This document shows, piece after piece, positions 1 to 52,461 of a stretch of DNA of 52,461 nucleotides (position 1 is the stretch's first letter; the number at the start of each line of letters is the position of its first letter). The notes beneath the pieces were generated by a model. That model ran no database searches and was not told the DNA's origin. It saw only the letters and a program-made list of their open reading frames with translations. Location: NCBI GenBank assembly GCA_022574655.1, contig JACZRQ010000005.1, positions 1 through 52,461 of the forward strand. Direction: 5' to 3'. The stretch is from Chloroflexota bacterium (GTDB taxonomy: Bacteria > Chloroflexota > Dehalococcoidia > SM23-28-2 > RBG-16-64-32). A program made the position numbers and the translations under genes.

Positions 1-1621
1 TGCCGGGCGGCTCCTGGTCCATGATCACGTTGACGCAGGCCGGCTTGCCGCTGTCCAGCGCGCGCTGGATCGCCGGGCGGATCTCCTCGGGCTTCGTGAC
101 GAACTCCCCGTGGCCGCCCATGCCTTCGACGATCTTGTCGTAGCGGCAGTCGTCGCCCAGCATGCTCGCGATCACCCGGTCCTTGCCGTACATCGCCCGC
201 TGGCCGACCGTGATCTGCCCCCACTGCCGGTCGTTCCCGACCACCGACACCACCGGGATGTTGAACCGCACAAACGTGTCGAAGTCGAACCCGGTCAGCC
301 CGAACGCGCCGTCGCCGTTCACCATCAAGATGCGCTTGTCCGGGTAAACGCTGTTGATCGCCATGCAGAACCCCGTCCCAACGCCCAACGTCCCGAACGG
401 CCCTGGGTCGTACCACTGACCCGGCTGGTTCACCGGCAGGATCTTCGACGCGTGGCCGACGATGTCGCCGCCGTCGCCCACGACGATCGTGTTCTCGTCA
501 ACGAACTTCGCCATCTCCGCGCACAACCGGAACGGGTGGATCGGCTCGCGGTCCGATGTCATCCACTCTTCCATCTGCGCGCGCGCCTTGTTCTCCTGCT
601 CGCGCAGATCGCCCAGCCACTCGCTGTGGTCCGGAATTTTGACGTCTTCCAGCTCCCCGATCAGCGACTCGATCGACGCTCGCGCGTCCGACTCAATGCT
701 GATGTCGATGTCGCGGTTGCGGCCCAACTCCTGTGGGTCGGTGTCGATCTGGATCGTCGTCGCCTCCGGGTTGAAACGCTTGCCGTAGCTCAACCGGAAG
801 TCCAGCGGCGTCCCGATCACCAGAATCGCGTCCGCCTGCCCCAGCGCGTTGCGGCGGCTGCGCGAGTAGAAGTTCGGATCGTCCTGCCGCAGCGAGCCGC
901 GCGCCATCGCGTTCAAGTAGACCGGCGCCTTCGTCAGCTCTCCGAGCTGACGAAGCTCCTCGCTCGCCTGCGACCAGTAGATCGCCGATCCGGCCATGAT
1001 CACCGGCCGCTCCGCCTTCGCCAGCGCCTCCGCCGCCTTCTTGATCGATTTCGGGTCCGGGTACACGCTGCCCTCGGGCCGGTAGCTCTTCGGAAAATAG
1101 ACGTCCTTCTCCTCCACCCTCATGAACAGCACGTCCGTCGGAATCTCGAGGAACGCCGGCCCCTGCCGTCCCGTCATCGCCGCCCGCATCGCCGAGGCGA
1201 TGAACTCCGGTATGCGCTTCGTCTCGTGTACGCACTTCGCCCACTTCGTGATCGGCTTCAGCATCGCCGTGTGGTCCATGTCCTGCAGCGCGCCCATCTC
1301 GAACCGCGCCAGCGGGCTGCGGCCGCCGATGATCAGCATCGGGCTCTTGTTGTGCCACGCGTTCGCGATCGCCGTCATCGAGTCCGTAACCCCCGGCCCC
1401 GCCGTCACCACCGCCACGCCGCAGCGGCGTGTCGCTCGCGACCAGCCCTCGGCGGCGTGTCCGGCCACCTGCTCGTGCCGCACGTCGATCACCTTCACGC
1501 CCTCATCCAGACACGAGTCGTAGATCGCTTGGACGTGGCCACCACACAGTGTAAATAGCGTATCGACGCCTTCTTGCTTGATCGCGCGTACGACCAGAGC
1601 GCCGCCGTCAACGAGGGCCAT
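1..1621 (-). CDS. Thiamine pyrophosphate-dependent enzyme (acetolactate synthase / oxalyl-CoA decarboxylase-like), truncated at left window edge
   Basis: Reverse-strand translation from ATG at 1621: MALVDGGALVVRAIKQEGVDTLFTLCGGHVQAIYDSC...RHEQVAGHAAEGWSRATRRCGVAVVTAGPGVTDSM; later GDGGDIVGHASKILPVNQPGQW and VNGDGAFGLTGFDFDTFVRFNIPVVSVVGND (TPP-binding GDG..N). SD AAGGAGG upstream. Not in the ORF track because no stop lies in the window. Confidence 0.9.
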   Translation of the reverse strand, partial: MALVDGGALVVRAIKQEGVDTLFTLCGGHVQAIYDSCLDEGVKVIDVRHEQVAGHAAEGWSRATRRCGVAVVTAGPGVTDSMTAIANAWHNKSPMLIIGGRSPLARFEMGALQDMDHTAMLKPITKWAKCVHETKRIPEFIASAMRAAMTGRQGPAFLEIPTDVLFMRVEEKDVYFPKSYRPEGSVYPDPKSIKKAAEALAKAERPVIMAGSAIYWSQASEELRQLGELTKAPVYLNAMARGSLRQDDPNFYSRSRRNALGQADAILVIGTPLDFRLSYGKRFNPEATTIQIDTDPQELGRNRDIDISIESDARASIESLIGELEDVKIPDHSEWLGDLREQENKARAQMEEWMTSDREPIHPFRLCAEMAKFVDENTIVVGDGGDIVGHASKILPVNQPGQWYDPGPFGTLGVGTGFCMAINSVYPDKRILMVNGDGAFGLTGFDFDTFVRFNIPVVSVVGNDRQWGQITVGQRAMYGKDRVIASMLGDDCRYDKIVEGMGGHGEFVTKPEEIRPAIQRALDSGKPACVNVIMDQEPPG

Positions 1622-1721
1622 GGGACGTGCCTCCTTATGTCTTCAGTAGTAGGTACCGCCAATACTAGGCGAGCACGAGGGAGGTCGCAAGCGCGATTAC
1701 CGGACGCGCCTTTGACTGTGC

Positions 1722-2757
1722 CTACTTCACCCCGAACGTCACCGCGTGCACCGGTGTGACGTCGAACGCCTCCACGTTGCTGAAGCCGTGCCTGCCCAGC
1801 AGGTCCACGTACGCCTTCGTCGGCAGCAACTGGTCGTCGATCAGCGCCTCGAAGAACTGGATCCCGCACATGATTCGCGCCGGCACCGTCCGCGTCCCCT
1901 CCGTGGACTCCGGGAACGGGAAGTCGGAGATCACGAACACGCCGTCCGGCTTCAGCGCCCGGTGCACGTTCGCCGTCACCTTCTCGATGTCACGGCACTC
2001 GTGCATCGAGATGTTGATCACGCAGGCGTCGAACTCCGAGTCGTAGTCGATCTCCTCGAGCATGCTTTCGATCAGCGACACCCGGTCGGAGACGCCCGCC
2101 TCGCGCGCCTGATCGTTCGCCAACCCGACGGAGAAGGCATCACCGTCCACGCCCACGAACGTACACTTCGGGTACTGGCTCGCCATCTTCGCCAACCCAA
2201 AACCGGCACCCGTCGCCAGTTCGAGCACGCGCGCGCCCTGGCTCAACTTGTCCTCCAAACCGTCGATCTTCGCGATCCCGTTCGGGATCAACCGGTTGTA
2301 GAACGCTCGCCCTGTGTTCTGGACGCTCTCGATGAACTCCGGGCTGCACTTGTCCCACCACAGCCGTTCGCCCGACTCCAGGTTCTCGTCGAACGTCCCG
2401 AACATCTCGGGCGCCAGTAACACGGCCGGGAGGCCTCCAATGTAGCCGGGAAAATCGTTATCAAGAAGCAGCTTGTCCATGTGCGGCGCAAGCGTGTACG
2501 AACCGTCCGTCTGCAGCTCGATGACCTCCGCCGCGTACGCGGACCGGCACCAGACCTCGATGTAGAGCGGGTCCATCCCCAACTTCTTCGCCAGGTCGCC
2601 GTGCGTGATCCCGCTCGCGTTTTCGTTGATCGCCGCACAGGATGCCCCGGCGCAAGCCGATATCGATCGTCCGGATACCCACGTATCCGGCTATCTGCGT
2701 TAGTACCTTACCTGCCTGCTGCTGCACCTCTGCTTGTGGGGTCGTCGCCTGTGTCAT
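1722..2757 (-). CDS. Class I SAM-dependent methyltransferase with N-terminal winged-helix-like region; apparent single-base frameshift near 2637
   Basis: ORF 1722..2582 has methyltransferase motif I (VLELATGAGFGLAKMA). The N-terminal part is in ORF 2461..2757 (MTQATTPQAEVQQQAGKVLTQIAGYVGIRTIDIGLRRGIL), which continues in the other frame as AAINENASGITHGDLAKKLGMDPLYIEVW. Confidence 0.75.
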
Positions 2758-2851
2758 TCGTGGTCCTTCCTTGGGGTTGGTCAGTAGTTACGAACAGATA
2801 CTATCGCGCATCCGCAGGTGCTGGATATGTGAGGATGGTCAAGCCCGTCTC

Positions 2852-2882
2852 GTAGGGGCGTAGCCCATGCTACGCCCTGGGG
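2852..2882. repeat. GTAGGGGCG...CGCCCTGGGG hairpin repeat, copy A
   Basis: gtag-GGGCGTAGC-ccat-GCTACGCCC-tgggg; 9-bp perfect stem. Confidence 0.65.
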
Positions 2883-2910
2883 TGCGGGGTGGGGTGGCTG
2901 CGGTGCTCGA

Positions 2911-3342
2911 CTACGCGCTCTGGTACAGCGCGCTGATGCCGTCCGGCAGGAACGATCCGATCGACGTGCGGTGGTCCGCTCCAACCGTCGATTTCAAGAC
3001 CTTGAACACGCACCGGCAGCGGCGCATCGCCTCATCCCCCGAATAATCGGCGTAGAGGTCGAGTCCGCCCGTCGTCTTGTCCCTCTCGCCCGTGGCGTCG
3101 ATCGTCGATACCACCCAACCAAGGAACAGATGCTCGTCGAAATAAGGGTCCGGCTCCTCGTGCGCTCCGCGAAGGTACACCATCAGCTCGCTGGGAAGCT
3201 GGTCCGAGAGGCCCTCCAGGTGTTTCTGCGGCAAGACCTCCGCTATCGCCCTGAAGACGTTAGCCACGATCGACTTCGTCTCCTCGCGGCTGCGGAAACC
3301 ACCGTCGTCTCTGACGCTATCCAGGAATCCTTCGTAGTCCAA
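2911..3342 (-). CDS. DUF2267-like domain protein
   Basis: 143 aa; MDYEGFLDSVRDDGGFRSREETKSIVANVFRAIAEVLPQKHLEGLSDQLPSEL resembles DUF2267 N-termini. Confidence 0.7.
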   Translation of the reverse strand: MDYEGFLDSVRDDGGFRSREETKSIVANVFRAIAEVLPQKHLEGLSDQLPSELMVYLRGAHEEPDPYFDEHLFLGWVVSTIDATGERDKTTGGLDLYADYSGDEAMRRCRCVFKVLKSTVGADHRTSIGSFLPDGISALYQSA

Positions 3343-3388
3343 ACTGTCCCCCCACCCTTATGGACTTAACAGTCTACACCAAGCGCGG

Positions 3389-4282
3389 CTACACGAACTG
3401 TTCTTTAAGAGACTCGTACTGCTCGGGCCTCGGGTCATCCCAGAGGGACAGCGTTCCCTTCAACGGCGAGTTGTCACGTAGCTGGATCACCTGGTCCTCG
3501 TACGTCGGTATCCCCTCGCGGTTGTATAGTATCCCCGTCGGAATGCGCTCTTCCCACTCGTGCGCCTTCTCCCAGGCCGCCTCACTGCTCGACGGATCGT
3601 ACGTCTCGTCCATCTCGTCTAGCTTGTAGATCCGGCTTCGGTACCAGTCGTACGTGTTCACGCGGTTGAACGTCACGCACGGCTGTAGCACATCGATTAG
3701 CGCGTATCCGTTGTGCTGCATCCCCGCCACGATCAGTTGCGCCATCTGCTTCGGATCGCCCGCGAACCCGCGCGCCACGAACGTTGAGCCGGCCGCCAAG
3801 GCGACTGCGAGAGGGTTGAGCGCCATCTCCATCGATCCGTCAGGCGAGGTCGTCGTCACGTACCCCTTGTCGCTCGTCGGCGAGTACTGCCCCTTCGTCA
3901 GGCCGTAAACCTGGTTGTTCTCGACGATATGCGTGATGTTCGGGTTCCGCCGGCAGGTGTGCAAAAAGTGGTTGCCGCCGATCCCGTACGAGTCGCCGTC
4001 CCCGTTCACAACCACCACCTTGAGCTCCGGGTTCGCCAACGCGGCGCCCGTCGCCACTGGCAGCGGCCGCCCGTGGATCGTCATGAATCCGTTTACGTTC
4101 ATGTAGTCCGGCAACTTGCTCCCGCAGCCGATTCCCGACACCACGAGTACCTCGTGCGGCGCGATCACCTGCTCCGCCAGCGCCAGCTTCAGCGCTCTTA
4201 GAATCGCGAAGTCACCGCAGCCGGCGCACCACGTATTCTTGGTCGGCGCGTTGTAAATCCTTGGGTCCAACCTCGTTACCAC
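3389..4282 (-). CDS. 2-oxoacid:ferredoxin oxidoreductase, beta subunit (TPP-binding)
   Basis: 297 aa; NTWCAGCGDFAILRALKLAL, GIGCGSKLPDYMNVNGFMTIHGRPLPVATGAALANPELKVVVVNGDGDSYGIGGNHFLHTCRRNPNITHIVENNQVYGLTKGQYSPTS. Confidence 0.93.
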   Translation of the reverse strand: MVTRLDPRIYNAPTKNTWCAGCGDFAILRALKLALAEQVIAPHEVLVVSGIGCGSKLPDYMNVNGFMTIHGRPLPVATGAALANPELKVVVVNGDGDSYGIGGNHFLHTCRRNPNITHIVENNQVYGLTKGQYSPTSDKGYVTTTSPDGSMEMALNPLAVALAAGSTFVARGFAGDPKQMAQLIVAGMQHNGYALIDVLQPCVTFNRVNTYDWYRSRIYKLDEMDETYDPSSSEAAWEKAHEWEERIPTGILYNREGIPTYEDQVIQLRDNSPLKGTLSLWDDPRPEQYESLKEQFV

Positions 4283-6041
4283 TGCCAGCCTCCAAACCCA
4301 GCCTCTGCTTGATCTCCGGGGGCGAGAACGGCCTCCCGTCGAACTTCGTCAGCGTATCGTCCATCTCGATTCCGGTCGTCATGCGTATCAGCTTCCCCAG
4401 CTGTGCCGTGTAGTTCTGCTCCACAAGAACGCGGCGCTTGCAGGACTCCAGCGCCTCGCGTACCTCTTCCTCGCGCATTGGCCACAGGTCGATTATCCGG
4501 AGCACGTTCGCGGAGCTGCCGCCCTCCGCATTGATCTCGTCCACGGCTTCGCGGCAGGCGCCAAACGTCGATCCCCAGCAAACCAGCGTCAGGTCCGCAT
4601 CTTTTGGCCCGTAGAGGATCGGCGACTTCATCTCCGCTCTAGCTGTCTCCAGCTTCTGCATCCGCTTGTTCATCATTCGCACGCGATTATCTGAGTCCTC
4701 GGTGATGTGCCCCGTCTCGTCGTGCTCGTCGCTAGCTGCTGTAATGGTCGCGGTCCCTCGACCCGGCAACGCACGCGGTGAAATCCCGTCGTCCGAGAAC
4801 CGGAAGCGCAGGTACCCGTTAGACTCGCCGTCAACATCGGTCGACTTCACGGTCGCGCCTCGGTCGATCACGACGCGGCCGAAGTCGATCGCGTCCATCT
4901 CCAGCGTGCGCAGCGATGACGCTAGGAACGTGTCGGTCATGATGATCACGGGGCATTGATACTTGTCCGCCAGGTTGAACGCCCGCCAGCCTGCCTCGAA
5001 GCACTCCTCGATAGTCGTTGGCGCCGTCACTATGCGCGGGAACTCGCCCTGCGAGGCGTGGATCGTGAACAGCAGGTCGCTCTGCTCCGTTCGCGTCGGC
5101 AGCCCCGTCGACGGCCCGCCTCGTTGCGCATCCACTAGCACCAGCGGAACCTCTGTCATTCCGGCGAGCCCCACCGCCTCGACCATCAGGCTGAACCCGC
5201 CCCCGGACGTTGGCGTCATCGCCCGCGCGCCCGTGAACGACGCCCCCAGAGCCATGCACACCGCCGCGATCTCGTCCTCCGCGTGCTTCGCCACCACACC
5301 GTACTCGTGCGGTAGCGCCGATAGGAACTCGATAATCGAGGTTCCCGGCGTCATCGGGTACGCCGATACGAAGCGGCAACCCCCGGCCAGTGCACCGAGC
5401 GCGATCGCCTCATTTCCGTTCATGAGCATCCGTTTCGTGGCCTTCTTGGGAGGCTCGATGCGGAACGGGAAGTCTTCCCCGAAGCGTTCCATCGCCAGTT
5501 CGTGAGCCGCGCGCGCCACCGCGACGTTCGTGTCCGCCAGTTCCGCGCTCTTCTTGCCGAAGTTCTCGCGGATCACCTGCTCCATGTACTCCAGCGGGAA
5601 GCCCGTCAGCGCCGCCGTCGCCGCCAGGGCAGCCGTGTTCAGCATCAACCGGTTGCCGTGCTCCTCGGCGATCTTCATCAGGGGTAGCGAATCAACGCTG
5701 ATCCCCCGCTCCTTCAGCGGCGCTTCATCGATCTCAAACTTCTCGGGGAGGATCACTGCTCCGCCCGGCGCGATGCTGTCTAGGTGCAGCGCCACCGACT
5801 CCGGCGTCAGCGCGATCAGTACGTGAATCGGTTCACGGTGAGAGTAGAGCGGCCGGTCGCTGATCCTGATCTCGTAGAAGTTGTGACCGCCGCAGATCTG
5901 AGAGCGGTAGTCCTGAAGCGCGAAGAGCTGGAGCCCGGTCCTCGCCAGAGCCAGACAAAATCCGGCTCCGCTCGACTCGACGCCTTGGCCGGCGTCACCG
6001 CCGATCATGATGCTCAGATCGTTGACGGTTTTCTCAGTCAT
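4212..6041 (-). CDS. 2-oxoacid:acceptor oxidoreductase, alpha subunit (gamma-alpha fusion)
   Basis: 609 aa; SIMIGGDAGQGVESSG...ALQDYRSQICGGHNFYEIR; NGNEAIALGALAGGCRFVSAYPMTPGTSIIEFLSALPHEYGVVAKHAEDEIAAVCMALGASFTGARAMTPTSGGGFSLM. Confidence 0.93.
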   Translation of the reverse strand: MTEKTVNDLSIMIGGDAGQGVESSGAGFCLALARTGLQLFALQDYRSQICGGHNFYEIRISDRPLYSHREPIHVLIALTPESVALHLDSIAPGGAVILPEKFEIDEAPLKERGISVDSLPLMKIAEEHGNRLMLNTAALAATAALTGFPLEYMEQVIRENFGKKSAELADTNVAVARAAHELAMERFGEDFPFRIEPPKKATKRMLMNGNEAIALGALAGGCRFVSAYPMTPGTSIIEFLSALPHEYGVVAKHAEDEIAAVCMALGASFTGARAMTPTSGGGFSLMVEAVGLAGMTEVPLVLVDAQRGGPSTGLPTRTEQSDLLFTIHASQGEFPRIVTAPTTIEECFEAGWRAFNLADKYQCPVIIMTDTFLASSLRTLEMDAIDFGRVVIDRGATVKSTDVDGESNGYLRFRFSDDGISPRALPGRGTATITAASDEHDETGHITEDSDNRVRMMNKRMQKLETARAEMKSPILYGPKDADLTLVCWGSTFGACREAVDEINAEGGSSANVLRIIDLWPMREEEVREALESCKRRVLVEQNYTAQLGKLIRMTTGIEMDDTLTKFDGRPFSPPEIKQRLGLEAGSGNEVGPKDLQRADQEYVVRRLR

Positions 6042-6222
6042 TCGCGCTGGAGGCCGCTATCGCGGCGCCCCATAGGCCTCACTTCTAATCTAACGCTTGG
6101 TTCGCCTCAGCGGACCGCGAATCAGCGTGCTGAGCGTTCGAATTTGGTCTATGTGCGGCCCAAAAGGTGCGTGTAACCCACTAGTGGGCCCCGCCACGCA
6201 TACGGAGCGGAGAATGCCATGC

Positions 6223-7470
6223 CTACTGTAACGCGCCCGCGACCATCAGGTCCGCGATCTCCTCGTCCTTGAGCCCGAGGATCTCCTTCGTCACGTACTC
6301 GGTGTGCTCCCCGAGCATCGGTGCCGGCGACCGCAGCTTCCCCGGCGTCTTCGATAGCCGGAACGGCGGACCGTCGTAGGCTGTGCGACCGGCCTCCGGG
6401 TGGTCTAGGTATACGTAGAACCCGCGCTCCTTGATGTGCTCATCGATGTCGAGCAGCTCGCGTGCGCTCTGGACCACCCCAGCCGGAACGCCCTGCTTCT
6501 GTAGATCATGCATCACCTCGAACGCGTTCTTGTCCGCCGTCCAGGCACTTACATTCTCGTCCAGTTCAGTCTCGTTCTCCTTGCGCGCCTCGAGCGTCGC
6601 GAACTTCGCGTCGCCTGTCCACTCCGGGCTCCCGATCGCCTCCACGAACGCGCTCCACTCCTCATCCGTGAAGCAAGCGATAGCGACCCAGCGCTCATCC
6701 ATCGGCCTGCCCCCGTCGCTGGCCGGCTGGCACTTAAAGGCGTTGTGCGGCGCCGCGTACGGTAGCCCGTTACCAGATCGTGTCTGCACTCGCCCGTTCG
6801 CGGTGTAGTCGAAGATCGCTGGCGCAAGCGGAGCCGCCGACGACTCAAGCTGGACGCATTCCACAAACTGGCCCTTCCCCGTCCGCCGCTTATGCCGCAG
6901 CGCCGCTAGGATGGCGATCAACGTATGGCCTGGGTTGATGACGTAATCCGGGTAGTTTGTGCCAAGACCGAACGGCGGTCGCTCTGGGAACCCGGAAAGG
7001 TGGTTGTAGCCGGTAATAGGCGTCAACACCGCCCCGAACCCCAGGAAGTCGCGATGCGGGCCGTCGTACCCCTGCATCGGCTGGTAGGCGCCGATGATCT
7101 CGGGGTTGATCTTCACAATGTCGTCGTACGTCAGCTTCCAGCGTTCTATCACGCGCGGTGTGATGTTGGTCAGGAACACATCCGCCCACTCGATGAGCTT
7201 GTGCGCGATCTTCTGTCCCTCGTCCGTATTCAGGTTCAGCGCGATGCTGAGCTTCCCCGCGTTGTAGTTGTTGAAGTAACCGCTCACGTTGTAGCCGGTC
7301 TTGTCCTTCGCGAACGGCGCCACCGTCCGCAGCGCGTCGATCTTCGTCTCAGACTCGATGCGAACGACCGTCGCGCCGTAAGTTGCCAAGTGCTCGGCAC
7401 AGATCGGGCCCGCGCCGAACCACGAAAAATCCGCCACCTTCAGCCCTTCGAGGGGTAGTTTCGCGCTCAT
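6223..7470 (-). CDS. CoA transferase family III (CaiB/BaiF)
   Basis: 415 aa; LPLEGLKVADFSWFGAGPICAEHLATYGATVVRIES...; ITGYNHLSGFPERPPFGLGTNYPDYVINPGHTLIAILAALRHKRRTGKGQFVE. ATGA overlap with upstream gene. Confidence 0.93.
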   Translation of the reverse strand: MSAKLPLEGLKVADFSWFGAGPICAEHLATYGATVVRIESETKIDALRTVAPFAKDKTGYNVSGYFNNYNAGKLSIALNLNTDEGQKIAHKLIEWADVFLTNITPRVIERWKLTYDDIVKINPEIIGAYQPMQGYDGPHRDFLGFGAVLTPITGYNHLSGFPERPPFGLGTNYPDYVINPGHTLIAILAALRHKRRTGKGQFVECVQLESSAAPLAPAIFDYTANGRVQTRSGNGLPYAAPHNAFKCQPASDGGRPMDERWVAIACFTDEEWSAFVEAIGSPEWTGDAKFATLEARKENETELDENVSAWTADKNAFEVMHDLQKQGVPAGVVQSARELLDIDEHIKERGFYVYLDHPEAGRTAYDGPPFRLSKTPGKLRSPAPMLGEHTEYVTKEILGLKDEEIADLMVAGALQ

Positions 7471-8267
7471 CTTGTCACCTCCGTCAGCCGATCGATGAAT
7501 CCACGGATCGCGTCGTTCACTTCCTTCGGGCGCTCTAGCTGTAGGAAGTGCGCTGCGTCGATCTCCTCCAGTTCGATGTTAGGGAAGCGGGCCTTTATCT
7601 TGTCCGCCGCGCCGGTTGTCGTCGCCGCCAGCAGGAACAGTGTCGGCACGGGCATATCCCCGGAGTGCTTCTCCGCTTCCTCCCATATGCTTCCCATCGC
7701 TGTATGCATCAAGCGCTGAGGAACCTCCGCGATGCGGGCCACAGGTTGCGTCTTCAGTGCGGGGTCCGACGCCTCGTTGAAACAAGCCTGCTCGATGAAC
7801 ACGCGTGCGATGTTTTTGTAGCCCGGCGTCCGGAGCCCGGTCAGAAATGCGTTGAGCATCCCCGTCTGTGCCTCCTGTGCCGGCATGATCGGAGCGTCGA
7901 CCAGCACCACTCCCCGGGCGATACCCGTCCCGCGGCGCGCGAGGCTGTTCGCGATCACTCCACCCATGCTGTGACCGACTATCACCGGTCGCTCAAGGAT
8001 TAATTCGTCGATGAACGCCGCCAGGTCGTCCGCAAATCCGGCGATTGTGTAGTCCTGATCGGGCTTCTCCGACTCGCCGTGGCCTCGCTGGTCGAGCGCT
8101 ACAACACGATGCGACCCCGCGAACTCCTCGATCTGGTATCGCCAATCGTTCCGGTTGCACGTCCACCCGTGGACGAAAACGATCGCCGGGTCGCCGTTGC
8201 CGGTATCGATGTACTTCAGCGAAACTCCGTTGATCGATGCTGAACGAACGGACGTCTCTGTAGTCAT
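7467..8267 (-). CDS. Alpha/beta hydrolase
   Basis: 266 aa; FVHGWTCNRNDWRYQIEEFAGSHRVVALDQRGHGES...PVIVGHSMGGVIANSLA (GHSMGG nucleophile elbow). Confidence 0.92.
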   Translation of the reverse strand: MTTETSVRSASINGVSLKYIDTGNGDPAIVFVHGWTCNRNDWRYQIEEFAGSHRVVALDQRGHGESEKPDQDYTIAGFADDLAAFIDELILERPVIVGHSMGGVIANSLARRGTGIARGVVLVDAPIMPAQEAQTGMLNAFLTGLRTPGYKNIARVFIEQACFNEASDPALKTQPVARIAEVPQRLMHTAMGSIWEEAEKHSGDMPVPTLFLLAATTTGAADKIKARFPNIELEEIDAAHFLQLERPKEVNDAIRGFIDRLTEVTR

Positions 8268-8276
8268 CGCGCCCTC

Positions 8277-9572
8277 CTATACTGCCCCGCTGGCTTCCAG
8301 CGCGTTCCATTCATCTTCTGTCACGCCCAGCTCGTCGCCGAAGATCTCCCGGTTGTGCTCCCCCACGAGCGGTGGCCGTGAGCGAATCGCCCAGGGCGTC
8401 TCGGACAGCCTGTACGGTGTCCCGGGGTATTCCAGCGTCTCGCCCAGTTCCGGGTGCTCCACGGGCGTAAGCCAGTTCCGAAACTTGAGCTGCGGGCTAT
8501 TCGCGAGGTCTTCCGGTGTACTCACAATTCCGAACAGGAGCCTTCGACCTTGGGCGCCCTCGTACATCTCCCACCTCCCCTTGCCCGCCACGAATTTCGT
8601 CAGCACGTCGTGGATATGTGAGAGCATCTGCATCTTCTTCGGGATCTCGGCGGGCTCTTCTGCGAACGTCGTCAGGAAGCGGAGGTTCAGGTTGTCGATG
8701 AACTCCGTGTACGGCTCCTCCGTCAGGTTCTCCGCCATCCCTTCCTCCGCCATCCAATCCCGCAGGGCGCCCCACGTCGCGCCGCCCGGCGCTCCCACGA
8801 ATCCGTACACCCAGCCGTCATTGCACTCATACGGGCCGATACCCGGGATATCGATCGGAATGATCCCCCGGTGACCGTTTCGCGTGCGGAGTGCCTCCAG
8901 CATGTCCCACGTCTGCATCGCCGTCTCCTGTGCCATCGAGAGGCTCTCCTGCATCGACACGTCCACGTGCTGCCCTTCTCCGGACACATCCCGATGGTAG
9001 AGCGCCATCATCGTGCCCGCGGCGCCCATGATCGACGACGACGTGAAACCTTGCTTCAACGGAGCTAGGTTCGGAGGGTCTGCCGGGTCGCCGGCCAGCC
9101 ACATCACGCCGCCCATCGCGACGCCCACGATATCCGGCGCTTTGTAGTGAGCGTGCGGTCCCGTCTGCCCGAACCCCGTTATCGATGTCAAGATGATGTC
9201 CGGCTTGATCGCGGAAAGCCCCTCGTATCCGAGGCCCAACCCGTCCAGATACCCTGGGTCGCCCGTTTCCACAACGATGTCAGCCGTCGCGACCAGCCGC
9301 TCGAATAGGACGCGGCCCTCCGGCTTATCGAGGTCCAACGTGATGCTGCGTTTATTCGTGTTCAGGTTCAGCCAGTAGAGGCTCTTCTGCGGGTCTTGCT
9401 CGTCGTGGTAGAACGGCGGCAGCGCCCGGACCGGGTCTCCGCCCGGCGGCTCGATCTTAATGACGTCGGCGCCGAGATCGGCAAGGAGCTTCGTGCAGTA
9501 CTGTCCGATCTCCCCGGCAAGGTCGAGGACGCGAACATCATCCAGTGCGGCGGCTGTTGCCTGTTGAGTCAT
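8277..9572 (-). CDS. CoA transferase family III (CaiB/BaiF)
   Basis: ORF 8277..9614; likely start MTQQATAAALDDVRVLDLAGEIGQYCTKLLADLGADVIKIEPPGGDPVRALPPF at 9572 with SD GGGGGAGAG. Confidence 0.93.
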   Translation of the reverse strand: MTQQATAAALDDVRVLDLAGEIGQYCTKLLADLGADVIKIEPPGGDPVRALPPFYHDEQDPQKSLYWLNLNTNKRSITLDLDKPEGRVLFERLVATADIVVETGDPGYLDGLGLGYEGLSAIKPDIILTSITGFGQTGPHAHYKAPDIVGVAMGGVMWLAGDPADPPNLAPLKQGFTSSSIMGAAGTMMALYHRDVSGEGQHVDVSMQESLSMAQETAMQTWDMLEALRTRNGHRGIIPIDIPGIGPYECNDGWVYGFVGAPGGATWGALRDWMAEEGMAENLTEEPYTEFIDNLNLRFLTTFAEEPAEIPKKMQMLSHIHDVLTKFVAGKGRWEMYEGAQGRRLLFGIVSTPEDLANSPQLKFRNWLTPVEHPELGETLEYPGTPYRLSETPWAIRSRPPLVGEHNREIFGDELGVTEDEWNALEASGAV

Positions 9573-9659
9573 TCTCTCCCCCAGGGGCGTTGTCGTTTGG
9601 CGAAATCGACCCAATTATAACGGACGGTGTTCTCCTAACAAGCCGCTCGTCGCCCGCTA

Positions 9660-10412
9660 CTACCTCTCGACCGTGTCGAACTTGAGGCCTGGCGGCTTTC
9701 CGAGCCCGAGAACGTTGCGCGCCTTCTCGACGGTCGCGACCAAGTCAACGGGGCTCCGGAGTATCGAATCCATCGCCTCAAACCCCGCTTGAGCCACGAT
9801 TCGCTTTTCGTTCAGCGCCCACTCGCCTCTCTCGGCCAGCCGCCCGTGTGCTGCGCAGACCGTCGCTAGCGCTAGCGAACCAACGCACTGCGTCACGTTT
9901 CCGCGGTCCGCGTAGCCCTCCGCCTGCGTCAGCGAGAACGCTGCGCTGCCAAGCCAGCGTCGTGGTGCAGCCTTGCGCAACTTCTGCGGGAACTCGGGCT
10001 TCGGCAGTTCGCCGTGAAGCGTTCGCCCCGTCGCCAACTCGCCAACAAGCACGTACGTCGGTACGCCCGAGATCTGCCCCGCAACGTTATCGACTTCGTA
10101 TCGGCCTTCCTCTACCTCGCGCACCCAATGCTCTACGAAGTCCAAATCTCGGTACAGGATATCGACCCGCTCGCCGTCGATCGTCAGCCACGCGCCGCCG
10201 TTCACGATCCGCCCCCACTCGCCCGGCTCCACCACCACCCCGTCGTAGCCCAGCGCGCGAACGTCGTCAGCGTTAATCGCCCCACGGTAGTAGAGCCCGA
10301 AATCCCAGTCGCTGTCCGGCCGATGTGTGCCCGTGGCCCGCGAACCGCCGAGCGCGACGGCGACTACGTTCGGGATGCGTGCGAGTTTGTCTGCGAAGGT
10401 TTGAGCGTCCAT
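9660..10412 (-). CDS. Nucleotidyltransferase domain protein
   Basis: 250 aa; VVAVALGGSRATGTHRPDSDWDFGLYYRG (GGSRATG..DSDWD) with downstream helical domain. Confidence 0.85.
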   Translation of the reverse strand: MDAQTFADKLARIPNVVAVALGGSRATGTHRPDSDWDFGLYYRGAINADDVRALGYDGVVVEPGEWGRIVNGGAWLTIDGERVDILYRDLDFVEHWVREVEEGRYEVDNVAGQISGVPTYVLVGELATGRTLHGELPKPEFPQKLRKAAPRRWLGSAAFSLTQAEGYADRGNVTQCVGSLALATVCAAHGRLAERGEWALNEKRIVAQAGFEAMDSILRSPVDLVATVEKARNVLGLGKPPGLKFDTVER

Positions 10413-10434
10413 CGCGCTATCTCTTCTGACGCTG

Positions 10435-11310
10435 TTACTCGGCGGACGGAATCGCCAGCGCCGTCGCCGTACCCGCGGCCACCGTCTCGCCGGCGTCGTT
10501 GTCGCACCAGACCTCGTACACCTGGCGGACGACCGCTCCTTCCTCGTGCTCCTCGGCCAGACGTCCGCCCGTAGTCAATGTCTGTCCGCACAGCGGCGGC
10601 GCAAGGAACGCGAGCGATAGCCCCGCGGACTCGTACCACGCCCGCCCGAGCTTTCGCTCCATCATCTCGCCGATGTAGTCCGCCGCCATCAACCCCTGCG
10701 CGACCGTCGTTTCGAACCCCGCCGCCTTCGCGATGTCCGCTTGGATGTGGATAGACTTTCCTCGCTGAGCGTTCGCGGAATCCTCCGAGTACGCCGTCAT
10801 CTTCTCCTGTGTGAGCGTGCGGCTGATCGCCGTCAGCTCGTTCTTGCCTTGCCCCGGCCTCTCCGCTCCTTCATTCTGCCCTCTTCCTTCTTCCTCCACC
10901 GGAAAAGCCATCGTCACGCTCGTCGTGCCCAGGATCAGACCCGTACCGTCTCGGCAGCTCGCCTCGAACGTGAACCGCTTGCGGCCGCGCTTCTCCGACT
11001 TGTCCGTGAACTCCCCGTAGAGGATTGGTACACGGTCCGATCGAATCCAGTTCTTGATCTCGATCTCTTGTCGTATGTGGAGCGTTCCTGGCGGCACCGG
11101 CGCGATGTCATCGATGAAGCGCATCCCGATCACGCCCAGAATCGTCGACGGAGCCACCGGCGGTCCCGCCGGCGAGCGCCGCGTGTGCCACTCATGCTCG
11201 TTTTCGACCGCCTCTAGGTACCGGGCGAACCGGTCTTCGAGCGGGTAGTAGTAGGGGCCGTACAGCTTCCCCACCTCGATCGAATCGAAAGAAAGTTCGG
11301 AATCGGACAT
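10435..11310 (-). CDS. MaoC-like acyl dehydratase, double hotdog fold
   Basis: 291 aa; C-terminal IHIQADIAKAAGFETTVAQGLMAADYIGEMM resembles the MaoC hotdog; N-terminal FARYLEAVENEHEWH region. Confidence 0.75.
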   Translation of the reverse strand: MSDSELSFDSIEVGKLYGPYYYPLEDRFARYLEAVENEHEWHTRRSPAGPPVAPSTILGVIGMRFIDDIAPVPPGTLHIRQEIEIKNWIRSDRVPILYGEFTDKSEKRGRKRFTFEASCRDGTGLILGTTSVTMAFPVEEEGRGQNEGAERPGQGKNELTAISRTLTQEKMTAYSEDSANAQRGKSIHIQADIAKAAGFETTVAQGLMAADYIGEMMERKLGRAWYESAGLSLAFLAPPLCGQTLTTGGRLAEEHEEGAVVRQVYEVWCDNDAGETVAAGTATALAIPSAE

Positions 11311-11450
11311 CGTAACGCTGATGATACGCGGGCGGGGAGGAGTAATTCAATAAAACCTGCCAAAGACCCAGCCGTGCGTAGCCCGTATCCGGCCTCAGCC
11401 ACCGTCGTTTGATCTAGCATGATGAGGGGCTTAAGTGTCGGGAGGCCTGA

Positions 11451-12803
11451 ATGATACGAACTGCCGCATCTCTCACCGCACTAACCGTGGTCTTCGCGCT
11501 CGTCCTCTACCTTTCCTACTCCTGCGGAAACGACGGAGACGGCTCCCCGTCACCAACGGCAAACCCCTCACCTGTCGTCGAGCACCCCACCCCAACCACA
11601 ACCCCGCCGAGGCCAAGCCCAACCAGCCAGCCCAAGTTTGCCAGCCAAATTCTTTTTCCCGAAGACACCGCCCTTATTCTTGGTACAGGCTGCTGGCAAT
11701 GCGATGGCCCCACGACTGGACTTCGCCGCATATACCGCGATCCATCTGGCTCCATCCGGATCGATCAGATACTTTCGGTTGATCGGCTCGGCATAGAACG
11801 GCGAGATGATCGGGGTAAGCCATACGTCACCGGATTAGCGATATCGCCCGACGGGACCGACATGATGGTGAGCCTCTGCATAGAAGACAGCTGCGCTAAT
11901 GGAGGGCTCGGTATCTGGGGTCCAAACTCCGCCGTTGTGATCGTTCGTTCAACGGATGGTGGCGTTACTTGGGACATCGTCGGCGAATTTGAGGGAGGTA
12001 TCCATCTCTTGGGCCTCATCGACGACGGCGTGGCCTACGGGTACTGGTACGAGCGCTCGGCTGAGGACCCATCGGTCCAGCCAAGCTTCGCTCTGTTCCC
12101 CACCCTGGACCCGATAGCGCCGCCGGCTGATGATTTCTGGCCGGTGGCCGCTGTCGACGGTCAAATCGTCTGGACCCCGCAGTCTCAAGAGGGCTCACCA
12201 CAGTATTCGGACGGCAGTGAGTTCCCGAACCTTCCTGACGATGCTGACGCTACCATAGCCGTGTTCGACCCATACACACGTGGAGATGATGTACCGGTAA
12301 TCTGGAGCTCACGAAACGGTGGGTACTTCTTATCGCTGGTAACCTCAGACGGAAACGCCAACCAGACTGTGGCGTTACCGTCGAATCTTGGTTCGGTGAT
12401 AGCCGATGGGCTAGGCAGCGTCTACACGAACGTGAGCGTGATAGCGCCCGAATCCGGAGTCGACCTGCCAGCTCAGTTCTCCGGGCAGCTACCCGCCCTC
12501 GTCGACATGAAGACCGGCACTATTCACCCAATTTCGGATCACCTCCAACCTGACGAGCGCAACGCTCGGGACACTCTGTTCGCCGTCCAGACGGGCCCCT
12601 TCGCCCGCGTCGACGACACCCGTTCTTGCCTCAACCTGCGAACCTCGCCGGGCCTCGAAGCCACCAAGGTCGCCTGCCTCGCGGACGGCGTCCTCCTTCG
12701 CCACGACTCCGTCGCCGTCACAAACCAGGACGTCGAGTGGCTCCAGGTCACCGCCCCCGACGGCACGCAGGGCTGGGCTGCCACCGAGTTCCTCGAGTGG
12801 TGA
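11451..12803 (+). CDS. Secreted/lipoprotein-like protein with Asp-box (BNR-like) motif and C-terminal SH3b domain (paralogue 1)
   Basis: 450 aa; N-terminal hydrophobic segment, Pro/Thr-rich linker, IVRSTDGGVTWDIVGEF Asp-box, C-terminal SCLNLRTSPGLEATKVACLADGVLLRH...VEWLQVTAPDGTQGWAATEFLEW. Confidence 0.8.
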   Translation: MIRTAASLTALTVVFALVLYLSYSCGNDGDGSPSPTANPSPVVEHPTPTTTPPRPSPTSQPKFASQILFPEDTALILGTGCWQCDGPTTGLRRIYRDPSGSIRIDQILSVDRLGIERRDDRGKPYVTGLAISPDGTDMMVSLCIEDSCANGGLGIWGPNSAVVIVRSTDGGVTWDIVGEFEGGIHLLGLIDDGVAYGYWYERSAEDPSVQPSFALFPTLDPIAPPADDFWPVAAVDGQIVWTPQSQEGSPQYSDGSEFPNLPDDADATIAVFDPYTRGDDVPVIWSSRNGGYFLSLVTSDGNANQTVALPSNLGSVIADGLGSVYTNVSVIAPESGVDLPAQFSGQLPALVDMKTGTIHPISDHLQPDERNARDTLFAVQTGPFARVDDTRSCLNLRTSPGLEATKVACLADGVLLRHDSVAVTNQDVEWLQVTAPDGTQGWAATEFLEW

Positions 12804-12807
12804 CCCG

Positions 12808-14220
12808 TTGATCCGCACCGCCGCCTCGCTGCTCGGGATGACCGCCGCCTTCGGCCTCGTCCTCTACCTCACCTACAGCGGCGAAGGCGGCTCATCGCCA
12901 TCGGCCACATCTCCCTCACCCTTCGCCGGGCGACCCACCGAAACCGCGTCCCCTAACGTCACCCCGGGTATCACGCCCGCCCCTTCCCCGCTGCCACAGG
13001 TGGTACAGGACTCGGGCTTGACGAAGCTCGAGATGTCCAGCCTCGTGCAGTTCCCGCGCGACATGTCGCTCATCCTCGAGACCGGTTGCTGGCAGTGTGG
13101 CGGCCCGCCTACGGGCCTCCGTCGCATGTACAAGGATGCCGATGGCGAACTGCGAATCGAGCAGCTCCTTTCGATCGAGGCGCTGGAGATTGCGCCGCGG
13201 ATCGCCGAAACGCCCCAAGGGACTCGTGAGCTTCCTCCCTTCATAACCGGACTTGCCGTCGCGCCGGATGCCTCCGAGATGCTCGTCAGCATCTGCGTCG
13301 ATGGTCTGTGCGAGGCACTTCCTCACGCTGGCCCAGCGGAAGGCCGAGTCGCCATCTTCGAGTCCGCAGACGGAGGTGTGACTTGGCACGAACTCGGGCA
13401 TGACTACGCCCCAACGCTAAGTATGCAGGGGTACATAGCCCCTAGCGTTGCCCTCGTCCTTCAGATTGATCCGGACACACTCCGGCGTCTCTACTACCGA
13501 TTCCCGGGCTTCGAGCCACTTGAGCATCAGAACGGCCATATCCCGATTGGATCAGTCAGTGGTGACGTGATCTGGGCAACTAAAAGTGGTCCGCTTACTT
13601 ACGGATCGGGAGAACCGGTTCTCGATCTGGGACCCGACATGTTTGCGGGAACTCGCACGGTGATGTATTCACCGTATGGTCTGGCTCCCTTCACCTGGTT
13701 TTGGGACTTGCCCGGCTTCGGCGAGCCGAGGCACTTCCTGAGCCTCCTCAATCCCGTCGGCGGTGTTATGGAGACGTACGAGACATCCCCGGTTTCCAAC
13801 AATATGCTAACCGCGATCTGGTTGCCCGACGGCCGTGTGGCCGGCACGATGGCGGTCGATCGCGAACAGATACTTGGCGCACCTTCCAACTACATCGGCC
13901 ACCTTCCGGCCCTGCTCGGCCTCGACTCTCACCGTTACAACCTGATCGGGGAACCGTTCCTTGAAGATGATTTCGAACCCGAGCGTGACGTCGTCAATGC
14001 CGTCCAGATCGGCCCCTTCGCTCGCGTTATCGACACCGGCTCGTGCCTCAACATCCGCGAATCTCCCGGTCTTTACTCCACGGTCCTGACCTGCGCAGCG
14101 GACGACGTACTCCTGCGTACCAATGGCCCGGCCTACGCCGGCGACGATAACAACTGGCGCTTCGTCACCGCACCCGATGGCACCTCGGGCTGGGCCGCCA
14201 CGACGTTCCTCGAATACTAG
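12808..14220 (+). CDS. Secreted protein with Asp-box motif and C-terminal SH3b domain (paralogue 2)
   Basis: 470 aa, TTG start; parallels the upstream protein (MIRTAASL, LILETGCWQCGGPPTGLRRMYKDADGELRIEQLLSI, FESADGGVTWHELG, SCLNIRESPGLYSTVLTC...GTSGWAATTFLEY). Confidence 0.8.
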   Translation: MIRTAASLLGMTAAFGLVLYLTYSGEGGSSPSATSPSPFAGRPTETASPNVTPGITPAPSPLPQVVQDSGLTKLEMSSLVQFPRDMSLILETGCWQCGGPPTGLRRMYKDADGELRIEQLLSIEALEIAPRIAETPQGTRELPPFITGLAVAPDASEMLVSICVDGLCEALPHAGPAEGRVAIFESADGGVTWHELGHDYAPTLSMQGYIAPSVALVLQIDPDTLRRLYYRFPGFEPLEHQNGHIPIGSVSGDVIWATKSGPLTYGSGEPVLDLGPDMFAGTRTVMYSPYGLAPFTWFWDLPGFGEPRHFLSLLNPVGGVMETYETSPVSNNMLTAIWLPDGRVAGTMAVDREQILGAPSNYIGHLPALLGLDSHRYNLIGEPFLEDDFEPERDVVNAVQIGPFARVIDTGSCLNIRESPGLYSTVLTCAADDVLLRTNGPAYAGDDNNWRFVTAPDGTSGWAATTFLEY

Positions 14221-15833
14221 GCGCCGGCGACGGGCGCGGGCAGCGGTTCGACCTCGTATAGCGCCTTCCAGGCCTCGAACCCGCCCTCCAGCACCACCGC
14301 GTTGAGCTCGCGGTTTCGTAGCTGCTGCGCCACACGGGCGCTCGTCGCCTCGCCCTGTCAGGTGCAGTAGGCGACGATTAATCGGATGCGCATATCTCCC
14401 GGGTCCCATTCGGAGACTCGGTCGGGAGGCACTCGCACGCTGCCCGGAATCTGCGCGCCGTCCCGCTCGTAGCTCGACGGCGACCGAACGTCCAGGATCA
14501 GCGGCGGGGGCTCCTCACCGTCGAGTAGACCGCGCAGCTCCTCCGGCGTTATCCGGTGGATCGCTGTCTCGTCGTGCTCGAACAGACCGGCGGCAGTGCC
14601 CTCGCGCTCCTCCGCAAGGGTCACGCGTTCTGCCCGTCGCTCGTACCATCCGCTGGCCGTCGTCGCCGTCGCGCCGTGAACGACCGTAGATGCCAGCACC
14701 ACCAGCCCAACCGTTGCCAACAGCAGCTCGGCGCCATCGATCCCAGCCTGCACCACCAGCAACGCTAGGAGGAGCGAGTTCAACCCCCTGGGCCCGAACC
14801 AGCTCACGAACGCGTGCGCCTCCAGACTCATCTTCGCCCGCGCCAGTACGATCCCCAGGACCCCTGGTCGGACCAGGAATATCAGGATCGCCGCCACCAG
14901 AAGCGTCGGCAGCACGTCCACCTCATCCAATATCCCGGACAGCACCGATCCGAACAACACGAACGCCAGCAGCATCGCCATCTCAGACGTGATCTCGCCG
15001 TACTCGATGAAGCAGTCGCAGAGCGTCTGGTTGAGCAGCACCACCCCTAGTCCTGCGGCGAACGCAGCTAGGAACCCGTCCCCGCCCGCCGCCGTCGCCG
15101 CCGTGTACGCGGCGAGAACAATGCCAATCCCGTATAACGCCTGATACTCCCGGCGCACGGCCATGTGCGCGTCGACCCGCGCAATCAGCCACGAACCGAC
15201 GCCACCTATTGCGAACCCGATAAGAGGTCCGACGAGAGCCAGCTTCGCCGCGAATTCGACCCAGCTCGCGAAACCGCCGACGTCCGATCCTGCCACCGCG
15301 ATCAGCACCAGGATCACCGGCAGCACCACGAGGTCGTTCGTCCCTGCTTCAACCGTAAGGATCTGGCGGATCGATCGTGGTATCCGCTCGTCCCGCACGA
15401 TCTCCCGCAGCACCACCGGGTCCGTCGACGCCAGCATCGACCCGCCAATGAACGCTAGTAGCCACCCGAAGCCCAGGATGAGCGCCAGCGACGTCGCCCC
15501 CAGCGCGATAATCAGCACCGTTCCTGGCCCGAGCACCAGCACCGGTACCAGCCAGCGCCTCCCCAGCTCACCGGTGTCCAGCCGCACGGCGTCAAGGAAC
15601 AGCACCAGCGACAGCGTCAGCGTAGCCACGATCTCGAGGTTCTCGTTCTCAGCGCCCACCTCGAAGACGCCAAGCACCCCCTTGCCGAGGATGATACCCG
15701 CGGTAAGGAACAGCAGCGGGAACGACAGTAGCGACCGTTGGACCAGCCCGGATGCGAGCGCCGTGACGGTAAGAATGACGGCAATGACACCAAAGACGGT
15801 GAGAAATTCAGGCATTTGACGTGGCTCGCTCAC
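14217..15833 (-). CDS. CPA1-type Na+/H+ antiporter fused to C-terminal rhodanese domain, interrupted by in-frame TGA at 14358-14360 (candidate Sec codon or nonsense mutation)
   Basis: ORF 14358..15833 gives a multi-TM antiporter (GGSMLASTDPVVLREIVRDERIPRSIRQILTVEAGTNDLVVLPV) plus rhodanese half (LILDVRSPSSYERDGAQIPGSVRVPPDRVSEWDPGDMRIRLIVAYCT). After TGA the same frame reads QGEATSARVAQQLRNRELNAVVLEGGFEAWKALYEVEPLPAPVAGA then TAG. Confidence 0.8.
14327..14341 (-). promoter_or_regulatory. bSECIS-like hairpin downstream of in-frame TGA (candidate)
   Basis: mRNA-sense GCGCC-CGUGU-GGCGC: 5-bp stem, 5-nt loop with G at loop position 2; loop begins 22 nt after the UGA. Confidence 0.35.
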
Positions 15834-15845
15834 GCATGCAGATAG

Positions 15846-15862
15846 CGTACAACCGTTGTACG
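15846..15862. promoter_or_regulatory. Perfect 8+1+8 palindrome in divergent antiporter/polA intergenic region (candidate operator)
   Basis: CGTACAAC-C-GTTGTACG, followed by TATAAT at 15875-15880 just upstream of polA. Confidence 0.5.
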
Positions 15863-15886
15863 ACGGCTGCTTGATATAATCGCCGC

Positions 15887-18742
15887 GTGAGCCCCGCCAA
15901 GAAGTCCCCTAAGACCGCCAAGGCAGACGACCGCAAGCGCCTCGTCCTCATCGACGGCAACAGCCTCATCCACCGCTCCTTCCACGGCCTCAAGCACATG
16001 AAGGAGCCCCTGCGCGTCAGCTCGACCGGCGAACTCATCTTTGGCGCATACGGCTTCACCAACACATTCCTCTCCATGTTCAAAGAGCTCGACCCAACGC
16101 ACGTCATCATCGCCCTCGACGCTCGCGGGCCCACCTTCCGCCACAAGATGTTCGACGAGTACAAGGCCACCCGCGTTCGCATGCCTGACGAAGAGCGCGA
16201 GGAGTTCAACCGCCAGATGGTCCGCTGCCGTGAGCTGATCGACGCCTTCGGCATCCCCACGTTCGAGGTCGAGGGCTTCGAGGCCGACGACGTCCTCGGC
16301 ACCCTCTCCGCGCAGGCGGCGGAGCAGAGCATCGAGACCTACCTCGTCAGCATGGACTCCGACATCGCCCAGCTCGTCAACGACAAGGTCCGGCTCTGGA
16401 TGTACCGCCCCTACCAGCGCGATTCCGTTATCTACGAGACGCCCGCTGACGTCGAGGAACGCTACGGCGTCCCGCCCGACAGAATCGCCGACCTCAAGTC
16501 GCTCAAGGGCGACACGTCCGACAACATCCCCGGCATCAAAGGCGTCGGCGACAAGACCGCCATCAAGCTGATTCAGGCGTTCGGCACCGCCGAAGGGGTT
16601 CTCGAACATCTCGACGATGTCACGCCCGCGAAGATCCAGAACGCCATCCGCGAGGCGGGTGATCAGCTCATGAAGAGCAAGCAGCTGGCGACGATCGTCC
16701 TCGACGCCCCCGCCGAACTCGATCTCGACGCCGCCGACTTCTACGCCCACTACGACGCCGCCCGCGTCGCCGATCTCTTCCGCGAGCTGGAGTTCCGCAC
16801 GCTCGTGGCGCGCCTCCCCGAGCCCAAGGGCGAGGATGCGCCTAAACCCCCTCCGGCGAAAGAGGTCGAGCAGCGGTTCACCATCGTGCGCTCCGAAGAC
16901 GCGCTCGACAAGCTGGCGAAGGCGATGGCGAAGCGGAAGGCGTTCGTGTTCGACACCGAAACGACCTCCCGCGAGCCGATGCGTGCGGACCTCGTCGCCC
17001 TCACCATCGGCTTCGGCGATGGCGAGGCATCGTACGTCCCCGTCGGCCACGCGCCCCGCCTCGAAGAGGAAGCGCAGCTCTCGCTCGACACCGTCATGCA
17101 GCGTCTCGCGCCACTCCTCGAAGACGAAACGATCGAGAAGACGGGCCACAACCTCAAGTTCGATATCGTCGCCCTCGCCCAGCACGGCGTGTCCCTCCGA
17201 GGCGTAGCGTTCGACACGATGATCGCCGCCTTCTTGGTCGGTGAAGGCGGAGCATCGAGCCGCGCCGAGGAGGGAGCGCTCGCCTTGAGTTGGCTCGCGC
17301 CCCGCCGCTTCGGGCGCGAGGTCCAGGACCGCACCGAACTGCTCGGCACCGGCAAGAAAGCGATCACCGCCGATCAGGTCGACATCGAATCGATGTCGCA
17401 GTGCGCCTGCGCCTTCGTCGATGCCGTCGGCAGCCTCCGCGAATCGCTGGAGCCCGAACTCGATGAGAAGAACATGCGCGCGCTGTTCAACGATATGGAG
17501 ATGCCACTCGTCTCCGTCCTTGCACGCATCGAACTCAACGGCGTCGCCATCGACACCGGTACCCTTCACGAGATGGCTGAGTCGCTGGCGATGGAGATCC
17601 GTCGCATCGAGGAGGACATCTACAAGTCGGTCGGTCACGAGTTCAACATCGGTTCGCCGAAGCAGCTCAGCGACATCCTCTTCGAGGAGTTGCGTCTCCC
17701 CAAGACCCGTAAGCTGAAAACCGGCGCCCACAGCACTGACGCGCAGTCGCTCGAAGGCCTGCGTGGCCTGCACGACATCGTCGATCTCATCTACGAGTAC
17801 CGTGAGCTGACGAAGCTGAAGTCGACCTACCTTGACACGCTCCCCGGCCTCGTTCACCCCCGCACCAAGCGCGTACACACCGAGTTCAACCAAACGGGTG
17901 CCGCCACCGGCCGCCTCTCGTCGAGCAACCCAAACCTGCAGAACATCCCCGTACGCACTGCTCTCGGCGAGCAGATTCGCGGCGCATTCGTCGCCCGCGA
18001 CGTCGGCAAGAAACCGATGCTCCTCTCCGCTGACTACTCCCAGATCGAGCTGCGGATCATGGCGCACATCACCGGCGACCCCGGCCTGGTCGGCGCCTTC
18101 GAGCGCGACGAGGACATCCATGCCGCCACTGCCTCGCAGGTGTTCAAGGTGCCGCTCGGCGAGGTGACCGCCGACATGCGACGCCGTGCCAAAGTCTTCA
18201 ACTTCGGTGTGCTCTACGGCCTCAGCGAGTTCGGCCTCTCCGTCCGCGAAAGGATCTCCCGTGAGGAAGCCGCCGAGTTCATCCGCGGCTACTTCGAAAG
18301 CTATCCCGGAATCCAGGAGTACGTCGACAAGACTGTCGTCGAGGTGCGCGCCAGCGGTTACGCCGAAACCCTCTTCGGCCGCCGCCGCTACATCCCGGAG
18401 ATCAACACCAGCAACTACAACGTCCGCAGCGCCGCCGAGCGCGCCGCGATCAACATGCCCGTTCAGGGTACCGCCGCTGACATCATCAAGATCGCCATGA
18501 ACCGCCTCCAGGACGAGATGGACGGTCGCAAACTGGCCAGCCTGATGACTCTGCAGGTCCACGATGAACTCATCTTCGAATGCCCCGGCGACGAGATTGA
18601 AGAGGTGCGCTCGCTCTGTGTCGACATAATGCCAAAGTCGATGGAGATGGCCGTGCCGCTCAAGATCGACACCAAAGTCGGCAAGAACTGGGGCGAGATG
18701 GAGTACGGCGACCGGGTAGAAGTCGGCGAACCGGGCGGCTAG
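15887..18742 (+). CDS. polA: DNA polymerase I
   Basis: 951 aa, GTG start; 5'-3' exonuclease (LVLIDGNSLIHRSFHGL), 3'-5' exo (FVFDTETTS), polymerase motifs (LLSADYSQIELRIMAHITGDPGL, RRRAKVFNFGVLYGLSEFGL, LQVHDELIFECP). Confidence 0.97.
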   Translation: MSPAKKSPKTAKADDRKRLVLIDGNSLIHRSFHGLKHMKEPLRVSSTGELIFGAYGFTNTFLSMFKELDPTHVIIALDARGPTFRHKMFDEYKATRVRMPDEEREEFNRQMVRCRELIDAFGIPTFEVEGFEADDVLGTLSAQAAEQSIETYLVSMDSDIAQLVNDKVRLWMYRPYQRDSVIYETPADVEERYGVPPDRIADLKSLKGDTSDNIPGIKGVGDKTAIKLIQAFGTAEGVLEHLDDVTPAKIQNAIREAGDQLMKSKQLATIVLDAPAELDLDAADFYAHYDAARVADLFRELEFRTLVARLPEPKGEDAPKPPPAKEVEQRFTIVRSEDALDKLAKAMAKRKAFVFDTETTSREPMRADLVALTIGFGDGEASYVPVGHAPRLEEEAQLSLDTVMQRLAPLLEDETIEKTGHNLKFDIVALAQHGVSLRGVAFDTMIAAFLVGEGGASSRAEEGALALSWLAPRRFGREVQDRTELLGTGKKAITADQVDIESMSQCACAFVDAVGSLRESLEPELDEKNMRALFNDMEMPLVSVLARIELNGVAIDTGTLHEMAESLAMEIRRIEEDIYKSVGHEFNIGSPKQLSDILFEELRLPKTRKLKTGAHSTDAQSLEGLRGLHDIVDLIYEYRELTKLKSTYLDTLPGLVHPRTKRVHTEFNQTGAATGRLSSSNPNLQNIPVRTALGEQIRGAFVARDVGKKPMLLSADYSQIELRIMAHITGDPGLVGAFERDEDIHAATASQVFKVPLGEVTADMRRRAKVFNFGVLYGLSEFGLSVRERISREEAAEFIRGYFESYPGIQEYVDKTVVEVRASGYAETLFGRRRYIPEINTSNYNVRSAAERAAINMPVQGTAADIIKIAMNRLQDEMDGRKLASLMTLQVHDELIFECPGDEIEEVRSLCVDIMPKSMEMAVPLKIDTKVGKNWGEMEYGDRVEVGEPGG

Positions 18743-18763
18743 CTCCCCGCCTGACTGCACTCC

Positions 18764-19582
18764 ATGCCCGAACTCCCTGAAGTCGAAACCATCCGCCGCG
18801 ACCTCCTGTCGCGCATCGTCGGACGCACCATCACCAGCGCCTTCGTCTCCTCCAACGCGCCGCGACTGGTCCAGCTCATGCCCCCCGCCGAGTTCTGCAA
18901 GCAACTCCCCGGCCACCGCATCGAAGACATCTCGCGCCGTGGCAAGTACCTGCTCGTTCATCTCTCCGGCGGACTCTACTGGATCGTCCACCTGCGCATG
19001 ACCGGCCGCTTCCTCCACCGCGAAGACCCTTGCCCGGAAGACCCATACCTCCGTGCCGGCTTCACGCTCGACAACGGAAGCTCCCTCTGCTTCGTCGATC
19101 TTCGCAAGTTCGGCACCATGTGGCTCATCGACGACCCATCGCTCGTCGTCGGCAAGCTCGGCCCCGAGCCGTTGAGCGATGATTTCACCGTCGCCGGCCT
19201 ACGCGATCTGCTCGTGCGCCGCTCCGCCCCCGTCAAGGCCGTCTTGCTCGACCAGCATGCCATCGCCGGCATCGGCAACATCTACGCGGACGAGGCGCTC
19301 TTCAACGCCGGCATCAATCCCCGCAGAGCCGCGAACAAAGTCTCGAAACCAAAGACTGAAGCCCTCCACGCTGGCGTCCGACAGGCGCTGCTCGACGCCC
19401 TCAGCGATCGCGGGTCCAGCTTCAGCGACTACGTCGACGGCAGCGGCCGCTCCGGGAGACATCAGCTCAAAGTCAAAGTCTTCCGCCGCACCGACCAACC
19501 CTGCTACAGCTGCGGGACCCAGATCCGCCGCGTGAAAGTCGCTGGCCGCAGCACTCACTTCTGTCCCAACTGCCAGCGCTGA
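18764..19582 (+). CDS. mutM: Formamidopyrimidine-DNA glycosylase
   Basis: 272 aa; MPELPEVETIRRDL start, DQHAIAGIGNIYADEALFNAGINP, C-terminal zinc finger CYSCGTQIRRVKVAGRSTHFCPNCQR. Confidence 0.97.
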   Translation: MPELPEVETIRRDLLSRIVGRTITSAFVSSNAPRLVQLMPPAEFCKQLPGHRIEDISRRGKYLLVHLSGGLYWIVHLRMTGRFLHREDPCPEDPYLRAGFTLDNGSSLCFVDLRKFGTMWLIDDPSLVVGKLGPEPLSDDFTVAGLRDLLVRRSAPVKAVLLDQHAIAGIGNIYADEALFNAGINPRRAANKVSKPKTEALHAGVRQALLDALSDRGSSFSDYVDGSGRSGRHQLKVKVFRRTDQPCYSCGTQIRRVKVAGRSTHFCPNCQR

Positions 19583-19733
19583 CGAACAAAGACTGGCGTC
19601 GATCCCTGTTGCTAGGCGCTTCAGCTGCACGCCCGGTCGAACCGGCCAGAATGTAGCTAGGTAGCTTCAGCCGAACAGCCGGCCCCGGGCGATCACTTCG
19701 AAACCATTCCTTCCCGTCACAGACAAGGCAAAC

Positions 19734-19754
19734 GCCCCGATCTCTCGGGGCGCT
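19734..19754 (-). terminator. Hairpin, possible terminator for the minus-strand gene ending at 19794
   Basis: GCCCCGA-tctc-TCGGGGC with a partially T-rich tail (GTTTGCCTT) on the minus strand. Confidence 0.4.
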
Positions 19755-19793
19755 TACCTGAGGCCGAACAGCGCAGGATGTAGTTGTCAGTGT

Positions 19794-20744
19794 TTAGAAA
19801 CGGCCGCGCGGAGATCCAAACCCCTTAAACGGACCGTCACGCCGGTCGAGGCGCCGCCATCGTTGGATCTTCGTCGGATCGTGGGGCGTTTCGTTCTCGC
19901 CTTTAGGCGGTTGAACGTCGCCCTCGCCGCTCTTCTCATCGGCTCGTTCGCCGTTAGTCGACGTCTCGCCGGACTTACGAGGCTCACCGTGCGAAATTCC
20001 CCCGTTCGTGTCCTCTGCGACTCGGCGCGCGACGTCGGCTGTGCTCTCGCCGTTAGTGCGCAGCTCGGCAGCGGACTTCGAACCGCGCTCGACGCTGTAC
20101 TGTACCACCGGGAATGGCGGCCGGCCGTCGTCATCTCCGTTGTGACCGTTGGGGCGCGTTGCCGGTTCTTCGGACCGTTCCCGACGCACGATCGTCGTTT
20201 TCGTCTCGATGACCAGGTCCGGCATATCGGGAATCGTAATCGTTGACGAGATCGGTGGCGGGGTGTCCGGGCGAATGCGCGCCCGGTCCTCGTCATCGAG
20301 CACTATCTCGACCGGGACCGCCCAGTAGATCGATATCTTATCGAACTCCAGCCCGCTCGTGATCTCCTGCCGTACAAACATCCACGCCGTCGGCAGGTCC
20401 GCAAACGAGAACGGATAAACGACGCCTTCCCGCTCGTCGTCGCGGATCAAGACAACGGACTCTCCGTACTCGTCCCTATCGGCTCGCCACTCCTCGCTCG
20501 GCTCGGCGGGAAGAGCCCAGAACGGAAACACAGCGTTGCCGGCTCGCTCGGGATGCCAGAGATCGATGTACTCACAAGCCGCCTCCGCGTCTTCGAAGCG
20601 GTGGATTCTCAGAGCGGTTAGGCCTCCGAAGTCCGAAGTCAGCAGTATGAGCGGCGGCTTCTTGGAGAGCGCTCTGTTTTGTGCCGTCTCTCGCAAGTCC
20701 CCGGGCTTTGAGTTCAGCCCGAGTAGTTTCCTCAACCAGGACAT
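19794..20744 (-). CDS. Uncharacterised protein with long disordered linker and conserved C-terminal tail GPFKGFGSPRGRF
   Basis: ORF 19794..20828; likely start MSWLRKLLGLNSK at 20744 with SD GGGAGGG. Globular N-terminal ~190 aa, low-complexity hydrophilic linker, ends KIQRWRRLDRRDGPFKGFGSPRGRF. Confidence 0.75.
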   Translation of the reverse strand: MSWLRKLLGLNSKPGDLRETAQNRALSKKPPLILLTSDFGGLTALRIHRFEDAEAACEYIDLWHPERAGNAVFPFWALPAEPSEEWRADRDEYGESVVLIRDDEREGVVYPFSFADLPTAWMFVRQEITSGLEFDKISIYWAVPVEIVLDDEDRARIRPDTPPPISSTITIPDMPDLVIETKTTIVRRERSEEPATRPNGHNGDDDGRPPFPVVQYSVERGSKSAAELRTNGESTADVARRVAEDTNGGISHGEPRKSGETSTNGERADEKSGEGDVQPPKGENETPHDPTKIQRWRRLDRRDGPFKGFGSPRGRF

Positions 20745-20841
20745 CTTGGTCACCCTCCCAAAACTCGTCACAGATGCCGTTCGGCATTTCGATCGGCCCC
20801 CGGCAGGTGGGTCGTCGTCAATCACCACACTGACGCATGGA

Positions 20842-20891
20842 AGTGAACTGCTCGGTTAACGAACCTTAACCAAGGTGAAGATTCGGTAAAG
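20842..20891 (-). promoter_or_regulatory. Four-box Pho-like direct-repeat array
   Basis: Minus strand CTTTACC-N4-CTTCACC-N13-GTTAACC-N5-GTTCACT, 97 nt upstream of the 20744 start. Confidence 0.5.
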
Positions 20892-21066
20892 ACCGGACTT
20901 AAGGGTGGTGTTTGTCTAGGCCTAGGATTTGCCGGGCGAGCGGCTCGTCGCGAGCGACGACAACAAGCCGTAGCCCTTGATGCTCCCTAGCTCGATTGAG
21001 AGTACGGTGATGCCCCCGACGTGTCTGATGTCAGCCCACACCCCTGCGATCGCAACCTATCGCGCG

Positions 21067-21249
21067 CTAGGTATGCCTCCGGTTCTGTGAACACCCCGAG
21101 TGAGGTGAGCTTTGGTGACGTTCTTGCCTGCTCGCAGCGACGACTATCATCGCCCAAACGACAGCCCCGATGACGACTAGGATCAGTACGTAGAGAAGCA
21201 CCTCCAGATCACTGACCTTCGCGCGCCCACTCTCGCGCTGACGGCACAC
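21067..21249 (-). CDS. Small single-TM protein (tentative)
   Basis: 60-aa ORF with one hydrophobic helix (EVLLYVLILVVIGAVVWAMIVVAA); overlaps end of upstream gene. Confidence 0.3.
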   Translation of the reverse strand: MCRQRESGRAKVSDLEVLLYVLILVVIGAVVWAMIVVAASRQERHQSSPHSGCSQNRRHT

Positions 21250-22210
21250 CAGCCAACCCCGTCGCCGCCTCCACGCCGTTCACGATCGCTCGCTCCACCG
21301 CCCGTGTCGCCAGCGCGGCGAGCTGCAAGATGTCCGTCTCCGTATCGTTTGTACCTGTCGCGAGCGCAAAGATCGTGTCCCCATCCACTATCGTGTGGGC
21401 TGGCACGATCGTCCGTGCCAGACCCGCCTGCCCCGCGATGGCGAGTCTTAGCGCCTGCTCTTGTGTCAGCACGGCGTCCGTGGCGACCACGCCGATCGTG
21501 CTGTTCGCTTCCACCGCAAACGGCGGCAGGAGGGGCTCCTTCCTCATGATCTCGAGCGTCCTGTCGAACGTCCCAGGTTCGTCGCCGCGCGGTCCCGCCA
21601 CGACCCTGCCGGAATCGGGATCAACGACCTCGCCGAACGCGTTGACGACAACCACCGCCGCGACTGTGATCCCCGAGTCGGTCCGTTCGGACGCGCTGCC
21701 AACGCCACCCTTGAGCGAACGCTCCGGTCCCAGCGCCTTGCCTACGGTTGCGCCTGCGCCGGCGCCAACGGTCCCCACTTCGATCTCTCCTGGGCCTGCT
21801 GCCTCGCACGCCGCGTAGCCCGCGTCTGCGTCCGGCCGCACGTCCGCGCGGCCGATCGACAGGTCGAAGATCACCGCCGCTGGCACGATCGGCACCAACA
21901 CGGGCGCCTCATGGTCAGGCGATACGTCCCGTCCCTGCCCCCGCTCTTCCAGCCAGCGCATGACACCGCCTGCTGCGTCGAGGCCGTAGGCGCTCCCACC
22001 GGACAGGACCAACGCGTGTACCCGGTCGATGACGTTGCCGGGCCGAAGCAGGTCCGTCTCTCGCGTCCCCGGTGCGCCGCCGCGCACGTCCACGGCTGCA
22101 AGCACACCATTCGGGCAAAGAACTACCGTGCAGCCGGTGGCCGCGTCCCTATCGGTCCAGTGACCGATGGTGATATCGGGCAGGTCGCTCATTTCATTCG
22201 GTCGAGGCAC
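21209..22210 (-). CDS. P1 family peptidase (DmpA/aminopeptidase-like)
   Basis: 333 aa; ITIGHWTDRDAATGCTVVLCPNGVLAAVDVRGGAPGTRETDLL, HALVLSGGSAYGLDAAGGVMRWLEE, VGAGAGATVGK. Confidence 0.93.
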   Translation of the reverse strand: MPRPNEMSDLPDITIGHWTDRDAATGCTVVLCPNGVLAAVDVRGGAPGTRETDLLRPGNVIDRVHALVLSGGSAYGLDAAGGVMRWLEERGQGRDVSPDHEAPVLVPIVPAAVIFDLSIGRADVRPDADAGYAACEAAGPGEIEVGTVGAGAGATVGKALGPERSLKGGVGSASERTDSGITVAAVVVVNAFGEVVDPDSGRVVAGPRGDEPGTFDRTLEIMRKEPLLPPFAVEANSTIGVVATDAVLTQEQALRLAIAGQAGLARTIVPAHTIVDGDTIFALATGTNDTETDILQLAALATRAVERAIVNGVEAATGLAGVPSAREWAREGQ

Positions 22211-22342
22211 GAAAACGAATCCATTTGCGGCAATGATACGTCCATATACCTAGGGGCTGCTGTCGCGAAACTAATCATAGATGGCCGCCGTCTTATAATA
22301 CGTAGAAGTCGGACTGATCACATACGGAGGTATCGAACTTAA

Positions 22343-23134
22343 TTGAAACGTCTACCACGCCCCGGTTTCGCTTGGCTCCAGCGCTTTAGGACTCAGGTCA
22401 GAGACGCTGGTCCCGCTCGGCGTGCTCTCATGACTGGAGGCCTCGTTACCTTCGTCGCTGGCGTCGCGCTTTTCACCGTCGGCATCATTGGCGTGATCGA
22501 TGATGGGGGCGAGGAAGTTGTCAACGTGCCGCCCCGCGGATATAGCACCGACCTCAACCTGCGAGCCGATGCTAATCCAAGCCCTGCGCCAGAGACCGAG
22601 GCTCCCACGCCAACGCCTGAGCCAACGCCAACGCTGCCCCAGGACGGATACCGTCTGGTCATCGACAAACTCTCGATTGACGGCGTAGTCGATACCTACG
22701 GACTCGATGAGAACGCAATCCCGCAAGTGCCAACGGGAGAGGGTGCGGGGCAAGTGGTCGCTTGGTACGACTTCTCGGCCCGCCCCGGTGTCGGCAGCAA
22801 CGCCGTTTTCGCCGGCCACAACAGCTGGTTTGGCACGGGGATTTTTCGCTTCCTCGGAGATCTCTTGCCCGGCGACGAAGTGCGCCTCGTCAACGATGAC
22901 GGTACAGAGATGCTGTATACCATCACAGACGTCTTCTCCGTCGATCCCGATGACCCGGATTCGCTCCAGGTGATGCGCGCTACCGACAAGGATGTGCTTA
23001 CGCTGATCACCTGCGGTGGGACGTTCATCGACACTAACGATCCCATCTTCGGCGGCGAGTTCACTGATCGTGTCGTCGTCCGCGCCGCTCTCACGTCCGT
23101 CACGGGCGACGCCGTCGCTGCCATTGGCCGCTGA
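22343..23134 (+). CDS. Sortase (class E/F-like), copy 1
   Basis: 263 aa, TTG start; N-terminal TM, Pro/Thr linker (PTPEPTPTLPQ), YRLVIDKLSIDGVV...NAVFAGHNSW...DVLTLITCGGTF...RVVVRA (His, Cys, Arg). Confidence 0.9.
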   Translation: MKRLPRPGFAWLQRFRTQVRDAGPARRALMTGGLVTFVAGVALFTVGIIGVIDDGGEEVVNVPPRGYSTDLNLRADANPSPAPETEAPTPTPEPTPTLPQDGYRLVIDKLSIDGVVDTYGLDENAIPQVPTGEGAGQVVAWYDFSARPGVGSNAVFAGHNSWFGTGIFRFLGDLLPGDEVRLVNDDGTEMLYTITDVFSVDPDDPDSLQVMRATDKDVLTLITCGGTFIDTNDPIFGGEFTDRVVVRAALTSVTGDAVAAIGR

Positions 23135-23260
23135 CCGAACCAAACTCCTCCCTAATCCCTCTCGAATCCGGTTACGTTCCACTGGCTCGTGCGTTATCAA
23201 TCGTAAGCGTGGGGTATCGTCGCGCCTGCTTATCGCTAATGAAATTGAGGTTCTCGCAAC

Positions 23261-23944
23261 TTGCCGCACAGCGTTAAGAGTATCTATTTCACCCTCGGCC
23301 TCATCTGCATCCTCTTCGGCACTGCCCTGGTCGGCTTCGCCACCTACGGAATCCTCACCAACGACACCTTCCAGCAGTGGATCTACATCCGGCCGGCACA
23401 GCCAACCCCCGCCGCCGCCGGTGTATCGCAGCAACCAGACTCCAGCCCCCTCGGCGATGGCCCCTACAGGCTTGTCATCGACAAGCTTGGCGTCGACGCG
23501 CCCATAGCAACGTTTGGGCTCGACGAGAACGCCGTGCCTCAGGTCCCGTACGATGCAGCACTCGTCGCCTGGTACGACTTCTCGTCTTCTCCCGGTACGG
23601 GCAGCAACGCGGTATTCGCTGGCCACAAGACTTGGCGCGGCGACGCTGTCTTTCTCAAGCTGGAAGACCTTAACATCGGCGACGATATCGAACTTCGAGG
23701 TGAAGATGGCGGACAGATCCTCTACCGCGTCTCGGAAACTGTACTCGTAGACCCCGCCGATCGAAGCGCCCTCGATTGGATGAAGGCCACAGAGACCGAC
23801 TCGGTCACGCTCATCACCTGCGGCGGCACCTGGTTTGAGACGAATGACTTCGCCGGCGCCGACTACACTCTGCGGGTAGTCGTGAGGGCGGACCGCGTTG
23901 ACGCTAGCGTCGCCTCTGCGCTCGACTCGCAGCCCGGTGGCTAG
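23261..23944 (+). CDS. Sortase (class E/F-like), copy 2
   Basis: 227 aa; YRLVIDKLGVDAPIATFGLDENAVPQVP...NAVFAGHKTW...SVTLITCGGTW...LRVVVRA. Confidence 0.9.
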   Translation: MPHSVKSIYFTLGLICILFGTALVGFATYGILTNDTFQQWIYIRPAQPTPAAAGVSQQPDSSPLGDGPYRLVIDKLGVDAPIATFGLDENAVPQVPYDAALVAWYDFSSSPGTGSNAVFAGHKTWRGDAVFLKLEDLNIGDDIELRGEDGGQILYRVSETVLVDPADRSALDWMKATETDSVTLITCGGTWFETNDFAGADYTLRVVVRADRVDASVASALDSQPGG

Positions 23945-23988
23945 CCCGTTTACACCGAACTCTTACCGGCATACCTCCACCAGCGCCC

Positions 23989-24015
23989 CTTAACCGTTCC
24001 TTCACCGCATATAAT
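23989..24015 (+). promoter_or_regulatory. Pho-like direct repeat plus -10 box upstream of sortase copy 3
   Basis: CTTAACC-N4-CTTCACC-N3-TATAAT; 11-nt phased repeats immediately upstream of a consensus -10. Confidence 0.5.
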
Positions 24016-24052
24016 TTGAGACAGGCCAAGACCAGTCGCTCTACATAACGCG

Positions 24053-24889
24053 ATGAAGATCATGCTTCGGACGCTGCTATTCCTCATCAGGGGCCCTGCG
24101 CGCTTCCTGGGATTCGGGTCTCCTACGAACCGGGCTCGCGAGCAGCCTCGTCCGCGTCGCGTTCAGCGGGCTGTCGTCGCTCTTGGTGTCGTGGGCATGC
24201 TCGTCGGCATCTCATTGATTTCGATCGGCACGTACGACTACCTCAGCTCTAGCGAGGCTAGCATCCCGGACAAGCCGCGAGTGCTCGATTATCGATTCGA
24301 CCCCGGCGGCATCTACGACCGGCCCGTCGGCGTCGTCACCCCAACCCCCGAAGCGACTCCCACTCCCACGGCGGAGCCAACAGAGGCGCCTGTAGTCGCT
24401 CCCGCGCCGCCTCCTCCTCTACGGGACTCTCCGTTCAGCCTCGTTATCGACAAGATCGGCATCAACTCAACTGTCTTCACCTATGGCCTCGATGCCAACC
24501 AGGTTCCGGAGGTGCCGCTGAACCCCTGGGACGTCGCCTGGTACGACTTCTCCGCCCGACCGGGCACAGGCAGCAACGCCGTCTTCGCCGCCCACGTCAC
24601 TTGGAACGGCCCGGCCGTCTTCTACTATCTCGACCAACTCGTCGTTGGGGACGAGGTCAAACTGCTCGGTGATAACGGCATCGAACTCGTATACACCATC
24701 ACGGAAAGCTACCTCGTCGATCCGAGCGATCCGGCCACGCTCTCCGTGATGCACGGTACAGAAGAAGACGTCATCACCCTCATCACCTGCGGTGGCACCT
24801 TCTTCTACACCGGCGACCCCACCTTCGGCGGCGACTACACAAACCGCCGGATCATCCGCGCTACCCTTCAGACGATCAGCGAAGTCTAA
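24053..24889 (+). CDS. Sortase (class E/F-like), copy 3
   Basis: 278 aa; FSLVIDKIGINSTVFTYGLDANQVPEVP...NAVFAAHVTW...DVITLITCGGTFFYTGDPTFGGDYTNRRIIRA. Confidence 0.9.
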   Translation: MKIMLRTLLFLIRGPARFLGFGSPTNRAREQPRPRRVQRAVVALGVVGMLVGISLISIGTYDYLSSSEASIPDKPRVLDYRFDPGGIYDRPVGVVTPTPEATPTPTAEPTEAPVVAPAPPPPLRDSPFSLVIDKIGINSTVFTYGLDANQVPEVPLNPWDVAWYDFSARPGTGSNAVFAAHVTWNGPAVFYYLDQLVVGDEVKLLGDNGIELVYTITESYLVDPSDPATLSVMHGTEEDVITLITCGGTFFYTGDPTFGGDYTNRRIIRATLQTISEV

Positions 24890-26298
24890 GCGATCGCGCC
24901 GGCGGCTTTCCGGATCGTCTCCCACGCCCGCTCCACGTGCTTCCTTCCCGTCGTCTCTTGGCCGATCGACAGGCGAAGCGTCAGCTTGCCGTCCAGCTTC
25001 GTGTGAGTCATGAACATCCGCCCCGCCTCGTTCACACGGTCCATGATCTCCTGGTTCACCTCGTCGCCGCCCCGATGGCGGAAGCACACGAGCGATAGCA
25101 GTACCGGCGCCGCCACTTCGAAGTCCGGGTCATCCTCCACCCACGCCGCAAACTCCTGCGCCATCGCAACGTGCCCGCGCACGATCTCTCGTAGCGCCTT
25201 CACACCGTACGAGCGGATCACGAACCACAGCTTGAGCGAGCGGAACCGCCGCCCCAGCTCCACCTGCCAGTCCCGATAGTCGATCACCTCGCCCGACTCA
25301 CTGGCGACGTTTCGCAGGTACTCCGGCACAACGCTCATCGCAGCGGTCAGCTTCCGGCGGTCGGCCACGTAGAACGCGCTGCAATCGACGTTCGTCAGCA
25401 TCCACTTATGCGGGTTGAACAGGTAACTGTCTGCGAACTCCAACCCCTCGTGCAGGAACCGGAACTCCGGGCAGAGCGCCGCCGTTCCCGCCATCGCCGC
25501 GTCGACGTGCAGCCACACCCCATGTTCCGCGCAGATACGGCCGATCTCCGGCACCGGATCGATCGCCGTCGAAGACGTCGTCCCCACGGTCGCGCACACC
25601 AATACAGGTGTCCGCCCAGCCACCTTGTCGTCGCGGATCGCTTGCGCCAGCGCCGCGGGCCTCATCGCGAACGTCTCGTCCGTCTCGATCTTGCGCAGGT
25701 TCGCGCTCCCGATACCCGCTATCCGCACCGCCTTCTCGATCGAAGAGTGCGCTTCCGCCGACGTATAAGCGGTGAGCCCGTCGGACACACCCGCCTCGTT
25801 GCTTCGCCCTCCCGTCGCCTGCTCCCGCGCCGCGACCGCCGCGACGAGCGACCCGCTCGATGCCGTCGCCTGTATAACGCCGCCTCCCGTCGCCGTCGAC
25901 TTGAACTTCTCGGGCAGCCCTACCATCTCCGCCAGCCAATCGAGCACGTGCGTTTCCAGCTCCGTGCACGCCGGGCTCGTCACCCACATCATCCCCTGAA
26001 CCCCCAACCCGGCGGAAAGCAGCTCGCCTAAGATCGATGGCCCTGACGTATTGCCGGGAAAGTACCCGAAGAAGTTCGGCGACTGCCAGTGCGTCACGCC
26101 CGGCATGATGATCTCGTCCACGTCCTTCAGGATCCGCTCGAACGGCTCACCCTCCTCCGGCGCCGCCGCCGGAAGCCCGGCTCGTACGTCCCCCGGCTTG
26201 ACCCGCGACAGCACGGGATACTCCTCGACGTTCTCCATATAATCGGCTATCCAGTCGATGACTTGATAGCCATGCTGTCGGAATTCCTCAGAGTTCAT
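24886..26298 (-). CDS. PLP-dependent decarboxylase (aromatic-L-amino-acid decarboxylase-like)
   Basis: 470 aa; SPNFFGYFPGNTSGPSILGELLSAGLGVQGMMWVTSPACTELETHVLDWLAEM; LHVDAAMAGTAALCPEFR; DSYLFNPHKWMLTNVDCSAFYV (HKW Lys). Confidence 0.95.
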   Translation of the reverse strand: MNSEEFRQHGYQVIDWIADYMENVEEYPVLSRVKPGDVRAGLPAAAPEEGEPFERILKDVDEIIMPGVTHWQSPNFFGYFPGNTSGPSILGELLSAGLGVQGMMWVTSPACTELETHVLDWLAEMVGLPEKFKSTATGGGVIQATASSGSLVAAVAAREQATGGRSNEAGVSDGLTAYTSAEAHSSIEKAVRIAGIGSANLRKIETDETFAMRPAALAQAIRDDKVAGRTPVLVCATVGTTSSTAIDPVPEIGRICAEHGVWLHVDAAMAGTAALCPEFRFLHEGLEFADSYLFNPHKWMLTNVDCSAFYVADRRKLTAAMSVVPEYLRNVASESGEVIDYRDWQVELGRRFRSLKLWFVIRSYGVKALREIVRGHVAMAQEFAAWVEDDPDFEVAAPVLLSLVCFRHRGGDEVNQEIMDRVNEAGRMFMTHTKLDGKLTLRLSIGQETTGRKHVERAWETIRKAAGAIA

Positions 26299-26340
26299 GT
26301 CGTGCCTTTTTCGTTACTCCGAGGTTGGATCAGGTTCCTT

Positions 26341-26393
26341 CCCGCTCGTCCTGCATGCCCGCCTGTGGAGGGAGGTATCGAAGGATCGAGCGG
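26341..26393. repeat. Dispersed palindromic repeat, nested-hairpin variant
   Basis: cccgctcgtcctgcatgcccgcctgtggagggaggtatcgaaggatcgagcgg; relatives at 26410, 40463 and 40996. Confidence 0.7.
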
Positions 26394-26409
26394 AGGCACT
26401 GCGCCCCTG

Positions 26410-26464
26410 CCCGCTCATCCTGCCTGCCCTCCTGTGGAGGGAGCTTGTCGAAGGACTGAGCGGG
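26410..26464. repeat. Dispersed palindromic repeat, nested-hairpin variant
   Basis: cccgctcatcctgcctgccctcctgtggagggagcttgtcgaaggactgagcggg. Confidence 0.75.
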
Positions 26465-26646
26465 GTAAGAGGCAACCCGGCCGTGAGATTGGGTTGCAGA
26501 CGCGCGGCTGGCGTCTGGCGAGACACCAGCCAAAGACGGAACCGAAGACTGAGACACTGTTTCAGAAGTTTGAGCGGTTGGCGGGCAAGGTCGTGCGGGT
26601 GCCGAAGGATACGGCTGATAGAGAGAAGAAACGGAGGCGAACGTAG

Positions 26647-27519
26647 TCACTCTGGCAATCTTGTCGCGATCTGGCACATGAACGCCCGCGTTGCCGTCAG
26701 GATTTCGCGCGCTCGCGATTCGCTGTAGCTCTGGTGGGCGTGCATTACCTCGTTGCGCCAAGCATCCTTGAAATATCGCAACTGAGTTGCCGCGTCCGAA
26801 TACCACTGGCGATCATCGCGCCAATTCGAACCATGCGATTTCTCGTCAATGCGCTTGATGGCCTGTTCGATCTGGACTAGTAAGTCATGCCAATTCTTGT
26901 TGGTCGCCGCTGGCACCATTAGGTCCTTGCCGAGCGCCATTAAGCCCACCTCGGCAGCACGCATCGCGTGAAAGACGCTCGCCGCTGGTCGCCCGAGCGC
27001 GTAGCACTTTGCGGACTCTCGGAGGTCTTCGAGAGTCGATGAGAATCGGTCATGCACGTCGTCTGTGATGCCATCCAGTGGTTCGCGATAATAGTTCGCC
27101 TCGGCGGAGCTGACGTGCAGAAACACGGTCTGGGCCAACTCAATCGCCAACGCTGAACGGAGTATCGTGACGTGGTCGTGAAGCTTGGCCCTAGGGTGCG
27201 TGTGCGGATTATTGCCCTCAAGGATTTTGACCACATCCTCGGTGTGGCTCGCCGCGACCCGCAACCCGAGGCGCTTCATGTCCTTGATGGCTTCCTCAAA
27301 GAACACGGTGAACATGATCTCGTCGCGCTGCCCGACAGACGCGCCCGGAGTCATGGCAGCGAGATCCAGCGCCCCTAGGCCGTAGTAGAAATTCCCAAAT
27401 GCTCCTAGAACCACCTCATCTTCGGCGAATTGCATGATGTTCCCCAGACTGACGAGCCTGTAGGGTTCCCCCTCCCAAGGCGGAATCGTTTGGCAGGCTC
27501 GTTCAAGCGCAATCATCAC
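26647..27519 (-). CDS. HEPN-like protein (RNEVMH = Rx4H motif)
   Basis: 290 aa; ESAKCYALGRPAASVFHAMRAAEVGLMALGKDL and YFKDAWRNEVMHAHQSYSESRAREILTATRAFMCQIATRL. Confidence 0.6.
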   Translation of the reverse strand: MMIALERACQTIPPWEGEPYRLVSLGNIMQFAEDEVVLGAFGNFYYGLGALDLAAMTPGASVGQRDEIMFTVFFEEAIKDMKRLGLRVAASHTEDVVKILEGNNPHTHPRAKLHDHVTILRSALAIELAQTVFLHVSSAEANYYREPLDGITDDVHDRFSSTLEDLRESAKCYALGRPAASVFHAMRAAEVGLMALGKDLMVPAATNKNWHDLLVQIEQAIKRIDEKSHGSNWRDDRQWYSDAATQLRYFKDAWRNEVMHAHQSYSESRAREILTATRAFMCQIATRLPE

Positions 27520-27583
27520 GCCGCTTTGCCTGCTGAGGCAAATATATTAGTTCACATCGAAGGATCGTGCGCAGAAAGACGGC

Positions 27584-27605
27584 GACCCGGCCTCAAGGCC
27601 GGGTT
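27584..27605. repeat. GC-rich hairpin repeat (gACCCGGCC-tcaa-GGCCGGGTt)
   Basis: 8-bp perfect stem; related degenerate element at 26472-26497. Confidence 0.5.
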
Positions 27606-27642
27606 GCATGCGTTTCTTACGTCTCGAACCTTTCGGAGCCGT

Positions 27643-28890
27643 CTACCAGTCGTAATGCTCCCGCTGCAGCGCCACCGACATCCCCATGCCGCCGCCCATG
27701 CACAGCGTCACCAGACCCCACTCGGCGTCGCGCCGCTTCAGCTCGTAGCCGATCGTGCCGATCAGGCGCGACCCCGTCGCCCCCAGCGGGTGACCGATCG
27801 CCACCGCGCCGCCGTTCGGGTTCACCTTGTCCCAGTCCCAGTCCAGCTCGCGGCCCACGGCCAGCACCTGGCACGCGAACGCCTCGTTGACCTCGATCAC
27901 GTCGAAGTCGCTCATGCTCATGCCCGTGCGCTTCAGCAGCTTCTGCGTCGCCGGCGCCGGGCCGATGCCCATGATCGTCGGGTCAACACCGATCGTCGCC
28001 GCGTGGCGGAGCGTCACCAGCGGCTTCAACCCCTTCTCCTTCGCCATCTCCTTATCCATGATCAGCGCCATCGTCGCCCCGTCCGTCCTCGGGCAGGCGT
28101 TGCCCGCCGTCACCAGACCGTCCGCCTTGTACGAAGGCTTCAGCGAAGCCAGCTTCTCGAGCGACGTGCCCGCGCGCGGGTTCTGGTCCGTGTCGACGGT
28201 CACGCTTGAACCGTCCTCATACTCGATCGTGATCGGCCTGATCTCGTCGTTGAAAATGCCTTCTTCCTGCGCCCGGATCGCCTTCTGGTGGCTCTCCAGC
28301 GCGAACTGGTCCGCGTCCTCGCGTGAGATGCCGCGCTCGCCTGCCAGCTTCTCGGCCGTCGCGCCCATGTCCATGATCCAGGGCTCGGTCACCTGGTACC
28401 AGCGCTTCGTCCATTTCGGCTTCTTCTCGCCCGCTGGCCATTCGCCGGTGATCATCTCTTTGCTCATGACTTCCGCTGTCTGCTCAGCCTGGTGGTTGCG
28501 TTCGTCCCCCGGCTGGATCGGCAGCGACCGGTCCATCGTCTCGATACCACCTGCCAGGATCACGTCGGACATCCCGCCCATCACGGCGAACGCGCCTAGC
28601 GTGCACGCCTGCAGCGACGATCCGCACTGCTTGTTCATGTCCGTAGCGGAGACGCTGAACGGCAGCCCCGCCTCGAACAGGTAGTGCCGCGAGCGAGTGA
28701 GCATCCCGGCGATGCCAACTGACCCCATCAGGATCTCGTCGACTTCCTCGGCCGCCACGTTATTACGCTCGAGGATCGTCTGCATCAGAGGCACCACCAG
28801 CTCTACATGGGTAATGTCGCTGAACACGCCGCGGTGTCCGGCCCTGCTGAAAGGGCTGCGTACCATGTCTACAATTACGGCTTCTCGCAT
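27643..28890 (-). CDS. Thiolase family protein (acetyl-CoA acetyltransferase)
   Basis: ORF 27643..28953; start MREAVIVDMVRSPFSRAGHRG at 28890 with SD GGAGGT. MNKQCGSSLQACTLGAFAVMGG (Cys nucleophile), NEAFACQVLA, GGAVAIGHPLGATGSRLIG, CMGGGMG. Confidence 0.95.
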   Translation of the reverse strand: MREAVIVDMVRSPFSRAGHRGVFSDITHVELVVPLMQTILERNNVAAEEVDEILMGSVGIAGMLTRSRHYLFEAGLPFSVSATDMNKQCGSSLQACTLGAFAVMGGMSDVILAGGIETMDRSLPIQPGDERNHQAEQTAEVMSKEMITGEWPAGEKKPKWTKRWYQVTEPWIMDMGATAEKLAGERGISREDADQFALESHQKAIRAQEEGIFNDEIRPITIEYEDGSSVTVDTDQNPRAGTSLEKLASLKPSYKADGLVTAGNACPRTDGATMALIMDKEMAKEKGLKPLVTLRHAATIGVDPTIMGIGPAPATQKLLKRTGMSMSDFDVIEVNEAFACQVLAVGRELDWDWDKVNPNGGAVAIGHPLGATGSRLIGTIGYELKRRDAEWGLVTLCMGGGMGMSVALQREHYDW

Positions 28891-28998
28891 AGGGACCTCC
28901 TGAAATTGCCTAAATGTCTGTCGGAAATGCGTATAGGTGCACCTTCTAAGCACGCGCTAGGTTACCACAGCCTTCGCCGTCAAGAAACGGTCAAGTCT

Positions 28999-29049
28999 GT
29001 TTACCGACCCTTCACCAAAGTACGCGTGCAGTTAACCATCCCGTTCACC
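28999..29049 (+). promoter_or_regulatory. Four-box Pho-like direct-repeat array
   Basis: GTTTACC-N4-CTTCACC-N14-GTTAACC-N5-GTTCACC, 60 nt upstream of the small ORF at 29110. Confidence 0.5.
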
Positions 29050-29109
29050 TGTGCCTGAGATGATGCATGCGATGGCCAACAGCAGGGATCTCAACCTAGG
29101 AGGCAGACA

Positions 29110-29280
29110 GTGACGGGTCCGGGGAAGAAGGACACCCACGCAAAGTGGGACAGGCAGGACGAGCCGAAGCACGAGTCTAGCGCTAGCATCCCGCAGAGCT
29201 TCAAAGCTCTTCAGGTAAGGCGCTGGGAAGTAAGGCAAGAGCCCTTCCAGGGCTTCAATTCACCGCCGGGACGCTTCTAA
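29110..29280 (+). CDS. Small uncharacterised protein (56 aa) with C-terminal tail EPFQGFNSPPGRF; absent from the ORF track
   Basis: GTG start: VTGPGKKDTHAKWDRQDEPKHESSASIPQSFKALQVRRWEVRQEPFQGFNSPPGRF*. SD AGGAGG at 29098-29103; strong terminator follows at 29301. Confidence 0.7.
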   Translation: MTGPGKKDTHAKWDRQDEPKHESSASIPQSFKALQVRRWEVRQEPFQGFNSPPGRF

Positions 29281-29300
29281 GCAGTAATCCGCCTGAAAAC

Positions 29301-29335
29301 AAACAGGAGTCCACCTCGGACTCCTGTTTTTCTTT
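29301..29335 (+). terminator. Intrinsic terminator (possibly bidirectional)
   Basis: AAACAGGAGTCC-acctc-GGACTCCTGTTTTTCTTT. Confidence 0.9.
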
Positions 29336-29364
29336 GCACGCCAACTACCCCGCCGTCCCCAGCG

Positions 29365-29392
29365 TTGACAACCCCGGCCCGTCTGCTAGACT
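29365..29392 (+). promoter_or_regulatory. Sigma70-type promoter of the pan operon
   Basis: TTGACA (29365-29370), 16-nt spacer, TAGACT (29387-29392). Confidence 0.75.
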
Positions 29393-29398
29393 AATTGT

Positions 29399-29519
29399 GC
29401 TGCCGACCCGTACGGGCGGCAAACAAAATACAGATAGCAAGCCAACCCGCTTGGACCCGACGGGCCGAGACGGCGCATAAGTGCCACGATGCTGCCCTCG
29501 GTCTCAGCCGAGGGTTTTT
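29399..29519 (+). promoter_or_regulatory. Structured 5' leader with intrinsic terminator upstream of panD (candidate pan-motif RNA/attenuator)
   Basis: Local stem GCCG(A)CCC-GTAC-GGGCGGC with bulged A, then terminator hairpin CCCTCGG-tctcag-CCGAGGG-TTTTT (29495-29519), 34 nt before panD. Confidence 0.55.
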
Positions 29520-29552
29520 CGATGCCATCAGGCGGGCAGCGGAGGTGGACTG

Positions 29553-29915
29553 ATGCGAACGATGCTCAAAAGCAAGATACATCGCGCGACCGTCACCGGC
29601 GCCGACATCGAGTACGAGGGTTCGATCTCCCTCGACCCCACGCTCATGGAGGCCGCCGACATCGCCGAGTTCGAGCAGGTTCACGTAGTCGACATAACTA
29701 ACGGCTCGCGTCTCGTCACCTACGCCATCAAGGGTGAGCCCGGGGATGTCGTCCTCAACGGCGCCGCCGCCCGCCTCGTGACGACCGGCGACCTCGTCAT
29801 TATCCTCACCTACAGCGACCTGCGAGATGACGAGCTATCGTCGTACGAACCCAGGCTTGTCTTTGTCGATGGCCGGAACGAAATCGTAAACAACGCCCAC
29901 GAAGTACCTGTCTAA
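29553..29915 (+). CDS. panD: Aspartate 1-decarboxylase
   Basis: [59 protein letters not shown]...[19 protein letters not shown]; Gly-Ser self-cleavage site; SD GGAGG. Confidence 0.95.
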
Positions 29916-29930
29916 CTCGAAGGAGGGATC

Positions 29931-30764
29931 ATGGCCCAGCAAACTGTACTGATCACCGGCGCATCAAGCGGCATCGGCAAGGCCACCGCCAAGCTCCTTG
30001 CCGAGAAGGGCTACCGCGTCTTCGGCGCCGCGCGCCGGCCCGAAGTCGCCAACGACCTCGCGGACGAAGCCAAGTCGAAGGGCCACGATCTCACGCTCCT
30101 CAGCATGGACGTCCGCGACGACGCCTCCGTCAAAGCCGGTCTCGACAAGATTGGCGAAGTCGACATCCTCGTCAACAATGCCGGCTTCGCCGTCGACGGC
30201 CCGCTTGAAGAGATGACTGTCGCCGATCTCGAGGACCAGTTCGCGACCAACGTCAGCGGTCCGTTCCGGCTGATCACCGCGGTTTTGCCCGGCATGCGCC
30301 AGCGAGGCCGCGGCGTCATCGTCAACGTCTCGTCCATCTCCGGAGTCGTTGCCTCGCCGCTCAACGGCATCTACTCCTCTTCCAAGTGGGCGCTCGAGGC
30401 CCTCAGCGAGTCACTGCACTTCGAGGTCGGCCACTTCGGAATCAGAATTCATATCATCGAGCCCGGAAGCGTTGAGACGCCCTTCGGAGACAACGCCAGA
30501 CGCGTCGGTGCCGCCGCCGGAAACGAATCGCCGTACCACGACCTGATCGAGCAGTGGGAAACGGCTCAGGAGAAACTCAACCCCGGCGGTTCTACCACGC
30601 AGCCTGAAGAAGTCGCCGCCGTCATCGTCGACGCGATCGAAAACGGCGACAAGCTTCGCTACCCCGTCGGTAACGACGCCAACATGGTGATCACCGCACG
30701 AAAGAACATGGACTTCGAAGCTTTCGAATCAGTGATGCGCCAGCAACTGGGGCTGACCTGGTAA
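29931..30764 (+). CDS. SDR family NAD(P)-dependent oxidoreductase within pan operon
   Basis: 277 aa; TGASSGIGKATAKLLAEKGYRVFGAARR, NNAGFAVDG, YSSSKWALEALSESL (YxxxK). Confidence 0.93.
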   Translation: MAQQTVLITGASSGIGKATAKLLAEKGYRVFGAARRPEVANDLADEAKSKGHDLTLLSMDVRDDASVKAGLDKIGEVDILVNNAGFAVDGPLEEMTVADLEDQFATNVSGPFRLITAVLPGMRQRGRGVIVNVSSISGVVASPLNGIYSSSKWALEALSESLHFEVGHFGIRIHIIEPGSVETPFGDNARRVGAAAGNESPYHDLIEQWETAQEKLNPGGSTTQPEEVAAVIVDAIENGDKLRYPVGNDANMVITARKNMDFEAFESVMRQQLGLTW

Positions 30765-30826
30765 GCAACGGTAAGCGCCAACTAGGCGCCGACCCGTCAG
30801 GGCGGCGACCACATGGAGGTATTCCG

Positions 30827-31669
30827 ATGGAACGAAGAACCACCGTAACCGACCTCAAGGCGATGAAGAAGCGCGGCGAGAAGATCGTCATGATCACCGC
30901 TTACGACTTCCCTTCCGCCCGTCTCGTCGAGCAGGCAGGCGTTCCTCTTATCCTCGTCGGCGACACGCTCGGGATGGTCGTGCTCGGCTACGACACCACC
31001 GTGCCCGTCACCGTCGATGACATCATCCACCACACAAAGGCCGTCGTCCGCGGTACGAACAAGGCGCACGTCGTCGCGGACATGCCGTTCATGAGCTACC
31101 AGACCGGCCCCGAAGAAGCCCTTCGCAACGCCGGCCGCATGCTCAAAGAAGCGGGCGCTCAATCTATCAAGCTCGAAGGTGGCGTCGCCGTCGCCGAAAC
31201 CGTCCGGCGCCTCGTCGACTCCGGCATCCCCGTCATGGGCCACATCGGCCTCACGCCGCAGTCCATCAACCAGATCGGCGGATACAAGATCCAGGGCAAG
31301 ACGCCCGCCGCCGCCGTCAAGCTGATCAACGATGCGGTCGCCCTGCAAGAGGCCGGCGCCTACGCCGTCGTCCTCGAACTCGTCCCCGCCCAGCTCTCGA
31401 AAGCCATCAGCGAGCGCATCACCATCCCGACCATCGGCATCGGCGCCGGCGTCGACTGCGATGGCCAGGTGCAGGTCTTCCACGACCTTCTCGGCCTCTT
31501 CAGCGAGTTCCTGCCCAAGCACGCCAAGCGCTACGCGCAGATCGGCGACTCGATCGTCGCTGCCGTTAGCCAATACGCCGATGACGTTCGCAACGGTCAG
31601 TTTCCCACCGACAAGGAAAGCTTCATCCAGCGCGAGGACGTGCTACGGGACGTAGGTAGGCTAGCCTAG
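30827..31669 (+). CDS. panB: 3-methyl-2-oxobutanoate hydroxymethyltransferase
   Basis: 280 aa; ITAYDFPSARLVEQAGVPLILVGDTLGMVVLGYDTTVPVTVDDIIHHTKAVVRG; GHIGLTPQSINQIGGYKIQGK. Confidence 0.97.
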   Translation: MERRTTVTDLKAMKKRGEKIVMITAYDFPSARLVEQAGVPLILVGDTLGMVVLGYDTTVPVTVDDIIHHTKAVVRGTNKAHVVADMPFMSYQTGPEEALRNAGRMLKEAGAQSIKLEGGVAVAETVRRLVDSGIPVMGHIGLTPQSINQIGGYKIQGKTPAAAVKLINDAVALQEAGAYAVVLELVPAQLSKAISERITIPTIGIGAGVDCDGQVQVFHDLLGLFSEFLPKHAKRYAQIGDSIVAAVSQYADDVRNGQFPTDKESFIQREDVLRDVGRLA

Positions 31670-31687
31670 GCAGACGGCAACAATCTA

Positions 31688-32569
31688 ATGCAGGTGATCG
31701 CAACCGTCGCCGAAATGGCGGCGGCTCGGGCCTCGGTGCCCGGTGGCGTCGGACTTGTGCCGACCATGGGCTTCCTCCACGAAGGCCACCTTTCGCTCGT
31801 CGAGCGGGCGCGGCGCGATAACGAAGCACTGGTCGTCAGCATCTTCGTCAACCCGGCCCAGTTCGCTCCCAGCGAGGATCTCGACCGCTACCCGCGTGAC
31901 ATGGATCGCGACCTCGAACTCCTCGCACGCGAGCGCGCCGACGTTGTCTTCGTACCAACCGCCGAGGAGATGTACCCTCCCGGCTTCGACGACTGGGTCG
32001 ATCTGCAAGGCCCCCTCGTCGACCGTCTCGAAGGTGCGTCCCGTCCCGGCTTCTTCCGTGGCGTCTGCACCGTCGTTGCCCGTCTCTTCCGGATCGTCCA
32101 GCCCGATCGTGCCTACTTCGGTCAGAAAGACGCCCAGCAGCTCCGCGTCATCCGTCAGATGGTGCGGGATCTCGCACTCCCGGTCGAGATCGTTCCCATG
32201 CCCATCGTCCGTGAGCCGGACGGCCTCGCCATGTCCAGCCGCAACGCCTATCTCTCCCCCGACCAACGCGAGAACGCCATCGCCCTGTCGCGGGCGCTCG
32301 ACGAAGCGCGTCAGATGGTGCAAGACGGCGTGCGCGACGCCGATCGGATACGCTCTCGGGCGCAGGCCATCTTGGACGAGACGGAAGGCGTCAGCGTCGA
32401 CTACATCTCCGTTGCCGATGAACAGACGCTGCACGAACTCGACGTCGTCGACCGGCCTGCCCTGCTCCTGCTCGCGGCCCGCGTTGGCGCCACGCGCCTC
32501 ATCGACAACACAATCCTCGTACCACCCGGCGTCGCCGTATCGCCCTTATTGGCTGATCTGCTCGAGTAA
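31688..32569 (+). CDS. panC: Pantoate--beta-alanine ligase
   Basis: 293 aa; LVPTMGFLHEGHLSLVERAR, FVNPAQFAPSEDLDRYPR, YFGQKDAQQLRVIRQMVRDL, MSSRNAYLS. Confidence 0.97.
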   Translation: MQVIATVAEMAAARASVPGGVGLVPTMGFLHEGHLSLVERARRDNEALVVSIFVNPAQFAPSEDLDRYPRDMDRDLELLARERADVVFVPTAEEMYPPGFDDWVDLQGPLVDRLEGASRPGFFRGVCTVVARLFRIVQPDRAYFGQKDAQQLRVIRQMVRDLALPVEIVPMPIVREPDGLAMSSRNAYLSPDQRENAIALSRALDEARQMVQDGVRDADRIRSRAQAILDETEGVSVDYISVADEQTLHELDVVDRPALLLLAARVGATRLIDNTILVPPGVAVSPLLADLLE

Positions 32570-32628
32570 GGGCGCGGGGCTTCCTGCGCCCAGGCGGTGC
32601 ACAACGCGCTTGCCTCTCGTCCACCGCC

Positions 32629-32658
32629 GTAGGGGCGACCCTTGCGGTCGCCCTGGGG
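32629..32658. repeat. GTAGGGGCG...CGCCCTGGGG hairpin repeat, copy B
   Basis: gta-GGGGCGACC-cttgc-GGTCGCCC-tgggg; same flanks as copy A at 2852 with a compensatory stem. Confidence 0.65.
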
Positions 32659-32747
32659 CGGGGCGGAGGGGTGTGCGCATGAACCCTGATCGCTCAGAGC
32701 TCGGGCCGCAGCCCCTCCCTTACGAACCTCACACCCACTCGATCGGC

Positions 32748-33221
32748 CTATCGTCCTCTGTGAACGATATGCTCAGTCACCGCCGGCAGGTCCCGCAGCC
32801 CCTCGACAAGGAAGCTCGGTAGCACCGTCTCTGGCCCCAGCTCGTCCAGCGCGATCCAGCGGAAAATCACGTTGTTCCCCGCCTCATCGATCCGCTCAAA
32901 CTCCGCCGTGCGTAATTCATCCGCCTCTTCGGGCAGCGATGCTAAGAAGTACAGACCGATCTCGTGGAACGGCGTTCCCTCGGCCTCGAAGAAACTCTCG
33001 GCCATCCACAATAGCCGGCCAACGTTCGCCTCGCACCCCAGCTCCTCGCGCAGTTCGCGGCTTAGGGCGTCGCGACCCGTCTCTCGTATCTCCACTCGTC
33101 CTCCCGGCACATACCAGAAGTCCTCCCAGTCGGCGCGGCTCAACAGGACTCGCCCGTCCTCGATAATGATCGCGCCCACACGATAGTTGAACCGCGTCCC
33201 GTCACTGTCAAACGAGATCAT
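32748..33221 (-). CDS. NUDIX hydrolase
   Basis: 157 aa; WYVPGGRVEIRETGRDALSRELREELGCEANVGRLLWMAESFF (Nudix box). Confidence 0.94.
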   Translation of the reverse strand: MISFDSDGTRFNYRVGAIIIEDGRVLLSRADWEDFWYVPGGRVEIRETGRDALSRELREELGCEANVGRLLWMAESFFEAEGTPFHEIGLYFLASLPEEADELRTAEFERIDEAGNNVIFRWIALDELGPETVLPSFLVEGLRDLPAVTEHIVHRGR

Positions 33222-33228
33222 GGGACGC

Positions 33229-34068
33229 CTACGCTACCGCTGCCTCCCAGACGAACTCAGAGAACCTGCAGTACTCTCTGAACCCCAATCGCTCGTACAC
33301 GCGGAAGCCCATCTCCGACGATTGTAGAATCGCGATCCTGTACCCGCGTCTTCGCGCCTCAAGCAGAGGCGCGTACGTCATCGCTGCGCCGGCACCCCTT
33401 CCCCTTGCCTGCTCAACGGTCGCCACATTGAAAATTCCCGCCACGCCGCCGGAAAGCAACAGCATCGAAGTAGCGACTGCTTCTCCGTCGAGTCGGCCCA
33501 GATACGCCGCCAGGGATCCCGGGTGTTTATTCGAAGCATCAGCAAATATCCCGATGAAATCCTGGAGGAACGGACCTGGAATGCCGAACCCTGCCGCCAT
33601 CACCGCTGCGAACTCATCCCGCCACCCCTTCGAGGGTAAGTCTTCGATCTTAAGGCCCAATGGCCTTCTCGGCTCTTCCCCTAGCGATTCGAGATCGAGT
33701 GCCATTCCCGATCCGCCGTCCTTCTCGGGTACAAACCCCTTGGCGGTGAGACGATCGCCAAGATCATCCGGTTGGGCAGAAGGCTCCACCATCCAGCTCA
33801 TCGGCAGATTGCGAGACTGGAAGTACGAAAGCGTCGAGTCGATAGCGCCGTCCGCCTCGCTCGCCTTCAATCGCGTCCGGAGCACCCCGTTGAACGGCGC
33901 GAACGGAATGCCGGTTGTGAACCGGAGCATATCGGACCCGTTGTGGATCTCCGTCGCCGCGGACGCTGCTGTAGCCAACCGTGATTCCCAGAGGCCCGCC
34001 TCGATCGCGGCGATCATGCCCGCGGGCGACGTGTCGGTTCGTATCGTCACCTGCGCTACGTTCTCCAA
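33229..34068 (-). CDS. GNAT family N-acetyltransferase
   Basis: 279 aa; ATSMLLLSGGVAGIFNVATVEQARGRGAGAAMTYAPLLEARRRGYRIAILQSSEMGFRVYERLGFREYC. Confidence 0.92.
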   Translation of the reverse strand: MENVAQVTIRTDTSPAGMIAAIEAGLWESRLATAASAATEIHNGSDMLRFTTGIPFAPFNGVLRTRLKASEADGAIDSTLSYFQSRNLPMSWMVEPSAQPDDLGDRLTAKGFVPEKDGGSGMALDLESLGEEPRRPLGLKIEDLPSKGWRDEFAAVMAAGFGIPGPFLQDFIGIFADASNKHPGSLAAYLGRLDGEAVATSMLLLSGGVAGIFNVATVEQARGRGAGAAMTYAPLLEARRRGYRIAILQSSEMGFRVYERLGFREYCRFSEFVWEAAVA

Positions 34069-34129
34069 ATGTCCATCAAGATTCTTGACCCCTCATACGC
34101 GCGACATCGTACAATACCCCGCAGAACGT

Positions 34130-34885
34130 ATGGGCGGACACTCTCACTGGTCGACGATCAAACGCCAGAAGGGCGCGGCTGACGCCAAGCGTGGCCAGCT
34201 CTTCACCCGGCTCGCGCGCGAGATCGTCATCGCCGCCCGGGAAGGCGGCGGCGACCCCGATATGAACTCTCGTCTTCGCCTCGCTATCGAAAAGGCGCGC
34301 GAGGGCAACATGCCCGCCGATACCATCAAACGCGCCGTTGAGCGTGGCTCCGGTGGCGGCGAAGGCGCCAACCTCATCGAGATCATGTTCGAAGGCTACG
34401 GCCCCGGCGGCGTCGCCATCCTCGTCCAGACCCTCACGGACAACCGCAACCGCACCGTATCCGACGTGCGGACAACGCTCGCTCGCGGCGGCGGGAATCT
34501 CGGCGAGTCGGGAAGCGTCGCTTGGCAGTTCGAGAGCAAGGGTCTGATCTCGCTCGATGTTGGTGACGCAGACCCCGAAGAGGTCGCGCTGCAAGCCATC
34601 GACGCTGGCGCCGACGACGTCAGGGTAGAAGGCCAGTTCGTCGAGGTCTACACCGGCCCAACCGACCTCGATAAAGTCCGTCGCCAGCTCGCGGACGCAG
34701 GCATCAAAGTCGCCTCGGCTGAACTTTCGATGGTTCCCACGAACACCGTTCCGCTCGACGCCAATCACGCCACCCAGGCCCTCCGGCTGCTGGACCAGAT
34801 CGAAGACCTCGACGATGTCCAGAAGGTCTACTCCAACGCGGACTTCCCAGAGGCCGTGCTCATGGAGTACGCGGCGGCCGGCTAG
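34130..34885 (+). CDS. yebC: YebC/PmpR family transcriptional regulator
   Basis: Start MGGHSHWSTIKRQKGAADAKRGQLFTRLAREIVIAAREGGGDPDMNSRLRLAIEKAREGNMPADTIKRAVERGSG at 34130. Confidence 0.96.
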   Translation: MGGHSHWSTIKRQKGAADAKRGQLFTRLAREIVIAAREGGGDPDMNSRLRLAIEKAREGNMPADTIKRAVERGSGGGEGANLIEIMFEGYGPGGVAILVQTLTDNRNRTVSDVRTTLARGGGNLGESGSVAWQFESKGLISLDVGDADPEEVALQAIDAGADDVRVEGQFVEVYTGPTDLDKVRRQLADAGIKVASAELSMVPTNTVPLDANHATQALRLLDQIEDLDDVQKVYSNADFPEAVLMEYAAAG

Positions 34886-34900
34886 CCGCCGTCACGACCT

Positions 34901-35413
34901 GTGCCTGCTTCGGGCGCGCTTAAGGTACTCGGAATCGATCCCGGCCTTACCGCCACTGGTTACGGGCTCATCCTCGTTGAGGGAAACAAACACCGCGCGC
35001 TCGACTTTGGCGCCATCAAGCCCAAGAAGGGCATCGAGCACGCCGATCGCCTGCACACGATTCACTCAGCGCTCGTTGACGTCATCGCGCGAGAGAAGCC
35101 GGACGAAATCGCAGTAGAAGACTTCATCGTCGGGCACGTCCGCGCGGCCGTAGCGGTCGGTGAAGCGCGCGCGATGGCTCTCCTTGCTGCTTCTCAGGCC
35201 GGCCTTCCGGTCTCCATGTACAAACCGGCTGAGGTCAAGCAGTTCGTCACCTCGTTCGGTCGCGGCAGCAAGGAGCAAGTGCAGATGATGGTTCAGGCGC
35301 TTCTCGAACTCGACGAGCCACCGCAGTCGCACGACGCCGCGGACGCGCTGGCTGTTGCGCTCTGCCACAGCCTCAAACGTGGCGCGGCTCTCCTGAGCGG
35401 AGCACTTTCGTGA
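34901..35413 (+). CDS. ruvC: Crossover junction endodeoxyribonuclease RuvC
   Basis: 170 aa, GTG start; KVLGIDPGLTATGYGLI, AVEDFIVGHVRAAVAVGEARAMALLAA, QSHDAADALAVALCH. Confidence 0.96.
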   Translation: MPASGALKVLGIDPGLTATGYGLILVEGNKHRALDFGAIKPKKGIEHADRLHTIHSALVDVIAREKPDEIAVEDFIVGHVRAAVAVGEARAMALLAASQAGLPVSMYKPAEVKQFVTSFGRGSKEQVQMMVQALLELDEPPQSHDAADALAVALCHSLKRGAALLSGALS

Positions 35414-35991
35414 TCGGCCGCCTGCGCGGCACGGTGGACGATCGCGGCGGCGACTGGCTACTCGTAGACGTCGGTGGCGTTGGTTTCTTGGTGCATTGCT
35501 CGTCCGGCACGCTCGCCAACGCCAAGCAAGGCGCTCAGATCACCCTGCACACGCATCTCGCCGTCCGAGAGGACAGCATGACCCTTTACGGCTTCATTTC
35601 CGCGCACGAGCAGCGTCTGTTCCAGATTCTGACCAGCGTCAGCGGCGTCGGACCCAAGGTCGGGCTCGCTCTGCTCTCCGTGATGGACGCCGACGAACTC
35701 TCCTACGCAATCGCCTCCGGGAACGCTGCGTCACTCGCACGTGCCCAAGGTGTGGGGCAGAAGCTCGCTAGCCGCATCGTGCTGGAGCTGCGAGAGAAGT
35801 TCACCACTGAAGGGCCAACCACGGTCCCCGGCGTCGAGTCGGAGGACGTGATCGCCGCGCTAATGAGCCTTGGCTACTCGCAAGCGGAAGCGGCGGACGC
35901 CGTATCCCGAGTCAACATACCGCCCGGCGTGGAGCTGGAGGAGCGGGTTCGTCTCGCCCTCTCTCACTTCGCCAAGGCTCGTCTCGACTGA
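35410..35991 (+). CDS. ruvA: Holliday junction DNA helicase RuvA
   Basis: 193 aa; MIGRLRGTVDDRGGDWLLVDVGGVGFLVHC, LYGFISAHEQRLFQILTSVSGVGPKVGLALLS, GVGQKLASRIVLELREK. GTGA overlap with ruvC. Confidence 0.96.
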   Translation: MIGRLRGTVDDRGGDWLLVDVGGVGFLVHCSSGTLANAKQGAQITLHTHLAVREDSMTLYGFISAHEQRLFQILTSVSGVGPKVGLALLSVMDADELSYAIASGNAASLARAQGVGQKLASRIVLELREKFTTEGPTTVPGVESEDVIAALMSLGYSQAEAADAVSRVNIPPGVELEERVRLALSHFAKARLD

Positions 35992-36056
35992 ACCGCTCTT
36001 CTACAAACGCCTCTCACTTTACGTAACGCTAACGGGGGTCTGCGCATCTAATTCTG

Positions 36057-37511
36057 GTGATGGACGAAACCTCCCCCGCCTGGGATCCCCCTGTGCCCGG
36101 ATCTACCCTGGCTTCAGAAACAGCATCGAACGGATCGGCCGCCGAGTCCGAAGACATATTCTCCGTAATGGGGAACAAGAAGGCCGTGCCGTCTCAGCAG
36201 TCGGACGGCATCGTCCACCTACCACCACCGCCTCAGTCGATCAAGGATACTGGTCTCTCCAGCTCGTTCCTTCTCGAGCTGGCGATGAAGATCGTCCACT
36301 ACATGGACGGACCCACCCCAGACCAGATAGCGCGGGCCCTTGGTCTCACCACCGGCCTCACCCAAGTAATCATCGAACAGCTAAAGGCCGATCGCTTCTG
36401 CGAAGTGATCGGCGGCGGGTCCTATGATCTGCCCGGCCGCTACAAACTGCGCCTCACCGATAAAGGTGAGTCCCGCGCCGAACAGGCCCTGGAACGGTGC
36501 CGCTACGCCGGCGCCGCGCCGGTTCCTGTCGAGCAGTACGAACAGACCATCGCCCCGTTTCTCGCCAAGCGGTTCCGGCCCACGCGTGAGGCGGTTCGAC
36601 GGGCACACGAGGGCCTCACCCTCGATCCGGAAACCGCCGATCTGCTCGAACGTGCTCTTCGCTCCGGAAGGACGTCGATGGTCTACGGCCCTTCCGGTAA
36701 CGGCAAGACCCACCTGCTCACCGAGTTCGTCCGCCTATTGCAGGGCGACATTCTCTGCCCGCGCGCCATCTACGCCTACGGTCAAATCGTGCGTATCTAC
36801 GACCCACTCGTGCACGAAGCCCGCGACGATAACGGCGCCGATCACGCAAACGGAGAAAACGGCGACGCCGCGCTGCGCCACGAAGAGCAAGTCGATCGCC
36901 GGTGGGTGAAGATCAAGCGCCCAGGGCTCATCATGGGTGGTGAGGTCACCGCCGAGTCGCTCGAACTCGGATACGACCCGATCGCCCGCTTCTATCAGGC
37001 TCCCAAGCATCTCAAGGCACAGGGTGGTGTGCTTGTAATCGACGACTTCGGCCGTCAGAAAGTCGCCCCCGAGGATCTCCTCGACCGTTGGATTATGGCC
37101 CTCGAACGCGGTCGCGATAACCTCCTTCTGCGTACAGGCGAGAACATTGACGTGCCCTTTTCGATGACCATTCTGCTATCGACTAACATCGACCCGACCG
37201 AACTCGCCGACGACGCTCATCTCAGGCGCATCTACTACAAGGTCTTTATTCCTCCGGTCAGCCCCGATCACTTCAAGCAGATCGTTCGCGGCATACTGGA
37301 GGAGGCGGGCATCACCTCGCCCGAGGAACACCTCGACGAGGCCGCCGCCTATCTCAGCGAGGCCACCGGCAGCAAGCTCAGTGGCTCCCTGCCACGTGAC
37401 CTCGTCTCGATCATCGTCGACAACGCCGAACACGATCGCAAAGAGCCAGAATTTAACGTCGCATCTGTAAAACTCGCCTACGAGCAGTTCACCGGCACAG
37501 CCGGCCGCTAA
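36057..37511 (+). CDS. AAA-type ATPase with N-terminal winged-helix-like region
   Basis: 484 aa; Walker A VYGPSGNGKTHLL, Walker B GGVLVIDDFG, sensor-like TILLSTNIDP; N-terminal FLLELAMKIVHYMDGPTPDQIARALGLTTGLTQVIIEQLK. Confidence 0.85.
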   Translation: MMDETSPAWDPPVPGSTLASETASNGSAAESEDIFSVMGNKKAVPSQQSDGIVHLPPPPQSIKDTGLSSSFLLELAMKIVHYMDGPTPDQIARALGLTTGLTQVIIEQLKADRFCEVIGGGSYDLPGRYKLRLTDKGESRAEQALERCRYAGAAPVPVEQYEQTIAPFLAKRFRPTREAVRRAHEGLTLDPETADLLERALRSGRTSMVYGPSGNGKTHLLTEFVRLLQGDILCPRAIYAYGQIVRIYDPLVHEARDDNGADHANGENGDAALRHEEQVDRRWVKIKRPGLIMGGEVTAESLELGYDPIARFYQAPKHLKAQGGVLVIDDFGRQKVAPEDLLDRWIMALERGRDNLLLRTGENIDVPFSMTILLSTNIDPTELADDAHLRRIYYKVFIPPVSPDHFKQIVRGILEEAGITSPEEHLDEAAAYLSEATGSKLSGSLPRDLVSIIVDNAEHDRKEPEFNVASVKLAYEQFTGTAGR

Positions 37512-37595
37512 CTCAACTAGACGCCGGCGCTATCCTCATCTTCCGAACGCGTGGTCATTCACGCTCGGGTTCGCGAACGACCTTGGGAAGGATGT

Positions 37596-38252
37596 CTATC
37601 GCTCGAGGCTCAGACCGAGCTTCTCGGCCACGTAAAGATGAATGCTGCCGAATCCACCGATCTCACGGTCCGTGTGCTCGAACCCTAACTCGAGGAACAG
37701 CGAGTCAACGTCACGAATGATGGCCCCGAGCTGGTTCTTCCAGAGGTTCGTCATGAACGTGCCCGTTCGGTTGCCGTCACTCGGGTAATCCACGTCGATC
37801 ATGACCAACCGCCCGCCGGCCTTCAGCACCCGGCGCATCTCGGACATGGCGGCCTTGCCGTCCGGATAGCCGGAAAACGCCATCGTGTTTACCACGGTGT
37901 CGAACGTCTCTCGCTGATACGGAATCGCCTCCACGCTCGCCCGCTGCAACTCCGCGCGCAGCCCCGCCTCCCGCACGTTCCTCTGCGCCGTTCGCACCAT
38001 CCGCGCGTTGTAGTCGATGCCGCATACCTCGAACTTCTGCGCGTACCTCGTGAGCAAGTATCCCGTGCCGAACGAAACATCGAGCACCCGCGGCCCTCGG
38101 ATCTCCGGCACCGCCTTGCCGATCCAGCTCTTCCACAGCGGCAGCGTCTTCACGATCACGTCGTAGGCGCGAGCCGCCCGCGTCCACACGCGGTCGTACT
38201 TCTCCGTGAACGCCCGCTTGTCCTCCGGCTCCGTCGAGTAGCGCCTCGTCAC
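37596..38252 (-). CDS. Class I SAM-dependent methyltransferase
   Basis: 218 aa; RVLDVSFGTGYLLTRYAQKFEVCGIDYNARMVRTAQRN...FDTVVNTMAFSGYPD...RRVLKAGGRLVMIDVDYP. Confidence 0.93.
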   Translation of the reverse strand: MTRRYSTEPEDKRAFTEKYDRVWTRAARAYDVIVKTLPLWKSWIGKAVPEIRGPRVLDVSFGTGYLLTRYAQKFEVCGIDYNARMVRTAQRNVREAGLRAELQRASVEAIPYQRETFDTVVNTMAFSGYPDGKAAMSEMRRVLKAGGRLVMIDVDYPSDGNRTGTFMTNLWKNQLGAIIRDVDSLFLELGFEHTDREIGGFGSIHLYVAEKLGLSLER

Positions 38253-38280
38253 CCTACCGTTATATCACGCGACGGTGAAC

Positions 38281-39108
38281 TTAGTCCGTCGCGTCCCGCT
38301 CGTACAACTCCCTGAGCCGCCGCGTCAGCGGACCCGGCCTACCGTCACCGAGCTTCGCGCCGTCCACCGATACCAGCGGCATCACCCCGGCGATCGCGTT
38401 CGTCAGGAACGCCTCTTCTGCTCCGCCCAGGTCGCTTGGAGTAACGGTCGTCTCCTCGACCGCGATCCCGGCTTCGGACGCCAGCTCGAGCACCGCCCCC
38501 CGTGTCACTCCCGGCAGCGCACCGTCCTCCACCATCGGCGTCCGTACGTGCCCGTCTCGAACGACGAAGACGTTGAACGCGCTCCCGTCCGCGACCAGCC
38601 CACGGCCGTTCAGCAGGATCGCTTCGTCCGCGCCAGCGGAGCGGGCCGCTTCCCGCGCCAGCACGTTATCCATGAAGTTCAGCGTCTTCGTCCGCGCCAG
38701 CGGCGACGTCTCGTTGCGCCTGACCGACGCGACCACCGCCGACGCTCCCCGCTCGTACATCGGTGGCGGATAGTCTGTTGCCGGCTTCGCCTGGATCAAC
38801 AGCGAAGGCGCGCCACCCTCTGCTCCCGCCGTCAGCGTCAGCCGCACTCGCGCGTCGTCCAGCTCGCAACGGCGCGCTAGCTCCCGCACGATCGCCGGAA
38901 GCTCGGCAAGCGCCGCCGGTGGCGCGATGGACAGCGTCTCCGCCCCCGCCCTCAGCCGTCGCAGGTGCTCGTCGAGTCTGTAGACCGATCCCTGCCGCGC
39001 TCGAAACGTCTCGAACACACCGCGGCCGAAGAGCACACCGGCGTCCAGCGCCGGCAGCGTCGCCTCGCCCGCCGGTACGTACTCGCCGTTCACGTACACG
39101 CATCTCAC
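38281..39108 (-). CDS. pabC: Aminotransferase class IV (aminodeoxychorismate lyase-like)
   Basis: 275 aa; VNGEYVPAGEATLPALDAGVLFGRGVFETFRARQGSVYRLDEHLRRL; ADGSAFNVFVVRDG; downstream of and ATGA-overlapping the pabB-like gene. Confidence 0.88.
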   Translation of the reverse strand: MRCVYVNGEYVPAGEATLPALDAGVLFGRGVFETFRARQGSVYRLDEHLRRLRAGAETLSIAPPAALAELPAIVRELARRCELDDARVRLTLTAGAEGGAPSLLIQAKPATDYPPPMYERGASAVVASVRRNETSPLARTKTLNFMDNVLAREAARSAGADEAILLNGRGLVADGSAFNVFVVRDGHVRTPMVEDGALPGVTRGAVLELASEAGIAVEETTVTPSDLGGAEEAFLTNAIAGVMPLVSVDGAKLGDGRPGPLTRRLRELYERDATD

Positions 39109-40370
39109 CGCAGCCCTTCCCCGACCAGCGCTCGTGCCATCGCCGATCCCTTATGCAGCGTTTCCTGGTACTCGCGCGTCGGGTCAGAGTCGGCAACGAT
39201 GCCGCTGCCCACGTGGAACGACGCGAGACCGTCCCTCACTACCATTGTCCGGATCGCGATGTTCAGGTCGGTGCTGCCGTCGAACCCGATGTAACCGATC
39301 GCGCCCGTGTACACCCCTCGCGCGACCGGCTCCAGTTCGTCGATGATCTCCATCGCGCGGATCTTCGGCGCGCCAGTGATCGACCCGCCCGGGAACGTCG
39401 CTTTCAGCAGGTCGACGATGTCGCTCCCCGGCTGCAGCCGCGCCCGCACCGTCGACGTCAAATGGTGTACGTTGGCGAACGTCTCTAGCTCGAACATGCC
39501 GGGTACGTTCACGCTCCCGATCTCCGCCACCCTACCCAGGTCGTTGCGTTCCAGGTCCACGATCATCAGGTTCTCCGCCCGGTCCTTCTCACTCGCCGCC
39601 AGCTCCTCAGCCATCGCGCGGTCGGACTCGGCGTCTCGACCTCGTGGGCGCGTCCCCTTGATCGGGCGCGTCTCGATCCCGCGATCCGTCGGATCGTAGC
39701 GCAGGAAGCGCTCCGGCGACGACGAAAGCACCGCGAACTCCGGGAAGCGCAGAAACGCCGCAAACGGCGAAGGCGACAGCGTCCGCAGCGCCAGATACAG
39801 GTCGAACGGATCGCCCTCATACGGCGCTTGAAACCGCTGCGACAGGTTCACCTGATAGATGTCCCCCGCGCGAATGTAACCCAGCGCCCGTCTCACCGCT
39901 TCCTCGTACGAGCCCTTCGCGAAGTTCGAGCACAGCCCCGCCGTAGTCACAGACGGCGGCAGCGGGCCTGTCGTGGCGGGCGCTAACTGGTGCGGCTCGA
40001 CCGTGTTTAGCCTGTCATAAAATGCCAGAACGCAGTCCGGCAACCCCAAGTCGTCAAGAACCGTGTCCGGAAGCCGCTCGATATGCTGTTTCAGCCCGTA
40101 CCCCAGGTATCCGACCGCCGCGCCCTCTCGGCCCTCGTGCTCGGCCAGCAGCGACCTCAGCACCTCGAACGGGTCGCCCTCCAGCCGCTCGCTCTTCCCG
40201 AACGGTCGCTCCACCTCGATTCGCCTGCCCCAAGATCGCAGAATCACCGAAGGATTCTCGCCCCAGAACGACCGCTGACCCATGCGGCCGTCGACCACGG
40301 CGCTATCCAGCCAGAATCCATACGGACGCGAACAGATCGAGCGCAGCGCGGAGATATCGGGGGCGGTCAC
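39105..40370 (-). CDS. pabB: Anthranilate/para-aminobenzoate synthase component I
   Basis: ORF 39105..40454, likely GTG start at 40370; AGDIYQVNLSQRFQAPYEGDPFDLYLALR, LSSSPERFLR, TRPIKGTRPRGRD, AENLMIVDLERNDLGRVAEIGSVNVPGMFELETFANVHHLTSTV, FPGGSITGAPKIRAMEIIDELEP. Confidence 0.93.
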   Translation of the reverse strand: MTAPDISALRSICSRPYGFWLDSAVVDGRMGQRSFWGENPSVILRSWGRRIEVERPFGKSERLEGDPFEVLRSLLAEHEGREGAAVGYLGYGLKQHIERLPDTVLDDLGLPDCVLAFYDRLNTVEPHQLAPATTGPLPPSVTTAGLCSNFAKGSYEEAVRRALGYIRAGDIYQVNLSQRFQAPYEGDPFDLYLALRTLSPSPFAAFLRFPEFAVLSSSPERFLRYDPTDRGIETRPIKGTRPRGRDAESDRAMAEELAASEKDRAENLMIVDLERNDLGRVAEIGSVNVPGMFELETFANVHHLTSTVRARLQPGSDIVDLLKATFPGGSITGAPKIRAMEIIDELEPVARGVYTGAIGYIGFDGSTDLNIAIRTMVVRDGLASFHVGSGIVADSDPTREYQETLHKGSAMARALVGEGLR

Positions 40371-40462
40371 AGCCCAAAGTTTCCGGCAGCACAGAGGCCG
40401 CGTCAAGCAACCCCGATCCAGTATCATTCGCTCGTACCCATGACGCCTGACCACCCATCCCC

Positions 40463-40496
40463 CCGCTCATCCTGAGCTTGTCGAAGGAATGAGCGG
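40463..40496. repeat. Dispersed palindromic repeat, canonical form
   Basis: CCGCTCATCCTGAGCTTGTCGAAGGAATGAGCGG. Confidence 0.75.
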
Positions 40497-40530
40497 AGCA
40501 CCAACGTCTAGGGTGTAGGATCATCGCCAA

Positions 40531-40929
40531 ATGACGCTTGAACACACCAACGTAACCGCCATCCGTGACCTCTTCACCGCCCTCCGTGAACGCGACGCCA
40601 CCACCATCGCCCGCCTCCTCCCCGAAGACGCCGCATGGCGTTTCCCCGGCCGTCGCGGCAAGCTCGCCGGCGAACACCGCGGCCGCGAAGCCATACTCCG
40701 CTTCCTCGCCTCCGTCATGACCCTCACCGACGGCACGTTCGAACTCAAACTCGAAGACGTCGTCGGCGGCGACGATCACGTCATCGTCCTCTTCACCGGC
40801 CACGCTCAACGCCACGGCAAGACACTCGAAAACCCCACCTGCCTCCGCATCGAAATGCGCAACGGCCTACCCTCCGAGTTCCGCGAGTTCGTCTGGGACC
40901 TCGACCACGTAGACGACTTCTGGGCCTAG
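40531..40929 (+). CDS. Nuclear transport factor 2 (SnoaL-like) family protein
   Basis: 132 aa; AIRDLFTALRERDATTIARLLPEDAAWRFPGR...GREAILRFLASVM...CLRIEMRNGLPSEFREFVWDLDHVDDFW. Confidence 0.88.
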   Translation: MTLEHTNVTAIRDLFTALRERDATTIARLLPEDAAWRFPGRRGKLAGEHRGREAILRFLASVMTLTDGTFELKLEDVVGGDDHVIVLFTGHAQRHGKTLENPTCLRIEMRNGLPSEFREFVWDLDHVDDFWA

Positions 40930-40945
40930 CTGATCGCACGTAGCC

Positions 40946-40963
40946 GCGGACCTTCAGGTCCGC
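40946..40963. repeat. GCGGACC-TTCA-GGTCCGC hairpin repeat, copy 1
   Basis: Perfect stem; identical 18-mer at 41109-41126. Confidence 0.6.
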
Positions 40964-40995
40964 CCTCGCGGTTGCGAGCTTGAATCAACCATCGC

Positions 40996-41069
40996 CCCGC
41001 TCATCCTGCCTGCCCGCCTTTGGAGGGAGCTTGTCGCAGGAAGGCATGCCCGCCGCAGGAGGGAGCGGA
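40996..41069. repeat. Dispersed palindromic repeat, nested/expanded variant
   Basis: ccccgctcatcctgcctgcccgcctttggagggagcttgtcgcagg...gggagcgga. Confidence 0.65.
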
Positions 41070-41108
41070 CCGCCTGCGCCGCTAAGTGCACAAGGTGCTG
41101 ATAGCCGC

Positions 41109-41126
41109 GCGGACCTTCAGGTCCGC
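41109..41126. repeat. GCGGACC-TTCA-GGTCCGC hairpin repeat, copy 2
   Basis: Identical to 40946-40963. Confidence 0.6.
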
Positions 41127-41161
41127 CCCGATGCCTGACCTAAGCGGAGTGCAGAAGCCTA

Positions 41162-41572
41162 CTAGCTAGCTAGATCAATCCTGACGGCCTCTGGCTTGCC
41201 GGTAACGACTCTTATCCTGTAGGATCCTGCAACGTTTTGCAGCGTCTCGAAGTGAAATCCCTCCCTTGCTCCCGCAGGCCCAGACATGTGTATCCCGCTT
41301 CGCTGGGGCGTCACGTCAAACGACTTAATCGATTCGGCGTGCGCGCTTACTTCTAGCTGCGGAAGAACATAACGGGTATCGACCGTCAATATCACTTCGT
41401 AAATGTGGCCCTCGTTAGTCTTCTCATGCGTTTCGTCGGAGAGTTCAATCCTCGGCGGGCTCTCACTTTGGATGTTCACTATCCCCGCAGTGATACCTCC
41501 CTGTTGCTCGAAGCTCCTGACGTCGATTCGCGGTTGCTCGGCGGGGTTCTCTTCATTCGGCATTCTTGTCAT
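41162..41572 (-). CDS. Uncharacterised protein with N-terminal EQQGGITAGIVNI motif
   Basis: 136 aa; motif near N-terminus shared with C-terminus of the adjacent gene. Confidence 0.65.
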   Translation of the reverse strand: MTRMPNEENPAEQPRIDVRSFEQQGGITAGIVNIQSESPPRIELSDETHEKTNEGHIYEVILTVDTRYVLPQLEVSAHAESIKSFDVTPQRSGIHMSGPAGAREGFHFETLQNVAGSYRIRVVTGKPEAVRIDLAS

Positions 41573-41855
41573 CCTTCTCGTTGCCTATATTCACCTGATA
41601 TGCCGTTACCCCGCCGCGCTGGTTTCGGGACGTTACGCTCATATTCGGTGAGGATGGGGTGACCGGTTGTCTCTCATCCCCTCGCCAAATGAGCGCCCAT
41701 GCGAGGGTTAGTACCCCAACGAGAAACAGTAATCCGCCAAGCGAAAGTAGCACCAAGAGTACCCACTCAGGTGGGTCTTCCCAGATCATCGGGAGCACCA
41801 TCGCTATTATCGCGATGCCCGCACCGATAAACGTTGATGCGAATCCGAGCCGCAT
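41553..41855 (-). CDS. Uncharacterised two-TM protein with C-terminal NQRGGVTAYQVNIGN motif
   Basis: 100 aa; two hydrophobic helices (FIGAGIAIIAMVLPMIW, WVLLVLLSLGGLLFLVGVLTLAWALIW); 20-bp overlap with the downstream gene. Confidence 0.65.
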   Translation of the reverse strand: MRLGFASTFIGAGIAIIAMVLPMIWEDPPEWVLLVLLSLGGLLFLVGVLTLAWALIWRGDERQPVTPSSPNMSVTSRNQRGGVTAYQVNIGNEKDDKNAE

Positions 41856-41966
41856 GGCCTTAGCCTACCACCCCTTCCGTGTCTTGCCTGAGACCCATCG
41901 GGTGGGAGGGTGGGACATTATCTCTTAATCTCCGAGGGGTCAGGCTCCGGCCTGACCGAATCACCC

Positions 41967-42626
41967 TTAAATCGCCCGCCGCAGCGTCCTGATCCCGGGC
42001 GTCCCGTACACCGACTCGAACCCCGCATCCCGCTTCTCCGCGATCGCCTCGAACCCGCACTTCTCGTACGCCCGCTGCGCCGCGTCGTTGCCGATGAACA
42101 CGCTGATGTCCGCCGTCGACGCCCCTTTCCCACGACCGCGCTCCAGCATCTCCCCCACCAGCCGATCGACCAACCCCCGGCGCCGGAACTCCGGCAGCGT
42201 CGCCACGTTCTCGACGATCCACGTCCCCGCCACGTGCTCCGGAATCACGTTCATCACCGACATCGCCCGCGCGAACCCCTCCGCCGCCTGCTCCTCGCTC
42301 CGCCCGGTCCTCGCGTTCGCCTCGATGCCCGCCGTCTGGATCGCCGCGCCGCCAAGCTCCTCCTGGAAGTAGCCGCAAAGCGCCGCCGCCGGTGTCCCGT
42401 TTACCTCCGCGACGATGAACGGCGAGTAATGCGCCCAGTGCAACTGCTCCGTCGTCGCCAGCGCCTCCAGGTAATGCAGCTTACCTGCCTCGTCCTCCTC
42501 CTCCAGCATGAAGTCCCAGAACCCCTTCTCCAGATGCGACCGGAACGCCGTCAGCGTCACCCACGCCACAAACGGCGCATGCTCCGCCCTCGCCTCGACG
42601 ATCCGTACCTCAGCCTCGACAGTCAT
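41967..42626 (-). CDS. GNAT family N-acetyltransferase
   Basis: 219 aa; WIVENVATLPEFRRRGLVDRLVGEMLERGRGKGASTADISVFIGNDAAQRAYEKCGFE. Confidence 0.92.
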   Translation of the reverse strand: MTVEAEVRIVEARAEHAPFVAWVTLTAFRSHLEKGFWDFMLEEEDEAGKLHYLEALATTEQLHWAHYSPFIVAEVNGTPAAALCGYFQEELGGAAIQTAGIEANARTGRSEEQAAEGFARAMSVMNVIPEHVAGTWIVENVATLPEFRRRGLVDRLVGEMLERGRGKGASTADISVFIGNDAAQRAYEKCGFEAIAEKRDAGFESVYGTPGIRTLRRAI

Positions 42627-42676
42627 GCTCTCCTTCGCCCGCCTCCCGGTGCACTATGGCCTGGCAATCCTGGTTG

Positions 42677-43864
42677 TCACAGCCCCTTGTAATTAATGAA
42701 CTGACTCAGCACCGTCACCGGCGTGATCAGATCAGCCGAGTCCTCTATCACCTGCTCGATCGGCTTGTACGCCGATGGAGCCTCGTCTAACAACGCCTTG
42801 GCGCTGCGGTCCAGCCACGTCTTGCCCGCCATCTGCTTCTTGAACGCTTCCAAATCCAGCGTCCGGTGCGCCTGTTTCCTGCCCATCACGCGCCCCGCCC
42901 CATGCGGCGACGTGTTGTATGCCTCCTCGTTTCCCAACCCCTTGACGATGTACGTAGCCGCCCCCATGCTGCCGGGGATCACCCCCAGCTTGTCCACGGA
43001 CGCATCAATCGCCCCTTTTCGAGTCAGCCACCCGCCTTCGATCTCTTCAGCGTAGTTGTGGTGGCAATTGATCCGCTCCGAAGCATTCCATTCCCCATCC
43101 ACAACGCGGTCGACTGCCTCGATCAGCCCGTCCATCATCGCCTCGCGCTGGCGAAAGGCGTACGCTTGACACCACAGCATATCCCCCAGATACGGCGGCG
43201 CCTCCGGGTCCGGGAAGTACGAAAACTCCCACGATTCCAGATCGGACGAGAGGCCGTGGTCATCGCAGAACTTCCTGGCCCGCTTCGCGTGATACGTCGC
43301 CAGTATGTTCCCAACGCCGCGAGAGCCTGAGTGCAGCAACAACCACACATCGCCCTCCGTACTCTCGCACACCTCGACAAAGTGATTCCCTGCCCCCAGC
43401 GTGCCGAACTGGTATCGCAACCGCTGCTCCAACCCAGCCACGCCAGCCTTCTTCAGCCCCGGCGGCAAGCCGTAATCGTCGAGAAACGCCTTAGACGCCG
43501 GCAGCGGAACATCGTGCCGCTTCCCCACGCCGGACGGAATCAATTCGCGTATGTTCCCAAGCACCTCACCCTCGCGCCCACGCAGCCGATCGCGGTCCAA
43601 GTCAGTCTTCACCGCGATCATTCCGCAGCCGATATCCACCCCCACCGCATATGGCATCACCCCGCCGCGAGTCTTCAGCGCCGTACCCACCGGCGGGCCG
43701 TAGCCAAAGTGAGCATCGGGCATCAGCGCCAGATAACCATCCACGATAGGCGCGCGGCTGATCGAACACGCCTGTGCCACAGTCTTCTCGTCGATGATCG
43801 AAGCCCACGACCGGACCTCGCCCCCTTCAGTTGCGTAAACCTTCACCACGATCCTTTCCTGCAT
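42677..43864 (-). CDS. rtcB: RtcB family RNA-splicing ligase
   Basis: Start MQERIVVKVYATEGGEVRSWAS at 43864; VGVDIGCGMIAVKTDL, LGAGNHFVEVCE, LLLHSGSRGVGN, INCHHNYAE, TRKGAIDA, MGAATYIVKG, SPHGAGRVMGR. Confidence 0.95.
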   Translation of the reverse strand: MQERIVVKVYATEGGEVRSWASIIDEKTVAQACSISRAPIVDGYLALMPDAHFGYGPPVGTALKTRGGVMPYAVGVDIGCGMIAVKTDLDRDRLRGREGEVLGNIRELIPSGVGKRHDVPLPASKAFLDDYGLPPGLKKAGVAGLEQRLRYQFGTLGAGNHFVEVCESTEGDVWLLLHSGSRGVGNILATYHAKRARKFCDDHGLSSDLESWEFSYFPDPEAPPYLGDMLWCQAYAFRQREAMMDGLIEAVDRVVDGEWNASERINCHHNYAEEIEGGWLTRKGAIDASVDKLGVIPGSMGAATYIVKGLGNEEAYNTSPHGAGRVMGRKQAHRTLDLEAFKKQMAGKTWLDRSAKALLDEAPSAYKPIEQVIEDSADLITPVTVLSQFINYKGL

Positions 43865-44061
43865 GCCGGCGTGAGCGGAACCCGCTCTCCTCATGTTGGG
43901 TCGGAAGCAAGCTCCTCCCGCCTCACGGTGCACCCGCATTATGCCCCCGCCAGAGCAAGCACTCAACCGTTCAAGGCGTCCGTCTCGAACCCCCAAACGT
44001 GTCGCCATGCAACCCATTCGGCCGCGCGACGCCGATGGCGTGCTAGAATCGTGACGCGCTC

Positions 44062-45372
44062 ATGGCTACATACCTAGTCGCCGTTTTGCTCTTCACGCTA
44101 GCGGCGTCTTTCGCTGTGGAGCCTGCGACGCCTGAGCACGAACCCGCATCGGCCGCCGCGAAGGCGCCGCTGGGAGCCGGCGGCACGGTCATCGGCGTCA
44201 TGTTCCAGGACATCGACGAGGACGGTGTCCGCGATCCGGGCGAGCCCGGGATCTCTGGCCACCCGCTGGAACTTGAGATGGGCGGCGTCGTTGTGCAGAC
44301 CGCCACGACCGCCGCTGGCGGGGCGTTTTCGCTGGCCGCTGCGCCCGGCAGCTACACCCTCCGCGCAGACACGAACTTCCACGCCTTCTTCTGCGTCGAC
44401 ACGTTCGGCAGCTTTAACCCAACAGCGCTCGACGACTGCATGACACCCGAGGTCCCCTGGGCGTTCACGACGCCCGAGGAGGTGCCGCTCGCCCTCGCCG
44501 CGGGCGAGACCGAAACCGTCGACTTCGGGATTCGCCGGGCTGACGTCGCCGTTCTCGCTGGGATCGTGGTCCACCAGGGTGGCAAGGCCCCGCCGGGCAC
44601 CGTTATTGAGGCCTTCGTCGGCGAAACGAAATGCGGCGAGACGGCTGTTGAGAGTTACGTCCCAGGCGGCATCCACAACTACGAACTGGCGGTCTTCGGC
44701 GCCGGCGAGATCGACGGCTGCGCCGAGCCCGGTGAGGGGGTCTCGTTCACCGTCAACGGCCTCCAGGCGGACCAGGTGTTAGCCTACGAGCCTACGGGAA
44801 GCGGCATGAGGCCGATGGCGCTGGTCGCGATCACGGACTATGCAATCTACTGGGCTCAGGAGTTGGCTTTGCCGAACGCATTCGACCCGTCCCCCAGTGC
44901 CTATGGAGTGATCGACGGCTTCGTGTGTCAAGGCGCGGATATCCAGGTGATGTACCCGCCCTTCATAGGAGGCCCGTTGGTCGGCTTCGCGGGTATAGCG
45001 GTGGCGTCGGCTGAACTTCTGCCGGGATGTGGATACCCGGGGGCGCTCGTGAGCTTTCGCGTCGGTACCAAGGAGACCGGCACCGTCGCCGTGTGGGAGC
45101 CGGGCATCCACTACATAGACATGGACCTGCCTCAGGCCATCGTCTCCGGCGACGTCGACTGCAGCGAAGAGGTGGAGGCGCTCGATGCCTTGGTCGCGCT
45201 CAAGCGCATCGCCGGCTTAGCGGTCACTGCTCCGTGCTGGATCGCGGCATCCGACGTCGACTGCAACGGAGAGAGGAACGTCATCGACGTGCTGGTCATT
45301 CTCAAGTCCGTCGCGGCGCTGCCGTTCGTCTTGCCGGAAGGCTGCCCCCCGCTGGGCCAGTCCGGGCCATAG
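44062..45372 (+). CDS. Secreted protein with SdrD B-like domain and C-terminal dockerin-like repeats
   Basis: 436 aa; signal peptide, GTVIGVMFQDIDEDGVRDPGEPGISGHPLELEM, C-terminal GDVDCSEEVEALDALVALKRIAGL...ASDVDCNGERNVIDVLVILKSVAALP. Confidence 0.8.
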   Translation: MATYLVAVLLFTLAASFAVEPATPEHEPASAAAKAPLGAGGTVIGVMFQDIDEDGVRDPGEPGISGHPLELEMGGVVVQTATTAAGGAFSLAAAPGSYTLRADTNFHAFFCVDTFGSFNPTALDDCMTPEVPWAFTTPEEVPLALAAGETETVDFGIRRADVAVLAGIVVHQGGKAPPGTVIEAFVGETKCGETAVESYVPGGIHNYELAVFGAGEIDGCAEPGEGVSFTVNGLQADQVLAYEPTGSGMRPMALVAITDYAIYWAQELALPNAFDPSPSAYGVIDGFVCQGADIQVMYPPFIGGPLVGFAGIAVASAELLPGCGYPGALVSFRVGTKETGTVAVWEPGIHYIDMDLPQAIVSGDVDCSEEVEALDALVALKRIAGLAVTAPCWIAASDVDCNGERNVIDVLVILKSVAALPFVLPEGCPPLGQSGP

Positions 45373-45458
45373 CCGCCACTTGTCGTACCCCATCCCCTGT
45401 CCCTTGGTCAGCTCCCCCGGTATATCATGTGACCCAATCAGCGGCCGTCCCCCACGCG

Positions 45459-46619
45459 ATGCCTAAACCCATCATGGACCCCATCACCGAACCCAACGAC
45501 TTCCCCGGCTCCCGCGACTGCTCCTACCTCGACGCCGCGAACATCTGCCTGACTTACCGCGGAGCGCAAGAGGCGACCACCGAATGGTTCGAGCAGCTAG
45601 CCCTCAAAGGCGCTCAGACCTTTGACGGAGCCGCCGAGGAGTCCGTCTTCGACAGCCTGCACGCCGCTGCCGCTCGGCTGTTCAACGCACAGCCAGACGA
45701 CATCGCCGTCGGCGCCAGCGCCACCGAGCTTCTCGCCTCGCTCGCCTGGGCTCTCGCCCCGGGCCCCGAATCAAACATCGTCGGCGTCGATGTCACCTTC
45801 CCCAGCACCATCTACCCCTGGAGCCGCGTAGCCCGCAGCACCGGTTCTCAGGTGCGGTTCGCCCGCGCGACCGATGGCTACGTCCGCCTCGACGACCTCA
45901 TCGCGCTGATCGACCGCAACACGGCCGTCGTCTGCATCTCCGAGGTCGAGTACTCCACCGGGCAGCGCTACGACGTCGCCGCGCTCGCCGAGGCCGCCCA
46001 TAAAGATGGAGCGCTGTTGATCGTGGACGCCTCGCAGTCGGCCGGCGCAATACCCATCGACGTCGCGGCCTCCGGCGTGGACGCTTTGGTCACCGCCTCC
46101 TACAAGTGGCTCTGCGGCCCCTTCGGCGTCGGCGTCATGTACCTCGCGCCTCACCTCCAGGACAAACTTGATCCCGGCCTCGTCGGCTTCCGCAGCCATA
46201 AAAACATCTGGGACCTCGATGCGGACCGGCTCGAGTTTTCCGACACCGCCAGCCGCTTCGAATTCAGCACGATGGCCTACGGCTGCGCCGTCGGTCTAAC
46301 CGCCTCGATCGACTATCTCTCGCGGATCGATGTCGGCCGCATCTTCGACCACAACCTCCTGTTGGCGGACCAACTCATCGCTGGCCTGCTCGAACGCAAC
46401 GCCGAGATCCTGCCGCCCCGCAACTCCTCCGAACGCACCTCGATCGTCGCCGCGCGCATACCCGGCGCCGATTCAACCACGATTGCCGAGCACCTCAAAT
46501 CGCAGCAGATCATCGTCTCCGCCAGAAGAGACGCCGTCAGGTTCTCCCCCCACCTCTACAACAACCCGGGCGACGTCACCAAAGCCCTCGATGCGCTCGA
46601 CAGTCTCTTGACGAAGTAA
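45459..46619 (+). CDS. Aminotransferase class V (cysteine desulfurase/selenocysteine lyase-like fold)
   Basis: From MPKPIMDPITEPNDFPGSRDCSYLDAANICLTYRGA; ISEVEYSTGQRYDVAALAEAAHKDGALLIVDASQSAGAIPIDVAASGVDALVTASYKWLCGPFGVGVMYL (Lys). Confidence 0.92.
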   Translation: MPKPIMDPITEPNDFPGSRDCSYLDAANICLTYRGAQEATTEWFEQLALKGAQTFDGAAEESVFDSLHAAAARLFNAQPDDIAVGASATELLASLAWALAPGPESNIVGVDVTFPSTIYPWSRVARSTGSQVRFARATDGYVRLDDLIALIDRNTAVVCISEVEYSTGQRYDVAALAEAAHKDGALLIVDASQSAGAIPIDVAASGVDALVTASYKWLCGPFGVGVMYLAPHLQDKLDPGLVGFRSHKNIWDLDADRLEFSDTASRFEFSTMAYGCAVGLTASIDYLSRIDVGRIFDHNLLLADQLIAGLLERNAEILPPRNSSERTSIVAARIPGADSTTIAEHLKSQQIIVSARRDAVRFSPHLYNNPGDVTKALDALDSLLTK

Positions 46620-46634
46620 ACCCTCCCGGCAGCG

Positions 46635-46676
46635 TCACCTCGCCTCGATGATCCGTACCTCAGTCTCGGCCGTCAT
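46635..46676 (-). pseudogene. 5' remnant of a GNAT-like gene (MTAETEVRIIEAR*) with duplicated leader
   Basis: Matches the N-terminus MTVEAEVRIVEAR of the GNAT gene at 42626; shared CATAAT/leader upstream. Confidence 0.55.
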
Positions 46677-46951
46677 GCCGTCCCCCTCTCGCCTCGCGGC
46701 GCACACGCATTATGCCTGCGCGATCCGACGTGCTCAAGGCGCTTTGGCCCGAATTCCGTCTCCTACCAGTACGACAACACCCTCCGGCGACATCACCAAG
46801 ACGAGCGCTCGCGCCCTCCTGCTGACCCCGTCGCTAATTGCGCTGGTACTATACCCTCACGGCACGTGAGGTCAAGGGATAGTTACTGTTGAGATTACCC
46901 GGAGGCCGTATCCTCTCGCCGCCGATCGCGTTTTGGAGAAGGAGTAAGCCT

Positions 46952-48037
46952 ATGCTGAAGCTCACGAGTTTCGCTGCGATCGCGTTTCTAGCCGCAACCG
47001 TCGTTGCCTGTAACGGCGCTGACGGGGAGCCGAACCCCGCTCCGACGTCGATCGAATCGCCCATACCGAGCCCAACCGGTGAACCGGGTGCCACGTCGCC
47101 GGAGCCAACAGAGCTGGTGCAGAAGCCCGCCGCGTCATCCCTCTTGCCACTCGGATACGTGCTCGACGAAGTGTTGGACGTATCCCTGGACGGCAGCGAG
47201 GTGGGTCAGATCGTCATTCTCAGCCACACCGTCAGGAGAGTGGCTGAGACCGGCGATCCTTCGGCGGCAGCCGTCCCCCGGAAAGAGGGCTGCACAGACC
47301 CGTCTCTGGACGAGATGGATCCGTCAGCGTGTATCTTCCGAGCGGAGGTATTCGGTTACGAAGCCGTCTCCGGCTGGAGCAGCAGGTTCATTACTCCTGA
47401 GTTACCTGATCCGGAACCGGAACGAGAAAAGGGTGTCGCGCTTGGCCATCGGGGGGGCGTCCAGTCGCCGACAGACGCCACTTCATTCAAGGTTGAGGAC
47501 GGACGCGACGTCTTGGTCCTTACATTCCACTACTGCACTGGTATCGGCTCAGGCTGCGGCTCTATATACGAGGTGGTCACTATGCCAGGTGACGAGGTAA
47601 AGTCTGTCTACTCCGCTTGGAAGGCCCAGATCACGTTCGAAACCAGCTCTGTTACCTTTGGTAACCCGGTCATCTTTCGCCACGACGGCTTTTGCTGCCC
47701 GAGTGGACTTCAGATCGACACGCTGGCGCTCGATCCCGCCACAGGCGAACTCGGAGTGATCGAGTCCCGTCTCGAGGTCTGCGCTGAGGGTACCCTCGCC
47801 CACAATCCAGCCGAGCTCTTCCCTGACAATCTTCTCGGGCTCAGTTGTGACTCCGGGCGCGGCGTCCTCTTCGAGACCACGGCGGAGACCGTAGTTGAAC
47901 CGACCGGCGACGTTGATAGTCTCCGCCAGGGTCAAAACGTCCGTGTTGAGTACAACATCAAGGACTGTTCCCCGGGTGGTGCGGACTGCTTCGGAAAAAC
48001 GCTTACCGCCACTAAGATCACCCTCCTCAACCGCTAA
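46952..48037 (+). CDS. Putative lipoprotein, uncharacterised
   Basis: From MLKLTSFAAIAFLAATVVACNGADGEPNPAPTS (lipobox-like VVAC), SD GGAG. Confidence 0.75.
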   Translation: MLKLTSFAAIAFLAATVVACNGADGEPNPAPTSIESPIPSPTGEPGATSPEPTELVQKPAASSLLPLGYVLDEVLDVSLDGSEVGQIVILSHTVRRVAETGDPSAAAVPRKEGCTDPSLDEMDPSACIFRAEVFGYEAVSGWSSRFITPELPDPEPEREKGVALGHRGGVQSPTDATSFKVEDGRDVLVLTFHYCTGIGSGCGSIYEVVTMPGDEVKSVYSAWKAQITFETSSVTFGNPVIFRHDGFCCPSGLQIDTLALDPATGELGVIESRLEVCAEGTLAHNPAELFPDNLLGLSCDSGRGVLFETTAETVVEPTGDVDSLRQGQNVRVEYNIKDCSPGGADCFGKTLTATKITLLNR

Positions 48038-48197
48038 GGAGTTGCATCATGCGATACCTGATCGTTTCGTTCCAACACTTGCCGTTGACAAACCGTATCA
48101 CCGAGCGTAGGCTCTAGGCATCTTCAGGAACGGGAAGTATGCCCATGAACCGCCACTCATCACTGCTATCTCGTCCACGCTCGTCTTAGCTATCGCG

Positions 48198-49727
48198 TTG
48201 CTCCTCGCAATCGTAGCCGGCGGCGCGGCACCCGCATCCGCCGGTGCGCTGATCGTCACCCGTTTCGACGACCCAGCGCCGGACGGCTGCGCGCCACAGG
48301 ACTGCTCCCTGCGCGAGGCCATCATCGCCGCGAACGCCGCTGACGGTTCGGACACGATCGAACTAGCCGCCGGAACCTACAAGCTGGAGATCGCCGGCAC
48401 CGATGAAGACGAAGCCGCTACCGGCGACCTCGACATCGCCTCTGATCTGACTCTGACCGGTGCCGGCGCGGACACGACGGCCATCGATGCCGACGGCATC
48501 GACCGTGTCTTCGATATCACTGGCGCCCCTGTGGTCCAGACCGTCGCAGAGCCCGCCGACCATTTCGTGCCGGACCCCACATTCACGGTGAACATCTCCG
48601 CAGTCACGATCAGAAACGGCAGCCTTGGAACAGATGGTGGCGGCGGCATTCGCAATTCGTTCAGCTCGTTGACATTGAACGAGACCATCATCAGCGACAA
48701 CACCGCCGGCTTCGCAGGCGGTATCGCGAACCTCGGCGACGACGCGTTGTTGACGGTGACCGACAGCACTATTAACGGCAACAGTGCCAGCGCCCCCACC
48801 GGCGTTGGCGGAGGCATCTTCAACGACGGTGGCTCAGTGACGATCAACAGAAGTACCGTCAGCGCCAACACCGCTGCCTTGCACGGAGGCGGCCTCTTTA
48901 TCGACGGAGGTACGGTGACGATCGACAACAGTACGCTCTCCGGGAATCGTGCGAATTGGAGCGGCGGCGCAGTTAGAAGCAACGCCACCGTGTTTTTGGA
49001 CTACGTCACTATCACCAACAATACCGCCGACGACGACGGCGACGGAACGGGTGGCGGTGGCGGTATCGCCCAGACCGCCGGCACGTTCTGGTCAGGGAGC
49101 AGCATCATCGCCGGCAATATCGACCCAACTGGCGATCCGGATTGCTTTGGCGCCGTTAGCACTGGCTGGTACAATCTCTTCGGGGAAATCTCTCCCGGGT
49201 GTACCTTAGAGAACCTCCCCGCCTTCGACCTGATTGGATTGGATCCGATGCTTGGTCCCCTGGCCGACAACGGCGGTCCCACCCAGACCCACGCACTGTT
49301 GTTGCATAGCCCGGCTATCGGTCTCACCGTGGACTGCCCACCACCCGCCACCGATCAGCGCGGCATCGCACGTGTCGAAGGGAACAGCTGCGACGCGGGG
49401 GCCTATGAATTCCAATCTCCTCTCTGGGGCGACGGCGACTGCGATAACGATGTGGACGCGGTAGACGCGCTGGTCACCCTGCAATTCGTGGCCGATTTGC
49501 CGTTCAATCAGGGCGATCCTTGCTTCAACCTTGGCAAGCCGGTAAATGTCTCGGCGGCAGGCTCCAACGAGACGAACTACGGCGAGATCATGTGGGGTGA
49601 CGTTGACTGCGATGATGGCGTGGGCGCGATAGACGCGCTCGGCATCTTAAGGTTCGTCGCTAAGTTGGGCAGCACGCCTCAGGTGCAGCCGTGCCCCCGC
49701 TTCGTCAACAGCGTCATCGTCAGTTGA
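48198..49727 (+). CDS. Secreted right-handed beta-helix protein (CSLREAI motif) with C-terminal dockerin-like repeats; 5' end uncertain
   Basis: 509 aa; CSLREAIIAANAADGSDTIELAAGTYKL, repeated Asn/Gly-rich coils, C-terminal GDGDCDNDVDAVDALVTLQFVADL...GDVDCDDGVGAIDALGILRFVAKL. Confidence 0.85.
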   Translation: MLLAIVAGGAAPASAGALIVTRFDDPAPDGCAPQDCSLREAIIAANAADGSDTIELAAGTYKLEIAGTDEDEAATGDLDIASDLTLTGAGADTTAIDADGIDRVFDITGAPVVQTVAEPADHFVPDPTFTVNISAVTIRNGSLGTDGGGGIRNSFSSLTLNETIISDNTAGFAGGIANLGDDALLTVTDSTINGNSASAPTGVGGGIFNDGGSVTINRSTVSANTAALHGGGLFIDGGTVTIDNSTLSGNRANWSGGAVRSNATVFLDYVTITNNTADDDGDGTGGGGGIAQTAGTFWSGSSIIAGNIDPTGDPDCFGAVSTGWYNLFGEISPGCTLENLPAFDLIGLDPMLGPLADNGGPTQTHALLLHSPAIGLTVDCPPPATDQRGIARVEGNSCDAGAYEFQSPLWGDGDCDNDVDAVDALVTLQFVADLPFNQGDPCFNLGKPVNVSAAGSNETNYGEIMWGDVDCDDGVGAIDALGILRFVAKLGSTPQVQPCPRFVNSVIVS

Positions 49728-49765
49728 GCGTCGGGCAACCATTGGCTCTGGGCCCTCTGGTAGGC

Positions 49766-50421
49766 ATGTCATCGCTAGGACGCAACGCTGCGTGGATACT
49801 TCTTGGCCGCCCTCTTCGTCGCTTGCGACCGTGGCACGGACGAGCCGCAGCCTACAGCCACCCCTTCGGTGTCGCCGGACGCCGACGCGGTATCCCCCGA
49901 CACCTACGCGCCAATTCACCCTGACACCCGCCTCAAAGGACGGGGCCTCCGTTCCGGAGCGCACCGGGATCGTCGACTTGGATGCAATTATCGAGGGCTT
50001 CGTCTCCCACGACACCAAGCCGCTTTTGTCACTATTGCGGTACACGACCGTTCCTTGCACACACGCCGGGGGTCTGGGCGGCCCGCCCGCCTGTCGGCCC
50101 GATCAGGAGGAGGGCACGCCCGTAGAGCGCATGCCTGTATCGAGCTGCGAGTTGGAGTGGCGCCCCCCGCACGAGTTCGAGCGGACGCTCGCCAGCCTGG
50201 TGATGGCAGACATCTACGGCGTCTATCGTGCTACGTCGGAGGTTTATTTCACAGGAGATTACGTAATCGTGCTCTCCGATCCTGAGATGACGATCGGGAC
50301 CGAAGTGGTGATTGAGGACGGACGCATCGTCGCGGTGGATTTCAGCTGCGTCCTGCCGCCCGAGGAACTCGTCGAACTGCACGGGTTGGACGAGGCCTTG
50401 TTCCGGCCAAACGAGCCTTAG
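49766..50421 (+). pseudogene. Putative lipoprotein gene broken by two apparent frameshifts (C-terminal part in ORF 49792..50421)
   Basis: MSSLGRNAAWILL (frame 49766) / LAALFVACDRGTDEPQPTATPSVSPDADAVSPDTYAPIHPDT (frame 49803) / PASKDGASVPERTGIVDLDAIIEGFVSHDTKPLLSLL (frame 49792). Confidence 0.55.
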
Positions 50422-50490
50422 ACAGGGCCAACCACGAGGTACGCATTACGAGACGTCGCTAGCGCACGTTGAGTCGGGCGTCGATCCTCG

Positions 50491-51882
50491 CTATCGGTCA
50501 GCCGGGCGCGGAGCCACGTCATCCGCGTCCGTGAGTTGCCACCGTAGGTCGTACAACCGCACGGGGTCCTCGAACCCTCTCAAGCCCGTTGCTCCCAGAT
50601 CAGCGAATAAGAACCCCTTTCCCGCTACTAGCTCCCTCACCACCGTGGACGCAAGGATCTGACCGGGCTCGGCGTTAGAGCATATTCGAGCCGCGAGGTT
50701 AACGGAGGTGCCGAACAGGTCGCTTCGGCCGTCTGGTCCAGCCTCCGCGATGGGCTCCCCGGCGTTCAGACCGACCCTTATCTTGATCGGCTCAGCCGCT
50801 GATTCGTTGTGCTTCGCGAAAGCCTGCTGAAGCTCGATGGCGCACTGCAGCGCATTCACGGCGGAGGTGAAGGACACCATGAAGCCATCGCCCATCGTCT
50901 TGACCTCGGAGCCACCGTGGACTTTGAGAGCGGCGCGGGTGATGCGCTCATGCTCGCGGAAGACCTCACGGGCGTTGGCGTCGCCCAGGCGTTGAGTCAT
51001 GGCGCTGGAACCCTGAACGTCGGTAAATAGGATCGTGTGGACGGATGATGTCCGATCGATGCGCTTACCGCCGGCGGCTCGTGGCAGGAAATCTTCGAGT
51101 GAATCCAGCAACTGATCGGTGTCGCCGAGGAAGGCGTAGCTTACGCCGCCGGTGAGCGACACGAACCGCGCATCGGGGATGCGTGAGGCAAGGTCGTAAC
51201 CGTATTCTTGCTCGGCGAAGCGATCGTCCGTGCCGTGCAGTACGAGTACGGGCATGCTGAGCGCTGATGCCTCGGCTGTCACATTCCACGTCGCTGCGGC
51301 ACGAAGGACCGCTGCGGCGACGTCGCCCGAAACCGACTGTGCCAGTATCGTTGCCAGTGCCGCCGCCTCGTCCGGATAGCGCCGGTCAGATAAGACATCA
51401 GTGAAGGCCTTGGCGGCCATCTCCATATTGGCCATCGCGACCGTGGCGTAAGCCTCAACAGCCGCAGGTGGGAACGCGTGTTGTGTAGCGTCCGTTGTGC
51501 CGTGCAGGACCAGGCGCTCGACTTTGTCGGGGTGGCGTGAAGCGTATGTGATGGCGCGTGGTCCGCTCATTGCCGTTGCCCAGAGGGAGAACCGGTCAAC
51601 CCCAGCGGAATCTATGACGGCTTCCAGGTCGAAGACTAGTGCATCGTTCGAGAAATCGCTCAGCTCGCGCTGCGAGAGGCCAGAGCCGCGCGAGTCGTAC
51701 CGGATGATCCTTCGTCCCTGCTCAAGTTTGCCCAGGAACGCCTCGAAGTCAGCCGACAGGTGGTCGAGCGAGAAAGACTCAAGGTTGCTCGGGCACATGA
51801 CGAGTGTAGGGCCATCACCCTCCGTGCAATAGGCGATGCGTACACCATCCTCGGTCGTACACATGTGAACGCTGCGCTCCAT
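50491..51882 (-). CDS. Alpha/beta hydrolase fused to class III adenylate/guanylate cyclase domain
   Basis: 463 aa; VRIAYCTEGDGPTLVMCPSN...IIRYDSRGSGLSQ...SLWATAMSGPRAITYA; then HTILFTDVQGSSAMTQRLGDANAREVFREHE...GSEVKTMGDGFMVSFTSAVNALQCAIELQQ...GLNAGEPI...GTSVNLAARICSNAEPGQILAS. Confidence 0.93.
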   Translation of the reverse strand: MERSVHMCTTEDGVRIAYCTEGDGPTLVMCPSNLESFSLDHLSADFEAFLGKLEQGRRIIRYDSRGSGLSQRELSDFSNDALVFDLEAVIDSAGVDRFSLWATAMSGPRAITYASRHPDKVERLVLHGTTDATQHAFPPAAVEAYATVAMANMEMAAKAFTDVLSDRRYPDEAAALATILAQSVSGDVAAAVLRAAATWNVTAEASALSMPVLVLHGTDDRFAEQEYGYDLASRIPDARFVSLTGGVSYAFLGDTDQLLDSLEDFLPRAAGGKRIDRTSSVHTILFTDVQGSSAMTQRLGDANAREVFREHERITRAALKVHGGSEVKTMGDGFMVSFTSAVNALQCAIELQQAFAKHNESAAEPIKIRVGLNAGEPIAEAGPDGRSDLFGTSVNLAARICSNAEPGQILASTVVRELVAGKGFLFADLGATGLRGFEDPVRLYDLRWQLTDADDVAPRPADR

Positions 51883-52134
51883 GGCGGCCTCATGCTAACA
51901 CATCGTGAAGCGGCGGCTTCAACCCAACATCTTTATGCGACGCAGCCTTAAACCAACGCGTAATCTGATTGGTCTGGGAGGTGTGGCAGCTCTTAGGGTT
52001 AGATCGCGCCTCTCTGGCTTCTCACAAGGTGGACTCTCATGTGGACTGGACCCGTTCGCGTCACACGCTAACGACACTCAGTGCGTGCCCACCCCACTGA
52101 CAACCCGTAGTCACACCCCCCTGCTACCCTCACA

Positions 52135-52377
52135 TCAGACCAGTCGCCGTGCGTCATCCCCCCCGTCCCACTTCAAACACAGCGCAGGCCCCGCCCGCCC
52201 GCACCCGAGATCGACGAACGTATCGCCCGCTCCAAGACGAAGCTCCGCGGCCATTCGCTTTAGCTGCGGCACGGTGACGAAGCTTATGTGGCCGAACTCC
52301 TCGGGGAAGTCAATCCCTTCCGCATGCTCGTGCCACAGCCTGCGCAGCGTCGGACTGCTAGGAGTGCCCGCATACAC
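52135..52377 (-). pseudogene. Truncated methyltransferase-like fragment
   Basis: 80 aa; LRRLWHEHAEGIDFPEEFGHISFVTVPQLKRMAAELRLGAGDTFVDLGCGRAGPALCLKW then loses similarity and stops. Confidence 0.45.
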
Positions 52378-52384
52378 GGCGTTC

Positions 52385-52461
52385 TAGCCGGTCTGGACAA
52401 GCGCTTCTGCCTGCTTCGCCGCGTCGCTACTCAGGCCACCCGTCAGCGTCACTTCCCCTCG
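52385..52461 (-). CDS. C-terminal fragment of a gene running off the right edge
   Basis: Reverse-strand reading EVTLTGGLSSDAAKQAEALVQTG* ending at about 52385; too short to classify. Confidence 0.35.

Follow-up and report, generated by a model that had tools for sequence, protein, structure and literature searches.

The window, i.e., the whole stretch of 52,461 nucleotides of a Chloroflexota bacterium analysed here, carries on its minus strand a CPA1 antiporter ORF (15833-14358) that ends at a TGA codon (14360-14358) in the context ...LIVAYCT-TGA-QGEATSARVA...; this codon falls within a rhodanese domain, in its active-site loop. Past the TGA, the frame of the antiporter stays open for 46 codons (14357-14220) up to a TAG (14219-14217). 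The read-through protein matches the Na_H_Exchanger profile of Pfam (PF00999) with 130.5 bits (gathering score 26.2) and the rhodanese profile PF00581 with 44 bits (gathering score 22.2), the latter over positions 1-101 of 102, a full-length match that is obtained only with read-through. The start of the gene is uncertain: GTG 15833 is a mechanical start and an in-frame ATG at residue 7 (15815) lies nearer to the starts of the homologues. The features of the locus are the following:

14217..15833, minus strand: complete predicted selenoprotein gene including its TAG; the product has 538 residues, with Sec at 492
14661..15764, minus strand: CPA1 Na+(K+)/H+ antiporter domain, PF00999, residues 24-391 (Pfam; fold match to PaNhaP/MjNhaP1)
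14262..14549, minus strand: rhodanese domain PF00581, residues 429-524, with the TGA inside it (Pfam; related to NF041203 rhodanese_LYCAU, below its cut-off)
14358..14360, minus strand: TGA codon 492, predicted to be read as Sec (TGA in 35/35 distinct fusion genes, Cys in distant rhodaneses)
14364..14366, minus strand: Cys490, invariant partner in the CxU pair (homologue alignment)
14327..14341, minus strand: bSECIS-like hairpin GCGCC-CGUGU-GGCGC, 17-31 nt past the TGA (pairing, compensatory pairs, codon constraint)
15012..15020, minus strand: invariant C272-x-C274 of the antiporter domain (27/27 aligned fused homologues), a possible redox partner or metal site
14217..14220, no strand: CTAG common to the TAG stops of the selenoprotein gene and of a convergent plus-strand ORF (sequence)

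The preliminary description of this DNA had reported the TGA followed by 46 open codons, the shared CTAG and the hairpin with its loop 22 nt past the UGA, and all three stand: read-through yields a complete PF00581 domain, the CTAG belongs to both stops, and the hairpin turned out to be conserved with covariation (see below). The convergent region contains two tandem paralogous ORFs on the plus strand (11451-12803 and 12808-14220) with similar N- and C-termini, a CLN[LI]R.SPGL...GW..T.FLE motif and an SH3-like appearance by eye.

The TGA codon among homologues

Homologues were collected from genomes of the same order, from GTDB species genomes, from a sample of 400 Chloroflexota genomes and from relatives of an acidobacterial carrier. 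The aligned fusion homologues share 35-67% protein identity with the window protein. A sequence was counted as a distinct fusion gene if it retains the rhodanese part with a readable active-site motif. There are 35 such genes, the window gene among them, in Chloroflexota, Acidobacteriota and Armatimonadota, and this codon is TGA in every one, an agreement that chance could not produce; the matches among GTDB species genomes are labelled Chloroflexi, Acidobacteria/Pyrinomonadaceae, Fimbriimonadales and Armatimonadetes. A Cys form of the antiporter-rhodanese fusion was not seen among the sampled genomes. The nearest Cys-bearing rhodanese relatives examined, i.e., DedA-rhodanese fusions of Burkholderia, Paraburkholderia and Xanthomonas (YC[VA]C-P-[NS]-E) and one rhodanese of Granulicella (YCTC-P-S-D), have Cys (TGC or TGT) at the Sec position. 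TGA at a position where relatives use Cys is a classical selenocysteine signature, and an error or a mutation can be excluded. The proposal that the TGA occupies a Cys position of the rhodanese was supported by the comparison with homologues that had been suggested as a check.

In every homologue long enough to show it, the frame beyond the TGA encodes the remainder of the rhodanese domain in conserved form, and the decay of this frame in relatives, named beforehand as an observation that would speak against selenocysteine, was not seen.

The distribution of the fusion is patchy in the order, where only 2 of 25 genomes carry it, which may reflect loss or horizontal transfer. Searches of plasmids gave no fused homologue and searches of phages gave no match. 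No conserved partner was found in the neighbourhood of the fusion genes. A gene for a peptidase of family S58 lies directly downstream of the fusion in both acidobacterial loci (L023:4521-5903 and L025:4437-5888) and was not seen there in the other phyla.

The hairpin, the selenocysteine machinery and the decoding of the TGA

The loop of the hairpin starts at nucleotide 22 after the TGA. In bacteria, bSECIS loops are located about 16-37 nt from the UGA. The stem is 100% paired in 27 homologues and paired in 35/35 sequences of the enlarged set, with a loop of the form CG[UG]G[UC]. Double-sided, compensatory changes occur at two stem pairs (G-C to A-U in locus L044 and C-G to U-A in locus L040), and one stem pair shows a G-U wobble among homologues; two double-sided pairs were reached in none of 500 shuffles, and no such pair appeared when the pairing partners were slid by 1-3 columns. 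The constraint is also visible in codon usage: among the 278 codon columns whose residue is sufficiently conserved across the 27 homologues, excess codon fixation puts the hairpin codons 498-502 at ranks 1-4 and 6 (Ser AGC in 27/27, Ala GCC in 24/24, Val GTG in 16/16, Ala GCG in 23/23 and Arg CGT in 22/26), which makes them the most codon-constrained consecutive stretch of the gene, and adjacent codons (e.g., 495-497 and 503-506) show background fixation. Folding the 54-nt stretch of the window gene alone gives a minimum-energy structure other than the hairpin, and single-sequence folds show the hairpin inconsistently, so the evidence for this element is the comparative signal, not folding energy. 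A local Rfam search returned nothing relevant.

The genome to which the window belongs is a bin of 156 contigs with an estimated completeness of 77%. It encodes a tRNA-Sec (selC) with the anticodon TCA (76.9 bits), SelA (545 bits) and SelD (369.6 bits). The selD gene (contig C87:23976-24908; TGA at nucleotide 1531 of the extracted locus) has itself an in-frame TGA at the active site of SelD, MTEPTRLTALASCAG-TGA-AGKAG (SCAG-TGA-AGKAG), so that the host SelD is, as predicted from its sequence, a selenoprotein. The search for Sec genes in the source genome, proposed in the preliminary description, thus succeeded for selA, selC and selD and failed for selB, which was not recovered from the bin; an apparent selB on contig C108 was rejected, this best match being EF-Tu. 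Since selB scores over the cut-off in 16 of the 25 genomes of the order, the incompleteness of the bin is the likely reason for its absence. Of the 22 genomes with the TGA fusion in the Chloroflexota sample, 21 have selA, as do five of six further carriers; it was not recovered in two carriers (G353 and G424). With selA present in 322 of the 400 sampled Chloroflexota genomes (80%), this co-occurrence is consistent with the Sec reading but is weak evidence for it. In the window's genome, a gene for a thioredoxin-reductase-like protein is followed on the same strand, after about 64 bp, by the tRNA-Sec gene (contig C5; L001:499-1597).

Two other decodings of the TGA have to be considered. If it were a true stop, a nonsense mutation, a base error or the decay of the gene would have truncated the rhodanese; standard gene calling indeed ends the ORF there, and the lack of a visible selB in the bin would fit. 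This reading, already raised in the preliminary description as a Cys-to-stop mutation or sequencing error, is refuted by the TGA-carrying homologues, since the same codon recurs in independently assembled genomes, in 35 of 35 distinct fusion genes, with a conserved downstream frame and nucleotide-level constraint on the hairpin, and we regard its probability as negligible. Any readthrough would in principle yield the full-length protein, so the UGA could also be read as another residue, either through global reassignment (e.g., to Trp or Gly) or through unspecific readthrough. Global reassignment was rejected, as other ORFs of the window, fpg among them, terminate at TGA; moreover, the genome encodes selA, a tRNA-Sec (TCA) and a selD with a TGA at its own Sec site, the aligned residue of relatives is Cys, and the hairpin is conserved, all of which makes an insertion other than Sec very improbable. 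TGA-only homologues, the hairpin, selA, selC and selD and the conserved downstream frame support selenocysteine at the TGA, as originally proposed. We estimate with a probability of about 0.95 that this gene encodes a selenoprotein of 538 residues, predicted to consist of a CPA1/NhaP antiporter followed by a C-terminal CxU rhodanese (Cys490, Sec492).

Structure and active-site residues

The AlphaFold2 model built from the 27-sequence alignment (pLDDT 86.6, pTM 0.81) exhibits an NhaP-type antiporter followed by a rhodanese, and the model built from the single sequence (pLDDT 42) was useless. The best PDB fold matches of the modelled antiporter are PaNhaP and MjNhaP1. Residues D138, N166, D167 and R322, the functional residues of CPA1 antiporters, are invariant, suggesting that the transporter is probably active. 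In the model, C490 and U492 are located between a strand (486-489) and a helix (493-507), in the active-site loop of the rhodanese. Two alignments differ on the counterpart of the canonical catalytic Cys: in phmmer, Sec492 falls on the Cys in each of 3iwh, 6mxv and 2hhg, and in a profile alignment it is Cys490 that falls on the 'YC' of BH2092 (3nhv) and one of the 6mxv domains.

The antiporter domain contains an additional pair of cysteines, C272-x-C274 (LCDCF), at the start of a helix predicted at 269-304. This motif is present in all 27 aligned fused homologues and is absent in the four unfused CPA1 relatives compared. In the standard CPA1 topology, the CxC end of this helix and the C-terminal rhodanese should both face the cytosol. 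The CxC motif may be a redox partner of Sec or a metal site.

Possible function and relation to known systems

In the best-supported reading, the UGA is decoded by tRNA-Sec, directed by the downstream hairpin, via SelA, SelD and presumably SelB. In the gating mechanism that we propose in addition, the cytosolic CxU pair would react with sulfane sulfur (persulfide or polysulfide) or with oxidants to form a selenenylsulfide or a Se-S adduct, and this adduct would gate cation/proton antiport, the invariant CxC of the antiporter being the candidate redox partner. We give this gating mechanism, as distinct from the selenoprotein identity, nearly even odds. The coupling of the rhodanese to antiport, also proposed in the preliminary description, is an inference. 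The boldest reading is tentative and falls short of an even chance. It is a Sec-gated antiporter whose CxU rhodanese would detect sulfane sulfur or the redox state and act through the invariant CxC to switch antiport, so that selenium and sulfur redox status would be tied to pH and ion homeostasis; the family would be kept in Sec form only, across several phyla.

Among the functional alternatives, the main one is a Sec sulfurtransferase tethered to the membrane: the antiporter would serve only to anchor a sulfurtransferase or persulfide reductase enhanced by Sec, without coupling to ion exchange, and the protein would be comparable to the membrane-anchored rhodanese YgaP. Rhodaneses with the same CxC loop do exist on unrelated membrane proteins (DedA), and YgaP is known as an integral membrane sulfurtransferase (PMC4730233). 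All functional residues of the antiporter are nevertheless invariant, and the invariant CxC accompanies the fused form, suggesting that the transport domain matters; we consider the anchor role a plausible but rather doubtful explanation. A role of the CxU and CxC sites in binding or reducing toxic metals or oxyanions, as in detoxification of the chromate, arsenate or mercury type, with the antiporter in support, is unlikely. The rhodanese is weakly similar to ChrE (NF033833) in 12 of 27 members, and a 2026 review links most transporter proteins that contain Sec to resistance against metals or metalloids (PMC13188914), but the window protein scores far below the ChrE cut-off (34.2 versus 120) and no metal-resistance genes were present among the few neighbours scanned in loci L022-L025 and L041.

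Several known proteins share part of this organization. The NhaP/NhaP2 antiporters of the CPA1 family (PaNhaP, MjNhaP1, PRK05326) have the antiporter fold and the invariant functional residues in common with the window protein, whose best named NCBIfam match is the potassium/proton antiporter PRK05326 (123 bits, below the cut-off of 355), but the window protein adds the predicted C-terminal Sec rhodanese and the extra invariant CxC. The fusions annotated as DedA family/thiosulfate sulfurtransferase GlpE in Burkholderia and Xanthomonas likewise combine a membrane protein with a C-terminal rhodanese bearing a YC-x-C-P-[NS]-E loop, whereas their membrane domain is DedA/VTT and Cys replaces Sec. 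The glutathione-gated K+/H+ exchanger KefC (8by2; a distant fold match with a TM-score of about 0.54) is also a cation/proton antiporter whose cytosolic C-terminal domain senses a thiol metabolite. KefC is a CPA2 protein with an RCK domain. It has neither rhodanese nor Sec, so the analogy is one of mechanism and logic, not homology.

On the selenoprotein side, five rhodanese forms, among them a form 3 with CxU, NF041203, appear in a 2026 catalogue of prokaryotic selenoproteins (PMC13188914); form 3 is also catalogued in an earlier survey (PMC9312934). The NF041203 model, rhodanese_LYCAU, has the same fold and the same CxU as the window protein, and 27/27 aligned members match it at E<=1e-5; however, this model covers 126 residues of rhodanese only, whereas the rhodanese of the window forms the C-terminus of a CPA1 antiporter. 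With 67.8 bits, below the curated cut-off of 115, the window protein is a relative that is not filed as a member of NF041203. The transporter entries of the catalogue include YeeE/YedE, P-type (E1-E2) ATPase, SO_0444 Cu/Zn efflux and Sao subunits, which are likewise predicted membrane-transport selenoproteins but belong to unrelated families (PMC13188914). The terms 'antiporter' and 'exchanger' are absent from this catalogue, the older surveys PMC9312934, PMC2398784 and PMC1088965 mention no antiporter selenoprotein, and no paper on an antiporter-rhodanese selenoprotein was found among the open-access papers searched.

A known kind of Sec site, the rhodanese CxU, thus occurs in a new architecture, an apparently undescribed family of CPA1 antiporter selenoproteins. 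Standard gene calling (table 11) stops at the TGA, and the annotation would be a truncated antiporter with half of the rhodanese domain missing; this habit of gene finders is apparently why the family has escaped notice. Apparently uncatalogued so far, this selenoprotein architecture is a predicted Sec member of the NHE/NhaP superfamily, present in at least three phyla, for which no Cys counterpart was seen, and it raises the testable question of whether reactive sulfur or the redox state may control proton/cation exchange by way of selenium.
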